From: Beroe forskalii
Lineage: Eukaryota > Ctenophora > Nuda > Beroida > Beroidae
Direction of reading: 5' to 3'
NCBI GenBank assembly: GCA_011033025.1
Contig: WFMF01000242.1
Span: 1-64,000 of the forward strand
DNA length: 64,000 bases
Made by a program: the position numbers and the translations under genes. Shown one piece after another: positions 1 through 64,000 of this stretch. A model generated the notes under the pieces. The model was not told the DNA's origin. It ran no database searches and saw only the letters and a list, made by a program, of their open reading frames with translations. Numbering within the stretch: the stretch's first letter is position 1; each line of letters opens with the position of its first letter.

Positions 1-107
1 GCCCTTTTTTTCCCCACTTAATTTCCTTAAAAAAAACCTAGGAATTTTAACCCCTTTACGCTTTTAAAAGCCAAAAAAAAACCCCCCCCTTTTTCCTTAG
101 GGGTTTT
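1..107. other. Low-complexity contig edge
   Basis: Long runs of T, A and C follow one another with no normal sequence between them. This looks like poor base calling or a collapsed contig end rather than biology, and it destroys the reverse transcriptase ORF that runs into it. Confidence 0.6.
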
Positions 108-872
108 TTAAAAAAAGCATTTTTTACAAAAAGCCAAAGATCCCAAAGATAAGACGGTTGTTAAACATGCCCTCAAAGGTTGGGCTGCCCGATAGAATGT
201 CGAGTGGCAGGTGCACACAGAGCCTTTGAGGCCCATCATCATCCGCTCAACTAGGGATTGGAAAAATCCAGGGGATGAGCTTAGACCTAGAGGGCTCTTA
301 AGGTACTCGAAGAACGCGACACCAGGTATACAGGTCGCTGTGTACTTGGTACATTCAGGGGCAAGGGTGCACTGGTAAAAGCCTTTTAGAAAATCCAGCT
401 TTGAGTACAGTCTACAGCCTTTCCAACAAGCACTCATCATTTCAACAGACGGTATAGTTTGATAACTCCTAATTACATGCTTATTGAGCATCCGGAAATC
501 TGTCAGAATTCTAAACGAACCATCTGGTTTCTTGGCTAGGAAACTAGGGCTATGGTACGGCGATTCAGAAAGCTGTATTACACCTAAGTCAAGAAGACGT
601 TTAACCTCAAGCTCTGCAGCCTGCCTGTGAGCTAACGGGATATTGCGATATTTGGCTCTGATAGGGATGTTAGTATCAAGCACTATAGTTTGCTGCATTA
701 AATCAGTGCAACCGATGTCATCTTCACTTTCGGAGAAAATTTGCTTGAATTCAGTAACAAGACACTTAATTTGTTCTATCTGCTCGGCAGATAGATGATC
801 AAGCTCATCTAATTTAAGCAATTTAAACAGGCGTTGAATTTCATCCCCTTGCCATCTATCGTTGCTGCTCAT
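108..872 (-). CDS. Ty3/gypsy reverse transcriptase, truncated
   Basis: This is the palm-finger part of a gypsy reverse transcriptase, which copies element RNA into DNA in cytoplasmic particles. Visible motifs are FLAKKPDGSFRILTDFRMLN (finger), KLDFLKGFYQ (motif A with its catalytic Asp) and SPLGLSSSPGFFQSLVERMM (motif B). The YxDD box that should follow is lost because the reading frame dissolves into the low-complexity edge. Upstream residues such as LGVIQLSESPYHSPSF match the usual gypsy lead-in. It was once part of the same polyprotein as the protease at 1353-1691, but stops now separate them, so the copy is probably dead. Confidence 0.9.
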   Translation of the reverse strand: MSSNDRWQGDEIQRLFKLLKLDELDHLSAEQIEQIKCLVTEFKQIFSESEDDIGCTDLMQQTIVLDTNIPIRAKYRNIPLAHRQAAELEVKRLLDLGVIQLSESPYHSPSFLAKKPDGSFRILTDFRMLNKHVIRSYQTIPSVEMMSACWKGCRLYSKLDFLKGFYQCTLAPECTKYTATCIPGVAFFEYLKSPLGLSSSPGFFQSLVERMMMGLKGSVCTCHSTFYRAAQPLRACLTTVLSLGSLAFCKKCFF

Positions 873-889
873 TAGACGGTTCGTGTACG

Positions 890-1183
890 TTAGGAAAGAT
901 CATGATTGACAGCTCGTGCGTTCTGCGAGTGCAAATCATAACATTGTTTATTGTTGACGAAGGTTTCAGGTAACGTGTCAAATGTACCAATTTTCATCTT
1001 TCTATGCACCGTGACGACGTCATGATCCGTATTATTGCAAACTAGGACATCCACTCTACCTTTGGCGGAATTATAAAATCCACTAGTGCACGTGACTGAG
1101 CTGTTGCCAAGGGTAGGATGGAAGATTCCTGTGGTGGTGACGTAAGATGATGCCTTTTTATTAGAAGGCCTTTGTGATAACAT
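890..1183 (-). pseudogene. Gypsy pol, protease-RT linker fragment
   Basis: A 97-codon fragment between protease and reverse transcriptase. RVDVLVCNNTDHDVVTVHRK followed by MKIGTFDTL resembles the short beta-rich stretch found between these two domains in Ty3/gypsy pol proteins. It is in a different open segment from both neighbours, so the polyprotein is broken here. Assignment rests mainly on position. Confidence 0.5.
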
Positions 1184-1352
1184 ATCACATTTAATGAGGT
1201 TTATGGAATGAGACTTTATAACTAGTGCCGCGCTAGCTACAAGGTTTAGCCCTAGATTGTTTAGTTGTGGGTTTAATCAGTGACAACTCGACGCCATCAA
1301 TGGTCAATTTGAGGTTTTGAAACTAATGTCGCAGTTGCACGAAAACAAGAAA

Positions 1353-1691
1353 TCACGCCCAATTATCAACTTTTTGGCTCATACTATCAGTGATTATAAG
1401 CTGGAGCGGTTTAACAGTGGAACCAAAGCGGACATTTATTGTAGCAACACCTAAGATATTCAATCTAGTACCAGCAACACCGGACAATTGCAACTGACAC
1501 GGCTCTATGACGGTATGCTGGGGTAGGACTTTTGGGCTACATAAAGAATAAGCCGCTCCGGTGTCAACCAGAGAATTAATTGCCAACGAGCCAATATGTA
1601 CCGTGACATATATGTTAGAGGTGCTACTGGAGAATGGGCGGTGGCTCTGACTGCGAATTATCACTTGATCTACCTGTACTGGCCAAACCAC
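1353..1691 (-). CDS. Gypsy aspartic protease fragment
   Basis: A retropepsin-type protease that would process the Gag-Pol polyprotein. VTVHIGSLAINSLVDTGAAY carries the catalytic DTGA motif about 45 residues in, followed by hydrophobic strands typical of the fold. It lies between the nucleocapsid (1707-2131) and the RT (108-872) in the expected order, and stops separate it from both. Confidence 0.8.
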   Translation of the reverse strand: MVWPVQVDQVIIRSQSHRPFSSSTSNIYVTVHIGSLAINSLVDTGAAYSLCSPKVLPQHTVIEPCQLQLSGVAGTRLNILGVATINVRFGSTVKPLQLIITDSMSQKVDNWA

Positions 1692-1706
1692 TCAAATAAA
1701 CGTTAT

Positions 1707-2917
1707 CTATTGTTGAGGGCTCGGCCCACTCAGAAAATTCTGTGATTGTTGTTGAGCCCTAGGGCCAAGCTGGGAATGAATGGCTCTGGTGTGCGTTAAA
1801 ACGAGGGCCTGGCCCTGGTTGGAGATTTTGCCTGCCATTGTGACCAGACTGAAAATTTTGGTTAGGCGCGGCCCTACCTGAGAATTTCTCGCACTCTCCT
1901 CATCACGCTTTTTCTTCCTACATTGGGACCGTATATGCCCCCAAATGTTACAATAGTAACATTGTTTGTTGGAATGGGGATTGAATGGACGCCTGTTGGC
2001 ATCCCTGTTAAAATTCTGATTTCTGAAACCAGGATTAGAGTTATTTGGGTACGGAGTCGAACCCATGTAAAAATTTGGGCTGGGACTGATGTGCTCTGAC
2101 GAGAGTAGTGCTCAGGGGCAAAATTTTGCACTGCGAAATTCTGGGGAAGGAATCACGAGGCACAAAATCACGAGGCATAAAATTCTGGGGCTGAATTTCG
2201 CTGATGATGTGCATTAGCATTACTTTGAGTCGCTAAAGAATCAGAGAGGCATGCCAATCAGTGGCATTGCCACGTGATAGCTGGGTGTTAGTAACCTCGG
2301 ACGGTACTGACGCATCTGAGGCTAGGATTTGGAGGTCAGCGTCCGTGGACGTTGTACCAGGCCGCAAAATTCCGAATTTGTGTGGCACCTTCGAGTTTTT
2401 GGGCATGCTCTACCGCTAATGCCAAGTTGTCGAAATTCATGGCAAGGAGTTTAATGCTCGTGTCATTGTCACGAACGCCAGTGCAGAATGAATCAACTAG
2501 AGTTTGCTCTTTGGAGCCTGCAGGAAGGTTAGCTTTACTGGCCAATTTACGTAGGGCTATCGAAAAATCATGCAAACTTTCAGAAGTTTCTGGGCCCTGT
2601 ATTTAAGAGCTAACCGTGGTGGTATTTTTCGATTGGTTGCAAGGCCTTTTCAATGAGGGGGCGAAATGTAGGGTCAGCTTTCACTTCGGGGGTAAGGGCG
2701 AGCTCTTGTACCACGGAGAAAGACACGCTATCTAGGTAAGTGCACAACGCAGGAAACTGATCCTTTTCACAGCCATGGATTCGGCAAAATTAAAGAACTG
2801 GGCCGCCCAGGTTAAGAAATCATCGCCTTGCTTATATTGTGACGGCTGCCGTACAATAAGTTTTTGGTTTTGGGGTAGTAAGAGCTTGGTTATCTTCCCG
2901 GACATTGTGTGAAACAA
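1707..2917 (-). pseudogene. Gypsy gag with CCHC nucleocapsid, frame-broken
   Basis: Several overlapping open segments carry a gag-like protein. The 2336-2575 segment has a helical gag character (SKEQTLVDSFCTGVRDNDTS), and the 2732-2917 segment contains FLTWAAQFFNFAESMA, like the start of a gypsy gag core. Near 1930-1975, CYYCNIWGHIRSQC is a C-x2-C-x4-H-x4-C zinc knuckle that binds element RNA, followed by a basic stretch. Frame changes separate the parts, so no intact Gag can be made. Confidence 0.7.
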
Positions 2918-3352
2918 ACAAGTCGGACAAAATCAATCAATTTATGAGTTAAGTGTTATAGCCTTAAACAGAGGTAAACGTATATTTACACGGTAAATAT
3001 AAGAATCAGATTGAAAGATAAAGGCTAAAAAGAAATCAATTGGGCTTGGAAAATGGGCCCGTGTATATGAAATGGTTTTGAACAAAGAGAGACTCAGTAC
3101 TTACAGGATGGAAATCAGCTCAAGCACTTTGAGAATCATTGTTGACAGTTGCAGATAAAAACGTATAAAATAAAAACTAAAATGGGTCCCCGCGCGGTCC
3201 TAGATATAGTGGCTGCGCGGTAACAGTGCTCACGTGTCGCGCGGCATGAGGCTAATTGTTTTAGATCTGATCAGACGCCCGGCGTAATTATCGTAAAAGT
3301 ATTTGGCAAGTAAAACCGGAAACTTTGTGCTAGGAGGAGGAGGAAGATCGAA
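2918..3352 (-). other. Gypsy leader or LTR region
   Basis: This non-coding stretch lies upstream of the gag-like frame in element orientation, where the primer-binding site and 5' LTR would be. I see no convincing LTR ends or tRNA-complementary primer site, so this is a positional assignment only. Confidence 0.3.
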
Positions 3353-3870
3353 TCAGTGCAGCTTGGATGCGGCTTTTGAGACCCGAGCCTGTCTCTGATT
3401 GACCAAGTTTAGGGGCGGAGGAATGCTCCTGGGAAAAGATAAATAGAGAGAGAATTTGCTACCAATGTAGCTAAATATAGAAGGATGGCCTGATGTCTTG
3501 ATGTGAACCTTAGGTGAAGTAAGGAGGAGGATTCTAAGAATTTGGATATGGGTGGGAGAGAGTGCCTGAGCTCTCAGCTCCTGACAGAGCTTGACAACTA
3601 TGATGTTTGCTGATATCGTGCTATCTTTCGGCTCGTTAGTGCTGACCTCTGTGCAGTGATGAACAAGATCTTTGTGAATGAGGGTTGTAACTCCACCGCC
3701 TTTGCCAGCTTTGCGGAGATTGCTGTAAGATTTAAAGCCATTGATAGCAACCTCGGACACAGTCTCTTGCAGACACACAATATTGTGAGTAGAGATGGTC
3801 TTCACAAACTCTGGATCTTCAGACTTATTTCAAGGATTCCAGTGGCATTGGCAATGTTCCAGGAGATGAT
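3353..3870 (-). pseudogene. LINE endonuclease (EEP family), broken
   Basis: The EEP nuclease start is visible near 3840-3870 as SWNIANATG, and after a frame change as NIVCLQETVSE, whose Glu is the metal-binding residue of APE-type nucleases, then GGVTTLIHKDL. In LINEs this domain nicks target DNA to prime reverse transcription. The rest of the fold (N-x-Y, the GDFN-type loop and the catalytic SDH) is absent, and later residues align with nothing I recognise. At least one frameshift lies between the first two motifs. Confidence 0.65.
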
Positions 3871-3975
3871 GGAACGAACATAATCCATCGGAACAGAGAA
3901 AAGAAGATAACGAAGGGATGAACCTGATGATGGAGAAGAGGTGCAATGGACTGCAATGAGGGAGAGACGGAGGAT

Positions 3976-4400
3976 CTAGGTAGTAAGAGGAAATGTACGA
4001 TGAAGACTAGTTCTGAAATTACCCATGATGACTTTGGTTCCTCTCTGGTTAAGGTGAGTGGTACCCTCCCTGAACATGTAGTGGTAGGGGGGTCCGGAGC
4101 CATTTGCAAAAAAGTTAGCATTACGGTTTTGCTCAACTCTGCTCCAAAAGTCGGAGGAATTAGTAGCTCTTTGGAGATACTCGATCTTTTCTGAAAGTGA
4201 TTCTCTGAACTGTGAAGCCTTTTCTTGCTCTTTGCCACAGGAGAGTATGTGGGAGACAATGACGCTGCAAGACTGGGCAGATTCACGCAGAATTTTATCA
4301 ATGGATTCTATGAATGTTTCCACAGCCTCAACTACTGGAACTTTCTCGATGATATCGTTGGCTCCCAGATGTATGTAGATTGCGTCGGGTGAATGCTATT
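3976..4400 (-). pseudogene. SGNH-hydrolase C-terminal half, out of frame with the long ORF
   Basis: Just after the end of the 1,706-codon ORF another frame carries IYIHLGANDI, the GxND block III of SGNH/GDSL hydrolases, and GTTHLNQRG, the block V His. The first block (LLTDST, where GDS is usual) is in the long ORF near 4515. One lost base near 4380-4390 would explain the break. SGNH domains in LINE ORF1 proteins are lipid/ester-hydrolase-like and support retrotransposition in some CR1/L2 clades. The first Gly of GDS is Thr here. Confidence 0.7.
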
Positions 4401-7400
4401 AGCTGTTCTTTCAGCGTCTTGTCCCAAGGCTGAAATCGAACGTTTCCTTACAATGCTGACGTCATAACGTTTGGAGAACTCCTCTGCTTTGAATGTCTGC
4501 ATAGTCGAGTCAGTCAACAGTACCACTTTTTTCTTGTTGGCTGACCTGTGTTTTGATTTATTTGTCCTTGTGCTGCTTTCCCGAGGCTTGGCTTTGTCGA
4601 AGCGCCTGTAAGTTTCCCTTTCAGCAACTTGGGCAGGGGACAGACCAGGAGTTATTGGGTTTGTTCGTGTTTCGCTCGGTGACTTGGGACAGGGGCTTTC
4701 ATCTCTGGATGACATGAGGGCATCACGATAAGACTGGGTCTGACCATTGATGTAAGTAGTGGTAGACGTCGAAATGATGCGGTGGATCTCCTCAATTCGT
4801 TCACTGTCGTTACTCCTGAAAACACTATCCCGCCAGTTGTCTAGATCTCTCTTGAGTGTAGCAGTGTCACGGAGTGTCTCCTTTAGACTCAGGATGCTCC
4901 TCTCCGTGCTCTCGAGCAGCAAGTTAGAGTCAGCATTCAGCTTTTCTAACTTTGAGATTGTGGTTTTATCCACTGTTGGCGCAGGGAGAGAAGGAGGAGC
5001 ACTTTTACTGTCTGATGACTGGAGTGTGATGGTTCTGACTTCTGTTAACAGTTCATCAAGCTTTGTTGAAGTGTTTCTTGAGGAGTTCTCTACGGATTCC
5101 AGTTTGTTGCAAATGGCGTTATTTACTTTTTCAAGAACCTCAAGACGTGTGTTGATTGAGGAGCAAGAATGATCAGAGCTGGAACCAAGGATCTGTTGGC
5201 TGATCCTCTTCTTCTTAGCCTTCAGTGATCCGTCTGATTTCAAATTCAGGTACTGGAGGTCATTTGATATCTCCCTTTCAGTGGCATTCTCAAGGGAGTC
5301 GAAGTAAGAAGAAATACCTCTGAATGCTGGGACACTGGAAATAGTTGCTCTTTTCCGTTTGCCAGACTCTCTAGTGGGTCTGATGATGTTTCTTTTGAGA
5401 AAGTCGTCAGTGGTGGGCAGGGAGCATGGAAGATTGAAATCAAAATTGGGAGATTTCAAGAGTTTAGTCTCAGGGATTGAACCTTCTTTGTCAGGAGAAA
5501 AGCTGAAGGTGTCAGCATCTGAGGCAAGGATAGTTGACAGTCTTGCTTTGATTTCGGAGGCTGATCCCTTTGTTGAGGACTGGAAAGATCTCAGCTCGTT
5601 ACGAACCTCATCAACAAGAAGCTTTTTGACAATGACGCTGACTGCACTGGGCGGAACATTTGTTCGACTGTCAGATATGAGAGAAGCAATACGGGTTCTT
5701 TTGTCTTGCACGCTGTCACTTTTGGAGAATTGTTGACCGAGAGCAGCAAGAACTAAGTCCAGGGATTTCTGACAGAGTTTAGTGTCAATCACATTCTTGT
5801 AATAGGGGACTTGAGAGAATCGAGCACTGATTTTATTGATGGGTTTGCAGGGAACTGCTTCATCTGCGATTTCATCGATCCAGTGAGGTGTTTCGTCGGA
5901 TGTCATAGCACGGAAGAAGGTGAGGGAGAAGGAGGCCGTCTTTGATTCAGAGTCCTGGCTAAGCTCGGACCGAAGTTGGAATGTCCTTAGAGCCCTGCTG
6001 GAGAAGAAAGCTACTGATCCATGTGTGGTGAAGATACGACCAATGTTGATACGCCCACCAATGGAGCTGGAGTTAGATTTCGGGATGAGGTCAATGGGGC
6101 TCTGGTGACCAAGAAACAAGATTGCAAGTGGGCTGTCAGGTTGCATGCTGTCTTGTACCTCCTGAGGGATGACAGGCAATTCCGGATGCTGAACTCCGGG
6201 TTTGCAGCGCTCTATGAGGCACGAGTTGAGTTGTGAATTTTCGTGCCACAGCTGATCATTCAGGATTTGGTTCATGCATTGAAGCATGATTGGGATTTCA
6301 CTGAAGTCATTAGTGTTGTATACATCCCATTTCTTGGGAGCAGAAAGTTCCTTCGAGCCAAAGAGTGAAAGTTCCCGATGTTGGGGCCCGTGTTTCGTGA
6401 ATGGTACACTGGCTTCAGTTGAATCGAGGAGTACATCGGCAGCCTCAATTGGAACAAATAGCTTATTCACGAAGATATCCCGCTGATCGTCATTTCCAAC
6501 AGATGTGTAGCCAGATGAGGGTACCTTCCTGTAGATGATGCATGGGTCGGAGATTCCGGGAATAAGAGGGGTGGTGTTGAGTCGGCTCACAGTTGCAGGT
6601 TCATCACAACCCAATAGACTAAGTTCTGTAGGTGTAGTGCAGAATGCGGGGCTCCTGCTAGGCGTTGAAAGATCATCAGTGGAATCTGGTGCCGAACTTG
6701 ATGGAATGCTGAGATGCTCAGGAGGTTGATTAACCCTTAAATCATCTGCTGAGGGGGATGCTGCTTCAACGGAATGCTGCTGAGAAGGATGCTTCTGGGG
6801 ATGCTGCTCCGACGGAATCTGCTGAGGGGGATGCTGCTGAGGGGGATGCTGCTCCGACGGGATCTGCTGAGAGGGAAGCTGCTCCGACGGGTTTTGCTGA
6901 GGGGGACGCTGCTCCGATAAGATCTGCTGAGAGGGATGCTGCTGGGAGGGATGCTGCTGAGAGGGATGCTGCTGGGAGGGATGCTGCTGAGAGGGATGCT
7001 GCTGGGAGGGATGCTGCTGAGAGGGATGCTGCTGAGGGGGATGCTGCTGAGGAGGATGCTGGTCCGACTGGATCCGCTGAGGGGGATGCTGCTCCGAAGG
7101 GATACGCTGAGGGGGATGCTGGTCCGATGAGATCTGCTGAGAGGGATGCTGGTCCGACGGGATCTGCTGAGAGGGATGCTGCTGGGAGGGATGCTGCTTC
7201 GACGGGATCTGCTGAGGGAGATGCTGGTCCGACGGGATCTGCTGAGGGGAATGCTGCTCCGACGGGATCTGCTGGGAGGGAAGCTGCTCCGACGGGTTTT
7301 GCTGAGGGGGATGCTGCTCGGACGGGATCTGCTGAGGGGGACGCTGCTCCGACGGGATCTGCTGAGAGGGACGCTGCTCCGATGAGATCTGCTGAGGGGG

Positions 7401-9452
7401 ATGCTGCTGAGGGGGATGCTGCTCCGACGGGATCTGCTGAGGGGGATGCTGGTCCGAAGGGATCCGCTGAGGGGGATGCTGGTCCGACTGGATCTGCTGA
7501 GAGGGCTGCTGCTCAGGGGGATGCTGCTGAGGGGGATGCCGCTGAGGGGGATGCTGCTCCGACGGGATCTGCTGAGGGGGATGCTGCTCGGACGGGATCT
7601 GCTGGGAGGGATGCTGGTCCGACGGGATCTGCTGAGAGGGATGCTGCTCAGGGGGATGCTGCTCCGACGGGATCTGCTGAGGGGGATGCTGGTCCGAAGG
7701 GATCCGCTGAGGGGGATGCTGGTCCGACTGGATCCGCTGAGGGGGATGCTGCTCCGACTGGATCTGCTGGGAGGGATGCTGCTCCGACGGGATCTGCTGG
7801 GAGGGATGCTCGGACGGGATCTGTTGAGAGGGATGCTGCTCCGACAGAGATGCTACTCCGACAGAATCTGAAGAGAAGGATGTGTCGGTCTCTGATTCAT
7901 CATCTTCTTCGTCTTTGGATGACACTTCTTCATATGATTGTGTGTTGTGTGTGCTTCTGCGCCACCTTTCGTTATGGTCGTCATCATCTTCATCGTCACC
8001 TCCGGCACCACAGGAGTCAGATGTATTGGAGGAGGTGTAACTGTTTCCAGAAGCCGTTGACTGGCTGCCGCTGCTAGGCTCCTTACCTCCGGTGGAGGGC
8101 TGCTGGCCAGCATTATTACCTTCGTTCGTTCCACGGCTGAGACTGGTGGCAGGGAAGAGTGGTGGGGAGGTGGAGTGCAAACAACTACTGAATTCAGAAA
8201 CGGCAATTGAAGCAAACGACAACGCAGATCCGCACCTTGCTCCTGTGCGCGTTCCTCTGCACGAGGGTAGGGATCCAAAATTGATGATAGGGCGCAAATT
8301 GACAAATCGAAAATTTTTGTTGTTGGGGCAGATGTTTGAAAAAATAGAAAAATTTTGCCGTTTGTCAGAAGCACGCTGATTGTGGCTGAAAGAGTATGAA
8401 AGTAGGTGAGAAATGGCGCAAATGAGGTGCTGGAGGTCAATGTAAAGTGCAGTGGATTGTGAAAAAATCAATCCATATTTCAAATCATTGTGATCAACCC
8501 ATAAAATCAGTAGAAGATCAAACAGAAAAGAAAAGTCTTGAGATTGCAATATGGGTATCAAAGACTTCAGCACAAATCTGCTTAAGCACAGAACATTCCC
8601 TGTCATAAAAACGATAAGTCTGGTGATTAAAACACGGCACGCAAACAACAAACATCCAATGATGTATTTGGTGACCGCTAGAAACGTCAGCAGGCCTATA
8701 ATGGTGGGTAGGTTGAGTAGTAGGTTCAGAAAGCACAAGTACAGGATATCATCTAATTTCGTTGTAAGATCGGAATATCCGAGCAACAAGTCGCCGGGTG
8801 AAACGCATTGTCCAGTGTACAAGTGCATGTGATCGTTTGTCACGGCTGCGCTAACTCCACTCTCATTGTCATTATGGTACTCGCAGTACATGGCAGGGGA
8901 ATCCTTATCTCTTGATAGGTGGGTACAGATAATTATACCGCGGTTCATGAGATAATATAATGTTTGTTCAGGTAGGAAGATTTTATGATACTGGTTGTTC
9001 TCATTTCGTTTACCATGAATGCCCAATTCGTTATACGCTTCGTGATTAGTTTTGTTGTTGTTGATAGTACTAGAATTGGAAATATTTAGCTTTGAGAAAG
9101 TGTATCGCTCACGGTACAGACTCGAGAGAACACTCCAGTATCGTCTTGACAGCTTTCGTTCTGAGTAATGACTCGGTACGTGGTCGTTCCGTGGGAGCAG
9201 GAAGTCGTTCGAGCGGCTTTGTGTACTTTCGTTTACGTTGTAGTGTGGAACATGATCGTTTCGAGGTAGCAAGTGGTTGTACAGTGTATTTGTACTTGCT
9301 ACGTCATAGCCAAGAAGGCTGACTATGACAAGGAATGCACTTAGCACGTTGATATCGTTATCGCAATTTGCAGAGAGATAAAATCGATACAAAATGAAAA
9401 TGTAACTTTTTCGTGACATACGACGTGTTGAAATAAAGAATTGCAGCGCCAC
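4332..9452 (-). CDS. 1,706-codon ORF: membrane N-terminus, Q/P/H repeat, coiled coil, SGNH start
   Basis: Domains in order: a hydrophobic segment at residues ~30-55 (VLSAFLVIVSLLGYDV) like a signal peptide or anchor; a polar, Asn-rich ectodomain-like part to ~225; a hydrophobic cluster at ~230-335 with several likely membrane spans; a Gly/Ser/Asp-rich linker; a repeat of PSQQIPSEQH-type units at ~530-900; Ser/Thr-rich spacer; helical, coiled-coil-prone sequence at ~1385-1585 (TKLDELLTEVRTIT); a basic stretch; then KKVVLLTDSTMQTF, the start of an SGNH-like domain cut by a frameshift. The last parts fit a LINE ORF1. The membrane half is unusual, and I cannot tell whether one protein is made or whether two reading frames have fused. 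It could also be a host gene joined to a LINE. Function unknown. Confidence 0.5.
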   Translation of the reverse strand: MALQFFISTRRMSRKSYIFILYRFYLSANCDNDINVLSAFLVIVSLLGYDVASTNTLYNHLLPRNDHVPHYNVNESTQSRSNDFLLPRNDHVPSHYSERKLSRRYWSVLSSLYRERYTFSKLNISNSSTINNNKTNHEAYNELGIHGKRNENNQYHKIFLPEQTLYYLMNRGIIICTHLSRDKDSPAMYCEYHNDNESGVSAAVTNDHMHLYTGQCVSPGDLLLGYSDLTTKLDDILYLCFLNLLLNLPTIIGLLTFLAVTKYIIGCLLFACRVLITRLIVFMTGNVLCLSRFVLKSLIPILQSQDFSFLFDLLLILWVDHNDLKYGLIFSQSTALYIDLQHLICAISHLLSYSFSHNQRASDKRQNFSIFSNICPNNKNFRFVNLRPIINFGSLPSCRGTRTGARCGSALSFASIAVSEFSSCLHSTSPPLFPATSLSRGTNEGNNAGQQPSTGGKEPSSGSQSTASGNSYTSSNTSDSCGAGGDDEDDDDHNERWRRSTHNTQSYEEVSSKDEEDDESETDTSFSSDSVGVASLSEQHPSQQIPSEHPSQQIPSEQHPSQQIQSEQHPPQRIQSDQHPPQRIPSDQHPPQQIPSEQHPPEQHPSQQIPSDQHPSQQIPSEQHPPQQIPSEQHPPQRHPPQQHPPEQQPSQQIQSDQHPPQRIPSDQHPPQQIPSEQHPPQQHPPQQISSEQRPSQQIPSEQRPPQQIPSEQHPPQQNPSEQLPSQQIPSEQHSPQQIPSDQHLPQQIPSKQHPSQQHPSQQIPSDQHPSQQISSDQHPPQRIPSEQHPPQRIQSDQHPPQQHPPQQHPSQQHPSQQHPSQQHPSQQHPSQQHPSQQHPSQQILSEQRPPQQNPSEQLPSQQIPSEQHPPQQHPPQQIPSEQHPQKHPSQQHSVEAASPSADDLRVNQPPEHLSIPSSSAPDSTDDLSTPSRSPAFCTTPTELSLLGCDEPATVSRLNTTPLIPGISDPCIIYRKVPSSGYTSVGNDDQRDIFVNKLFVPIEAADVLLDSTEASVPFTKHGPQHRELSLFGSKELSAPKKWDVYNTNDFSEIPIMLQCMNQILNDQLWHENSQLNSCLIERCKPGVQHPELPVIPQEVQDSMQPDSPLAILFLGHQSPIDLIPKSNSSSIGGRINIGRIFTTHGSVAFFSSRALRTFQLRSELSQDSESKTASFSLTFFRAMTSDETPHWIDEIADEAVPCKPINKISARFSQVPYYKNVIDTKLCQKSLDLVLAALGQQFSKSDSVQDKRTRIASLISDSRTNVPPSAVSVIVKKLLVDEVRNELRSFQSSTKGSASEIKARLSTILASDADTFSFSPDKEGSIPETKLLKSPNFDFNLPCSLPTTDDFLKRNIIRPTRESGKRKRATISSVPAFRGISSYFDSLENATEREISNDLQYLNLKSDGSLKAKKKRISQQILGSSSDHSCSSINTRLEVLEKVNNAICNKLESVENSSRNTSTKLDELLTEVRTITLQSSDSKSAPPSLPAPTVDKTTISKLEKLNADSNLLLESTERSILSLKETLRDTATLKRDLDNWRDSVFRSNDSERIEEIHRIISTSTTTYINGQTQSYRDALMSSRDESPCPKSPSETRTNPITPGLSPAQVAERETYRRFDKAKPRESSTRTNKSKHRSANKKKVVLLTDSTMQTFKAEEFSKRYDVSIVRKRSISALGQDAERTANSIHPTQSTYIWEPTISSRKFQ
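6750..7862 (-). repeat. ~30-bp coding minisatellite (Q/P/H-rich)
   Basis: About 1.1 kb of tandem units with the core GGGGGATGCTGCTCCGACGG (plus strand) and frequent shorter 12-15 bp sub-units. Unit lengths stay multiples of three, so the minus-strand frame stays open and encodes variants of PSQQIPSEQH. The plus strand is also open for long stretches, which is a by-product of the repeat. Confidence 0.95.
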
Positions 9453-9753
9453 CGCAGGTAAAATGCAATTTGTACATCATCTCTTGAACTGCACAAGTAT
9501 ACGTTATGCGGTGTATACACGCCTCTTGTTGTAATACATCGAAAAATGTACATTATTGAATATAGTAAGTAATTGCAATGTGTTGTATGTCTAACGTACA
9601 TCCAACATTAAGTAAATAAGTCAGGCAAGTGTTCATTATGACGTGTAAATTATCACCTTACCATACTTTGTATGATGCAGTGTTGTACAATGTATATTAT
9701 GCGCTGGAGTTAACCAGGAATAGCCAATGATTTTCAAATAAAATCACTGACTC

Positions 9754-9888
9754 TTCAAACACAAGGAAATATCATGACAGTTATGATAAGAAGATCACGT
9801 GTACATCACCTGACTTCAGTTCGTAAATTAGTGCTGGGGCGTTTTATCTAACGTCCTATTTTTAGCTGGTGATCCATCAAGGAGCACC
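9754..9888 (+). ncRNA. snRNA-like repeat, copy 1
   Basis: Contains box TCAAACACAAGGAAAT, a small hairpin (ATCAT with ATGAT), CACGTG-N5-CACCTG at 9796-9812, a U-rich Sm-like stretch CTATTTTTAG at 9856-9865, and a terminal hairpin with stems GGTGATCC and GGAGCACC. No homologous RNA recognised. Confidence 0.4.
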
Positions 9889-9889
9889 T

Positions 9890-11480
9890 CTAATATACAC
9901 CTAAATTATAAAGTTACTAGCAGGCCCGTTGGACCTGCTAACACACAGCTCACTCCACGCTACTATGCAGCACCTCTTTCGCAAATTCAAAACACTTCCA
10001 TTCAAATTTATTGAATAGTTTTTAATTTTACCGCATCAAAATATTCCTATCAGATCAAATTAATCAAGTATTAAATTTTGTGAAGGAGCAGATTGGAAAT
10101 AGGACTTTTTTGGTTACTTTTAGTGGTGCTTATGTGAATTTTGTTCCGTTTTCATTGCAAGATGATTTCCATTCTGACAACTGATTCTTATGATGACATT
10201 GGACAATTTTGTTTCGTTCACAATATTGAAATACCCTCCGTTGTTCAAGTTTTGTCCATTCTCCATCTTGAGATCTTGAATTTGATGTAAAACAACGTCA
10301 AATTGTCAAAAACTATGTCAGCACAGCATTTAGCAGTAGTAGCGTAATAGAAAGCACTCGCATTGAACTGATTATAATCTGCACGTGCAAAAAATAAGTT
10401 TCCATAGCAACGGCGCCTCATTTCTCCCTTATGCCTTCGTTTCTCTTGATATCTTCTTGGCAAGCTCAAATTTAATTGTATACGGAATTACAGACAAACA
10501 TTATTCACGTGTGACTTTACTTTATATATAAGATTGACTTCAAGTAGTGTGCCTTCTACTAAACGGGGGTTGGATCTACGAAAGATCCAAACAGAGTCCC
10601 TGGCAGAGGTCCCTGACGCCAGGGCTAATGTGGATGGGAACAAGTCCCCCACCTGCCACCTCCCCAGGAGGACCAATATGCTGGGAGCACATTGGTGTTG
10701 CCAACATGGTTACGGGAAGAGGCTTCCTGCCAAATTTGGTATTCCGGGGTGCCCTTGAGTACCAACTCGTCCGAGGACACATGAGTAGTGTGTCTGTTAG
10801 TCAATATTAATTAGATTCAGAGCGCACTTCATTTATGATGTTATTTTGTACAATGTTTGTAATGCGTTGGAGTTAATCAGAGTCGTGCGACTTTTTAGAG
10901 AGTTTATAGTGTAATGCGAAATGTCGGGAAGTAAAAAGTTGGGCTCTATTTTTATCACCTTGTGATATGTATTTGTGACTTACAATTACTTCTATCAAGT
11001 AGTAAAAGTAACTGTAAGCCACAAATACAATTCACAGGTCATAAAAAAGAGACTTCGACTCTTCACGACATTTCAGGTGTTAGGGTTAATGGTTATGGTT
11101 AGGTTTATGGTTAGAGATACAGTTTTCAATTTAAGGAGGGCTTTTATCCGGGAGGAGGTGGCTTTTGTCCGGGAGGAGGTGGCTTTTGTCCCCGGGGGAA
11201 GGGGGGTTTGTCCGGGCCCCGAGGGAGGAGGAGGGCGGGGGGTTGCTTCTGTCAGGAATCCTCAGAATATGAAGAAATGCAGCGCCACAGCTGCAGGACG
11301 TAAGGTGCTCTGTGTATTGCATTGTATTTGAATTGTACGGATGTACGGTTATACACTATACAGTGTGAATTAATGAATTACTTCAATGTACATGTTAAGT
11401 GTAATCATGCAATGTTAATCATTCAATATCTGTTAGAGTATATCAGGAATATCTTCTAAGTTGGTAAGAAAACGATCTGC
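9890..11480. other. Non-coding, repeat-derived interval
   Basis: No gene is supported. A sequence near 10,840-10,876 (TACAATGT, then GCGTTGGAGTTAATCAG) matches the region upstream of copy 1, so a decayed relative of the snRNA-like repeat lies here. A G/C-rich patch at 10,560-10,760 is open in several frames but matches nothing I know. Two or three imperfect units of GGGAGGAGGTGGCTTTTGTC lie near 11,150-11,200. Confidence 0.5.
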
Positions 11481-11483
11481 TCT

Positions 11484-11629
11484 TTAAACACAAGGAAATA
11501 CCGTATTCTTTCATTAGAGAGGATCACGTGCACACCACGTGTGTGTGGTAAAGACCCTGATGTGAGATGACTAGTGTCTCGTGTCTCTCTTTGTGTGTAT
11601 TTTTACGAGGTGTTTCTCTTGAAACACCT
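11484..11629 (+). ncRNA. snRNA-like repeat, copy 2
   Basis: Box TTAAACACAAGGAAATACC, then CACGTG-CACAC-CACGTG at 11525-11541 (here a perfect 6-bp stem), Sm-like TATTTTTAC at 11599-11607, and terminal hairpin 11608-11629 with a perfect 9-bp stem (AGGTGTTTC with GAAACACCT) and a 4-nt loop. Confidence 0.4.
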
Positions 11630-12126
11630 ACTATAACATGAGAGTATTGAAACATCTACGGGTAGTTACCCGTCGATACCCTGAGTTTACCCGAGAAAAG
11701 GTGGTTTCAACGATCAATCAGAGCTGGAATAGTACCCTGCAAATCTGAGTGGCATGTTAGATCTGCCAAACCTTTTATGCTTTCATGCATTGACTTGCAT
11801 ACGATGCAGGTTTTATTGATAATTTGGGACTTTGGTGGTAAAGACCCTGATGTGAGATGACTAGTGTCTCGTGTCTCTCTTTGTGTGTATTTTTACGAGG
11901 TGTTTCTCTTGAAACACCTACTATAACATGAGAGTATTGAAACATCTACGGGTAGTTACCCGTCGATACCCTGAGTTTACCCGAGAAAAGGTGGTTTCAA
12001 CGATCAATCAGAGCTGGAATAGTACCCTGCAAATCTGAGTGGCATGTTAGATCTGCCAAACCTTTTATGCTTTCATGCATTGACTTGCATACGATGCAGG
12101 TTTTATTGATAATTTGGGACTTTGGT
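11547..12126. repeat. 290-bp tandem duplication
   Basis: The segment from 11547 is repeated from 11837 with a 290-bp period and I see no differences by eye. Each unit carries the Sm-like site and terminal hairpin of the snRNA-like repeat, so the second unit supplies a half copy (hairpin 11898-11919). Either a recent duplication or an assembly duplication. Confidence 0.9.
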
Positions 12127-12470
12127 GGATCATAAATACGTCGAAATCAATTAATTATGCGAATAACTAATTAACTGATTGTCCTCTAAGTCGGGTGAAG
12201 ATGTCCCAGCAAAAACCTATAGAAAATACCAAGTACATACTACATATCATAAAAAGTCCGGACATAAAAACGGGCACAGACGCACGAACACTTTGAAATT
12301 ATCAATAAAGATAACGTACAACGTACGTTAAATCATTATGGACAAGTTTAAATTATACATAATGAAATGAGTGTTATATACCTAGTAATGTTGTATTTTG
12401 TTCAATGTAGGTATATGCGTTGAAGCTAACCGAAAATATTCAATAATTATGAAATAAAATGATTGAATTT

Positions 12471-12606
12471 TCAAACACAAGGAAATACCTTGTTGGTAAT
12501 AACAAGAAGATCACGTGCACATCACCTGACTTCAGAGGACGATCGTATTAAATCAATGCTGGTCAGTTGACCATATTTTTACCAGGTGCTTCACCAAGGA
12601 GCACCT
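12471..12606 (+). ncRNA. snRNA-like repeat, copy 3
   Basis: Box TCAAACACAAGGAAATACC; 5' hairpin 12489-12506 (CTTGTT with AACAAG, loop GGTAAT); CACGTG-CACAT-CACCTG at 12512-12528; Sm-like ATATTTTTACC near 12573; terminal hairpin 12584-12606 (AGGTGCTTC with GGAGCACCT). Confidence 0.4.
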
Positions 12607-13353
12607 TCTTGAAATAGTATTTATCACATGAATATTTATCTGATAATACAAAATGACAGTGTATGCTGTGATACACATGCCGTTAGTCACACTCATAAAC
12701 TCGAATGAACTAGAAATGAAAAGATATTGAACCACAGCTTAAGTGCTTACCGAGAAAGTTGAATGTACCAACATGAAATATATTATGTACTTTAAAGAGT
12801 TAGAGGCGTAAGACGAACACGCAGACATTCTAGATGTCTGCGAGAGCAGACATTTATAAGCAGTTTAAACTGATACAATTAGTGCTGATCAGTCAAACAT
12901 CAGCGTGCTCCGGGTACAAGAAACTTGACCATTTAGCAGTGAGCAATTACCATGTGTGAATTTCATATTTCTATGCTGTAACCTAGAAAGAGCAAGAAAA
13001 TTGGGGAAATTCGGCACCCTTTTCGAAAAATCAAAGTTTTTGGGGTACCAGACCGGTAAAATCACATTTCGGAACATAACGTCTCATTGAAAGATATAAT
13101 CTGACAAAAATTAATCGGTGAAATAGTTTGTTGAACTATTGAGCTGTTGCTGAACTATGAAAGCGATAAAAACGTGTACCAAAAGTTGGTTTTATTTTGA
13201 TTGTTGGAAAAGCAGCATTTTAATCATGTTTTCTAAAATATATCAAATTTATCAATTCCCAATGCTTCCAAGTTCTTAAGTTTATCGAATTACGAAATTT
13301 TAGATATTGTTCAGAATTTATCAATAAAGTTGTGAAAAAATAAGATGGTGCTT

Positions 13354-13471
13354 TTCAAACACAAGAAAATGCCGTATTTCCACCATTGAGCAAGTCACGT
13401 GCACATCACATGTCGATGGTTCGATGAATAAATCGATGAATTTTTTGCAGGTGGTTCATCGTGTACCACCT
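13354..13471 (+). ncRNA. snRNA-like repeat, copy 4
   Basis: Box TCAAACACAAGAAAATGCC; CACGTG-CACAT-CACATG at 13396-13412; Sm-like AATTTTTTGC at 13439-13448; terminal hairpin 13449-13471 with stems AGGTGGT and ACCACCT. Confidence 0.4.
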
Positions 13472-13814
13472 TAAATACAATTCCAAGTTCGTTGTTTCTA
13501 AACATCTCCCGCACAAATGATGATTAGGTAAACAAAAGTCCAGGAAGCGACGTAGAAAAATTTGTCACGGGGTACTGCCCAAGACCCAGTCTAACTCGTA
13601 ACCAAGCTGAAACAAAACTACCGCACGAAATCTAAACACCTCCATAAAGGTTTCAAGACGGTGAAATTAAGTTTTACATAACAAGATATATAATAAAGGG
13701 AGTCGACGTTAAGTAAAGAACTTAATATAAATTATGTTTCGATGAGCATCATGTTTTGCTGGTTCGAACACAGATTTATACAAATTTAATCGAATTGGAA
13801 AATGGCTTAGTTTT

Positions 13815-14069
13815 TTTAAACCTAAGAAAATATCCAATCCTATTTATTAGATTGATCACATGACAATAAGCGTAAGCGATAATAAGCGTAAGCGATAATA
13901 AGCGTAAGCGATAATAAGCGTAAGCGATAATAAGCGTAAGCGATAATAATCGTAAGCGATAATAAGCGTAAGCGATAATAAGCGTAAGCGATAATAAGCG
14001 TAAGCGATAATAAGCGTAAGCGATAATAAGCGTAAGCAATTTTTTGGTTGATGGTCCGTCGGGACCGCC
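13815..14069 (+). ncRNA. snRNA-like repeat, copy 5, with microsatellite insertion
   Basis: Box TTTAAACCTAAGAAAATATC; ATCACATG at 13855-13862; Sm-like AATTTTTTGG at 14038-14047; terminal hairpin around 14053-14066 (GGTCC with GGGACC). A minisatellite of about 176 bp sits between the ATCACATG box and the Sm-like site. Confidence 0.35.
13864..14037. repeat. 15-bp minisatellite
   Basis: About eleven nearly perfect units of AATAAGCGTAAGCGAT type (one unit has AATCG). It lies inside copy 5 of the snRNA-like repeat. The open reading frames across it (repeating AYYRLRLLS) are an artefact of the repeat. Confidence 0.95.
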
Positions 14070-14505
14070 TAATTTCATATACAAATGGCCGAAAACCAAA
14101 TTGGCTATATACTTCCATTTCTCTGAGAGGTTAACTTCATCTGTCAAGCCTCAAATGAGTCAATGTTTCTAACTTCATGATGTGCGTGATTGGAAGAACG
14201 TATTAACGCACTTTGGAAGTTGCAAATTGGGTGACCAGAAAACGTCAATGATAAAGAAATTTCCACACCGGGCACTGCTCTTGAACCAGCCTCTCTTGCA
14301 GTCAAGCAGTTTTTTTTTCGAAATGTTCACACTTCCATTGGTTAATTCCAATTTCCGTACGACGTGTAGTTTTACATAAGGTATGCGAAGGATCGACTTA
14401 AAGTCAAGATTTAAGCGCAAAACCAAAGTTATCGTTGCAGAACTAAACATTTTTCTCGTTCGATCAAAAATTAAGTGGATTTCGTTTTATTCGAAATTGA
14501 TGACT

Positions 14506-14618
14506 TTCAAACACAAGAAAATCTCTTATTCTATTCATTGTGTTAATCACGTGCAAGTCACATGGTTAATCTAACGAAGAAGAATTCATTTTTGGCAGGT
14601 GGTTCACCGAAACTACCT
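14506..14618 (+). ncRNA. snRNA-like repeat, copy 6
   Basis: Box TTTCAAACACAAGAAAATC; CACGTG-CAAGT-CACATG at 14548-14564; Sm-like CATTTTTGG at 14587-14595; terminal hairpin 14597-14618. About 40 bp upstream of the box, GTGGATTTCGTT is shared with copies 7 and 8. Confidence 0.4.
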
Positions 14619-14912
14619 ACTATCATATTATTGGACGAGGACGAAAAACTATAATAATTGCTGTACTTTCTATTCCGCAACCTATCTTGCACAGTGAGCC
14701 AGGCACACTTATAACCGAACTGAAACATTATGTATCGCGAGATGTAGGTACAGTTTACAATGTACAATCGGGGTTTGTGTAGAAAAATACAATTTGTATG
14801 AACCAACATTTGGCATGTATAATGTACAATGTATTCCACAAATTAAATAGTGCGTGGTTTGTCCGAGAGATATTGTGAAAAGTATGGTCATTTGTATTTT
14901 GTCCAATTCGAT

Positions 14913-15036
14913 AGGTGGTATTTGGTGAACCACCTGCCAAAAATTGAAGATTCAATAAACGTAACAAATAGTCAAACATGTGACCTGCACGTGATCAACC
15001 CAATCAAAAGAATGAGAGATTTTCTTGTGTTCTAAA
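14913..15036 (-). ncRNA. snRNA-like repeat, copy 7 (inverted)
   Basis: Same order read on the minus strand: box AACACAAGAAAATCTC, CACGTG at 14988-14993, AATTTTTGG, then terminal hairpin 14913-14935 (AGGTGGT with ACCACCT). The upstream block ATGGATTTCGTTCGATTGG is well conserved with copy 8. Confidence 0.4.
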
Positions 15037-15463
15037 ACTCAGCTTTTTTCCAATCGAACGAAATCCATTCAATTTTTGATTGAACTAGAAAAATGTTAAG
15101 TTCTACAAAGATAGCTTAGGTCTTGCACTTTACGTCGATACCTCTCGTAACTTATAGGTTGAATTGTAAAACTTCACTTATTCGGTACTTATCAAGGGAA
15201 ATGTGTTAAATGTACATTTTGCGCGACACATGATACTTTCAGTTTGATTAAAAGTGAGACTGGGTCTGGCTCACTGTCCAATGTCCAAGATGCGAAATTA
15301 GGCCCGTGAGGGCCGTGGGCCTCTCGTTATATTCGTGATAGGATGATACTGTGATATTTCGTATTGTGAATGTTAAACTTGGCATATAATGTACTATGTA
15401 TATTGTACAATGTATTTCACGTAATCCAAAGTGTGCCGTTTGTACTTCATCCAGATTGATAGT

Positions 15464-15585
15464 AGGTGGTCGTTGGTGAACCACCAGCCAAAAATTAATG
15501 AAAACGTTTCAAATTTTCAAAACTACACGTGATTTGCACGTGATCAAGCAAATCAACAGAATAAGAGATTTTCTTGTGTTTAAGA
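15464..15585 (-). ncRNA. snRNA-like repeat, copy 8 (inverted)
   Basis: Box TTAAACACAAGAAAATCTC, CACGTG-CAAAT-CACGTG (perfect 6-bp stem), Sm-like AATTTTTGG, terminal hairpin 15464-15485 (GGTGGTTC paired to GACCACC-type sequence). Upstream TACAATGTATTTCACG resembles blocks near the other copies. Confidence 0.4.
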
Positions 15586-15817
15586 ATCGAGCCATTTTCC
15601 AACCGAACGAAATCCATTTTATTTTTGATCGAACTACAAAAATGTTTAGATCTTCAAAGATAAAGTTTGGTTCAAATCTAAACCATCCTTCCTACCACAT
15701 TTAAAAATAAACTTCTCTGATTTGGAAATTACCAAGATACCAAGGAAAGTGTGTACCAGGTACATTACACATAATATTGATCGTACATTGTTTACAGGAC
15801 ACACGAGACACACTCAC

Positions 15818-18800
15818 TTGTTGAATCGAGGGATACAGACGGGCGGGAAGGAGGCAAAGTGGCCGTCCAGCACGGGTTCTATCCGGGTAGCGCCGGGCGA
15901 GGAGGCGTAGAAAAGGTTGTAGAACTGAGTGACAACCTTCTTCGGGTGCACTGAGAGGTTCAGGAATTGCAATGGCTGGTATGGTTTTTGGTTTCTGAGA
16001 ATTAACAATGAAACGGAGTGAGGGGTCAGCTATGCGACACTTGATTACAATCTTGAATCTGTTCGAGTTGAGAGGGGCTGACACGCAGGCACAACTTTCA
16101 ATCTAATTCCAGTCCATTAACGTCTCAAATGCTACTTGAATAGCGAACCTGGTTTTCCTTGGAGGGCTCGATGAAGCACAAGGTTTCCAATGGGGGATCC
16201 GAAAGAGAAAAACTTATCCACCACGAAATCAAACCTGAAATCACAATATTATCATGAGAATACCAGCCTGTCAAATCGTAATGAAATGTAAACAACAGCG
16301 AATCAACATTATGAGTTCAAAATATATGACAGATCCGGATCAATGATTCATTGAACATCCTATGACATTTTGACAATGATCAAGCATTGAGAAAGTTTAT
16401 CAGATAGGTATACAGCTAGAAACAAACAATGATTTGCCAATAAAATGGATATCATTTCACAGATATCGAACACTCGTAAGTCATAATCGGAACAGAGATA
16501 TGTTGTAAATTCTGTTCACACTGGATCATTTCATGATAACCATTAATAAAATGATAAGATCAGATGACGAACAGTTTGACAATCAATACACAACTCTCTT
16601 CAGCCTACCGTTTTGAACGATTTCTAGGCAAGGGAATTCCCTTCCTGCAAGTTACAGTTTTATTACTAGCTGATGACTTATTAGTATATTTCATTTGATT
16701 TTGGTCAATTTTCTTTTTGTAGAAACATTGTTTTTTACCTTCATCATTGAAGAATCAGACTAATGGTGGCGCAAGAATAACAGGGATTGGTTTTGTGGCC
16801 ATTTTATGATCTAGTCTACTGTAGTCAAGTAAATTGATGATAAGCTGAATCAACTTTTTCTTTGCAAGTTACCTCTTCTTGACACATTTACTACTTGAAA
16901 CCTGATACAAAATGACACCTGATACTATTTGACACCCACATGAGATCGCTTTCTTCTTCGTCTCTGGCACACAAGATATCGTAGGCTAAGAGAGACCCGA
17001 CCACGTCTCCGATGACAGTCACCTGCCGAAAGTAGTGGCTGAAGTTTTATAACGAATATGGGGGTTATTCTCAAACCTGTGACCCGCACTTTTACTTATT
17101 GAAAGATTGGAGTAATTCCTGAATTCCATTCATTTAAGTTCCTGATAACGTCTGGAGCGAATAGTGTTGGACTTTAGGCAGGTTTGGTCAGTTTCTAAGT
17201 TCACGAAACTGATTAAATTCTGCCCCACCAAAATATCTAGATAATACAATGGCACCTGATATTGGAACCTGATATTTGGCCCTGTGCAAGACTGGTACCT
17301 GGTTGTGTGTGAAGCTGGAGTCCTCGTGTCTGTACGCTGCGAACACTGCGTTAGCCTCCCTGCAAACACCCTTAAGAGCGTCCTGGTACTTCTGTGTCTG
17401 TGGGGGTGGTGGAATCAGTATCGCTGGCCGTGAAACATAGGAAGTATCGCTAGTTTGAAAGTGATAAAAACTGTGAAATTTTCGGGTCGCGCGGCGCCAT
17501 ATATATACGTACGTGGAAATTCTATATACTGTTAAGTCAGTATCACGCACGTACAAAAGGCGGTCGTGTGGAAATTTCAGAAGGCGTTCCAAGTACTCGC
17601 GACAGTTAATAAACCGTTTGAAATTGGAGATATATGAGGATAGATTTCATCAAATATTACAGAGCTGCAGCAAGAAATGCATGCTACTGTAAGGCAGGTG
17701 TCGCCATCTCGAGAAATGAGAATTCTTCTGAAATTTCCGATCGCGCGGCGCCATGTACGTAGGTGAATATACTGTTGAATCAGTATCGCACACGCGTACA
17801 AATTTTGGTTTAGTGGAAATTTCAGACACCGATCTCAGAGGTGGCGACACCTCAGTAATTAACTGAGGCTATTCAAATACTCACTTGGCTGGTGAGGACA
17901 GGAATAAGGTCGAAGGGGATGTCCGGGGAGCCAGTTAAGCCATAACCTTGATCTGAGGTGTAATCTGTCCAACGCCCTGAAATTATACAGTCAGGGTTAC
18001 AAGAGAGCAGGAACTCAATAAAATGAGATTTGAATGTCAGGAAATTTCAGTTCGCAATTTAAGAGAAAAGGAAACTCAGGAGTTAGGACTTTATGCGGAG
18101 GGAAGAGATCCACTCACATTGTCTTGCGGAGGGAAGAGATCCACTCACCTTGTCTTGCAGAGGGAAGAGATCAGCTCACCCTGTCTTGCGGAGGGAAAAG
18201 ATCCACTCACCTTGTCTTGCGGAGGGAAGAGATCCACTCACCTTGTCTTGCGGAGGGAAGAGATCCGGCGAGCGAGGCCACCACATCAGCGCACACCTGA
18301 GGACAGGACACCAACTTCACCTCGATCCTGTTCCTGTAAGTAGGACAGAGCGTGTTGATAACATTAGACAGACTCGTGTAGAGGGTCTGACAGTCCATGA
18401 GCTTGGTGGTGTCCACGTTCATGTCGAGGAGGGTGCCCCCGTGGAACACGATGAAGAGCAGCTTCTGAGAGGGAAGCAGTCTCCCGTCTGAAGGGGGAGT
18501 GGGTCACGAGAGGGAAGTGGTAATGTTGAGAGGTCAAGAGTCGGGGATAGAGTATGTGAAGTGATGAAAGGCAGAGATGCGGGGAAAGAATATGTTATTG
18601 TCCTACATACTTTCTATTTTGTCTTACATGAATGAAGTTTCAGCTCAATCGGACGATATCTAAATTTCAGGATTGAAAACCACCGTTCATGAGGTACAAC
18701 GGTTCAAAAGATAATCCATTCTTCGTCAGCAATAAACTCAATCAACGAAGGACTCACGTCCTGAGTAAGAATCATCCGACCTTCCACTCTCGTTGCTACT

Positions 18801-21800
18801 CGTAGCCATTAACTTCGGGTGATCTGAGTAGATGAACTGAAATGATGAAATGTGATGACTTGATGAGGTTGTCTTATATTCGTTTATCTGATAACAATCC
18901 AAGTAATTTTGGTAAGAAATTTTGAAAAGTATAATTTGGTCCTGCCATAGGCCATGCATTAGCTTTTCTTTTCGATCTTTAAGAATTATTTTGGAAACAA
19001 TATAAACAACACATCAAATCAATCAACTCACAGCATGATGATCTTCAGGATCACTCTCATAATCTGAAATATAAAGCTGTATTAAGCACGATTACCATCA
19101 CAAATTATAATGTTCAAGGTGAGGAAAACTCCCACTTTTGCTTCATTAAAATTCTAACAAATAACCAAGGCCTGAAGGCATGCATGAAGCAGGGAGCTAT
19201 CTAGCCATCCAGCTGACATCAACCCAAAACAAAGAACAAAACCTTGGGCATCGAAATACTCGGACTCTGTGTCGGACTGTGACAGGGACAGCTGTGACAG
19301 GCAGGACGGGTTTTCTGTCTTCACAATGGCGTCCAGGGACGGAGGGACGGGTTCAGGAGGGACAGGGATATTCTGGTGGGACGCAGTCACCCCTTCCTGG
19401 ATGAAACGGGGATAGTATTGAGCAAATAAAACGCAAATGTGGCAGTTACCCCTTCCTGCTTTCCTGGATGAAAGGGGGTGGTATTGAGCAAATAAAACGC
19501 AATTATCATCATATGGCAATTAATATAGAGCAGTCACCCCTTCCAGGATAAAGGGGGCGAAGCAAATTGAGCAGCAGCAGCAGCAGCAGCATTGAGATTC
19601 ATATTAATGCATATTGTACGAGGCGCAGCCGAGTTCAATATGCACAATATGTAATATGCACCAATGCTGTTCTATTGACCAATTGTTTATATTATAGGGT
19701 GAGTAGAATATAAGTATGCATAAGCATACATAATGTGTACGTGAAAAGTAAGGGAAACTTATAATAGTAGATTTAGAACTCAGAGCGATATCACTTTCAT
19801 GTTTTGAATGATTGAAATGATCAGTTGTCCAGGAAATTTTGTCTGGTGCAGTACACCCTTATATTATGCTTGTAGTGTTCGGAGTATGGTTGCATTTAGA
19901 CTTAAGAGGGTATGGCAGTGTCGGTCAAGGAACAAATAATATTGTCATTGTAGCATGACCAAGGAACATATAATTCCTGAAAGGCATTTCTCTGCCGAGC
20001 TTTGTTAATAGAGCCAGGAAGAATTGATTAAATTGAAACCCTACTTGTCGAACATGGGATAGTTCATTAATCAATAGCTGCATACATGTGTGCAGCTATG
20101 AAATTAACTCACTTTAAACATTATCATTATTCACAACAATGTACTTATTACAATGTACTGCCTACTGTTTATATGCAGTAATATGCTAATATACGCTAAT
20201 CGATTGTAATTTGTTAAGCTCCTTCCTTCCCCACAAGCTTCTAAAGTAGAATATCATTTACCAGGAACCAAAATGCTTACTGGATATAAGACGAGATTTT
20301 GGAAATATATTGAAAGTTTCACAACAACATTCATACCTTGGAAATGCTCATTATTTGATCATTTCGTAACAATTGGCGGCTCTGAACAGCACTGACTTAC
20401 TCCACTCGGGCAAAGCATTTCACAGGTAGGTGCAAGAGGAGAGCAGTAGAGGACGATTCGTGTGCGCTCTCTTTGCAAATGGCACATATAACAACCTACA
20501 TACGTCACGGATCAATCAGCTTTGTAATAATCTAACAATATACCGGACGCCAAAGCACCATTAGACCCCATCAACTCGGTCACGAGTTACGTCACGTATA
20601 TAAGACAAGAAGACAAGGAAAGAGAACGTTTTACGTATATTAGACAAGAAGACAAGGAAAGAGAACGTTTTACGTATATTAGACAAGAAGACAAGGAAAG
20701 AGAACGTTTTACGTGCATTGGGCAAGTAAAGCATGAGAAGAGAACTTTAACGAATATTGGGCAAGTAAAGCAAGGGACGGAAAAATTTTCACGTATAACG
20801 ACCAGAGCAAAAAATCAAGAATGCATCAATGCGGAAACGTATCATAAGTTGCACTGATAAGCGTTCAAATTTTGTCTGATAATGTCCGTGTGTACGAGTA
20901 TTAGGGATGGTACCGAAAATAGACAAAGAGGATTGTAAATATGAACGTTTTAAAATCAATATACATCCTTCAGTGATAATTCAAACTTTTAAATCAAAGG
21001 CTGGGTTACAGGAGTGGTTTTACTCCATACCATCAATACAACAATATACCCTAAGTGGAGTTTTAGGAGAACGCAATGAATAACCCAACTATATAAGATC
21101 GCCATAACTTACTTAAGTTTCATGATCAGCCAGCTATTACTGGATACTTCAGTACGAGTAGCGATTTTAAGTTTCACAAACGAAACCAGTACCAGGGATA
21201 TGAAATATATAAATAAGACTCCATCTTCTTTCTCTGCGAATTGATACATACGAACTATGAGTTGCGTCCGAAAGCTATGCGATTAACAATGATGTTACCA
21301 AGCTGGTAAAGCAAGGGTTACTGATGAGCAACAACCACTTACTATTTCCCCTCAATACGAAGTACACACACTCAGATTAATAATACGTTACAAGTACTAC
21401 GTTACAAGTATACTGCAAAGAGTCTGGCAAGGGAACACTGCACGCAAAGAGCTACGAGCCTACGTCAGGGAACATAGTACTGATGCTCGTAATAAAATTA
21501 CTTTGCACGTCACTGAAACATACTCAGTGCTGGGTGTTCTTCATAGAATAGTTACTGGGCGTTTGGCTAATAGAGTGCCAGGGTGACAAAGTGGTAAAGT
21601 GCGGGGGTGATAGAATGCCCAAGTGCCACACTAACGGGGTGTTAGAGCGGCAAAGTGCCACTCTAACGGGAAGAGTGCCAAAGTGCCAAGGTGAAAGAGT
21701 GACAAAGTGCGAGGGTGTTCGAGTGCCAAAGTGAGAAAGCGCTGGGGTGTTAGACTGTTAGAGAGACAAAGTGCCAGTGCCAGGGCGCTCATGTGATAGA

Positions 21801-24800
21801 AGGTAAGGGATCTTGTTGGTACCAAAGTTGCAAATGGAAAAGTGCAGGGTGCTTGGGTGGCAACTTGCAACGTGCTAGAGTAAATAGTTTCACAAAGCTG
21901 CTCAGTGCTGCACAGTTTTCGATGCCGCGCATAAATCTTTAATTACTGGTATGCGTTTGATGCCACGCATAAACCTACATAATTATATACTGGTGCGCGG
22001 CTTGAAAACACTGCCTGCACGCGCTTTGACATCTTAAATCGGCTTGCCCGTAGGGGCATAGGACATCGATCAATCAGCGTGCGAGTTAACAGTCAATTTG
22101 TGCGCTGAATGGCCAACTTTATTAAATTGAATGGCAGGTAAGCTTATATACGCCGTCAATATCATAGGCCAAGGAATCAGCACTCCGTAGTGTCAGTATA
22201 CACGGTCAGTGTATAGTGGAGAATGAATATCACAGCGCAGTGGATATCACAGTGAAGTATCGTAATTCATTATGCAGCAGTGAATTCATTATGCCTGAAT
22301 ATCACGGTACATCGTAGTGAGCACATTATACTGTATAAACAGAACTGTTGCACGGGGGTATAGAGCAACGCAGCTTTGTGTTTTCATGTTCACCCTCATT
22401 TCACGCACCCGGAAAAGTTACAGCAGGGTTAATTGGCAGAAAGTTCAGCCGATATCAAACGCGATGGAATCATTAGCTGCCCTAAAGATCGTAGCCAGGA
22501 TCTGTATTTTATGTTATGCGACGATTCAAATCCGCACGGTTACCATCGTATTTTACGAGCAAGAAGCATTTTCATATACAACAGCTCAACAAATCGTGCT
22601 GGAAACATCTTAAATCAAAGGATGGAATAATCACTACTTTACTAAATGCCACATTGCTCAACATATTTCAAGGAGTAACTATAACACATTTCAACACACT
22701 TAATATAGATCGGAGTTTATTTATAAACAGGGAAGGAGGGAAGAGTCTACATTCTAGAGCTCGCTCACATGGAACAATGGGACGCATAACAACATCACAC
22801 CACTGTAGTGGTAGTCGTCTGCAAAAGGTAGGCGGTCGAGAGTAACGTCACTATGAAGGATTTAAATGGCGTATCGATGACGTATAAACGTCTACTATTT
22901 AAGCGTGCGACGTGCGATGCCGTCTTCTGGTAATATTTTATGCAAAGCATTATCATCAGATAATCTTAGCATTTGGAATGTTTCTCCTTGTAAGAAGGGC
23001 GGAATCATTGACCATTGTTCTTCCCTATATACATTATAGCTTGGTTAGTCGGCAAGATAATCAGTGCACTACTGGTAGCGACGCCGTTAATTCGCGGCTA
23101 GTAATTATATTTCGCATAAATGGCATCACTTAAATAGGTTAATGCAAGGATTGGTATATGCATTACTCAGCATTCCTACCCATTAAAAGCAGAATAAATT
23201 ACATAACACATTAAAGGTGCAGTCCGGGATATTGGTCAAAAAATTCAAATTCCTGAATTATAGCTCAAGTCATTAGTCTAGTATCCACCATCACTCCTGC
23301 AAACGGAAATAGCGCAGAAATAATTGTATCATCCCCTAATTGGCCACTAAAGTTAGCGCGTGTGATCCTTGAGCAGCGTCCTCCCGCAACACATAGCTCG
23401 AATTACAGTGCGTGTGTAATGTACTGCGTAACCTGGTTTGTTTATCTTGTATAATTTACGGCAATTGATTGTTTTCTGTTTATTGAATGTTCCATAGGTA
23501 TTTGTCGGTTGTCACGATTAATTACATACATTGTACTTTCGTTAATTACGTGTAATGTTGTTGTTAATGTACATAATATTATGCCTAACGAATCTTCCCA
23601 ATCTTATTTCGAAGTTTGTTGATATGCTTGTATGTATTAATTCCATGTAAATGACGGAATTCAAGCATTTTTTGACTAACAGCGAAGTTTCAGTGTACCA
23701 TTGGCTATTGACACATTTACCAACACATCTTATGCAACACAGGAGTTGACCTTAAACTTTTAAATTGTAACCTTCTAAAGTAGTAGGTACTAAGTGCCAA
23801 TCGTTCGCGATTTTAGTGTTTAGTAGTTCTGAGTTCTGTAGTCTAACTGCTTCAGCTTAGTCTCAAAGAAAGATCACAGTAGTAATTACGAATATTAATT
23901 TTTATGGTACTTAGCCTCATTTATATTTTAGGTATGAACTGTTTAATAAACTAATACAGAAACCAAATTAATGACTTTAAATCTATAGAAATGGATGAAG
24001 AAACTTGTTTGGGAGAGCAGATCGGTGTATGTGAGTTTCCAGATCACCCCTATAGTTCACCAAGTGAGAGTAGTGAGCACGATGAAGAAATTGAAGATAT
24101 GAATTTTTCCCTTTTCACGATGGAAAAGAGAGTAGAATCTAGAACTGAAATTGCCAATCAATCAGAACTAACTGTGTCGCATGACCAGAGTGATTCGATA
24201 GAATTAGACCAGGACCAGACCGATGATGGGCAGTCTTCGGATTTGACGTGGTGTAAATGTGGCCATTGCTCATTGTGTCCTCGACTAGAATCTATTTGCT
24301 GTCATGATAAGCCGGAAATATTGGATGTAATGAGTCCTGGCAAAGAATGTATAACCAATGAAACTTTTTTCCAAGTACAGTTAATGTGTGAAGAGGGTTT
24401 ACAATATAATAGATTTATTTATGCATCCCTTTTGAAAGATGATGCTGCGAGGCAAAAATATTTGAATAGAGACTTCGATAACAGCCTGAAGAGGCACCTA
24501 TGCTACCGAAACTTTTTGGTAATTGTGAACAGAGGGCAACCAATGGGCCGGTATAATAGAATAGTATTGCCACGATGTGTTGTATCGAGAATCCGAGAAA
24601 AATATCCTGATCCTTTGGGCCACTACACTGGATTTCAATTACATGTGGATGATGCTTGTTGATGAGTTGACATTGTACAATACATATCTTACACTGTTTG
24701 TGAAAGTAAATTATACACTTAATCATGTAAATTTGTCGTAATATACCGATATTCAAGGTTTATTCGCATAATTGTATCTAATTGTTTCGTAATCACACTG

Positions 24801-27028
24801 GTATTTGTATAGCGCACCTACCTAGGACGCTGCTCAAGCGTGTGCGGCTGTAATTTGATACGCTAATTTTAGCATGATCTAATTAGTTCCGACGCGCGAG
24901 ACCCCGCTACATGTTGTTTATTCACGCCCTACTACCGATTTAGCTAAAGTTGTAAATATCCCGGACTGCACCTTTAACACGACTTCACCGAGATAGCATA
25001 GTTAATGAATCACATGGGATGTGAACAACATGGTTCATTGACTCGCATACTCTTTGGCACATCGCCATTACTGGTGGCTATGTTATTTGAATTATCGAGA
25101 ACTAGTGTGCACTTTAACGAAAACAAAGAAGATGTGTTCTAACTGCACTAATTCAAATAAATGTAATTCAGAAGGAAGAATGATGCGTGGGATATTAGAC
25201 CTTGTCAGATTCCTTCACATAGGATAATGATATGAAATGTCCCCAATACTCCAGTCTCCAATGCTAGTCTAAGTAGAATAGCCACGGATATGAAATGTCC
25301 CCTCTTCTAGGAAACGACCGGTCAACCGAACCAAACCAAAATACCGGTTAAACGGGCGTTTTGAACAAACCGAAACCGTAACCGAGTTTATTGAGAAATG
25401 GTAACGGGCAGTTTGTTACCTACCTCTTCGTAGAGTCTCTGGAGCATACACTGGGTCTCGAACTCCAGTTGTCGAATGTCGTCCATAGTCAGACCATGGT
25501 AGCTATCCTGCCAGACCCAAGCCTGCCGGTGAGCCTTTACCAGGAGCTTTCTGATGCCGTGGTCATGTGCGAACCTCAACGAACGGGATATCAACTGACG
25601 ACGATAATCACACGATTTTCGAAAGCTTCAGATTACAACTCTCTCTTATCAGTAACATCGTTTCAAATTCAATGTAACATCGGTTAAACTTCCATCTCTT
25701 GAGAGATTTTTACTGATTTCACAGATAGGACTGTTGAATAGGAGTAAGGAGTGGTATAGTTCAGTGTAAGTAAACATCGCAGTTTATCTTGTCCCAGCAC
25801 AACTGAGTCAATCTTCTCATTCAACGAAGGAGAGAAGACTGATGATCTTATATGGAATTTTAATTTCTATGTTGTGGAACCTCCAATTCCTAGCACACAA
25901 TTACACCGAATGCAAATAATTAGCGTCAATTCCATGTGGCGTGACATGGATCTTACAAAACGTTGAATAGCTGATCAACTTTAGTTCCCGAAGTTTGTCA
26001 ATTACGCAACAATATACTTCACGATGCCAAACACGGTCGAGCAACCGAATGTAGTTAGGAAATATGCTATAGTGCAATCATTCAAGAGACATCTTGAATT
26101 GTTCTAAAATGAAGGTCCAGGGTATATGTGTATATTTAAGTTAAAATTGTACATTTTTCATTACAAAAGCAACACCGGAATGAATACCAATATCAACCCG
26201 AGCGCTTTCAATAATAACAGTAAAATTTGAGGGCTGTCATGAACAGTGCGACAAAATGTTATCGCACTGCCATAGTTGGTATGGTGAACAGTGCACCAGC
26301 ATTATTACAGAACCTCAAATATCTTGGTAGAATAATATCAAAGGATACGATAGGAGACCGAGCGAATGTCAAGAATATTGCTTCCTGAGTCCTGACTAAT
26401 ATTTCCATCAAAATGAACTGTTCAAAGACAGTGGAATATATAATCAAATACTAAATCATGTGAGTTGAGATTAGGCTTTCAAAGGGAAACTACGAATTTA
26501 CTAGGTTATAATGACATTCATTTGAAAACAATGAAAATATTCGAGCTATTTATGTATGCACATTATATATTTAGAACAAATTGCAAGAATAGCATATTTC
26601 ACATAGTACACAATTTGAATATTATAACCTCTCAACGCGTGTCTGGAATCCCCAAAAGGGAAAATCAACTCGGCAGAGTTTGTACGCACAGAAAACGTGT
26701 TCCCAGTCCTGGTCTTCTATCCAGGTATCTGAAATACGGAGTAAAATCAAAATAGAACATCTACCGTTAAACAATCGCTGATTAAATTACAGTTGCTTAT
26801 CAATTTATCACAAGAAAACTGAATAGTAGACTTAAAGATTAATGATATGACCCACAGAAATTTCAGACAATAGCAAATGCGTGTCACTAACTTTGTAACA
26901 TGAATGAGACACAGTTGTAAACAAACCTGAAAGAGGACCTCGTCCTGTCTTCTCAGAGTGGAACAGCTTCGGATTTTCTTCTTCGAGAGGCTCGCCATCA
27001 ACTCGGTCATTGACTACATCGATGAAAA
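15818..27028 (-). CDS. PITPNM-like: PITPNM/RdgB phosphatidylinositol transfer protein, exons for PITP C-terminus to DDHD
   Basis: RdgB/PITPNM proteins move phosphatidylinositol and phosphatidic acid between ER and plasma membrane at contact sites. Eleven in-phase exons with GT-AG borders: 27028-26927, 26728-26629, 25574-25424, 19396-19243, 18823-18758, 18487-18242, 17976-17885, 17397-17299, 17022-16940, 16234-16149 and 15950-15818. Exons 1-3 give the PITP C-terminal half (FHSEKTGRGPLS, CAYKLCRVDFPFWGFQTRVE, HRQAWVWQDSYHGLTMDDIR). The 19,396/18,823 junction makes EYFDAQD, a FFAT motif that binds VAP in the ER. Later exons match the DDHD region (VFHGGTLLDM, VTVIGDVVGSLLAYD, FFSFGSPIG, FNLFYASSPGATRIEP-like). 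The PITP N-terminus is not upstream on this strand; it lies on the plus strand at 51.9-52.7 kb. The C-terminal LNS2 domain is not seen down to 9.6 kb. Introns carry a P2X7-ballast element, a MITE and two exon-edge minisatellites. Confidence 0.92.
17455..17580. repeat. Relative of the 17.7-kb MITE
   Basis: A diverged direct copy of the inner part of the element at 17696-17852, sharing TCGCGCGGCGCCAT, a TACGTA block, the ATATACTGTT core and the end GTGGAAATTTCAG. It lacks the outer inverted repeat. Confidence 0.7.
17696..17852. mobile_element. 157-bp MITE with nested inverted repeats
   Basis: Outer ends AGGTGTCGCCATCTCGAGA and its near-complement TCTCAGAGGTGGCGACACCT, and an inner pair CTGAAATTTCC with GGAAATTTCAG, let the whole element fold into a hairpin. 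It lies in a PITPNM intron. No target duplication is clear. Confidence 0.75.
18090..18275 (-). repeat. Exon-edge minisatellite carrying a splice donor (PITPNM)
   Basis: Five or six units of about 31 bp, each reading (minus) TCTTCCCTCCGCAAGACAAG followed by GTGAGTGGATC. The first part is the last ~20 bases of the exon ending at 18242 and the second is its donor, so potential splice donors recur about every 31 bp downstream. Confidence 0.9.
19387..19560 (-). repeat. Exon-edge repeat carrying a splice acceptor (PITPNM)
   Basis: Three imperfect units of about 60-70 bp containing GAGCAAATAAAACGCAA and TTCCTGGATGAAA (plus). The acceptor CATCCAG and first codons GAAGGGGTGACTGC of the exon ending at 19396 are repeated in the intron just upstream. 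Confidence 0.8.
19568..19590. repeat. Short (CAG)n microsatellite
   Basis: Six to seven CAG units directly after the repeat above, in a PITPNM intron. Confidence 0.9.
20594..20750. repeat. 39-bp minisatellite
   Basis: Three near-perfect units (GACAAGAAGACAAGGAAAGA, then GAACGTTTTACGTATATTA) and one or two degraded ones, in a PITPNM intron. Confidence 0.9.
21545..21870. repeat. Degenerate GTGCCAAAGTG-type repeat
   Basis: Many imperfect copies of an 11-13 bp motif (AGTGCCAAAGTG, AGAGTGCCAGGGTG, GGTGTTAGAG), with no clean period. It gives a spurious Leu/Thr/Pro-rich frame on the minus strand. Confidence 0.75.
23211..24977 (+). mobile_element. TTAA-flanked DNA element carrying a P2X7-ballast ORF
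   Basis: The ends are perfect 23-bp inverted repeats: 23211-23233 begins TTAAAGGTGCAGTCCGGG and 24955-24977 is its exact complement. Each end carries TTAA, the target duplication of piggyBac and Kolobok transposons. A second, subterminal inverted pair is CTTGAGCAGCGTCC near 23,370 and its complement near 24,825. The only clear ORF is the 223-residue one at 23991-24662; no transposase is present, so it would need one in trans. It sits in the PITPNM intron between 25,424 and 19,396. Confidence 0.85.
23991..24662 (+). CDS. P2X7 C-terminal ballast-like domain protein, 223 aa
   Basis: An intronless ORF from ATG to TGA. Residues ~1-80 are acidic and Ser/Gln-rich. From ~84 on it matches the cytoplasmic ballast of the P2X7 receptor: WCKCGHCSLC and CCHDKP are the zinc-binding Cys cluster, and HLCYRNFLVIVNRG, IVLPRCVVSRIREKYPD and GHYTGFQ follow in the known order. 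No P2X channel domain (two TMs and ectodomain) is present. The ballast in P2X7 binds zinc and guanine nucleotides; stand-alone versions occur in many invertebrates. It lies wholly inside the TTAA-flanked element, so it is probably transposon cargo. The frame is intact and keeps all expected Cys, which argues for selection or recent insertion. What the protein does here is unknown. Confidence 0.85.
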   Translation: MDEETCLGEQIGVCEFPDHPYSSPSESSEHDEEIEDMNFSLFTMEKRVESRTEIANQSELTVSHDQSDSIELDQDQTDDGQSSDLTWCKCGHCSLCPRLESICCHDKPEILDVMSPGKECITNETFFQVQLMCEEGLQYNRFIYASLLKDDAARQKYLNRDFDNSLKRHLCYRNFLVIVNRGQPMGRYNRIVLPRCVVSRIREKYPDPLGHYTGFQLHVDDAC

Positions 27029-27822
27029 CTGAAATGCACCACTCTAACACAGAAATACAAAATTATCGAACTGTTCCAAAGTAATATCACTTTATCAAAG
27101 TTTTTGAATGAAGGTAGGAGATTCCTGACGTACTTAATGATTCCTGACGTAGTGGTATTACTGAAATAGTCTGCGGTACAGAGGATGTATGCCTATTTAG
27201 AGCAAACCATGATTATTTGATGTTTACTGTGCATGATAAGGTGCGACATGAAGTGTTTTCTATGTAAAAATATTTTAGCTCGAAGAAATCCTTAGTCCTT
27301 ATCGGTTTAACGTTTGCTACTTGAAATTTCCTGCTGTTTATTTTCCCACCAACTTTTTAGGAGGCCATCATTAAGGTCACCTGTAGGACAGTAAGTACAA
27401 TGAGCGTTTGAAAAGTGTGCCATCTGAGGACAGAATCTGAAGAACCTCATGTATCACAATATATTATGTCATATAATGTTTGGAATAACATTTATAGCTT
27501 TAATATTCCCTAGATATCGAAATAACCTTGCTGTTTTCATATGGACCAAATTCAATTAACTTAGTCTGGGGCTCTTTTAGGCTCAGAGGATAGAAAAAAT
27601 TTGAAAAGAGCCTAAAGTGGGGCACAAAAGAGCCTAAAATTGGCCCCCTAAAATTTAAAACTTTGAAATAAATGAAACCTTTGTTCACATTTACAAGATA
27701 TTTACTATCTAAACACTTCTAAACGATAATAAAACTGAATAACTTTAATCCAAAGAATCCAGTTTATTGAATATTGAATGCTATATCCCATTATATCCTG
27801 CAATTATAATAAAGATACCTTA
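27029..27822. other. Gap between PITPNM exon and fusion gene; possible inversion junction
   Basis: The PITPNM exon ending upstream at 27028 needs a preceding exon of about 16-20 codons that I cannot find here. A good acceptor (TTACTGTCCTACAG on minus, near 27,390) is followed by a short open frame and may hold the last codons of the fusion gene. A 5' breakpoint of the proposed inversion would fall in this interval. Confidence 0.4.
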
Positions 27823-30800
27823 ATTTCTTTGCAAAACAAACAATTCTCAGTGAACAAATGATGGCACAACGTGCCTTGCTTCACATCTGAATATTTTGCT
27901 GTAATTTTCGAGTTCAAATGGATGACCCATGAATTACTTTTCAAATCTTCAATCCGTGTTGTAACGGTTTTCTTATCAGTTTCGCTGAAACACCAGTTAC
28001 TCACGTTCTTTGGGTGTATCGGGAAGAATGCTGTTGTTTGAAGGACAGTCACGGTTTTCTTTTGAGATTCATTCAAGTTTTCGTAAGCCTCTTTGAGAAG
28101 TACAGGCCCAAGTTCACCCCATTTCTCTCCGGTGTAAGATTCATGCAGCTTACCTATGACCAATTCTAGGAACTTGCTTCCTTTCTCAAACTTTAAGAAA
28201 CGCACTGCCAATCCGTTTAGTTCTTTCTTCGTAACCGATAACGTTATCAGTAAGGTTCGTCAGATCACGTAAAACTAAGACATCTGTATCCAGGTACACC
28301 CCACCGTATTTAAACAGCAGCAGAAACCGGAGCATGTCGGTTTGATGAGAATACCAGTACTGGTTCTCTTCCAGAGTCTCAGGAATCCGGCCCACCAGAC
28401 CACGGGCCGAGGATTCGAGGAGCAGCTCTGTGATGTTGAAAGGCCTAACTTCGACCCGGTATCCAGCCTCGTGATACATCGCAAACTGCTCCCTCTCTAG
28501 GGTGTTACTATGGATGAGGACTGTTGCTGTGGGATGATGAAGTAGCACGGACTCTACCGCAGCTGTATGTCTCCAGTTCCAGGCCCCAGACACCTCACCT
28601 CCTCTTTTGAACAGCGTGATTCTGGTGTCTGCTGTTGATACGAAGATCAGGTGAAATAAGAGGTTCCCTGCAGGTGATCGGTGAGACAAATCGATGGACG
28701 GAAGCGGAATCAAGCCCAACATACGAGAAGTTCGTCTCAAGGTCTCGTGTTCTCGGATGATACTCCACAATGATGCCCGGATTTGTAGGAATTTCCCGGG
28801 ATTAGGATTCGCTGGCGGGTCTTCCCAGTTGAATCCCGCAAACCACTGCTCAGCGTGTGTCTCATTCTGCCAGTGCAAGGTGTGGAAAAGATCGATAATC
28901 TGGCCAATTGAACCAGATTGATCATCATAAACTGTATCTTGAGAGGCACCGGTTTCTTTAGAGGTGATGAAAATAACAGGCGTCCCCGTTAAAGCACACA
29001 GAAGTGCTACTTGAAACTGATTAGTGATGACTATTTTAGCTGAAGAAAGTTCCTCAAAAACTCCGAAAACCGACTCAAACCCCTGCAAACTTGCAACATC
29101 ATTCGTGTTGGAGTGTTTAATGTACTTGATCTGTCCTTGGAGTTGAGCGGGGATCCTTTTTAGGAAAATTAATTCTGGTACCTCTACTAAAATTATCTTA
29201 GTTGTTCGGTCCTTCTGAGTGAGTAAGCATTTGAAGTATCGTGGTCAGACATCCTGAAGAAAACGATGGCGTAAATAAATCACTTTGAGAATCGAACTCG
29301 TATGCTGACATAGCTTGATCATGTCCGACGAATCTGTCACAGAAGGGAAGGTATTTGAGACCGTAAAAGCCGTGTGTTTTGTCTTCAATTCTTGTAAATA
29401 CAGATCTCCAATCATTCCTGGTCATTGTTTTCTGTTGAATATATGGCGAAAAAGGTGCTAACGTCTCAGATTCTCCACAATAAGAACCATCCACTACCGC
29501 CTCACAGCTATACTCTTCAGACAGCAAATCCTCGTAGGTAACCTGGCAACTGATTTGAGATGTCAGTTTTCCTGATCTGGCACTTTCCCGAGCACTTTCA
29601 AACACCCCAATTAGCCTTTCCAGAGCTCGATAGTGCTGGGACGGAATCACCTCCACTGCCTCTGGGCATTTAGTGCTATGAAGCTCAAGGTAAAAGTTTG
29701 CTTTTCGTTCCAGTTGAAGCTGTAAGCGAACAGCAAGATGCAGAAAGACCCAATAATTATCACCTGCCAGACCCTGATATAGCGCGGGTTGTGTTGCCCA
29801 GTGTTGGAGTCGGGTACCATTGAAAAGGGTTTTGAGGTTCAAGACTACAGGTTCAAGATGACAAAAGTCTCCCTCTGAAGTAATCTGCTCCAGGATATGG
29901 GTTTGGATTTCCTCTGGCGCTGCTATGATCATGATCATGTCCTGGTACTTAGAGCAAGTCCTTCTGATAGATTCTAGGGTATGATTGGGAGGATTGAATG
30001 GGTAGGTCCAGGATGCAAGGATGGTTCGGTTGTTTTGATCAGTGGGGTGCAATATGCAGTCTTTCTCCGTCGCTTTCATTTGAATTATTCCTGCCCCCAA
30101 ATCGAAACCAAATCTATTCATTTCATTCCCTTCAAATGAAAGAGGTTGTAAGACAGCAGTTGGAACTAACAGCAAAATGGCTGCTAGCGATACGAACTTC
30201 ATCGGACGACCAAGAGCATGATACATGGTGTATCTCAACATGATGGAAGCTGTAATCCCTAAGACCAACAGACAAATGTTTAGAATTGTAGTTGCTGTGA
30301 GCTCTTGGTTGGTCAAGGTATTGAATAGCACTTTTTGAGAAATATTTAAAATGGCATGAGCTATTGGGTTCACAAGACTTAAAACTGATAGTGATACAAT
30401 GTTGTAAAACGTGTGGAACACCAAACAGACAGCCAAATCTATGAAAATTTTGAGATTTATCAACGATGAGCCCCAGAATACTGTTTTTATGATGAAAATT
30501 GGGAACATGACTTTGCAAGATCCAGCCGCAACCATGAAGTATTGTCGGATAGGATGAACATCTCTGAATTGTACTTTTTTCAGAAAAACATTTATAGCTG
30601 GAAACGTGAGGCTTGAAGCTAATCCAGCTAAAAATCCATTGGTACCCCTTTCTCCTGACCCAGTCAGTAAACCCTTTGCTCCAACCGCAAAGGAGATCAA
30701 ACTGGCCAAGAGAGGAAGGGAGAAATGAAGCAGTGCTTTTCAGGAAATATGTCACATAAAAATACGTAATAATAAGCTCGCACACTTGGATTTCTTGCGC

Positions 30801-31078
30801 CAAACACGGATTATTAGATGCGAGGAAACCGACTGTATTGAGAAGTATGATCCACCAAGGTAAACTGGGCTTCTCTGCAGATGTCGTGACCGGTTGCTTT
30901 TGAACAAACCTAATCCAAATAGCTGTGAAAAGTAGTCCACAGGCTTGTTGAGCCAGTGTGAGGTCAATCTGAAGGAGATCGAGGAATGAGTCCGATCTGT
31001 CATGAATAATCGTTATTTTGTCCGTGAACAAATCAGAGAGAGCTTTGGAGGACCACCAAAGAGAGACTAGTACGGCAA
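27823..31078 (-). CDS. TPT/SLC35-like transporter + pyruvyltransferase-like + DXD glycosyltransferase fusion, three frameshifts
   Basis: Read from an acceptor at 31,079-31,080. Segment 31078-30740: first membrane spans of a TPT-type carrier (LWWSKALSDLFTDK, LPWWIILLNTVGFLASNN). Segment 30740-29220: the remaining spans (GERGTNGFLAGLASS, a TPT-like block), then a lumenal region ending FSSGCLTTIL. Segment 29220-28225: VITNQFQVALLCALTGTPVI, the C-terminal block of polysaccharide pyruvyltransferase-like proteins, then a GT32/A4GALT-type domain with SHQTDMLRFLLL and KYGGVYLDTD (DXD). Segment 28225-27823: NGLAVRFLKFEKGS, GELGPVLLKEAY, SWVIHLNSK and a C-terminal Cys pair, completing that domain. TPT carriers move sugar phosphates, PEP or nucleotide sugars; DXD enzymes transfer sugars in the Golgi. 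The family motif SRLHxAL reads NQFQVAL, losing the catalytic Arg and His. Three shifts, each one extra base, lie near 30,738, 29,200-29,240 and 28,225. No 5' exon or start codon was found. A donor at the end suggests one short last exon. Confidence 0.7.
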
Positions 31079-32741
31079 CTGATGGGAGAGTAGTGTTTTC
31101 AGCAAAAACAATCAGGGATAATTCGGGGGTATGAAAATTACGAGCTATGAAAATTACGGGCCAGTTAATTTTTACATACTTGAGTACGTATCACGTTACC
31201 TACTCTACTGCATCAGTGTATGTTCTGGCAGTCTGACTAATCACTTAATCAATACGTCCGTGAATTAAAATTTAGATACAATTACAATAAAAGAATAACT
31301 GGCTTACCAATCGCTGCTTTAGATGTTGAAATCGCTGCTTTATTCATTCTAAAAGTTTAATAAAGTAAGATACGTGTACTCAGTAGTGACTGTATTTACA
31401 ATAATACAATAATGAACTAATGAATGACATTGAATTCTAAGAGTCTAAGGTATAAATCATTGCCCTGGTCCGCTGTTTATGAACGGGGTGAGTCACTTAG
31501 AGTAGTAAGTGGAATGCTACTTTGCACAATACACAGGTATTCGACCATTAATTTTAGTATACTATATAAACTATTTAATAAAAGCATAAAATCACCGCCA
31601 CGGAAGTACGAAGCACGACCTCGAAAGTCCGTACAAGCACGACCTCAAAAAAGCAGTACAATTGATATTGCAATCGATACATCAGACATAGGTATATAAG
31701 ACTTACGATTAGGTCAACTAACCACTTGAAACTTGCGATTATATCAGACATAGATATATAAGACTTGAAACTTACGATTGAAACTTACGATTGAAACTTA
31801 CGATTATACTGTCAAATTACCCATCGAATTTTAAGTTAAAAATAAAAAGGCTGTAGACACTCGACAAGTATACAAGTATACAATAATAAAAGGTCTGATC
31901 AAGAAGAGTCACGATCTCACGGAAGTAAAATTATTCCTGTACTAGTGTACTGAATTCAATAAGTGAATACAATAATATTATTTCAGTGAATTATTTTGCC
32001 ATGGAACAAGAGGGTAAGTGAAACATAACCCAGATCATGTACCATTGTCGTGTATCCCTTTATTACAAGACAGAGCGATTACCATAATAGTAATTTGTAA
32101 CAAAAAGATATAGATGGATCGGACTACAGCACTTCTGTACTGTAGTTCGTAGATTAAATTAGTAAAAACACAAAAACTTCTTTAATCTAATAAATAATAG
32201 GTACCTACTTTTTGCTTTTTGTTGAATAATTGCATGAAATAAATTTCTAAATTTGCTGAAATTACTAATTTGATTTCACTTGTTTAATTGCTTATATTAT
32301 TGTACTTTTGATATACTTGATACAAAAGACGCTATCGCGTTGTGGTATGTGTCGACTGTTGACCCCGATCAATGGAAATTACTGAGAGAGCGAAAATGGC
32401 TACAAAGTACACAAGCTAAACCCACAGTAAGAGGAACAACGGCGTTAACCCACACTATGCTTTCTTGAGTCCGATCAGTCCATATGTCAAGGTTACAAAT
32501 GGCAATATAAAATGAACGACTATACGCGCATTCAAAGACAACGTAACTATGCAAGGTCAATTCATATGTAAAACATATATGTAAAACATATGAACGTAAA
32601 AGTGTTAGTCTGTTGCGTACAATTAATGTGTGAAATAGCTAAATAGACAACAAAAATAGGCTAAATTGCCTACGTATTACTTAATAACCTCTGTGTTATT
32701 ACGAGTAATTATTAATGAACTCAGCTACATTTCTCTTCCAG
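31079..32741. other. Intergenic interval with small repeats
   Basis: Lies between divergent genes. It has short direct repeats (GAAACTTACGATT units at 31,725-31,812; GCACGACCTC units at 31,610-31,650). ATGGAACAAGAGG at 31,999 is followed by a good donor (GTAAGTG) and could be a small first exon of the epoxide hydrolase, but the ~220 residues expected before the first recognised exon were not found. Confidence 0.4.
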
Positions 32742-34576
32742 ATAAGCGGAGGAGATTTCGGCTCACTGATAGGGAACTTGATGACGTTTATGTTCCCCGA
32801 AAGTGTCATTGGGCTGCACAATACGTTGAACCTTGCTCAGATGGGTAAGTGAGACCCAGGCTACTGGATTTGGATCAAATCATTTCAGATAGAAGTTGTT
32901 TTTTCTTCCTTGATATAAACTTGGGAAACTTGTTATTTTGTTAAATTGTCTTCAAATCACCAGGCTGGCGCCCCCTCCTCCAGACCCTTGTTGGAGCTGT
33001 CCTCCCGTCCTTGGTTTACACCACCGAACAGGAGTGCAAGTCAGTGCACCCACTCTCAGAGCTCAAGGACAGGATGTACAAAGGCATGGCTTACTTCCAC
33101 GTCCAGTCAGTGATACCAGATTCGTACGGGTATGGAATGGTGGATTCGCCTGTAGGTCTCATCGGATGGATAGGTAAGTTCTCAAATAGGATGATATCTT
33201 ATTCTCATGCAGATTATAGGACATAGGTACCTTATCTTTTGCAACCGAACTGAAACCCTGAGTTTAATAAATGATGGAATCTAAGATTGATTGTTCCATG
33301 ATTCGATATATCAGGGGCTCGTATACATGTATGTATTCAAATTTCAATTGAATCAATTACCTCGGTTTCTGCTGTGCCCAGGATTTACATACGCCAATGC
33401 AAGTTGTTCAAGAGATTCGAGTAAAACTCCTATGGAAAATCTCCGAGAGGGAATAAGAAACTTTGGGATTGACAACATATGTGCCAACCTTGCCATCTTT
33501 TGGGCTACAAGATGTGCTCAAGCTTCAATGAGGTTTGATAAAAACGTTTTCAAATATGGAATGGAAGGCGGTTTTGCGTTTTTTTTTTTAATTTTCCTTA
33601 TTAGAATCAAATCATATTACTGATACTTGATTCAGGGCAAATAACTCATTCGGGACTGCAGTAGTATCATTCCTTCTCCGCTTGCTGATAGCCATTGATT
33701 TTTTAAGGTGTCAAACCTTCCTAGGATTTATTACGAGTTCCACGCGAATGATCGTGAGCTCCTGGAGAACCTCTCGATTCCGGAAGTCCCTGTTGCGATT
33801 TCTAACTTCCCAAATGAGATAGCCCACATCACCAAGTTTGCTTCTGCTGGAATGTACGGAAACATCAAACAGTGAGTACCGTTCATGATACAAACGTGCA
33901 ATTGTCTAGGACTCTGTGGCTGAAAACATTCGACGAATATGAACTAGAACTTACAATTAACGCAACTAAAATTACTCGTTCAAATTAAAAACCCGACATA
34001 CATATTTTATAGATTTCATATACAGAAATAGAAACATTAGATGAAATTTACCCCACCCCTCTGTTCCTCAGATTCACACCCCCTCATTAGCGAATTGTTC
34101 CTCTGGTTTTCATCCCTCTGTTTGTCAGGTTCACATCCTACTGTTCCTCAAATGTCCTCAACCTTTTGTTTCTCAGCAGTCAGGTTCAAACCCCTCTGTT
34201 TGTCAGGTTCACACCCCATCATTAGCTCATTGTTCCTACATGGTTTTCACCCTTCTGTTCCTTAGGTCCCACCCCCTTATTTCTTAGGTTCATACTTTCA
34301 CATCTCTCTGTTCCTCAGATTTCCACCCCCTAATTAGCTCATTGTTCTTCTGGTTTTCACCCCTATGTTCGTCAGATTCACACCCCTCTGTTCCTCAGGT
34401 TCACACTCCCTCATTAGCTCATTGTTCCTCTGGTTTTCACCCCTATGTTTGTAAGGTTTTCACCCCCTCTGTCTCTCAGGTTCACGTATCATGACCACGG
34501 AGGACACTTCGCACACGAAGACAACGTGGAGGCAGTGGTGGATGACCTGGTTTCTTTCATCTACAAGATAGCGTGA
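32742..34576 (+). CDS. EPHX1-like: Microsomal-type epoxide hydrolase (EPHX1-like), C-terminal half
   Basis: These ER-bound alpha/beta-hydrolase enzymes convert epoxides to diols. Five in-phase exons: 32742-32844, 32964-33173, 33382-33532, 33725-33871, 34480-34576. All three catalytic residues are visible: the nucleophile Asp in ISGGDFGSL, the acid Glu in ISNFPNEI and the base His in GGHFAHED. The lid/cap region shows MYKGMAYFHVQSVIPDSYGY and DSPVGLIGWI, the EPHX1 signature. The protein ends VSFIYKIA, close to where the family ends. The membrane anchor, EHN domain and first strands (about 220 residues of the usual ~455) are missing, so this is either a 5'-truncated copy or the first exons are unrecognised or elsewhere. 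The intron before the last exon is filled with copies of its own acceptor. Confidence 0.88.
34045..34479 (+). repeat. Exon-edge minisatellite carrying a splice acceptor (epoxide hydrolase)
   Basis: About a dozen partial units such as CCCCTCTGTTCCTCAGGTTC, with spacer ATTAGCTCATTGTTCCTCTGG. Many units contain the same polypyrimidine-CTCAG-GTTCAC junction as the real acceptor at 34478-34479, so the intron end is an array of decoy acceptors. Confidence 0.9.
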
Positions 34577-36030
34577 ACTGGGTCAGAGCTGTCGCTGGTG
34601 TGTCGCAGGTCTGTCGCATTTGTGTCGCAGCTCTGTTGCAGGTCTGTCGCAGCTGTGTCGCAGTTGTGTCAGCGAAGTTTGCTTGTAAGATCGAGATGAT
34701 GCCATTGTTACGGAAAAAGATATTGATGACATTGGGTTTTATCAATTAATTTTGAATGAATTTTACTGTTCTTATATTAGTTTTCAATAATTTTAATCCT
34801 TTATTTTGATTTTTTAATCTTTTTCTTGATCATGTTACTAAAGTAAATCTGTAAGGTTGCGCAGCTATTTTTGATGTTGTATCATAGACTGTAGACATGA
34901 AGAAGGTATTGAATCTTAATAGAATTTTTGATTGCATTTTATTAGAAATTTTTTGTATCACTATTTGCTTTTTAGAAATATTGAACTATTCAGATATTTA
35001 AATTATTTCGCAATACATAGCTGTTTTAAATTTATTAAAGTATTGATGCCGTTATTTTATATCTTGTCGTGAATTGTCAAACTTTCCACATTTAATCACC
35101 CTTTTCGTCCATGATTTTAATTGGAGATCATTTGCTTAATTTATCAAAAAAAAGTAAGAGGGATTGAGATGATATTGCTACAGGACCTCTCAAACGAGTA
35201 CAATGATATTATTATTTAACTATCGTAAATAAGATTCTCACACGCATACCTTGGACCTAATACTTTAATACAGTTTGTGATTTTATTGTATTTACTAACG
35301 TGAAGATAAATATATAGGTACATTTCATTTCATGTAAATAACATGCAAACATCCCTCAATCCTACCTTCATACCTCCCTCGCCCATCTTTTTCTCTACAC
35401 TCAGCACATCATTCATCATAGAGTGATGTCATTATCACAGTTCGGAACAGTGAATTGATGACTTGCATAGAACCAACTACCTTTTTGGGGCTATGTGCGT
35501 GTGTGTTGGTCATCAAATCACGCCTCGCACATTCATAAACTCATACATTATATTGATTATTATTGATATTGTGTGTAGCAAACAGTTCAGTAAGCCAGTA
35601 GAAGTGGACATTTGCGCCTTTTGATATTATGGGCTTTGTTCAAGTGAATTTAATGGTTAATAATATGGCGCTTATTATGTTGTCGTGATAATATGTGCTA
35701 TTGTCTTTTCAAATGGTGCTCCATTAATAGCAAGGCACTTATTAAAATGCTGTGACCTTCGGGGTCGATGCAAGAAATAAGGCTTCTGACAAAATCTGTA
35801 TCATTGTATCACTTTAATATCGTAATAATAGGCTAATAAGGATCCAATTATCAAGAAGCCACTTTAACAATGACTTCATGTCAACAATCAACATGCAATC
35901 ATGCGCCTTTTTAAATATATCGCTATTGTCACATAGCTTGCTGGGTGATAGCAGCCTAGTTTGTACTTTCTAATCTTTACTCAAATGATTGGATTGCAAA
36001 TAAATGAAAGCCATATTAAATAATCCCTCT
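34577..36030. other. Intergenic, no gene seen
   Basis: AT-rich sequence between the epoxide hydrolase and CTU2. A short GTGTCGCAGCTCTG-type repeat follows the stop at 34,590-34,670. One copy of the dispersed TGATAATGACATCA motif lies at ~35,428-35,446 (inverted). No other structure noted. Confidence 0.5.
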
Positions 36031-36039
36031 TTACGCCTA

Positions 36040-36215
36040 GCCCCAGGTATTGCAGACAACTGAAATCATTTCACTCCCTCCCTCCCTCAACCTTGATCTA
36101 GGTATTGCAGACACCTGAAACCCATTTCAATCCCTCCCTCATTCTAGGTCTAGGTATTGCAGACAACTGAAACCATTTCACCCCCCTCCCTCCCCCATTT
36201 GAGGTCTAGGTATGT
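36040..36215 (+). repeat. Exon-edge repeat upstream of CTU2 exon 1
   Basis: Three units of about 50-55 bp (GGTCTAGGTATTGCAGACAA, CTGAAACCATTTCACTCCC) and a fourth partial unit that runs into the first CTU2 exon as GGTCTAGGTATGTGCAG. Each unit has an acceptor-like pyrimidine-GCAG. Confidence 0.85.
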
Positions 36216-36267
36216 GCAGCACTGCAGGGTTCGGAGCTGGGTGTTGTTCGAACAGGACGGTGTTGCC

Positions 36268-39200
36268 ATGACAACACGACGACAGACAAACAACGTCCGT
36301 ACTAAGCTGTGTTTCAAGTGCAAGACAGGGGATCCCTTTGTGGTTATCCGGAACGGAGACCCTTTCTGTGGGCCGTGTTTTGACGCGTATCTCATCCACA
36401 AGTTCAGACAGGTCAGTAGGGGAGCGACCGTCAATTTTTGGGCATTGCCTCATGATCATAATAATTAATATTTAACTTTTTGTCATCCATCATTATCGAT
36501 AATTCTTTAAGTAATATCAACAACTTAAAATCAATCAAATAATTCAGTCGTCTGCCAAAATCTGGCAGTGGATTTAGTTACTAATCCGTTTGATTTTGTA
36601 GGTACATCATCAGTTTTTATTTATTTCATCCCATCACCCACCATGTACACTGTACGTTGTGTACATTTAGTGTACATCATTGACTCAATAACTGTACACT
36701 GTGTATACAATTTGTGTACGTAAGTTTAATCTTTGCCATGCACTGGAGTCCAGGCAATGAGTAACACACTCTGTAACCCCTCGTGATTTGAATATTATGA
36801 TGTTTCACTCACTATTTATTCCATTTCATTTTGTCGCTCTTGGGCCAAAGGCGGGGGAATATTACGTCATTATCATGGAATAAGTGAGCGATTGATGAAG
36901 TAAAACTACACTATATGTTGCTTGCACTAAATTATGTGAGACGTGAGTCACATAATAATATTTTGATTTCTGTCCATTATTCATTTATTCAGTTGCGTCA
37001 ATTACACCACGTGTACACAACAAGCTAACATTTGATAGGAATGTCAGGGATAATTCAGAGTCCACTCAGAGTAGGAAGCATGGCTTTTATTATCTTACTT
37101 TTCACGAAAGTTAAAGAACCAGTCCATGAATAATAAAAGTCACGTATAATAGAGTAATATAGGTCATATAACTAACGAAATTTTCTAATTCTACCTGCAG
37201 TAGTGCAATTTGATTACACTTTATTCTACATTATTATTATACTACGCTTTTTCAAAAAATTTAACTTTAATATATGCCAAGAAACAACACACTCACACCA
37301 CTGTTTTTATAGTAGAACTCTGTATTTAACGCAGGTATCGTCTGAAGGTTATGTCTGACACTTGTCGCTCTCGAATAGCAGGCGGATAGAAATCAGCAAT
37401 TCTCCATTCTAAGCTATGGTAATAACGTCAGTTTCAGGCGTCTATTGCTTAACTGCAACCTTCTCAACCTACCTCCCCGGTGGTGATAATAATTATGCCA
37501 TATAAGGTAGTGCATGAAATCTCCTGCTCTCATCATTACCCATGATAATGACGTAACGTTCACCAGCCTAGTGGTAGTGTCTGAAACAAAACCTGGAACA
37601 TTAAATGCCATATTCTATAAGGTAGTATCATAGTTGAAAAAAAAATTGACTGGGGAACTGACGGTATCCGAAATTCAGATTATCTTAACTGAAATTTAAC
37701 AAAAAACAACTAAAATCTCGAGTTGTCAGGAAAGCCGAAGTAACTTTAATTCTGCTCAAGTACTGTCATCTGGACTGGAACGTCGCTCTAAACAACCGGA
37801 CGTTATTTTCAGGGTCTGAAGGTATAAAACTCTGTACCTTGGTGATACATATTCCCTACTTTTTTCAGGGTCTGGGTGACGGTAACCCAACTTCTTTTTC
37901 ACCAGCCTAGTGGTAGTTTTCAGGGTCTTGGTAAGCACAAAGTCCTGTACCTGGTGATACATATTCCCTAACTCCCCTTCTTTTCAGGGTCTAGGTAAGC
38001 ACAAAGTCCTGTACCCTGGTGAGACATATTCCCTAACTCCCCCCTCTTTTCAGGGTCTGGGTAAGCACAAAGTCCTGTACTCTGGTGAGACATATTCCCT
38101 AACTCCCCCTCTTTTCAGGGTCTAGGTAAGCACAAAGTCCTGTACCCAGGCAAGACATATTCCCTAACTCCCCCCTCTTTTCAGGGTCTGGGTAAGCACA
38201 AAGTCCTGTACCCGGGTGATACATTGCACTCCTTGATAGTATTGTTTTCGTGGCACAACTGTGCAATTAATTAAAAGATGTATCTATAATTAATAAGTTT
38301 CAGGGGTCTGGGTAAACGCTAAGTCCTGTACCTGGTGAGACATATTCCCTAACTCCCCCTCTTTTCAGGGTCTGGGTAAGCACAAAGTCCTGTATCCTGG
38401 TGAGACATATTCCCTAACTCCCCCCTCATTTCATGGTCTAGGCAAAGTCCTGTCCCGGGGAGACTCCCTAACTCCCCAACCGGTAGCAAAGTCCTGTACT
38501 AACTTTCCCTAACTCCCCCTCTTTTCAGGGTCTGGGTAAGCACAAAGTCCTGTCCCCTTGGAGACATATTCCCTAACTCCCCTTCTTTTCAGGGTCTGGG
38601 TAAGCACAAAGTCCTGTACCCGGGTGAGACAGTCCTGCTCCACATTCCTGGTACAGCCCCCTCCCTTGCCATGCTCCACCTCATGGCTACCGGCTACGAT
38701 CAGGCCTCCCACAAGAAGATCACTGCGCTCCCTAAAATCATCATTATCGACGACAGCACTCTCTTTGACATCGGCGAGAGTCCTGTTCCAGAATTATTGA
38801 GGGTTATAGACAGGCTTCCTGATATGCCTAAGCAGACGTTTATTGTGCCCTTTCCGATGGTGTTCATGGATGGTTTTGAGGATGTTTGCCGGGAGTTTTG
38901 TTCAGAAAATAGTGAAAGAAGTATCGTCGATTTGAATGAAGCGTGTGACAATCACTCGGAATTGGTAGAAAAAGCTCGTGCTACCTTTGCTGGAATGTCA
39001 ACAGCTTCCGCAAGAGAAGACGTACATAGATCACTCCACCTTAAGATCCTGCACAGCTTGGCTCGAGTACTCAACTCAACCAAGATCATGCTGTCCGAAA
39101 CGTCTCTTGACCTGGCCAGTCGACTCCTAACTTCAGTCTCAATAGGGCGTGGACCACACATTCCTAACGAAACTAACTACCTCGATACCAGAATACCAGG

Positions 39201-39627
39201 GCTGCTGTTTCTACATGCCATGCGAGAGTTTACTCCTAAGGAATGTACGTTTTACCTCCAGAGATTGCAGATAAATCCCATCACTATTGTCAATCATTCG
39301 ACCCTGTTAGACCCCATAGTGGGTAGTGTCAATGTCCTATCAGAGACATTCATCAGCGGGCTTCAGCGCGAGTTTTCCTCTACAGTCAGTACCGTAATGA
39401 AGACTGCCGCCAAGTTAGAAGCTATTGAGGGCAGTCCCAGTCAATGTCAGCTATGTTACCTGCCGATTAACAGAGATTTAACTCAATCGCTCGGTGATTT
39501 GAACTTGGTTTCTGGAAGTTATTGTTTAGGGTGTACCATAGCAATGAGTGAGTGTGGGGCAAAAGCGCTGGAAAATGTTCAAAGGATCTCGAATCGTGAT
39601 GTTCTGGATGAATATTTAATTGAGTAG
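36268..39627 (+). CDS. CTU2: Cytosolic thiouridylase subunit 2
   Basis: CTU2 (NCS2 in yeast) pairs with CTU1 to put sulfur, taken from Urm1, on wobble U34 of tRNA-Lys, -Glu and -Gln in the cytosol. Two exons, 36268-36411 and 38593-39627, join in phase 0 into 392 residues (human protein 515). Exon 1 has LCFKCKTGDPFVVIRNGDPF followed by CGPCF, the two N-terminal CxxC pairs. Exon 2 starts GLGKHKVLYPGETVLL as in orthologues, then a degenerate P-loop region, SIGRGPHIPNE and MREFTPKECTFY, the conserved TSTVSTVMKT-like block (FSSTVSTVMKTAAKLE), and C-terminal CQLCYLP and CLGC pairs. The start is the first ATG before the CxxC block. Its single intron is packed with copies of the exon-2 acceptor and holds a MITE-like element. 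The protein is short mainly in the central loops, and nothing is broken. Confidence 0.95.
36862..37556. mobile_element. MITE-like element in the CTU2 intron
   Basis: Ends TTACGTCATTATCATGG and its complement CCATGATAATGACGTAA face each other 695 bp apart. The same terminal motif bounds the element at 62,083-62,487 and occurs singly elsewhere in the window. No ORF inside is recognisable. Confidence 0.6.
37800..38592 (+). repeat. Exon-edge minisatellite carrying acceptor, mini-exon and donor (CTU2)
   Basis: About eleven units of ~60-65 bp precede exon 2. A typical unit is TTTTCAGGGTCTGGGTAAGC, then ACAAAGTCCTGTACCYG, then GTGAGACATATTCCC. It copies the real acceptor and the first ~30 coding bases of exon 2, followed by a donor-like GTGAGA that also exists inside the real exon. 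Each unit could in principle be read as a ~31-nt micro-exon. Confidence 0.92.
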
Positions 39628-40655
39628 AGTTCATCAAATTCTTGTTTTCCTGTCTTTTAGCTCTAACTAATCAATCAATCCCGTAACCATCAGCATTTGA
39701 AATTAGGCTTCTTTTTTACTTACCTTTGTCGTTTTCCGGTGAGCTAAATGGGTGCCCTGGCTCTGCGGTACGTTTATAAAGAAATTAAAACTGAGGGTTT
39801 CTGTTCAGGCCATTGCTATTGCGGTATAATAAAATGTGTGAAAGCCAAGATTAGGTTTTGAACTTGGGTCGAATCTAGTGGGGTAATATTAGCGCAATTT
39901 GTACTAGCAAATTTACGCTTCATAATAGGGTTCATTGCGCGAGAAAAACGCGCGCACGTACGTACGTACGTATGCGCGCGCGTGCGATCCGTAAGTTACG
40001 TACGCCGTAAGTAACGTACGCATTTATTTCTGCATGATCAAATCTATCAAGGACGTCACGTCCAATGTCCTGACTTGAAAGATAATGCCGGGTTAAAGAA
40101 ATCTCCCAATTTTGTTCATTTTCAAATTCATTTTGGACGCCTGAATATTTCCCAATTTTGTTCATTTTGTTGTTGGACAAAGTGACGTCCAAATGTGGAA
40201 CGTTGCGCCGCGCGCGCGAGGGTAGGGTAACATCCTACGATACTGAATATCAATTGAAAATTCTGGTCCATTTTCGACTGTGTTATACAAATTTGGATTC
40301 AACGACTCCATTGATATTTTGGCAGCAAATAAATGCATTCACTTGAAAAGAAAACGACGGACATAAATTTCCAAAAACAAACAAACAAATACAAGCATAA
40401 AATTCTGATCAATATTTCAAACATTTCATTTCGAAATAAATGAGGTATGCTATCTGTTAAACGAAATAAATAAAACCAAACTAAAATTAAAATTATTGCC
40501 ATTTCAAAATCAAATCAATAATAGTGATACTAAACGTATTAAATTTTCAGCCATTATAATCACAGAATTATGATTACAATTTAAATAAATATGGTCAAGA
40601 GAAGAATAAAAACTTAATTACATAATATTTACCAGCCCGAAATTAATATATCTGA
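39628..40655. other. CTU2 3' flank and convergent intergenic region
   Basis: Between the 3' ends of CTU2 (plus) and the JmjC gene (minus). It contains a CpG-rich (ACGT)n/(CG)n patch at 39,945-40,020 and a direct repeat of CCCAATTTTGTTCATTTT at about 40,107 and 40,150. No gene seen. Confidence 0.5.
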
Positions 40656-43600
40656 TCACGTTTCACCTTCTGAAGGAGAAATAACGTCCCTGATGTAATC
40701 TGTAAACTGAGAAAACATATCTGAGAATGAGTTCGATTCCTTGAAACCTTGCATTTTCAACCATTCCATCACTGACTCTGCTGCCTCGATCTCTTCTTTT
40801 TCTGACTCCGTTACTACCTAAAATTCGCGGTTAAACCCATCGTAGCATCATCAACCAAACATAAAAAACATCAAATTGAAAACAAGCAGTTTGAATCACG
40901 TCAGAATAAAAAATCTTTTTTTCTGTCAGAAAATGCGTTTTCATGAAGATGCTTTTAGAAAGATTCCGCCCACGGATCAGGTCTTATCTCAGGAGGAATG
41001 AACACACATATCAGTTAGGGATCGTTCACATATTACGTAATCACCTAGGGGGAGGGGGGTTCCGAATGATTACGTTACCTTACATGTTATTGTAACAAAT
41101 ACAACTACTGTAAACTTGATTACGAGGGGGCCGGGGAGGGGGGTTAAAATCGGCCAAAAATTGATTACGTAATATGTGAACGATCCCTTACCTCAGGAGG
41201 AATGTAGTAGAATTCCTGCTCACAGAAATCATACATTTCGTCGTCCAGAGTGGGAGCATCTACAAAGTGGGAGACAGCCTTCATCTGATCGTCAGAGGAA
41301 GCAGACACCTCAGCCAGGGTAATAAGCAGGTCTGAGTCTGTGTCTAGGGAGCGAGCTATCAGGGCTGCCCATGCTCTCGTATACTGGGGAAAAGAGGGGA
41401 TATAGTGAAGGGAGCGGTTCGGGGGTGGGGGGGGGGGGTAAAGTGGGTTCATTGAAGGGGAGGGGGCGGGAATGTGTAATGGGTTGATAATTCATGAAAG
41501 TTACCTGTCGTCTGGTTTCACAACAATTTCACAATTCACAATTTTAATGACAAAACATGTAAAAGAACTTACTTTGCATTCTGTGATATCCCATTTTTTG
41601 GTAGAAAAGAGGAGCTGAATGAACTGACTGTATGTCCACCCTTGAGGCGGCTCCTCGTCATTCTGGGGAACGAATGAAATTATGTAAGGAGTGTGCGCTG
41701 GTTTTAGATATGTCACACCACACCCAGTTCCACCAGTACCAGTACATCATCTCCGATGATGCAAATTCATCAAGCCATTACGGATCGTTCACAATTTTTG
41801 GCCGATTTTGTTTTTTGGCAAACCTCTTCCAAACGTTCGGCCCAATCCTCCCACAAGTTCTCCAATTCCGACCTTATGATGTGCGGTGTTGCGTATCCCA
41901 CGTCGAAAAACAAGTCGTCTGCTTTGTGGTTCCAGGCCTGGGAAAATTTGACCGTGAAATTATATATCTACAGCATGTTTACATGTTTAGGAGTTTAGGA
42001 GGCAAATTATCTAACGATTTTCAGATACGAGAAAATTCTTTTCGGGAGCTTTCGAAAATCTTGTGATTAAATTGTCGTCAGTAGAGAGTGATTTTAGACC
42101 CAGCTCTGATGACTGATATGTTATGAAATAAGAGAAGGTTAATTCACTCACCACATTATAGTCAGATATAGTTGACGTATTATCGGGCACACAATTCTCC
42201 AGGCTTTCCATTGAGAAGTCGACTGTAGGGTCCCATAGGATTGTCACGGATATGCTCCTACCGTACGATCTGACCTGTGTGAAATCTTCTCAATTTCACG
42301 GGGATGGAGTTCTTAATCCACTTCAGCAGTCATTGATTTGATGTTCAAATCTTGTCAATATTTATTTACAATCAATGATAAGGTGGGCACTATAACTCCC
42401 ACGCGAGAGTCTGATAATACTGAGTCGCACGCAATGTTTTGATTAGAAACACAGCCGTTTTAACATCTGCGTCATGGCTGATGAGGCATGAGCAAATTAC
42501 CTGATGCATGTACTGGGAAGGTATGAAGATACAGTCCCCAGGGTATAACATGTCCCACTGATAGTCAACGTCAGAAACACCACTCTCCGTTCTCATGTCA
42601 ACATAATTCTGAAATTGGGCAGTTTCCTTTAAACTTATACTGAGGTTCTGATCATAATTGATCCAAAAAAATATTGAGGGGGGAATGAAGAAGTTGAGAC
42701 TGCTGTTTTTTGAAGCACTATGGTGGAATTAAGTGCGTCAAAAGTTTTCTATTTCTATGGTAGAAATTAGAAGGTACTTCAGCAATAAATTTTCAGCGAA
42801 ATTCGACTTCTCGGCGCGCACAGTCAAGATCTACAAAGAATCAGCTACGCGCGCTTCTTGATTGCTATTTCCGCGCCGTTACGACCACCAAAAAGTCACA
42901 AGTTTTTCGCGTGCATTGGTATTTCTTATTATCAGGGACACACGTCAAATGCCGCAAGTTTTTATTTTGTACAAAATGTAGATTTTTGACCGCATTTTCT
43001 CAAATTTTCAGCTTTTAATAATAAAGGCTGTTCCATAACCTGATTTATACTCGGACAGAAGTTGGATCCGGTGTGCTCCTGTCGATCCATGTTCAGTTTG
43101 TGGTACTGGTCCGGATGAATCATGAAGAATGACTTCTTACCTGAGGAATGGATATCAGGATATGTGTACAATAAATGTAGAAAATGTATGCAATGCTCTC
43201 TGTGTACACAGTGTATAGGCACAAGTGAGGGATTAATTCGGATGGTAACCGATGGGAATTAGATTCGACAACAAATACTCCCAAATACCCCCAAATAAGG
43301 GGATGCAAATAAGCAGGAAAATGATTACGACAAGTCAATATCTTACTTAATTGATTTTATAACCTGCAATGAGGCAGTGAATGTTATGATCGGCATCGAA
43401 GTGCACTTGGGACGCCGTGTTTCCAGACGCCATCCAGAAATTAAGTTCCTGATGAATAAACAGTTTAATTTGAACTTTGAATGTAAGTTCCTACAACCAC
43501 AAAGAGTAGTCCAAAAAGTAGGTTAATTATTAGTTAATCAGTAAATAATATATCTATGTCCTATGAGCTGTCAATGAGCTGTTTATTGCTGCTAGACAAG

Positions 43601-45169
43601 ACACCGAGGTGGTACGGGACTCGCAGTTTCCCATGTGTGGTGGAGACGTCGTCCCTAGGTTCACCTTCCAAATACTGGGGACAGGCTGGATGTCTCACAC
43701 ATCCATTCCCTATTTAGCAGTAATTCAATGCCCAGTGCCACATTTGCAATGTGACCCCTCGCTACATGACGATACACATTTCTTTCATCCTTGGGCTTAT
43801 TAAACTCTATCTGTTCGTCTTATAATTACAATGTCAGGAAAAATGTATATGCAAAAAGATTGTTTACTTGGGCGACGGGCGTATGTACGACTTTTAAACT
43901 CACGACATTTTGAATCACAGGCCACAGCACCTATCATATCTACATATCTGTGGCCTAACTACTAAAGTATATTCAAAGCCCTGGCCCTGCTCGAAACCCA
44001 AGGCCATAATGCAACCCCAACCAAAACTTTTGTTTTGAGGCAATGTATCACAAGAGTAAGTGCTGTGGAGTCAATTGCTCCCACTCCATCTTTACATGTA
44101 CATTACCAGTAAGTTTTGAGAGTATGTTCCACACTGCAGCAGAGGTGGCATAAGGACTTCTCTCCTCATATCATCAGGTAACACTGTCACTACGTACTGA
44201 TTAGTGGTGTTGTACTCTTGTAGAAATGCGGATAGAGCGTTCAAGGATTTGCCTGGCAATATGTTGGGATCCTGATCAGCATCAATCTATCCGCAGTCAA
44301 AAGTTATTAAACTTAGTTAAGCTACAGAAAAAAATAAGCATATATCCAATGACAATCATAATTAGTGATATCGATAATTTCTAATTATTTCTTTGAGAGT
44401 TTCACTTTGTCTCATTCACCTTAAGTTTGCACATGAGGGTCGAGGGATTTGCCATATTTCTGCCGCTTTTCATGTTTAACTTCTGTGAGAACTTTATAAT
44501 GCCCGAAATGGGTGTCAATGTATTTGTCAGTCCACTTTTTGGTACATTCTGCTTCTTTTTGCAGTCCTCTGAATATCCCAGGTCTAAAACCAGGAGGCTG
44601 AGTAAGGTGCTTTGATATGAGGAGGGAAGAAATAACTTTATAATTAGGTGAAATTCAGGGTGATTGGTGAAGTACCTATTAAAGCAATTATGGGTTAAAT
44701 GTGACATGCTTTGCTTGAGGCAACTCATGAAATTGTGTAGGTAAATTTTCACAATTATTGTTCTTATTAATGTAACACTGTACTATATCAAAGAAATTTC
44801 AATTGATACACTTTGACCTGACCGTAATTCGTGATATAAGCTAACAAAAAATAGGAAAGTACCATCTTAAACAAACAGTAAACGCAATGATTATAAAATC
44901 AAGACATGTAATTGTACAATGCACCAATCATACGAAATTACAAGAAGGTGCAGTGTTAATCCTGTACTGGACCCAAGAGTTTCAGTTCCTTACTTCAGTT
45001 CAAACTATAAATTCATCAGTATATTCGATCCATGAAAGCTATTTAGAAATCGATATTGATTCAATACCTGTATATACAGTTCATCAAATTCCTCTACTGA
45101 TATAGAATTAGGAATCACATCCATAGGTTGCAAGGGTTGCTTGTGATAACCAAAAGGCAGCAGATGGCC
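40656..45169 (-). CDS. JmjC-domain Fe(II)/2-oxoglutarate dioxygenase with EF-hand
   Basis: JmjC enzymes of this cupin-like type hydroxylate proteins or RNA using Fe(II), O2 and 2-oxoglutarate. Eleven exons: 45169-45068, 44597-44433, 44286-44107, 43448-43364, 43140-43040, 42608-42501, 42274-42152, 41937-41824, 41662-41573, 41383-41192, 40817-40656 (stop). They give GHLLPFGYHKQP and WTDKYIDTHFGHYKVLTEVK at the start, VLPDDMRREVLMPPLL, then WMASGNTASQVHFDADHN with the HxD iron ligands, GKKSFFMIHPDQYHKLNMD with the 2OG-binding Lys, and YPGDCIFIPSQYMHQ with the distal His. The C-terminal tail has DTDSDLLITLAE, a canonical EF-hand loop. All phases agree except one: after LDPH a weak GTGCAA donor is needed, because the better GTGAAT site follows an in-frame TAA. 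The first exon (start, possible signal peptide) was not found. Substrate unknown. Confidence 0.88.
41015..41190. mobile_element. 176-bp MITE with TTA duplication, next to a JmjC splice donor
   Basis: Inverted ends of 27 bp (starting AGGGATCGTTCACATATTAC at 41017 and its complement ending at 41188), flanked by TTA, as in PIF/Harbinger-type MITEs. The donor of the exon 41383-41192 is formed from one flanking base, the TTA duplication and the first element bases. The last exon bases CTCAGGAGGAATG also occur on the far side of the element at ~40,989. Confidence 0.85.
41778..41811. mobile_element. Fragment of the same MITE
   Basis: GGATCGTTCACAATTTTTGG followed by CCGATTTT matches the right end of the 41,015 element (which reads AAAATCGGCCAAAAATTG in reverse). 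It sits just intronic of the exon 41937-41824. Confidence 0.6.
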
Positions 45170-45699
45170 CTATGGGAACCATGATCAATGAATACTGAAG
45201 TTGTCATGATAAAGAGTGATTTATTCAAGACATAAATCATAAAGTCATAAAGAAAAATTTCTTGAGGACATCAATCTGAAAGATATGATACTTATTAAGT
45301 TTGTCAATACTCAAGTTGCTGGATTTCGTAGTATATTTGTTCAATTTTGTATGATGAAGGTAATTCAAGCATGATGCCAAACATAATTACATTCCTGGCC
45401 CTTGCTCTTACTTCTTTAGGTTTGAAAAATAATGAATGTCTTCAGTTGTTTACCTGTGGTAATTCAGAGCATGTATTAGATTTATCATGGAAGAAAATAC
45501 TGTTAATCCAACTTGAAGCAGATACAGTGTTTATGGTAGAGATCAGAAATGTTGCGAGTAGACATGCCATCATCAGCTAGATTGGAAGATTTTTCTAGTT
45601 GGACAGCTATATAGTATGTACCAACAAACAACACTAAGAGGAAAGATCACAAGATAGAAAACCAGGATAACATGAGGTAAAGAATATTAGCTGAACAGG

Positions 45700-46260
45700 T
45701 TGAAAATAGCATGGGTCCACAACAAGCACCAGTGTTTCACACAATAACATAACATAACATAAGGATAATGGTATTTAACCATCACTCTTCACATAGACGA
45801 TTATCAAGAACAATAGATAACACTAATACGAACCATTGAACTCAGGTGCCCATTACTCATTGTCACGATGGAGTTGAAAGAAGTGGTAAAAGGAAATAAC
45901 TAAATTGTGACATGGACAATCAAATATTGGACCATCAGTATCTGTCCAACACAAGCACTAGTGACCAGTGTTTCAAACAAGGGAGCTGGCAGAACTGATA
46001 AGACTAAATAATGGCAAAAATATGGATCCATTCATATCCACCATCATTCATCAACTGAACACCTAACACTGGGTTGCATCTAAAATAGCATTGCTCTACA
46101 ACAGTAAAACAAGCAACAATGTTTCAGTGTTTCACAAAAAGAAGCTGGCAGAACTGAGAGCTGGTATAGTGGTATAAAAAACTGGTATACCAAATATGGG
46201 CAAGAAATATGGCAAGAAATACGGAACCATCATGTCAATATCAGCCATCAAGTGAAGAGA
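45700..46260. repeat. Degenerate ~200-bp repeats upstream of the Penelope-like element
   Basis: Three loose copies share CACCAGTGTTTCA, AGCTGGCAGAACTGA and a CCATCATGTCAATATCAGCC-like stretch. The segment 45,738-45,860 also matches 49,296-49,420 in the same orientation (ACATAACATAAGGATAATGG, TTAACCATCAC), so the PLE is flanked by direct repeats. Confidence 0.6.
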
Positions 46261-46670
46261 ATAGGTTTAAAATAGCATTGGTCTCCAATTGACATCAGGG
46301 GTCTTAAAAGAAATATGATGAATATTATTCTATAACCTTAAGCCTTCTCAAACTCTGACTTTCTTGACTGACACATGGCAACATGGACAGGGAGAGTAAA
46401 TCTATTTTTCTGTGCATTGGACAGAGATTTAGTTGACTTAAACTGTAGTGTGCAACAGTAAAGGCGGCTTGTCTGGTCTAACACCCAGACCCCCACTGCT
46501 CAGTGAAGTTCACAAAGTCACTGTCACTGAAATGCTCTTCCCACTAAAGCCAGAGCACACTGAGGGTACCAGAGGCATCCCTGCAGCGCTATTAGTGGTG
46601 TCCCGTGGCCCCAATGCCGGCAGTGCTCATCAGAGTACTGTACCCCATACTCCCGAGTATGGAGAACCTA

Positions 46671-46697
46671 CAATACAATACAATACAATACAATACA
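46671..46697 (+). repeat. (CAATA)n microsatellite, 5' side of PLE
   Basis: Five CAATA units. The same pentanucleotide lies at 49,287-49,305 and 49,701-49,731, i.e. at the borders of the PLE region. Confidence 0.9.
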
Positions 46698-46739
46698 GAG
46701 AGCAGTGAAGATGCCCTGGTTGATGGGGTTTGTGAGGAT

Positions 46740-48115
46740 ATATTGTCAGTGGTTGATAATTTAAAGCCAATGCCATCTAAATCTAACCTTAATAAGTATG
46801 AAAGGTTAGGACTTGATTGGATACTTGAAGCCAATAAAGGTGAGTTACAATTCGTCAAGGCTGATAAAGGTGGTGCCCTATGCATCATAGAACGTTCAGC
46901 TATGAAAACTCCTGGAATTTAACATGTTGAATGACACCTCACAGTTTACTTGCATTGGAGAGGCTGACCCCATCCCAGATATATTTAATTCTCTGCTTGA
47001 CCAATGGAGATTAGGAGAAACTATGGGTCATGTCAGTAGAGAGGAGTCATATAATGTGGTTGGCTTATGTGACAGTGGAAGACCTAGTACACTTAGCCTT
47101 TTCAAGCCTGGTGTGCCATATTTCTATGGCTTGTTAAAGATTCATAAGCTGAGTCCAACTGATTTAGTTCATGGAAACAAGATACCCCTCAGACTTGTCA
47201 ATGACTTAAGTCAGGCCCCTACTGTCAGATCTGATAAGTTTTTGAATTGGAAGTTTTTGCAACCTCTCCAAAACGAATTCTGCAATGATCTTGTTCAGGA
47301 CTCAACTGAAGCCCTAAAATGGCTTGAGGATATTGCTGAAGCAAACTCTGTTGGTTTAAGTAGTTTTTCATGGGATTTCTCCTCCTTATACGACAGCTTA
47401 TCCCCAGAATTTGTTATAGAGGCTCTTACCTTTGCTATTGCTGAATTGAGACCTGACTGGTCTGATGAGTTTGTGGGTTGGCTAATCAAGTTGGTGGAGC
47501 TTAGTTTGTCTTCTAGCTTTGGGAAATTTGGTGACTCTTGGTACTTGAATAAGTCTGGTATAGCTACTGGAGGATCTCTGTCAGTCTCCCTAGCAAATAT
47601 AGCTGTTTACTACGCACTGAGGTGTACAATATTTGACTCAGATAATAAACCCAGTGAGCTTTTTGAGTTTGAAGAGGTTTGTAGATGATCTTACTGGACT
47701 ATGGACTGGCTCAGAAGAGGATTTCATTTCTTGGTCAGATAGTGTTAATGTTAATCTTCACAGACTTGGACTATCTATCAAGGACAATGCCTCTGATCCT
47801 TGGGATTTTAACAGGCCAGGCTACTCTTCCTTTTTGGATATAAAGTTCATGTTCAGTGAGGCAGGTGAGCTTAGCACTGACATAAATATCAAGGCAACAG
47901 ATGCAAGAGTCTTGAATTATTCCAGCTATCACCCTAGACAAACTTTCCCCTCTATAGTTTATTCCCAAGGCCTTAGATATAGGCGGATAATCAATGACAA
48001 TATCAAACTTTTCAGGCGTTTGGATGAATTGAAGGTTTGTTTCATAAGATCTGGTTACCCTAAGCAAATGATAGAAAGATTTTTGATGATGTTGTCAAAC
48101 GACCCAGGATCCTAG
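46740..48115 (+). pseudogene. Penelope-like reverse transcriptase, frameshifted
   Basis: Reverse transcriptase related to telomerase RT. Motifs in order across three frames: LQFVKADKGGALCIIER; YGLLKIHKLSP (the PKIHK signature); DFSSLYDSLSPE (motif A region); IATGGSLSVSLANIAVYYAL (motif B); RFVDDLTGLW with the catalytic DD (motif C); then YSSYHPRQTFPSIVYSQGLR followed by YRRI, a strongly Penelope-specific block. Frame changes occur near 46,910 and 47,650. Downstream, RPKNLGDM-like sequence continues in decayed frames towards the endonuclease. Confidence 0.88.
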
Positions 48116-48499
48116 ATTATAAGAAAAAGAAAACAAAAAAAGCCCCTAATGAGATAATGTGGTCACAAACCTTTGGCCCAGGTACACCAGCCATTATCAA
48201 GGTGGTTAAAGAAGCTAACAAGATGTTGCAGAAATGCCCAGTGGGCCCAAAATGATAAGGTCATAGGGGTGGTCAACAGAAGACCCAAAAATTTGGGTGA
48301 CATGATCTTCAAAGAAAGTGTCTGGCACTTTCATCAGGGATAGTACAGGTACAAAATCTTGCACCCCTCATAACTCAGAATAGGTCTAGGAAAAAAGGCC
48401 GACCATGTACTTGTTGTCCAATGATGTCCAATACTGATTCTTTGGTGATTGGTCTCTTCATGTACAGGAAATTCATTCAAGCTCCCAGAAGGAAATTGC

Positions 48500-48894
48500 A
48501 AGTCAAGAAATATCATTTACTGTGCTGAGTGTTTACTTTTGCAACAAACAGTACACGGGCAAAGTCTACAAATAAGCTTCAGACTAGAATAGCAGGTCAT
48601 AGGTCTCATCTGGGCTATGAAGATAATGGCATCAGTGAGTCAGATGAAAGAACCCTTGCTGAACACCTACAGGAAATTCACCATCTGCATTCAGTTGACT
48701 CCTTCAATAGCAACTACACACGTTCTCAGTTCTAGAGGTGAGCCCTAGAAACTTGGACATTGCTGAACAGAAGTGGGTCAACAAGCTGCTCACTATTCAG
48801 CCATTTGGTCTGAATAAGGAAAGACCAGGTGGGGTTCTTGAGTCATTTAGAACTTTGGCTAATCGATCACTGGATCTTAGGATCCAGTGCCTAT
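48500..48894 (+). pseudogene. GIY-YIG-type endonuclease remnant of the PLE
   Basis: Two frames carry pieces of the C-terminal nuclease of Penelope elements: NIIYCAECLL (the first strand, where the Cys pair is typical of this clade), then RIAGHRSHLGYEDNG with the R-x-x-x-H element of the fold, and a last stretch ending RSLDLRIQCL. In PLEs this domain cuts target DNA to prime reverse transcription. A shift near 48,560 breaks it. Confidence 0.7.
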
Positions 48895-49168
48895 GACCTT
48901 TTTTTATTATTCATAGTCTTTTGCTTATACTTAGGGTTTATTAATTCCATTTTAGATCTGTTTTCTTTGAAATTCTTATGTATATATTTGAATGTTTAGT
49001 TTTCACCACATTTTAGGGCTTGAATTTTTAATAACATATATACTTTCTCTCATAACATTGGTTCAACTTGGTATTTTGATATTCATTTTGATTTTTTTCA
49101 CCTTATAAATCATATCATTGGTTTTCACATCATAATCTCAGAATGTTGTGTTACACTATGTGGAGATC

Positions 49169-49196
49169 CTGAAGAAGAAATATTTAATTTCGAAAC
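49169..49196 (+). ncRNA. Hammerhead ribozyme-like core of the PLE
   Basis: CTGAAGA at 49169-49175 fits the CUGANGA core and GAAAC at 49192-49196 the second core strand. Between them GAAAT (49177-49181) pairs with ATTTC (49187-49191) as helix II, with one extra A. PLEs are known to carry such motifs in their terminal repeats. Helices I and III were not verified, so it may be a decayed relic. Confidence 0.4.
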
Positions 49197-50099
49197 TGAC
49201 AGTCGATTAGTGGTATACATAGTGTGTGGGTTTGATATCATTTTTGAGATTTGTGTTTTACTGCATCAATGATCAATCACTTCAAACAATACAATACAAT
49301 ACAATAACATAACATACATAAATATTATGGTATTCAACCATCACAATTCATTTCAATAATCAAAACCAATGGCTTCCATTAAAAAACACACCTTTGAACA
49401 CTGGTGCCCATTAATTCAAAAGCAATTCAGAACATTTGACAAAATATGAAAATAAAAACAGCTTGAATGTTTAGCTACTTGATATTTATCCCTTTTCGTT
49501 TAGCAACATATGGATTATTTAGAAGATAATCATTAAACTTCTCTTTATTAGACAAATAATTCTTACCTTCTATCTTTTCCATCACCAATTCAGAAACATA
49601 CCAAAAGTTATCAGGACTTAGATTCATAGCAGTTTCCTTCTTATAACACTCTAAACAACCCTTGAAAGAGTTTACACTTGAAGCCTCACGCACATATTTA
49701 CAATACAATACAATACAATACAATACAATAACCTTAACACAGCCATCAAAGGTGTTCGTGCACAGTATTTATCAGTAAATATTGTCTGACGTTGACAGAC
49801 CCTCTCGAGAATCAGCGCCGCGGCTGGCGTCAGCGGGCCATACAACGTACGGCAACAGTAAATATTAGTAATATTAGTATGATTTTCAGAATTTATAACA
49901 AACAATTCATTGCAGACAAATAACATCATAGATTGGAAAAATTAACAAAAAAGTATTTATATGTAGGTTCTCCATCCATATTGCAATAAAACAGCACTAT
50001 GCTCGATTTGACATGGAAATTCAAAATGATGAACCAATCTGCCAATAGTCCGATACGGCCTTATTAACAAATAATTAAATTTTTGTCTTCCAAAAACTA

Positions 50100-50605
50100 A
50101 CGCACACTGCACATTGGCCGCGCGCGCATTCCTGGAGGTACCTAAGCCCGCTTCCTAAGCCCGCATAGGTGTGTGTACGCGCTGCGTGCGCGCGCTTCCC
50201 TATGGGGAAGCGCGCCGCGCGAGCCACACAGGGATATACGTGTTTAGCAATAAGCCCGCATAGATAAGTACACGCCGCGCAAGCCACACAGGGATATACG
50301 CGTTTAAGTTTAGCAATGCTAAGCATTAAGCAATCGAATCCTGGAGACACCAATGGCCTTAATGCGCGGCACGTCATTAACCTACTTCCTAAGCCGCGCG
50401 GCCCGCATAGCTATAGGCGTGTGTACGCGCCGCGCAGTTTCCTGGAGTTATATAAATAGAAAAATGTGCTGTGCCGCGCGCGAGCCACACAGGTATATAC
50501 GCGCTTTTATTAGATTAGCAAGGACGTTTTTTTTGCGCGCGTGCTCGGAGGAAATTTTTTTTGGAGAAAAGGCGCGCGAAGTTACAAGGACCAACACCGC
50601 AGGTA
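50100..50605 (+). promoter_or_regulatory. CpG-rich 5' region and possible first exon of the plus-strand PITP gene
   Basis: A GC- and CpG-rich island in AT-rich DNA, with repeated blocks (GAGCCACACAGGGATATACG three or four times; TAAGCCCGCATAG). It ends at ACACCGCAG/GTAAGT near 50,602, a good splice donor, 1.3 kb before the first PITP coding exon. It could be the promoter and a non-coding first exon. No TATA box was noted. Confidence 0.4.
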
Positions 50606-51887
50606 AGTTACAAATGGCAAAGCAATTAAATAAATAATACGAAGCGAAATTCAAGTAAAATGCTAAATTTAAATGAGTAGCTCGAAGTTTTCAAGTACTG
50701 CAATGCTTCCAAAATGTAAGCAACGAAGAATCTGAATGTAATTGGGAATCCGGAATCGTAATTTCAAAAGAGAATTTTGGCTCTCTGCTTTAATTATCCT
50801 GTTTTTATTTCTTTTTATGACTTACCTTTGCTGATCATGTTTTTATTTATTGCATACTGCCATATACTGATTCAACAAAATTGCTCTGTGCTAAAAGAAA
50901 ACAAAACAATTGACTTGAGCAAACAACTAACTGCCCCACACATTCAAGTAAGTAAAAGAATTGTTAAGTAAAAGAATTGTTTTATTAATCTCCATATTCA
51001 ATAAATACAATCACACTCACATGCAAAAATACGAATGTAAACGCTAGGAAGCTACAGGATGTGGCCTGTGTAATGCAAGACAGTTTTCAACTGACTTAGA
51101 GACTTACAGTTTGAAGTGTCATGCCAATTTAGAGGTAAGATAAGTTACAACATAAGTCACTTGGTGTTTGTCAGACATGCCTTTCGAAGTTGGGGGTCAG
51201 AAAAAGTCTGACAACTTGGTGTTGAGTGTGAAAGGGGGCTGGACAGGTAGGTGCCTCTGCCCCCTCGACAATGAGCTTACTTGTTGTATAATCATCTTGG
51301 TATCTTGGTGTCTACTTATTATGTATTTATTTCTTAAACATTTTGTTATCTGTGTATTTTCAAAAAATGCATATCCCTGTAGCTATTGGGCTCATTTGTG
51401 GCATGTTTCCCTTTAGGGAAGTGCCGTGTGTATGCACACCACTGCAGGTTTAGGAACTTGACAATGACCGATTTTAGTATAAATCTAAAATGTTCCTCCT
51501 TCCCATTGAGTTTTTCATTACTCAATGAGACAGTTTCTTGACCTTACTTAAATATTCCTATGTACCTGCAGATTGCTGTCTTGAAGAAAGGTTTCTTTTT
51601 AATTCAAATATATCATTATGTACTTGATTTTTCTCAATTGATATCTTCCCTATTTAAATTGATGGAAATGTTTAATAATTTGGAATTGTGACTTGACCTT
51701 TACTAGAAGACTGTTTATGTTCTATAATAAAGGCATGCTGTTCAATTTATTTTTTTGCCACTCATAGCCATTCAAATGTAATTTTTCTTTATGATTTGAC
51801 AATTTAATTGGCTATTAATTACAGTATGCTCAAATGTAATGAACAATGTTTCTAAACAGTATGTGAGGTGCACAACAAAACACAGAG

Positions 51888-52696
51888 ATGTTGATACGGG
51901 AATATAGGATTCCGCTGCCAATGTCAGTGGATGAATACAGAATAGCCCAACTTTACATGATCCAGGTACTATGCTTGATCTAGTAAACTTTTCAAATGAT
52001 CAAAGCTGTGAGATTGATAGGCATGGGTATTGACTAAAGCAATTTTTTATAAATTTGTGAGGCTTCACACTTCCTGTCTTACAGGTATCTGCATGCAGGA
52101 TTTAAATAATCAATGCAGAACTATAGGGCAAAGCTTATCTATGTTAGCTGATAGTTGTGTACTATCTGTTTTATTTTACTTTCAATCCATAAAAGTTGCA
52201 ACCCCCACAGGGGTGTTGAAATAAAATCAATCAGCAAACTCATGAATGATATGATTTGAACATCTTATTTCAGAGAAAAAGTAGAGAAGAATCACAAGGT
52301 AAAAACAGCGGAATTCAGATTGTTGAGAATTCACCTTATACTGATGGGCCTGGTGGGAATGGACAATACACAAGAAAAATATATCACATTGCTGGTCATG
52401 TTCCTCAGTACATTAAGAGTAAGACCTCTAATTTCTAGTTATCAAGTCTATTTGATTCCATCTAGTAACCCTGACAATGTTTTCAATGATCTTAACATTA
52501 TGAGGAAATTTCAACTAAAATATTAAATTTCACCATCTTTTCTTTTGATTCAGGTGTGATTCCAAAAACAGCAAGATCACTCTATGAGGAGGCATGGAAT
52601 GCTTACCCTTATGCTAGGACCAAATTCACATGTGAATTTGTGCCGAGATTCATCTTGGATATTGAGAGCAAATATATTGCTGACTGTGGAACTCAG
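51888..52696 (+). CDS. PITPNM-like: RdgB-type PITP domain, N-terminal exons only
   Basis: Three in-phase exons, 51888-51965, 52274-52418 and 52554-52696, encode the first ~122 residues of a class II PITP domain: start MLIREYRIPLPMSVDEYRIA, then KSREESQGKNSG and YTDGPGGNGQYTRKIYHIAG, then SLYEEAWNAYPYARTKF and a last block ending ADCGTQ. These match the lipid-cage N-terminus of RdgB/PITPNM, which binds PI or PA. After 52696 no further PITP exon is seen in the remaining 11 kb. The protein stops just where the minus-strand exons at 27.0 kb resume, apart from one short missing exon, so both are probably halves of one gene. Alternatively it is a separate truncated paralogue. Upstream, a CpG-rich region with a splice donor at 50.6 kb may be its promoter. 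Confidence 0.92.
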
Positions 52697-55600
52697 GTGA
52701 TTTAATTTTAATTGACTTCTCATCATCCTCTGAAATTTATATATTTGAATGATAAAGATTCTTCTGTACTATTTCATCAAACCCTACCTGCATATTTATA
52801 GCTTTTCCATGAGGTGCTCTTTTTGATTAATAATATTCAAAAGTTGAGTTATTTGAGTTAGTATCGATTTAGTCCTTCACACATTCCATCCTTAGCCATT
52901 TACAGAGTAGAGTGTAGGTTATAGAGTAAAGTGTACATCATTGTATGTCACCTGTGCAACCAGAACCAATCACACTACACACACCATCATTTGTATGCTG
53001 ACACAAGGCTAATATTTAGATGAGATAAATGATATATGAGGGATGAGCTTCAATCATCATTATCACCTACCTCCTGCTGACATCTTGTCAAAACTACCGG
53101 TGTTTGGTTATATCTACATTGGCTATATCATCACAGGTGGTGGAGGATATAATGCCTTTAATGCACAATGGTGTTATCAAATCTAAACCACGAACACTTC
53201 ACTGCTGACTGAGATATATTGATAGGTCGATATCATCGTATCATCTTACTGTGATTTATTGGAAACATAATCTCATAATTAGTGGTTCATATGTGAATCT
53301 TATAATCATACACACGTGTTGCCACATTGCATCTCATAGAAGTTTTATAGCATATATCACACTATTAAACATTATAAATCCAATCTCTATGCCTGGTACA
53401 GGGTTTGTACGTGGGTTTATTGTTACTATGACCTGTTACCCATAGAATGGGTGAAACACGTGTTACTGATTAAACTACTTACACATGTCAATCTATCTGA
53501 ACAATTGGAGCAATTAATCTTATTGCTATCATCCCAAAGTAGCTGTAGTTGAACTGTAAGATTCAAATCTCCGAATCTCTACCTACCCTCGAGGGTAATG
53601 CTCTGAGAGTAAGCGTTTCCCGTCACAAAAATTACTGCACTTCAATTTTGAGAAATTCTGTGCGTGGTCCGAGCTCGTTAAATCAGGGGTAGTAGGTCTT
53701 ACAAGAAGCCAACTGGCTAATGAATCGTCTAACGGTACAACTCATAAGCTTCAAACTTTTATAGATAATTTTTCCGAGTTGAATTCACGATATTCGAGTC
53801 AGCAATTAGCAAATTTTGACTTCTACTTTTTGATAATATTATGAAATACTATAAGCTAAGAGCTGCGCGGTTAATTTGTCTAATTTAATAATTTATGAAT
53901 TGCAGCTAAATAATATCACTTCCTGATGATGATAAAATGAATTTTTGTAAAACCAGTAAAAGTTCAACAAATACACGTAAATCGTGACTGGCGTGTATTA
54001 ATTGTTCTCCGTTTGGGGGATGGTTATATTACAGACCCACGTTAACACAAGCAGTTGTGCCATTACCGGACTTTACAAAACCTGATTATCTCGTAGATAC
54101 ATATACTTTGAAGGTTGAGGTGGAAAAGTGGGCGGTTCTACGTTTATAATTACTATTTTATACCATGATAATGACATCACCCTTTATAAAGCTTATTATT
54201 CCAGCATGAATTTTATGTTCTTTTGTGCTACATATATCCTGGAACGAATACATTTGGATGGTTCAAGTGACGCCGTTTGCAGTACTATGGATGTAACTTT
54301 CTAACAAGCCTCAGAGCCATAAAATAAATCGTTTATGTATTCTAATCTTATGAAATCATGTGTTATAATAACATACACTTGCACGATCTACAAGCCTAGT
54401 GCCTACTATATAATATGTGAAACTCTCATGAACCTTTAATCTTAACACATTATAACCATGCCACTCGGGGCCGAGAGCATTGACCGATAATGCTTCACAC
54501 TAAAGTATAAGATTTGTTGATTTCTCTGATATTATAGTCCGGAACACGCGATCTAGGAACCACGATTCAGACATGTTAATTATTTATGATGCAGCATATT
54601 GTTTGTTATTTACACCTATTTTACTCCCACTGTGCTTTCAAACCACCCCCACTGCGTGTCAGCAAGGGGAGAAAACATTGCGTTGTTATGTGTTATATAG
54701 GCTGCTAGCTACTTCAGTACTATTCTGATAAGAACTTATTCTTGAAGCAAATAAGAATATTCCCCAAAGTTCACTAGATTAAATTATCTAATTATCACAA
54801 CCCCACTGGAATAGATCCAGGCTTTCATCTCCAGCGATCTGTTAATGTTTATTTGTAATAATTTGTCAGTTGTCTGAGATTATTCGGCTCCCTCTCGCTA
54901 TTTTTGCTGTTTTGTGAACTGAAATTAGTATAGTCAAATTTACTATAGTATTCAAATTCACAATAACGTTTTATAATTTGCTGTAACTCAACCATGCAGT
55001 AAAATGTGGGGTATTTCGCTATAGAGTACTATTAAAGCTTCAATTATACCTATTACATCATGTTGCCGAGTCGGCAACTAAATATCAGTTCATAATAATT
55101 AACTACATGGTTATGAATATTATAAACTTTTACTTATAAACTTTTTGAGATAGTTAGATCGTTTAAATGCGTGTTTAAATGCATTTATTCAGACATCTCA
55201 ATTTTAAAAACCTCACCAATTGACGTGTCCCGTCTCTGAAGCACTGTATTGAAACAGTGAAATTGTAGCCGCATGAAATACAGGCAGTTTGGAGAAACAA
55301 CGACTCTGATAAGCTGATGTCATGGCATGCGCTGTGTGCTAGTATCTTTTGCACAGTTTTTGAAAAATATACAATTTTGCGGCAACATCGCCCAATTTGA
55401 GTGATTTAACTTCAGATGACCATTCAATAGATGACCATTCAATTGTCACAAAATTGTCGCGTTTCCAAAGCTTTAAACTACACACGCAGCCGGCAGTGCA
55501 ACTTTACGTTTCGGGGTTGGTTAAGTTCGGAACTCTGGTCACAAGTTGGTTTGGATGGGTCATAGTGAAATGAAGGAGTGTTTGAGTCTGCTTCTTACCT

Positions 55601-57229
55601 CGACTTCTTTCAAAACTTCATTCTCACATAAAATCTGCATAGAATTAATAAGTTCCATTTTACCAGACGGCACACCTTTCAATAGCGAATAGCACTGCAT
55701 ATTTCCATCGTAAAGTATATTACTTTAGCTCACAGACACATTGCACACACGAGATTTAATATTATACAGTCAGGTTAACAGGTACGAAATTATCGTTATA
55801 TGAACTGTATAGTATGTGTAATTGTGTAACGCAGTCTGAAATCAGTCTATATTTGGCCTTATTGTGTTCCCAAGTTCTCTCCCTCTCTCTTTTTTCTAAT
55901 AGTGTCGCTAGAAAAATAGGCAGATTAACGCGACTAACTCACCACATATAATAGTGATAATGACGTCACTAACTTGGGAGAGTGGTGCTTTTCTGCATCA
56001 TATTGTAAACTTCATGCTTCGTTCCTGTGCGTGGGCGTGTGAAAACGCAGCGCACTCACGTGCACCCTTTTAGAGCTTTCAGAGCTGCGTAATGTTGGGT
56101 GTCTGATTTACCATGGCCTGTGTCTCGGAGAATGTAGTCTTCAGAGAACGGCGAGGTCAGTGTTTGAAGATGGAGTGAAGGAAGGAATAATGACCTGAAA
56201 CCAGTGTGGAGGGGAACACTGATTCATGAGGCATAAATTATAAGACTTAAAGGGGAGGTACTGTATCTAGCATTGAAAATATAAACATAGTCGGTTATTC
56301 GTTTCAGAAAGGTGGCATCTAGATTTCGAAAGATCTTTCACAGTCCACCATATCAATTGAGAACCCTTAGGAAGTAGGTAAAAAGGCCTGGGATATAAAG
56401 CAGAATACATAGAAAATGTTGAAGCCCCATTCATTTACTAGTTTATTAGCAAAGCGACTCATCCAATAGCACTGTTATCAACAATTCAATACTTAGATTT
56501 GTCCTTTCATTACTTTACGCATCGTCAATCAATCAAAGGAAAACAATTGTCTATTGTATGAATTTATAAATTTATGAACAAGCATTCCACGAACGTAATA
56601 ACATGAATGATATGGTAATTAGAACATTTATAAATTATAAAACTAAAATGTAAAACTAAACTTACAACTTATACTTTTAATTATTATATTGAATTTTAAC
56701 ATTTAATTCGGTGGCATTTATAAGTTATCATCTGAACTGCATACTTCGCATAATATTTGATATTATGTTAGCAAGCGATAAAGCCTACTACGGCTACACT
56801 TTTGATATCCTATATAATAGAGGCCCTTTTGGCGGCCTTACGAGGGTTTTCAATCAACCAATACATTAGATGAAATTTCAATTAACTAGAACCGGAATTT
56901 AGTCGGGCTTTGAAATTATGTTAATAAGGAATTATACGAATTCATAGTTAAAAATTTCTAAGCTATATGAATTTCAAGTTCACAGCATTTGACGCATTAT
57001 CAATCATCAATATCCTCATGTTTCAGATCCAATTTAAAGATGATGCAAATGCTGTGGACTTTTAAAAACGATAATATAGTTCGTTGCTTAAAGTTCGTTG
57101 CCAAATCATTCTGGCATGCCCTGAAACACCACACAATTGTCTCATGATTTCCATCAGATACCCGCCCCTGGGTCGGAAATGGCCGAGAAATCTCCAAACA
57201 CTGACCTCAGTGTTAACCCCTACTGCTTC
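52697..57229. other. Non-coding interval; possible second inversion junction
   Basis: No coding exon recognised. Contains copies of the TGATAATGACGTCA-type motif at ~54,163 and ~55,951, and a stem ACCCAT/ATGGGT followed by GAAAC at ~53,437-53,456 that looks vaguely like a PLE terminal hairpin but lacks a full hammerhead core. The right breakpoint of the proposed inversion should lie shortly after 52,696. Confidence 0.45.
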
Positions 57230-57835
57230 TCACTTAGCCTTCTTCTTCTTTGAGGGGGTCTTGGCTGCTGGGGCCTTGGCACCTCCCTTCTTTGCCGGTG
57301 GTGCTCCTTTTCCTCCTTTTCCTGCCTTAGCTTTGCTCTTCTTCTCCGTCAAGCCTCTGGGGAAGGAAGAGTCCGGGTCAGTCTCCGGTTCGGGTTCTGG
57401 TTCGGGCTCTGGTTCGGGTTCTGGGGTAGGCTCCTTCACTATGGGGTTTCCTTCCTCGTCCACAGGTAGAGGGTTCCCTTCCTCGTCAAAGAGAGTTGGT
57501 CCGGGGGTAGGGGTCGGTTCTCCCATCTCAGTCTCGCCACCGAAAGACACCGTTTTCTTGAGAGACCTAGCGTACATGGACTCCAAATCCTCCACCGTGT
57601 ATGGGTTATCCTTGTGGACCTTGTTCTTGAGGAAGAGACAGATCCCGACTGCAGTGGCGATCAGACAGACAATCAACATGATGGCAATAACAATGCCGAT
57701 GGCAGTACTGGAACTCTTGGCACAACATGAGGCTTCACCACAGCAATACTGGAGACTGGAGCACACGATGTTACCACATTTCACATCACCCAGTGATACC
57801 TCCAAGAGGAAGAGAAGTGTTGCCAATTCCAACAT
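57230..57835 (-). CDS. Small type I membrane protein with Cys-rich ectodomain, 201 aa
   Basis: A complete ATG-to-stop ORF without introns in the coding part. Residues 1-16 (MLELATLLFLLEVSLG) are a likely signal peptide. Residues ~17-42 form a short ectodomain with six Cys (KCGNIVCSSLQYCCGEASCC), a CC-rich pattern loosely like Shisa, CYYR1 and WBP1/VOPP1 proteins. Residues ~45-70 (IGIVIAIMLIVCLIATAVGI) are one membrane span. The cytoplasmic tail has a Tyr-containing stretch (DNPYTVEDLESMYARSL), two copies of DEEGNPL/I, an (EP)n run and a Lys/Ala/Gly-rich end. Those adaptor-like proteins work in trafficking, but similarity is only in architecture, so I do not assign a function. It has strong codon continuity and no frame break. 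Confidence 0.75.
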   Translation of the reverse strand: MLELATLLFLLEVSLGDVKCGNIVCSSLQYCCGEASCCAKSSSTAIGIVIAIMLIVCLIATAVGICLFLKNKVHKDNPYTVEDLESMYARSLKKTVSFGGETEMGEPTPTPGPTLFDEEGNPLPVDEEGNPIVKEPTPEPEPEPEPEPEPETDPDSSFPRGLTEKKSKAKAGKGGKGAPPAKKGGAKAPAAKTPSKKKKAK

Positions 57836-60810
57836 CGCCTACCATTCGCTACACCTGGGTTACTAGCTTCAGAATGGAATGATGTTGAATGGTGTCCAAT
57901 TCAATGTAGTAAATGATTTTGAAATATATGAATTCTCAGATTTTTAGAATTTCAGTATTTTAAGATCGACTATTTGAATACAGATTAAAATCTAAGTTTC
58001 CCATCGGTTAAGGATTTAAACTTTAAAAATCGATATAATATTTGCACCGCAGACAAAAGAAATTATTAAAAAGTTCCAGTTTGCATGTGAATCCTACTGT
58101 TTTAGTATGCTCTGGTATCCCTCCCTTAATAAGAAGGTTTAAAACAGTTTTAATGAAGCCGAGGGAGTTTTAGTAAGAACCCCTGTTAAAATTTGGTACT
58201 TGTAAATTTACTTGCCAGCATTAAAATATTACCGCTTCTTCTTTATTAACATTCATTGATGCTTCCATTCCTAGAAAGTCTTTCTTTGAGAAAGACTTTC
58301 CTATTTAAATTTGATCCATTTAACGAGCTATATATTCCATCAAACATTGAAGGAATGTTAGTGCATTTTTCTATTCGGACTCACTTTTAAATCTTAATTT
58401 TCAATGAAAAGAAGCGAAACTTACCTGCTGCTCTACAATATGGGAAGCCTATGTGATATTTTAGACGATTTGATTCTGACCAATCATACTCCAATACTCC
58501 ATTAGAAATTTCTAATTCACTCATACCAGGCTTATCTATACTTACCTCATCAGCTGATTAAGAATTTTCCTAAAGTTCTAAATTACAAAATTCAATAAAT
58601 TAGTTTAAACTTTGATAGCTAATTTGCAGTTTTAAATGAAAAATGCGGTTTCAAAAAGAATGTTTTTCTCCGCCTATTATGGTACCAGATGAATAACGTG
58701 GAATTCAAATTATTGAACAAACTTGAGGCAGAATAATGAGATAAGGATGAAAATAGAAACTTTCGTGACATTGTAGGGGCCATTATTTCTTGAGGTTATT
58801 TCGCTACAGGCCGTTGATTAACTCCAAGATAGCTGAAAACTGATAAGAATATCCTGAAGTTGCTTTCAATACGCCGATTTAGCATCAATGACAAATTATC
58901 TGCAATCCTAAAATTGTTGCCCAGAGTGATTTAAGTGTCAGTTCAATAAGATACGCTAATACAACTACATCATCTCTAATTAAAAGGCACCACAATATGC
59001 AATGAATGAGTGCAAAGCTTCGAGATCGGAGAAGAGAAGAGCTGCAAAACGAATGAAAATGTGCGCCGAAACATTGCAATGTAGACGCAGTTTTGCTGAA
59101 GCAACAAGCATTGCCTGTCCTCCGGCTAACAAAGTAACAAGTAGAGGCGAATGAGAATTCTGGCTATCGGAGATCGTGGAGCATGGCGGTTGATTCAGTG
59201 CATGCTGACCCGTCGATTGTTTACATGCAAATAGTTCAGATCATTAAAATAAAATGCACTGATAATAGCTATTACTCTGCTTATCATCAATCGATCGAAG
59301 TGAATCAGGGTTTAAATATTCAAGTTTAATGTTTAGGTATTGAATTTGAGTTGCAGTGTATGAATAGTAATTATATATATGGTGTTAGTTTTATTAGTGG
59401 TAAGGTTCAAATCGCAGTACTGCTGCTGCTGCAAGATTAAAAGATCGCTTTATTTAGCGCCGAAATATATAAAACAATGTTACTGTACATGAGAAATATG
59501 TATCCATATCATGATTATATAAAAGTTATGATGTGGTCGCTGGTGATAAGTCGGTATAATGAGTTTAAAGTTTGGCAGCAGAAAGCGGGGCATTTATCCT
59601 CTCAACTTTTGCGATATTCTCGAACAATCTGCGGCATATAATTTGAGAACTGTGTTCTTAATTAATTGGCAGTTGTGGTTTTATTTTCGGTTGATAAGTT
59701 GGCGGCATTATCAGCGATCAATGTGGTATTTTGCTGACATTGTCATCATCTATTTTGCTTGCGCGCCATTTGGCGCCATTGGGTGTCTAGAGAATTATAC
59801 TTGGTATTCCAGTCTCTTTGAATTCACATACTTTGAGAATCGTATTGTTCTCTTTTTCTGGCAATGGTTGGTTGTGAGTTAAGACGTTTTAAAATATTAT
59901 CGAGCTTTGAGATAATTACTCTTTGTTACATTGAACGGCAGTAGCCAGTCGTGGAAAGTCGAATTGGTGATTTACTGCATAGGTCAGTCAAGGTGCGGCT
60001 CGTCAATTCTTAATATTACATCCAATAGTATCACATATACAGATATACGTATCATAAATCATTTGAATAAGATAGACATTCGACATATGGAAACTTAAAA
60101 TGTTATCAGATATTCCAGGTTCAAACTTCTCTATTATCCTTGAGAATTGATCCATTTCATCACCTGAGAGCTGCTGAGACAAAGCCCGACTCAGATAGTA
60201 TGAAATTCACAGCAGCGATGTAAAGTTATCTCCTTCCCTTTGTCTCTGTAATTGCTTCGTAATTCATCTGCTACAGTAAAAGCTTCCAAGCTTCTCTGTT
60301 ATCCCGGTACAGTATCTCATTGTTAAGAATTCGGGCATGGTATTATAGGGACATGATATGAATAATGAATGTTCAGTATGAATGATGTATTATGGAAGTG
60401 TATATATTGATAATTTGCTAATTTGTAAATCAAGCTTAATATCTTGAATGCCGAAGTTGAAATCTGTAAAATAGACACTTTGAACTTCACCAGTTCGAGC
60501 ATTCTACTCCTTGCTTATGCCATCACCTCAACCTTGCACTGCTGATAATACGGAACCTGTGTTAGGCATATGAATATAGCTGTTAACACTCTAATATATG
60601 GCATGTATTGGAACTCCCACATGTGCTGGTATGTAAATATGTTGGAAGTTTGCCCTCACAGTTTACATGTAGAAGTGCAGTAGTTACCCATTATATTGTT
60701 ATTACTATTAGGTATTGTATAATATCACAACACCCCTCGTGTGTGGTATTTGTGTGAGATCACAGGGTATAACACCGGTTAGCAATACACACGGTTAATG
60801 CTGCTCTAAT

Positions 60811-60888
60811 GGTAATGATACAGGGTGTTGTAGCAATGAACTTAGTGTGGTAATGATACAAGGTGCTGTAGCAATGAACTTTGTGTGC
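60811..60888. repeat. 40-bp tandem duplication
   Basis: GGTAATGATACAGGGTGTTG followed by TAGCAATGAACTTAGTGT is repeated once with a few changes. Confidence 0.85.
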
Positions 60889-62082
60889 AAACCGCCTCCA
60901 CTTCGCTTCGGTAGTATTCTAAGTGAGCAGGTATTGATTATAGTAGCCAGAATCGTTAAGCTACTGAGCTAATGAAAGCAAGGTCCTGAGTCTTCGGAGA
61001 CAATGGTTTATCTCTGGTTCCGCTGTAAGTGGTGTCCCAAGTCCCCTGTGGTATCAGTATCCATAGCTCATTAGAGAACTTCCCATATTCATACCATGCG
61101 GACAGATACAATGAAATACAGTGTGCAATACTGTGTTTCATCTCTTCCCAGATTTGGCTACATAGCCTGTACACCTGGTAAGAGACCTGGAACCATTCAA
61201 CTGGTGTTCTCTCATTACCACCTGGAGTTACCCTATCATTCGTCTTCCTTCACCAGCTAGAAACGTCTTCCTACCCAGAGTTCCGTGACAGTTTCACAGT
61301 AATGCGGGAATTGTAAATGTCTACATTTCACTATTTTATGAACCTACGACAAACATGATATTTACCATGCTTCCTGTGACGCACTAAGACCACTCGTGAC
61401 CACTAGTGTGGGTGCCTAAGCTCTCTGAATGTTTTAGCACTATATAACACAGTGCTACATGAGTCACTGTAGCATCATATTTGGTGGTTTAAAGTAGTGT
61501 CCCTATCATGGTAGGAAATGTTGGAGTTATCCTCGCTAAATTGCCTACTTTTGAAATGCTGTAACTCAAAACGTAAGTCCTCTGACCACTGACTAAGACT
61601 ATGTTAAAGACTACTATCCTCTGGCTAAGACTAAATTAGTAGTACATTATTAATGCCAGATCCATTTACTCATGTTTACAAGTCATATATCGGACGTGTG
61701 ATATACTACACACCATGCTGTTTACATCTAGCACGTGGAATAATATAAGCAATGTCATCAACTTGATATGCTTATACATGAAAATGACGCTCTTGAATCC
61801 TTGATTTGAGTACATGTTGAGATTACTCCATTTCCAACACAATAATGCGCAATAAATTTGCAACTGTAGTAGGCATATTGTATATAAATATTATGAAGGT
61901 ACTCTTTTTGTTGGCAGAAATCGTCTAAAATGTGATGTGTTGGTCTCGAAGCGTTATTTCCTGGTGTGTGTTTTAATTCCCGTCCGATGATCCGTGTAAG
62001 CAAAATAAACAAACTGATCAATAGTCATCCCTACTCAATATCAAATGTTGAAAAGGCATCGTATTTCATTGGTTATATCGAG

Positions 62083-62487
62083 AGTGACGTCATTATCATG
62101 GGTTGAAATGGTGAGATGATGATGCAGAGTAATTTCCTTCAAGTTGAAAAGGATTCAAGAAATACCAGTAGGATTCTGTTGTTTGTTGTCCTATCACAAT
62201 ATTATTATAGATTGTGCCCACTGCCAAGAATAGATTTTAAAGTGAACATTGCCAGCCCAAAACATAACAAATGGTACTGATAAAGCTATCTCTATAAATG
62301 TTTAAATGCTGGTAGTGTATAGCTGTAATGAACCCAATGAATCACTAATTTAAAGAGCGATCGTATTATAAATTATACTTCCATTTTCTAGTACAATTAC
62401 TTTTATTTCTAGGGAACATTTCTTGTTCTCAAGGTCTCAAGGTATAACATCATCAAAGCACTACTTTCACCCATGATAATGACATCA
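62083..62487. mobile_element. ~405-bp MITE-like element
   Basis: Ends TGACGTCATTATCATGGGT at ~62,085 and the near-complement ACCCATGATAATGACATCA at ~62,468-62,486 are in inverted orientation and contain a CRE-like TGACGTCA. Same family as 36,862-37,556. No ORF. Confidence 0.65.
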
Positions 62488-62689
62488 TCTTTTGCCCGCG
62501 CACACCATTTCGGTAGTACACCTGATGTATCCTGTAATCATTAATTGTACGTTATTGTGCAGTGTAATTACACGTTATTGTTCTGTGCCTCTTAGTCCGA
62601 TGCAAATGTACTGCAGGCAATTAAAATACTGTATTATATTTAGAAAATCTGTCACTTGGTCTCACGAATCTGGCTTAGATCGATTATAT

Positions 62690-62910
62690 CGGTGTTTAAT
62701 AAGGTTGACACCAGTTTCAAGTATACCTGGCTGACGCTTAGCATCAAGTTTACCATGACCAGTGTTAAGCGACGTTAACACCAGTCTTTAATGCAGTTGA
62801 CACCAGTGTCAAGTATACCTGGCACCAGTGTTGAATTGTTAGGTGAAGTTGACACCAATGTTATTAAGTGAAGTTGACACCAGTTTGTGAAGTATAGCTG
62901 ACACCAAATT
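62690..62910. repeat. GTTGACACCAGT-type degenerate repeat
   Basis: Six or seven imperfect units of ~28-40 bp with the core GTTGACACCAGTTTCAAGTA, some inverted or shortened. Confidence 0.8.
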
Positions 62911-64000
62911 TAAAAGATATATCTCAGTCTATTTTTCACGTCTTAGTTTCTAACTTTCAACGTTAATTACGAAAGATTGAAAGTCCAAATTAAAGATATC
63001 AAATGATCGGCTCCTATGTTAATAACACTTTTAAATAACACTTTTTAAATAACACTTTTTCGTTTTTCTGCCATCGCAGGTTTTCAATTCCGTAGTTGGC
63101 AGCAGTTATTTGCCTATTTTGGTGCATCGGAGGCTTGTTGTTAAACACACATTACTTTACATAATAGGATGCACTGCCATTATTAGGGCTTAGGATGGTG
63201 GATTGATGGCGGCATCATCATGAAATAGAATGGTGAATTGATGACGTCATCGTCATGAAATAGAGTGTTGAGTTGATGAGGTTGAACCCTTGTGGAGTAT
63301 AATAATAGTGAGCATAATATGGTAGGTGTACTATTGTACTGTATTGCAGACGAATGCCGTGTGGGGTGTTCATGGCGGTATAAATACCACCTTATCTTAC
63401 CGCCCTTTCCTGGCCGGTAATATGTGCGACACCCTGGTGTAAATCACTGGAGAAGTGTATCTTGCAAGAGTCAAGTCTGCAAGAGTTAAGTCTGCAAGAG
63501 TGTAGGGTGGGTATTTCCCTATTGCAAACAGTGTTCAATGTACTATAGATCTATAGTAGTTGAAATAGTAGGGGTGGATATTCGCTATTTCAACTTTTCA
63601 AGCAGTTCAGTGTACAGTTCAATTTACCCACTTGTAGTTTCAGAAATATTAGCCCTCACCCTAATCTAAGTGTACCGAGTGAAAGGTCATTAACTTCCCA
63701 CTTTAGACTGTGATAATGACGTCACTCTCGCGGCCTATTATTATTCTGATGCTTTGCTTCGTGTGAGACGGTGGAATGCGACTTAATTTGTGACTAATTT
63801 AGTGTGTGTGAGAGAGAGAAATGCTGCTGTGACCAAGTATGATTTCAGCGGAATGGAATACAGTTCTTGATTCCTGAAATGAAATATCACGACACGATTT
63901 TCGGTCCGATTAGGCTCGAAACACTAATTCCGCTTTCGGGTAACTTGTTGCATCGAGAGAGACGACGAGTCAGGAGTAATTTGAAGTAATTTCAGGAGTA

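Follow-up and report, generated by a model that had tools for sequence, protein, structure and literature searches.

Excerpts of two accounts (PMC6801904, PMC4872226) describe how Pvg1p, the Golgi pyruvyltransferase of fission yeast, relies on Pet1p and Pet2p for its PEP. In these excerpts, PEP carriers and a pyruvyltransferase serve jointly in the Golgi, on galactose-capped glycans, which is also how we read the fullest members, such as C176, of the gene family described here. The two differ in that the yeast components are separate proteins, whereas C176 carries carrier, pyruvyltransferase and glycosyltransferase in one chain. Pvg1p is weakly similar to C176 in sequence (5ax7, E 1.5), and we liken Pet1p and Pet2p to its carrier by their described role.

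Other systems share parts of this arrangement. Plastid-type phosphate translocators (5y78/5y79, TIGR00817) resemble C176 over residues 10-298, with a Lys and a Lys-Arg pair in register, but C176 is an animal gene, fused to enzymes, with an extra helix after the carrier and Gln at the His position. A protein of Sphingobium sp. V4 (L054), like C176, joins a glycosyltransferase and a pyruvyltransferase of the same subfamily in one chain, but it has no carrier, and its glycosyltransferase, a Caps_synth-type domain, precedes the pyruvyltransferase. The A4GALT/GT32 α-hexosyltransferases share PF04488, PF04572 and a DXD motif with our family, in which, unlike in these enzymes, the glycosyltransferase does not stand alone.

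Pyruvylated galactose is described from animals, in the adhesion glycan of the sponge Microciona and in glycolipids of the sea hare Aplysia, and the excerpts of these accounts name no animal pyruvyltransferase gene (PMC6801904, PMC6994554, PMC7828597). Our literature searches turned up no account of pyruvate in ctenophore glycans and no work linking ctenophores with a pyruvyltransferase, and the titles and abstract openings of the papers listed held no fusion of carrier, pyruvyltransferase and glycosyltransferase.

Source of the DNA

The window, the whole stretch of DNA that we analyzed, comprises 64,000 nucleotides (C295:1-64000) of a 216 Mb assembly in 1134 contigs. Loci are named here by their contig. 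According to excerpts of PMC6991124, the ctenophore mitochondrial genomes sequenced to date are devoid of tRNAs and ATP6, and that of Beroe forskalii has two frames called unknown after ND5. The mitochondrial contig of the assembly (13,339 bases) carries COX1 with TGA in frame, COX3 and an ND5-sized frame with a Proton_antipo_M match, followed by two long frames without a Pfam match; ARAGORN, run with the bacterial code on its first 10,000 bases, called no tRNAs. ATP6 has a single match genome-wide, limited to the model's C-terminal part, and it is nuclear (C176:380655). The assembly therefore carries the ctenophore signature of mitochondrial DNA without tRNAs, a nuclear ATP6 and extra frames after ND5, and on the strength of the mitochondrial contig and the nuclear ATP6 we take its source to be a ctenophore. 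A sponge source, initially suggested by the pyruvylated sponge glycan, was dropped on this evidence. As the intact fusion lies on the same contig, about 11 kb from ATP6, contamination is counted against.

Gene layout in the window

The sequence-only reading of the window had proposed a TPT carrier, a pyruvyltransferase-like domain and a glycosyltransferase, in this order, on the minus strand. The order was confirmed. The features of the locus, all on the minus strand, are:

31308..31347 (-): putative exon 1, MNKAAISTSKAAI, followed by a GT donor (phase 1); from the sequence only
31079..31307 (-): putative single intron, GT...AG; AG at the aligned position in the other three TPT-bearing paralogs, judged by eye
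30741..31078 (-): TPT-like carrier, N-terminal half, phosphate-site Lys replaced by Gln; tblastn to C176 residues 3-186 (E 3.5e-22), motif table
30326..30640 (-): TPT-like carrier, C-terminal half, in a different frame, Lys-Arg replaced by Gln-Lys; PF03151 28.4-30.1 bits, alignment
30131..30208 (-): hydrophobic helix after the carrier, counterpart of C176 310-330; hydropathy
29486..30055 (-): unassigned block of about 190 residues, in 7/7 family members; alignment, with only chance-level Pfam and PDB matches up to E 10
28700..29485 (-): pyruvyltransferase-like remnant spanning a frame change, limits approximate, without the GCRD block and with His replaced by Gln; PF04230 E 0.041 at 28960-29088, alignment to C176/C725
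28243..28569 (-): DXD-bearing (GGVYLDTD) sugar-binding region of GT32 type; PF04488 1.6e-12
27828..28190 (-): α-1,4-glycosyltransferase conserved region, past the third frame change; PF04572 61.9 bits, 8.3e-17

The claim of one nearly intronless gene holds insofar as a single putative intron and a short putative first exon precede the carrier, and an AG stands at the aligned acceptor position, as judged by eye, in all four TPT-bearing copies (the window and three paralogs). It fails in that there is no single open frame. The window copy consists of four pieces in three coding frames, with three frame changes, one near 30740 and the others in the intervals 29198-29244 and 28186-28259, and the stop of its last frame lies at 27804-27806, slightly past 27823. 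Its frames of 352 and 513 residues are expected by chance about 8e-7 and 2e-11 times in 64 kb of random composition (39.7% GC), and are therefore not chance.

The glycosyltransferase of the window copy, proposed as a GT32/A4GALT-type domain with DXD, scored above the cut-off for both PF04488 (1.6e-12, 48.3 bits) and PF04572 (8.3e-17, about 62 bits). The other two domains were less clear. PF03151 (TPT) matched at 1.4e-6 and 28.4 bits in hmmscan and at 30.1 bits in the whole-genome search, that is, around its cut-off of 30, so the carrier segment was recovered, but its phosphate-site Lys and Lys-Arg are absent, Gln and Gln-Lys taking their place in the alignment and the motif table. PF04230 (PS_pyruv_trans) reached E 0.041 and 14.2 bits against a cut-off of 25.3; the GCRD block is missing and the conserved His is Gln. 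The segment is nevertheless homologous to a paralog domain that exceeds this cut-off in C176 (37.8 bits) and C725 (34.8 bits). The domain order noted in the earlier reading is thus real, and unusual, but that reading overstated the pyruvyltransferase and the carrier of the window copy.

Elsewhere in the window, a frame at 38503-39627 (+) matches CTU2 (tRNA 2-thiolation, 1.1e-11), a 235-residue frame at 23955-24662 (+) matches P2RX7_C (6.1e-16), and a reverse-transcriptase fragment lies at 108-899 (-; 8.9e-9). A 1714-codon frame at 4332-9476 (-) holds a 15/30/135-base tandem array (repeats 6746-7844), over which several other frames are open on both strands, and a perfect two-copy tandem repeat of 290 bases occupies 11545-12128.

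The fusion family

When the genome was searched at the protein level with two pieces of the window copy, six further loci came up, C176, C725, C375, C240, C1024 and C381. As the best candidates were scored, this count is a lower bound; with the window copy, C295, the family has at least seven loci. C176, at positions 366365-369928 of its contig, is one uninterrupted frame of 1188 codons with TPT, the block of about 190 residues, PS_pyruv_trans and GT32/Gb3_synth; a frame of this length is expected about 4e-27 times genome-wide by chance (random composition). All four of its Pfam matches (TPT, PS_pyruv_trans, GT32 and Gb3_synth) lie above cut-off, the glycosyltransferase scoring 47.2 bits with PF04488 and 58.9 bits with PF04572. 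The earlier proposal of a single-chain fusion therefore survives in the family, through the open frame of C176, though not in the frame-broken window copy; at the family level, the predicted covalent fusion of carrier, pyruvyltransferase and glycosyltransferase is supported.

The loci differ in what they retain. TPT is present in four of the seven (C176, C725, C381, C295); C240 has its last stretch only, and no TPT was found in the examined flanks of C375 and C1024. The carrier of C381 keeps the Lys and has Lys-Ser instead of Lys-Arg. A pyruvyltransferase core with a GCRD-type motif occurs in C176 and C725 (2/7) and is missing in C295, C375, C240 and C1024; the match of C381, which has a stop codon within it, ends at C176 residue 642, short of this motif. 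The GT32/Gb3_synth domain is found in 6/7 loci, and all six Gb3_synth matches found genome-wide are C-terminal domains of this family. Six PS_pyruv_trans matches were found genome-wide, in C176, C725 and four loci of a second family (see below).

Outside this genome, in the plasmid, viral, phage and genome contig collections searched, the only relatives found were bacterial pyruvyltransferases in plasmids, with 2 of 72,556 records matching the C176 domain and 9 the second family. No relatives were confirmed in viral contigs with two queries (the first represented by two patterns, each taken from the glycosyltransferase part) or in the genome contig collection with one query, and the phage collection gave none.

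The carrier domain

The carriers of C176 (residues 7-290) and C725 match PF03151 with 89.2 and 87.1 bits, respectively. C176 also matches TIGR00817, ‘phosphate/phosphoenolpyruvate translocator’ (E 3.1e-18), at 66 bits, far below the cut-off of 318, and the plastid-type translocator 5y78/5y79 (E 1.3e-5), the sole solved structure matched at E values up to 1. In the alignment of 5y78 to C176 residues 10-298, the Lys and Lys-Arg of C176 and C725 are in register with K115 and K273-R274, which we take to be the phosphate-site residues, with the roles that the structure paper reportedly assigns to them. The two sites are 158 residues apart in the C176 chain, a spacing equal to that of Lys204 and Lys362, as the translocator structure paper reportedly numbers them. 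C176 has Gln where the translocator has His (THVVK in 5y78). Taken together, PEP import by the carrier of C176 and C725 is plausible, with this Gln and the low TIGR00817 score counting against it.

Carriers of this fold have ten helices and cytosolic termini. Hydropathy picked out just four separate segments inside the C176 carrier, and the topology given here therefore draws on the 5y78 alignment and on known helix counts. If C176 follows the ten-helix pattern, the helix at 310-330, which lies past the stretch aligned to 5y78 (to 298), would put the C-terminal domains in the lumen.

Golgi nucleotide-sugar carriers belong to the same superfamily as TPT carriers, and the glycosyltransferase is the part kept in 6/7 loci. 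Both points would suit a carrier that imports a nucleotide sugar for the fused glycosyltransferase, with the pyruvyltransferase-like block as a structural passenger. We regard this as unlikely: the matches of C176 are to TIGR00817 and, among PDB chains at E values up to 1, to the plastid-type translocator alone, it keeps both Lys and Lys-Arg, and the tested pyruvyltransferase stretch of C176/C725 is as constrained as the glycosyltransferase.

The pyruvyltransferase domain and the unassigned block

C176 and C725, both above the PF04230 cut-off, keep the Arg-Asp and the His of the domain in the alignment (PVGCRD in C176, PVGSRD in C725; NRIHVALP). The two plasmid matches of the C176 domain, proteins of Sphingobium sp. 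V4 (L054) and Pseudosulfitobacter, share 26-27% identity with it. C176, C725 and both plasmid proteins have the His and the GCRD motif, the latter as GSRD in C725. The same His is lost in all four derived copies. The solved structure of Pvg1p (5ax7) matched C176 over 43 residues, including the conserved His. Arg337 of Pvg1p was considered as a test residue and dropped in favour of the His and the Arg-Asp motif, since it is missing from all three bacterial proteins in the comparison.

At L054:2715-4394 on the Sphingobium plasmid, a GT32-like capsule glycosyltransferase is joined to a pyruvyltransferase of the C176 subfamily.

The block of about 190 residues between carrier and pyruvyltransferase had only chance-level matches in Pfam and PDB up to E 10 throughout.

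Selection on the domains

We computed dN/dS by the Nei-Gojobori method; many pairs either had dS > 1 or were saturated, the latter giving no estimate, so all ratios are rough. Between C176 and C725, for which most dS values exceeded 1 and of which C725 itself has two frame changes, the ratios were 0.07 for the C-terminal half of TPT, 0.07 for the last 170 codons of the pyruvyltransferase region, and 0.11 for both the N- and C-terminal parts of the glycosyltransferase. This shows purifying selection on the tested stretches of all three domains.

In comparison with C375, the window copy had ratios of 0.16 for the block, 0.43 for the pyruvyltransferase remnant, and 0.11 and 0.19 for the glycosyltransferase. 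Its remnant gave 0.39 with C240, 0.37 with C1024, 0.17 with C176 and 0.23 with C725, and within the derived group without the window the remnant gave 0.26 (C375/C240) and 0.32 (C240/C1024). As the block ranged from 0.15 to 0.32 in pairs with an estimate, the glycosyltransferase contrasts clearly with the remnant, the block less clearly. These ratios fit a family in which the fullest form would use all its domains and the derived group would have kept the glycosyltransferase.

What the window copy is today may be read in different ways. With its frame changes, it is either a recent pseudogene or affected by assembly errors. That it is simply a pseudogene of the family has close to an even chance in our view: its three frame changes and the lost carrier and pyruvyltransferase residues speak for this, while the low dN/dS of its glycosyltransferase against C375 and the retained DXD do not. 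Nor are frame changes peculiar to it, as C725 has two, C381 one plus an in-frame stop, and C1024 one, so they could be single-base assembly errors. We are more doubtful, while taking the idea seriously, that the window copy is a living glycosyltransferase, like C375, C240 and C1024, in which the old carrier is merely a membrane anchor. C375 and C240 are open (822 and 898 residues) without an intact TPT, and hydropathy shows one hydrophobic helix near the start of C375 and three in C240; glycosyltransferase constraint is retained as well, but the frame of the window copy is not open. On balance, the window copy is probably a derived and partly dead member, of which the glycosyltransferase part alone still looks sound.

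A second family of pyruvyltransferases

The second family comprises four loci (L046-L049; C295:160 kb, C295:173 kb, C569 and C358) with open frames of 697-736 residues, in which a multi-TM N-terminal part is followed by a PS_pyruv_trans domain of another subfamily. PF04230 scored 36.7-40.8 bits in the three members scanned, while the fourth reached 40 bits in the genome-wide search. The L049 pyruvyltransferase matched its nine plasmid records (eight Caballeronia, one Burkholderia) at 27-33% identity; six of the nine are annotated as polysaccharide pyruvyl transferase. Neither hhalign nor BLASTP joined the two pyruvyltransferase subfamilies with significance.

The TM part has several hydrophobic segments and KxxEP and KR motifs. 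No TPT match was obtained up to E 10 in the three members scanned, and neither hhalign nor shuffled alignment supported a relationship to TPT. Given these motifs but no detectable similarity to TPT, we treat a second carrier fusion as a lead, not a result.

L046:631-2808 and L047:2319-4472 encode proteins that are 96% identical, in opposite orientation and 12-13 kb apart on contig C295; the pair is evidently a recent duplication. The L048 frame on C569 (1827-4034, -) differs from the other three members in its first ~60 residues, and a start matching the other members is found in another frame at C569:86230-86343.

Proposed mechanism and implications

We consider it likely, if by no means assured, that C176 and C725 fuse a PEP exchanger, the block, a pyruvyltransferase and a glycosyltransferase in the Golgi, and that the window copy is a derived, probably partly dead relative. 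The carrier would swap cytosolic PEP for lumenal phosphate across the Golgi membrane, and the helix after it would place the enzyme domains in the lumen. There, the glycosyltransferase may add a hexose, perhaps galactose, which the pyruvyltransferase would cap with a pyruvate ketal, freeing phosphate for export by the carrier. Phosphate is released when the pyruvyl group leaves PEP, and an exchanger of the two would import PEP and export phosphate. The PEP import that the sequence-only reading had envisaged is plausible for C176 and C725, but it does not extend to the window copy, given its lost site residues, GCRD motif and His and its three frame changes. In the subgroup of the window copy (C295, C375, C240, C1024), the carrier would have decayed or been lost along with the pyruvyltransferase core, leaving a Golgi glycosyltransferase.

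More broadly, ctenophores may have evolved self-supplied pyruvylation enzymes, one combining a PEP/phosphate exchanger, a pyruvyltransferase and an acceptor-making glycosyltransferase in a single chain, and another in which a pyruvyltransferase of the second subfamily is fused to its own membrane carrier; we offer this tentatively, as a possibility not far from an even one. If true, a single chain would bring in the donor, transfer the sugar, cap it and carry off the phosphate, and to have the donor's carrier and two enzymes for the same glycan on one polypeptide would be a novel organization of glycosylation. C176 and the second family would then be candidate animal pyruvylation enzymes, and the reading predicts that ctenophore glycans would carry an acidic cap resembling sialic acid.
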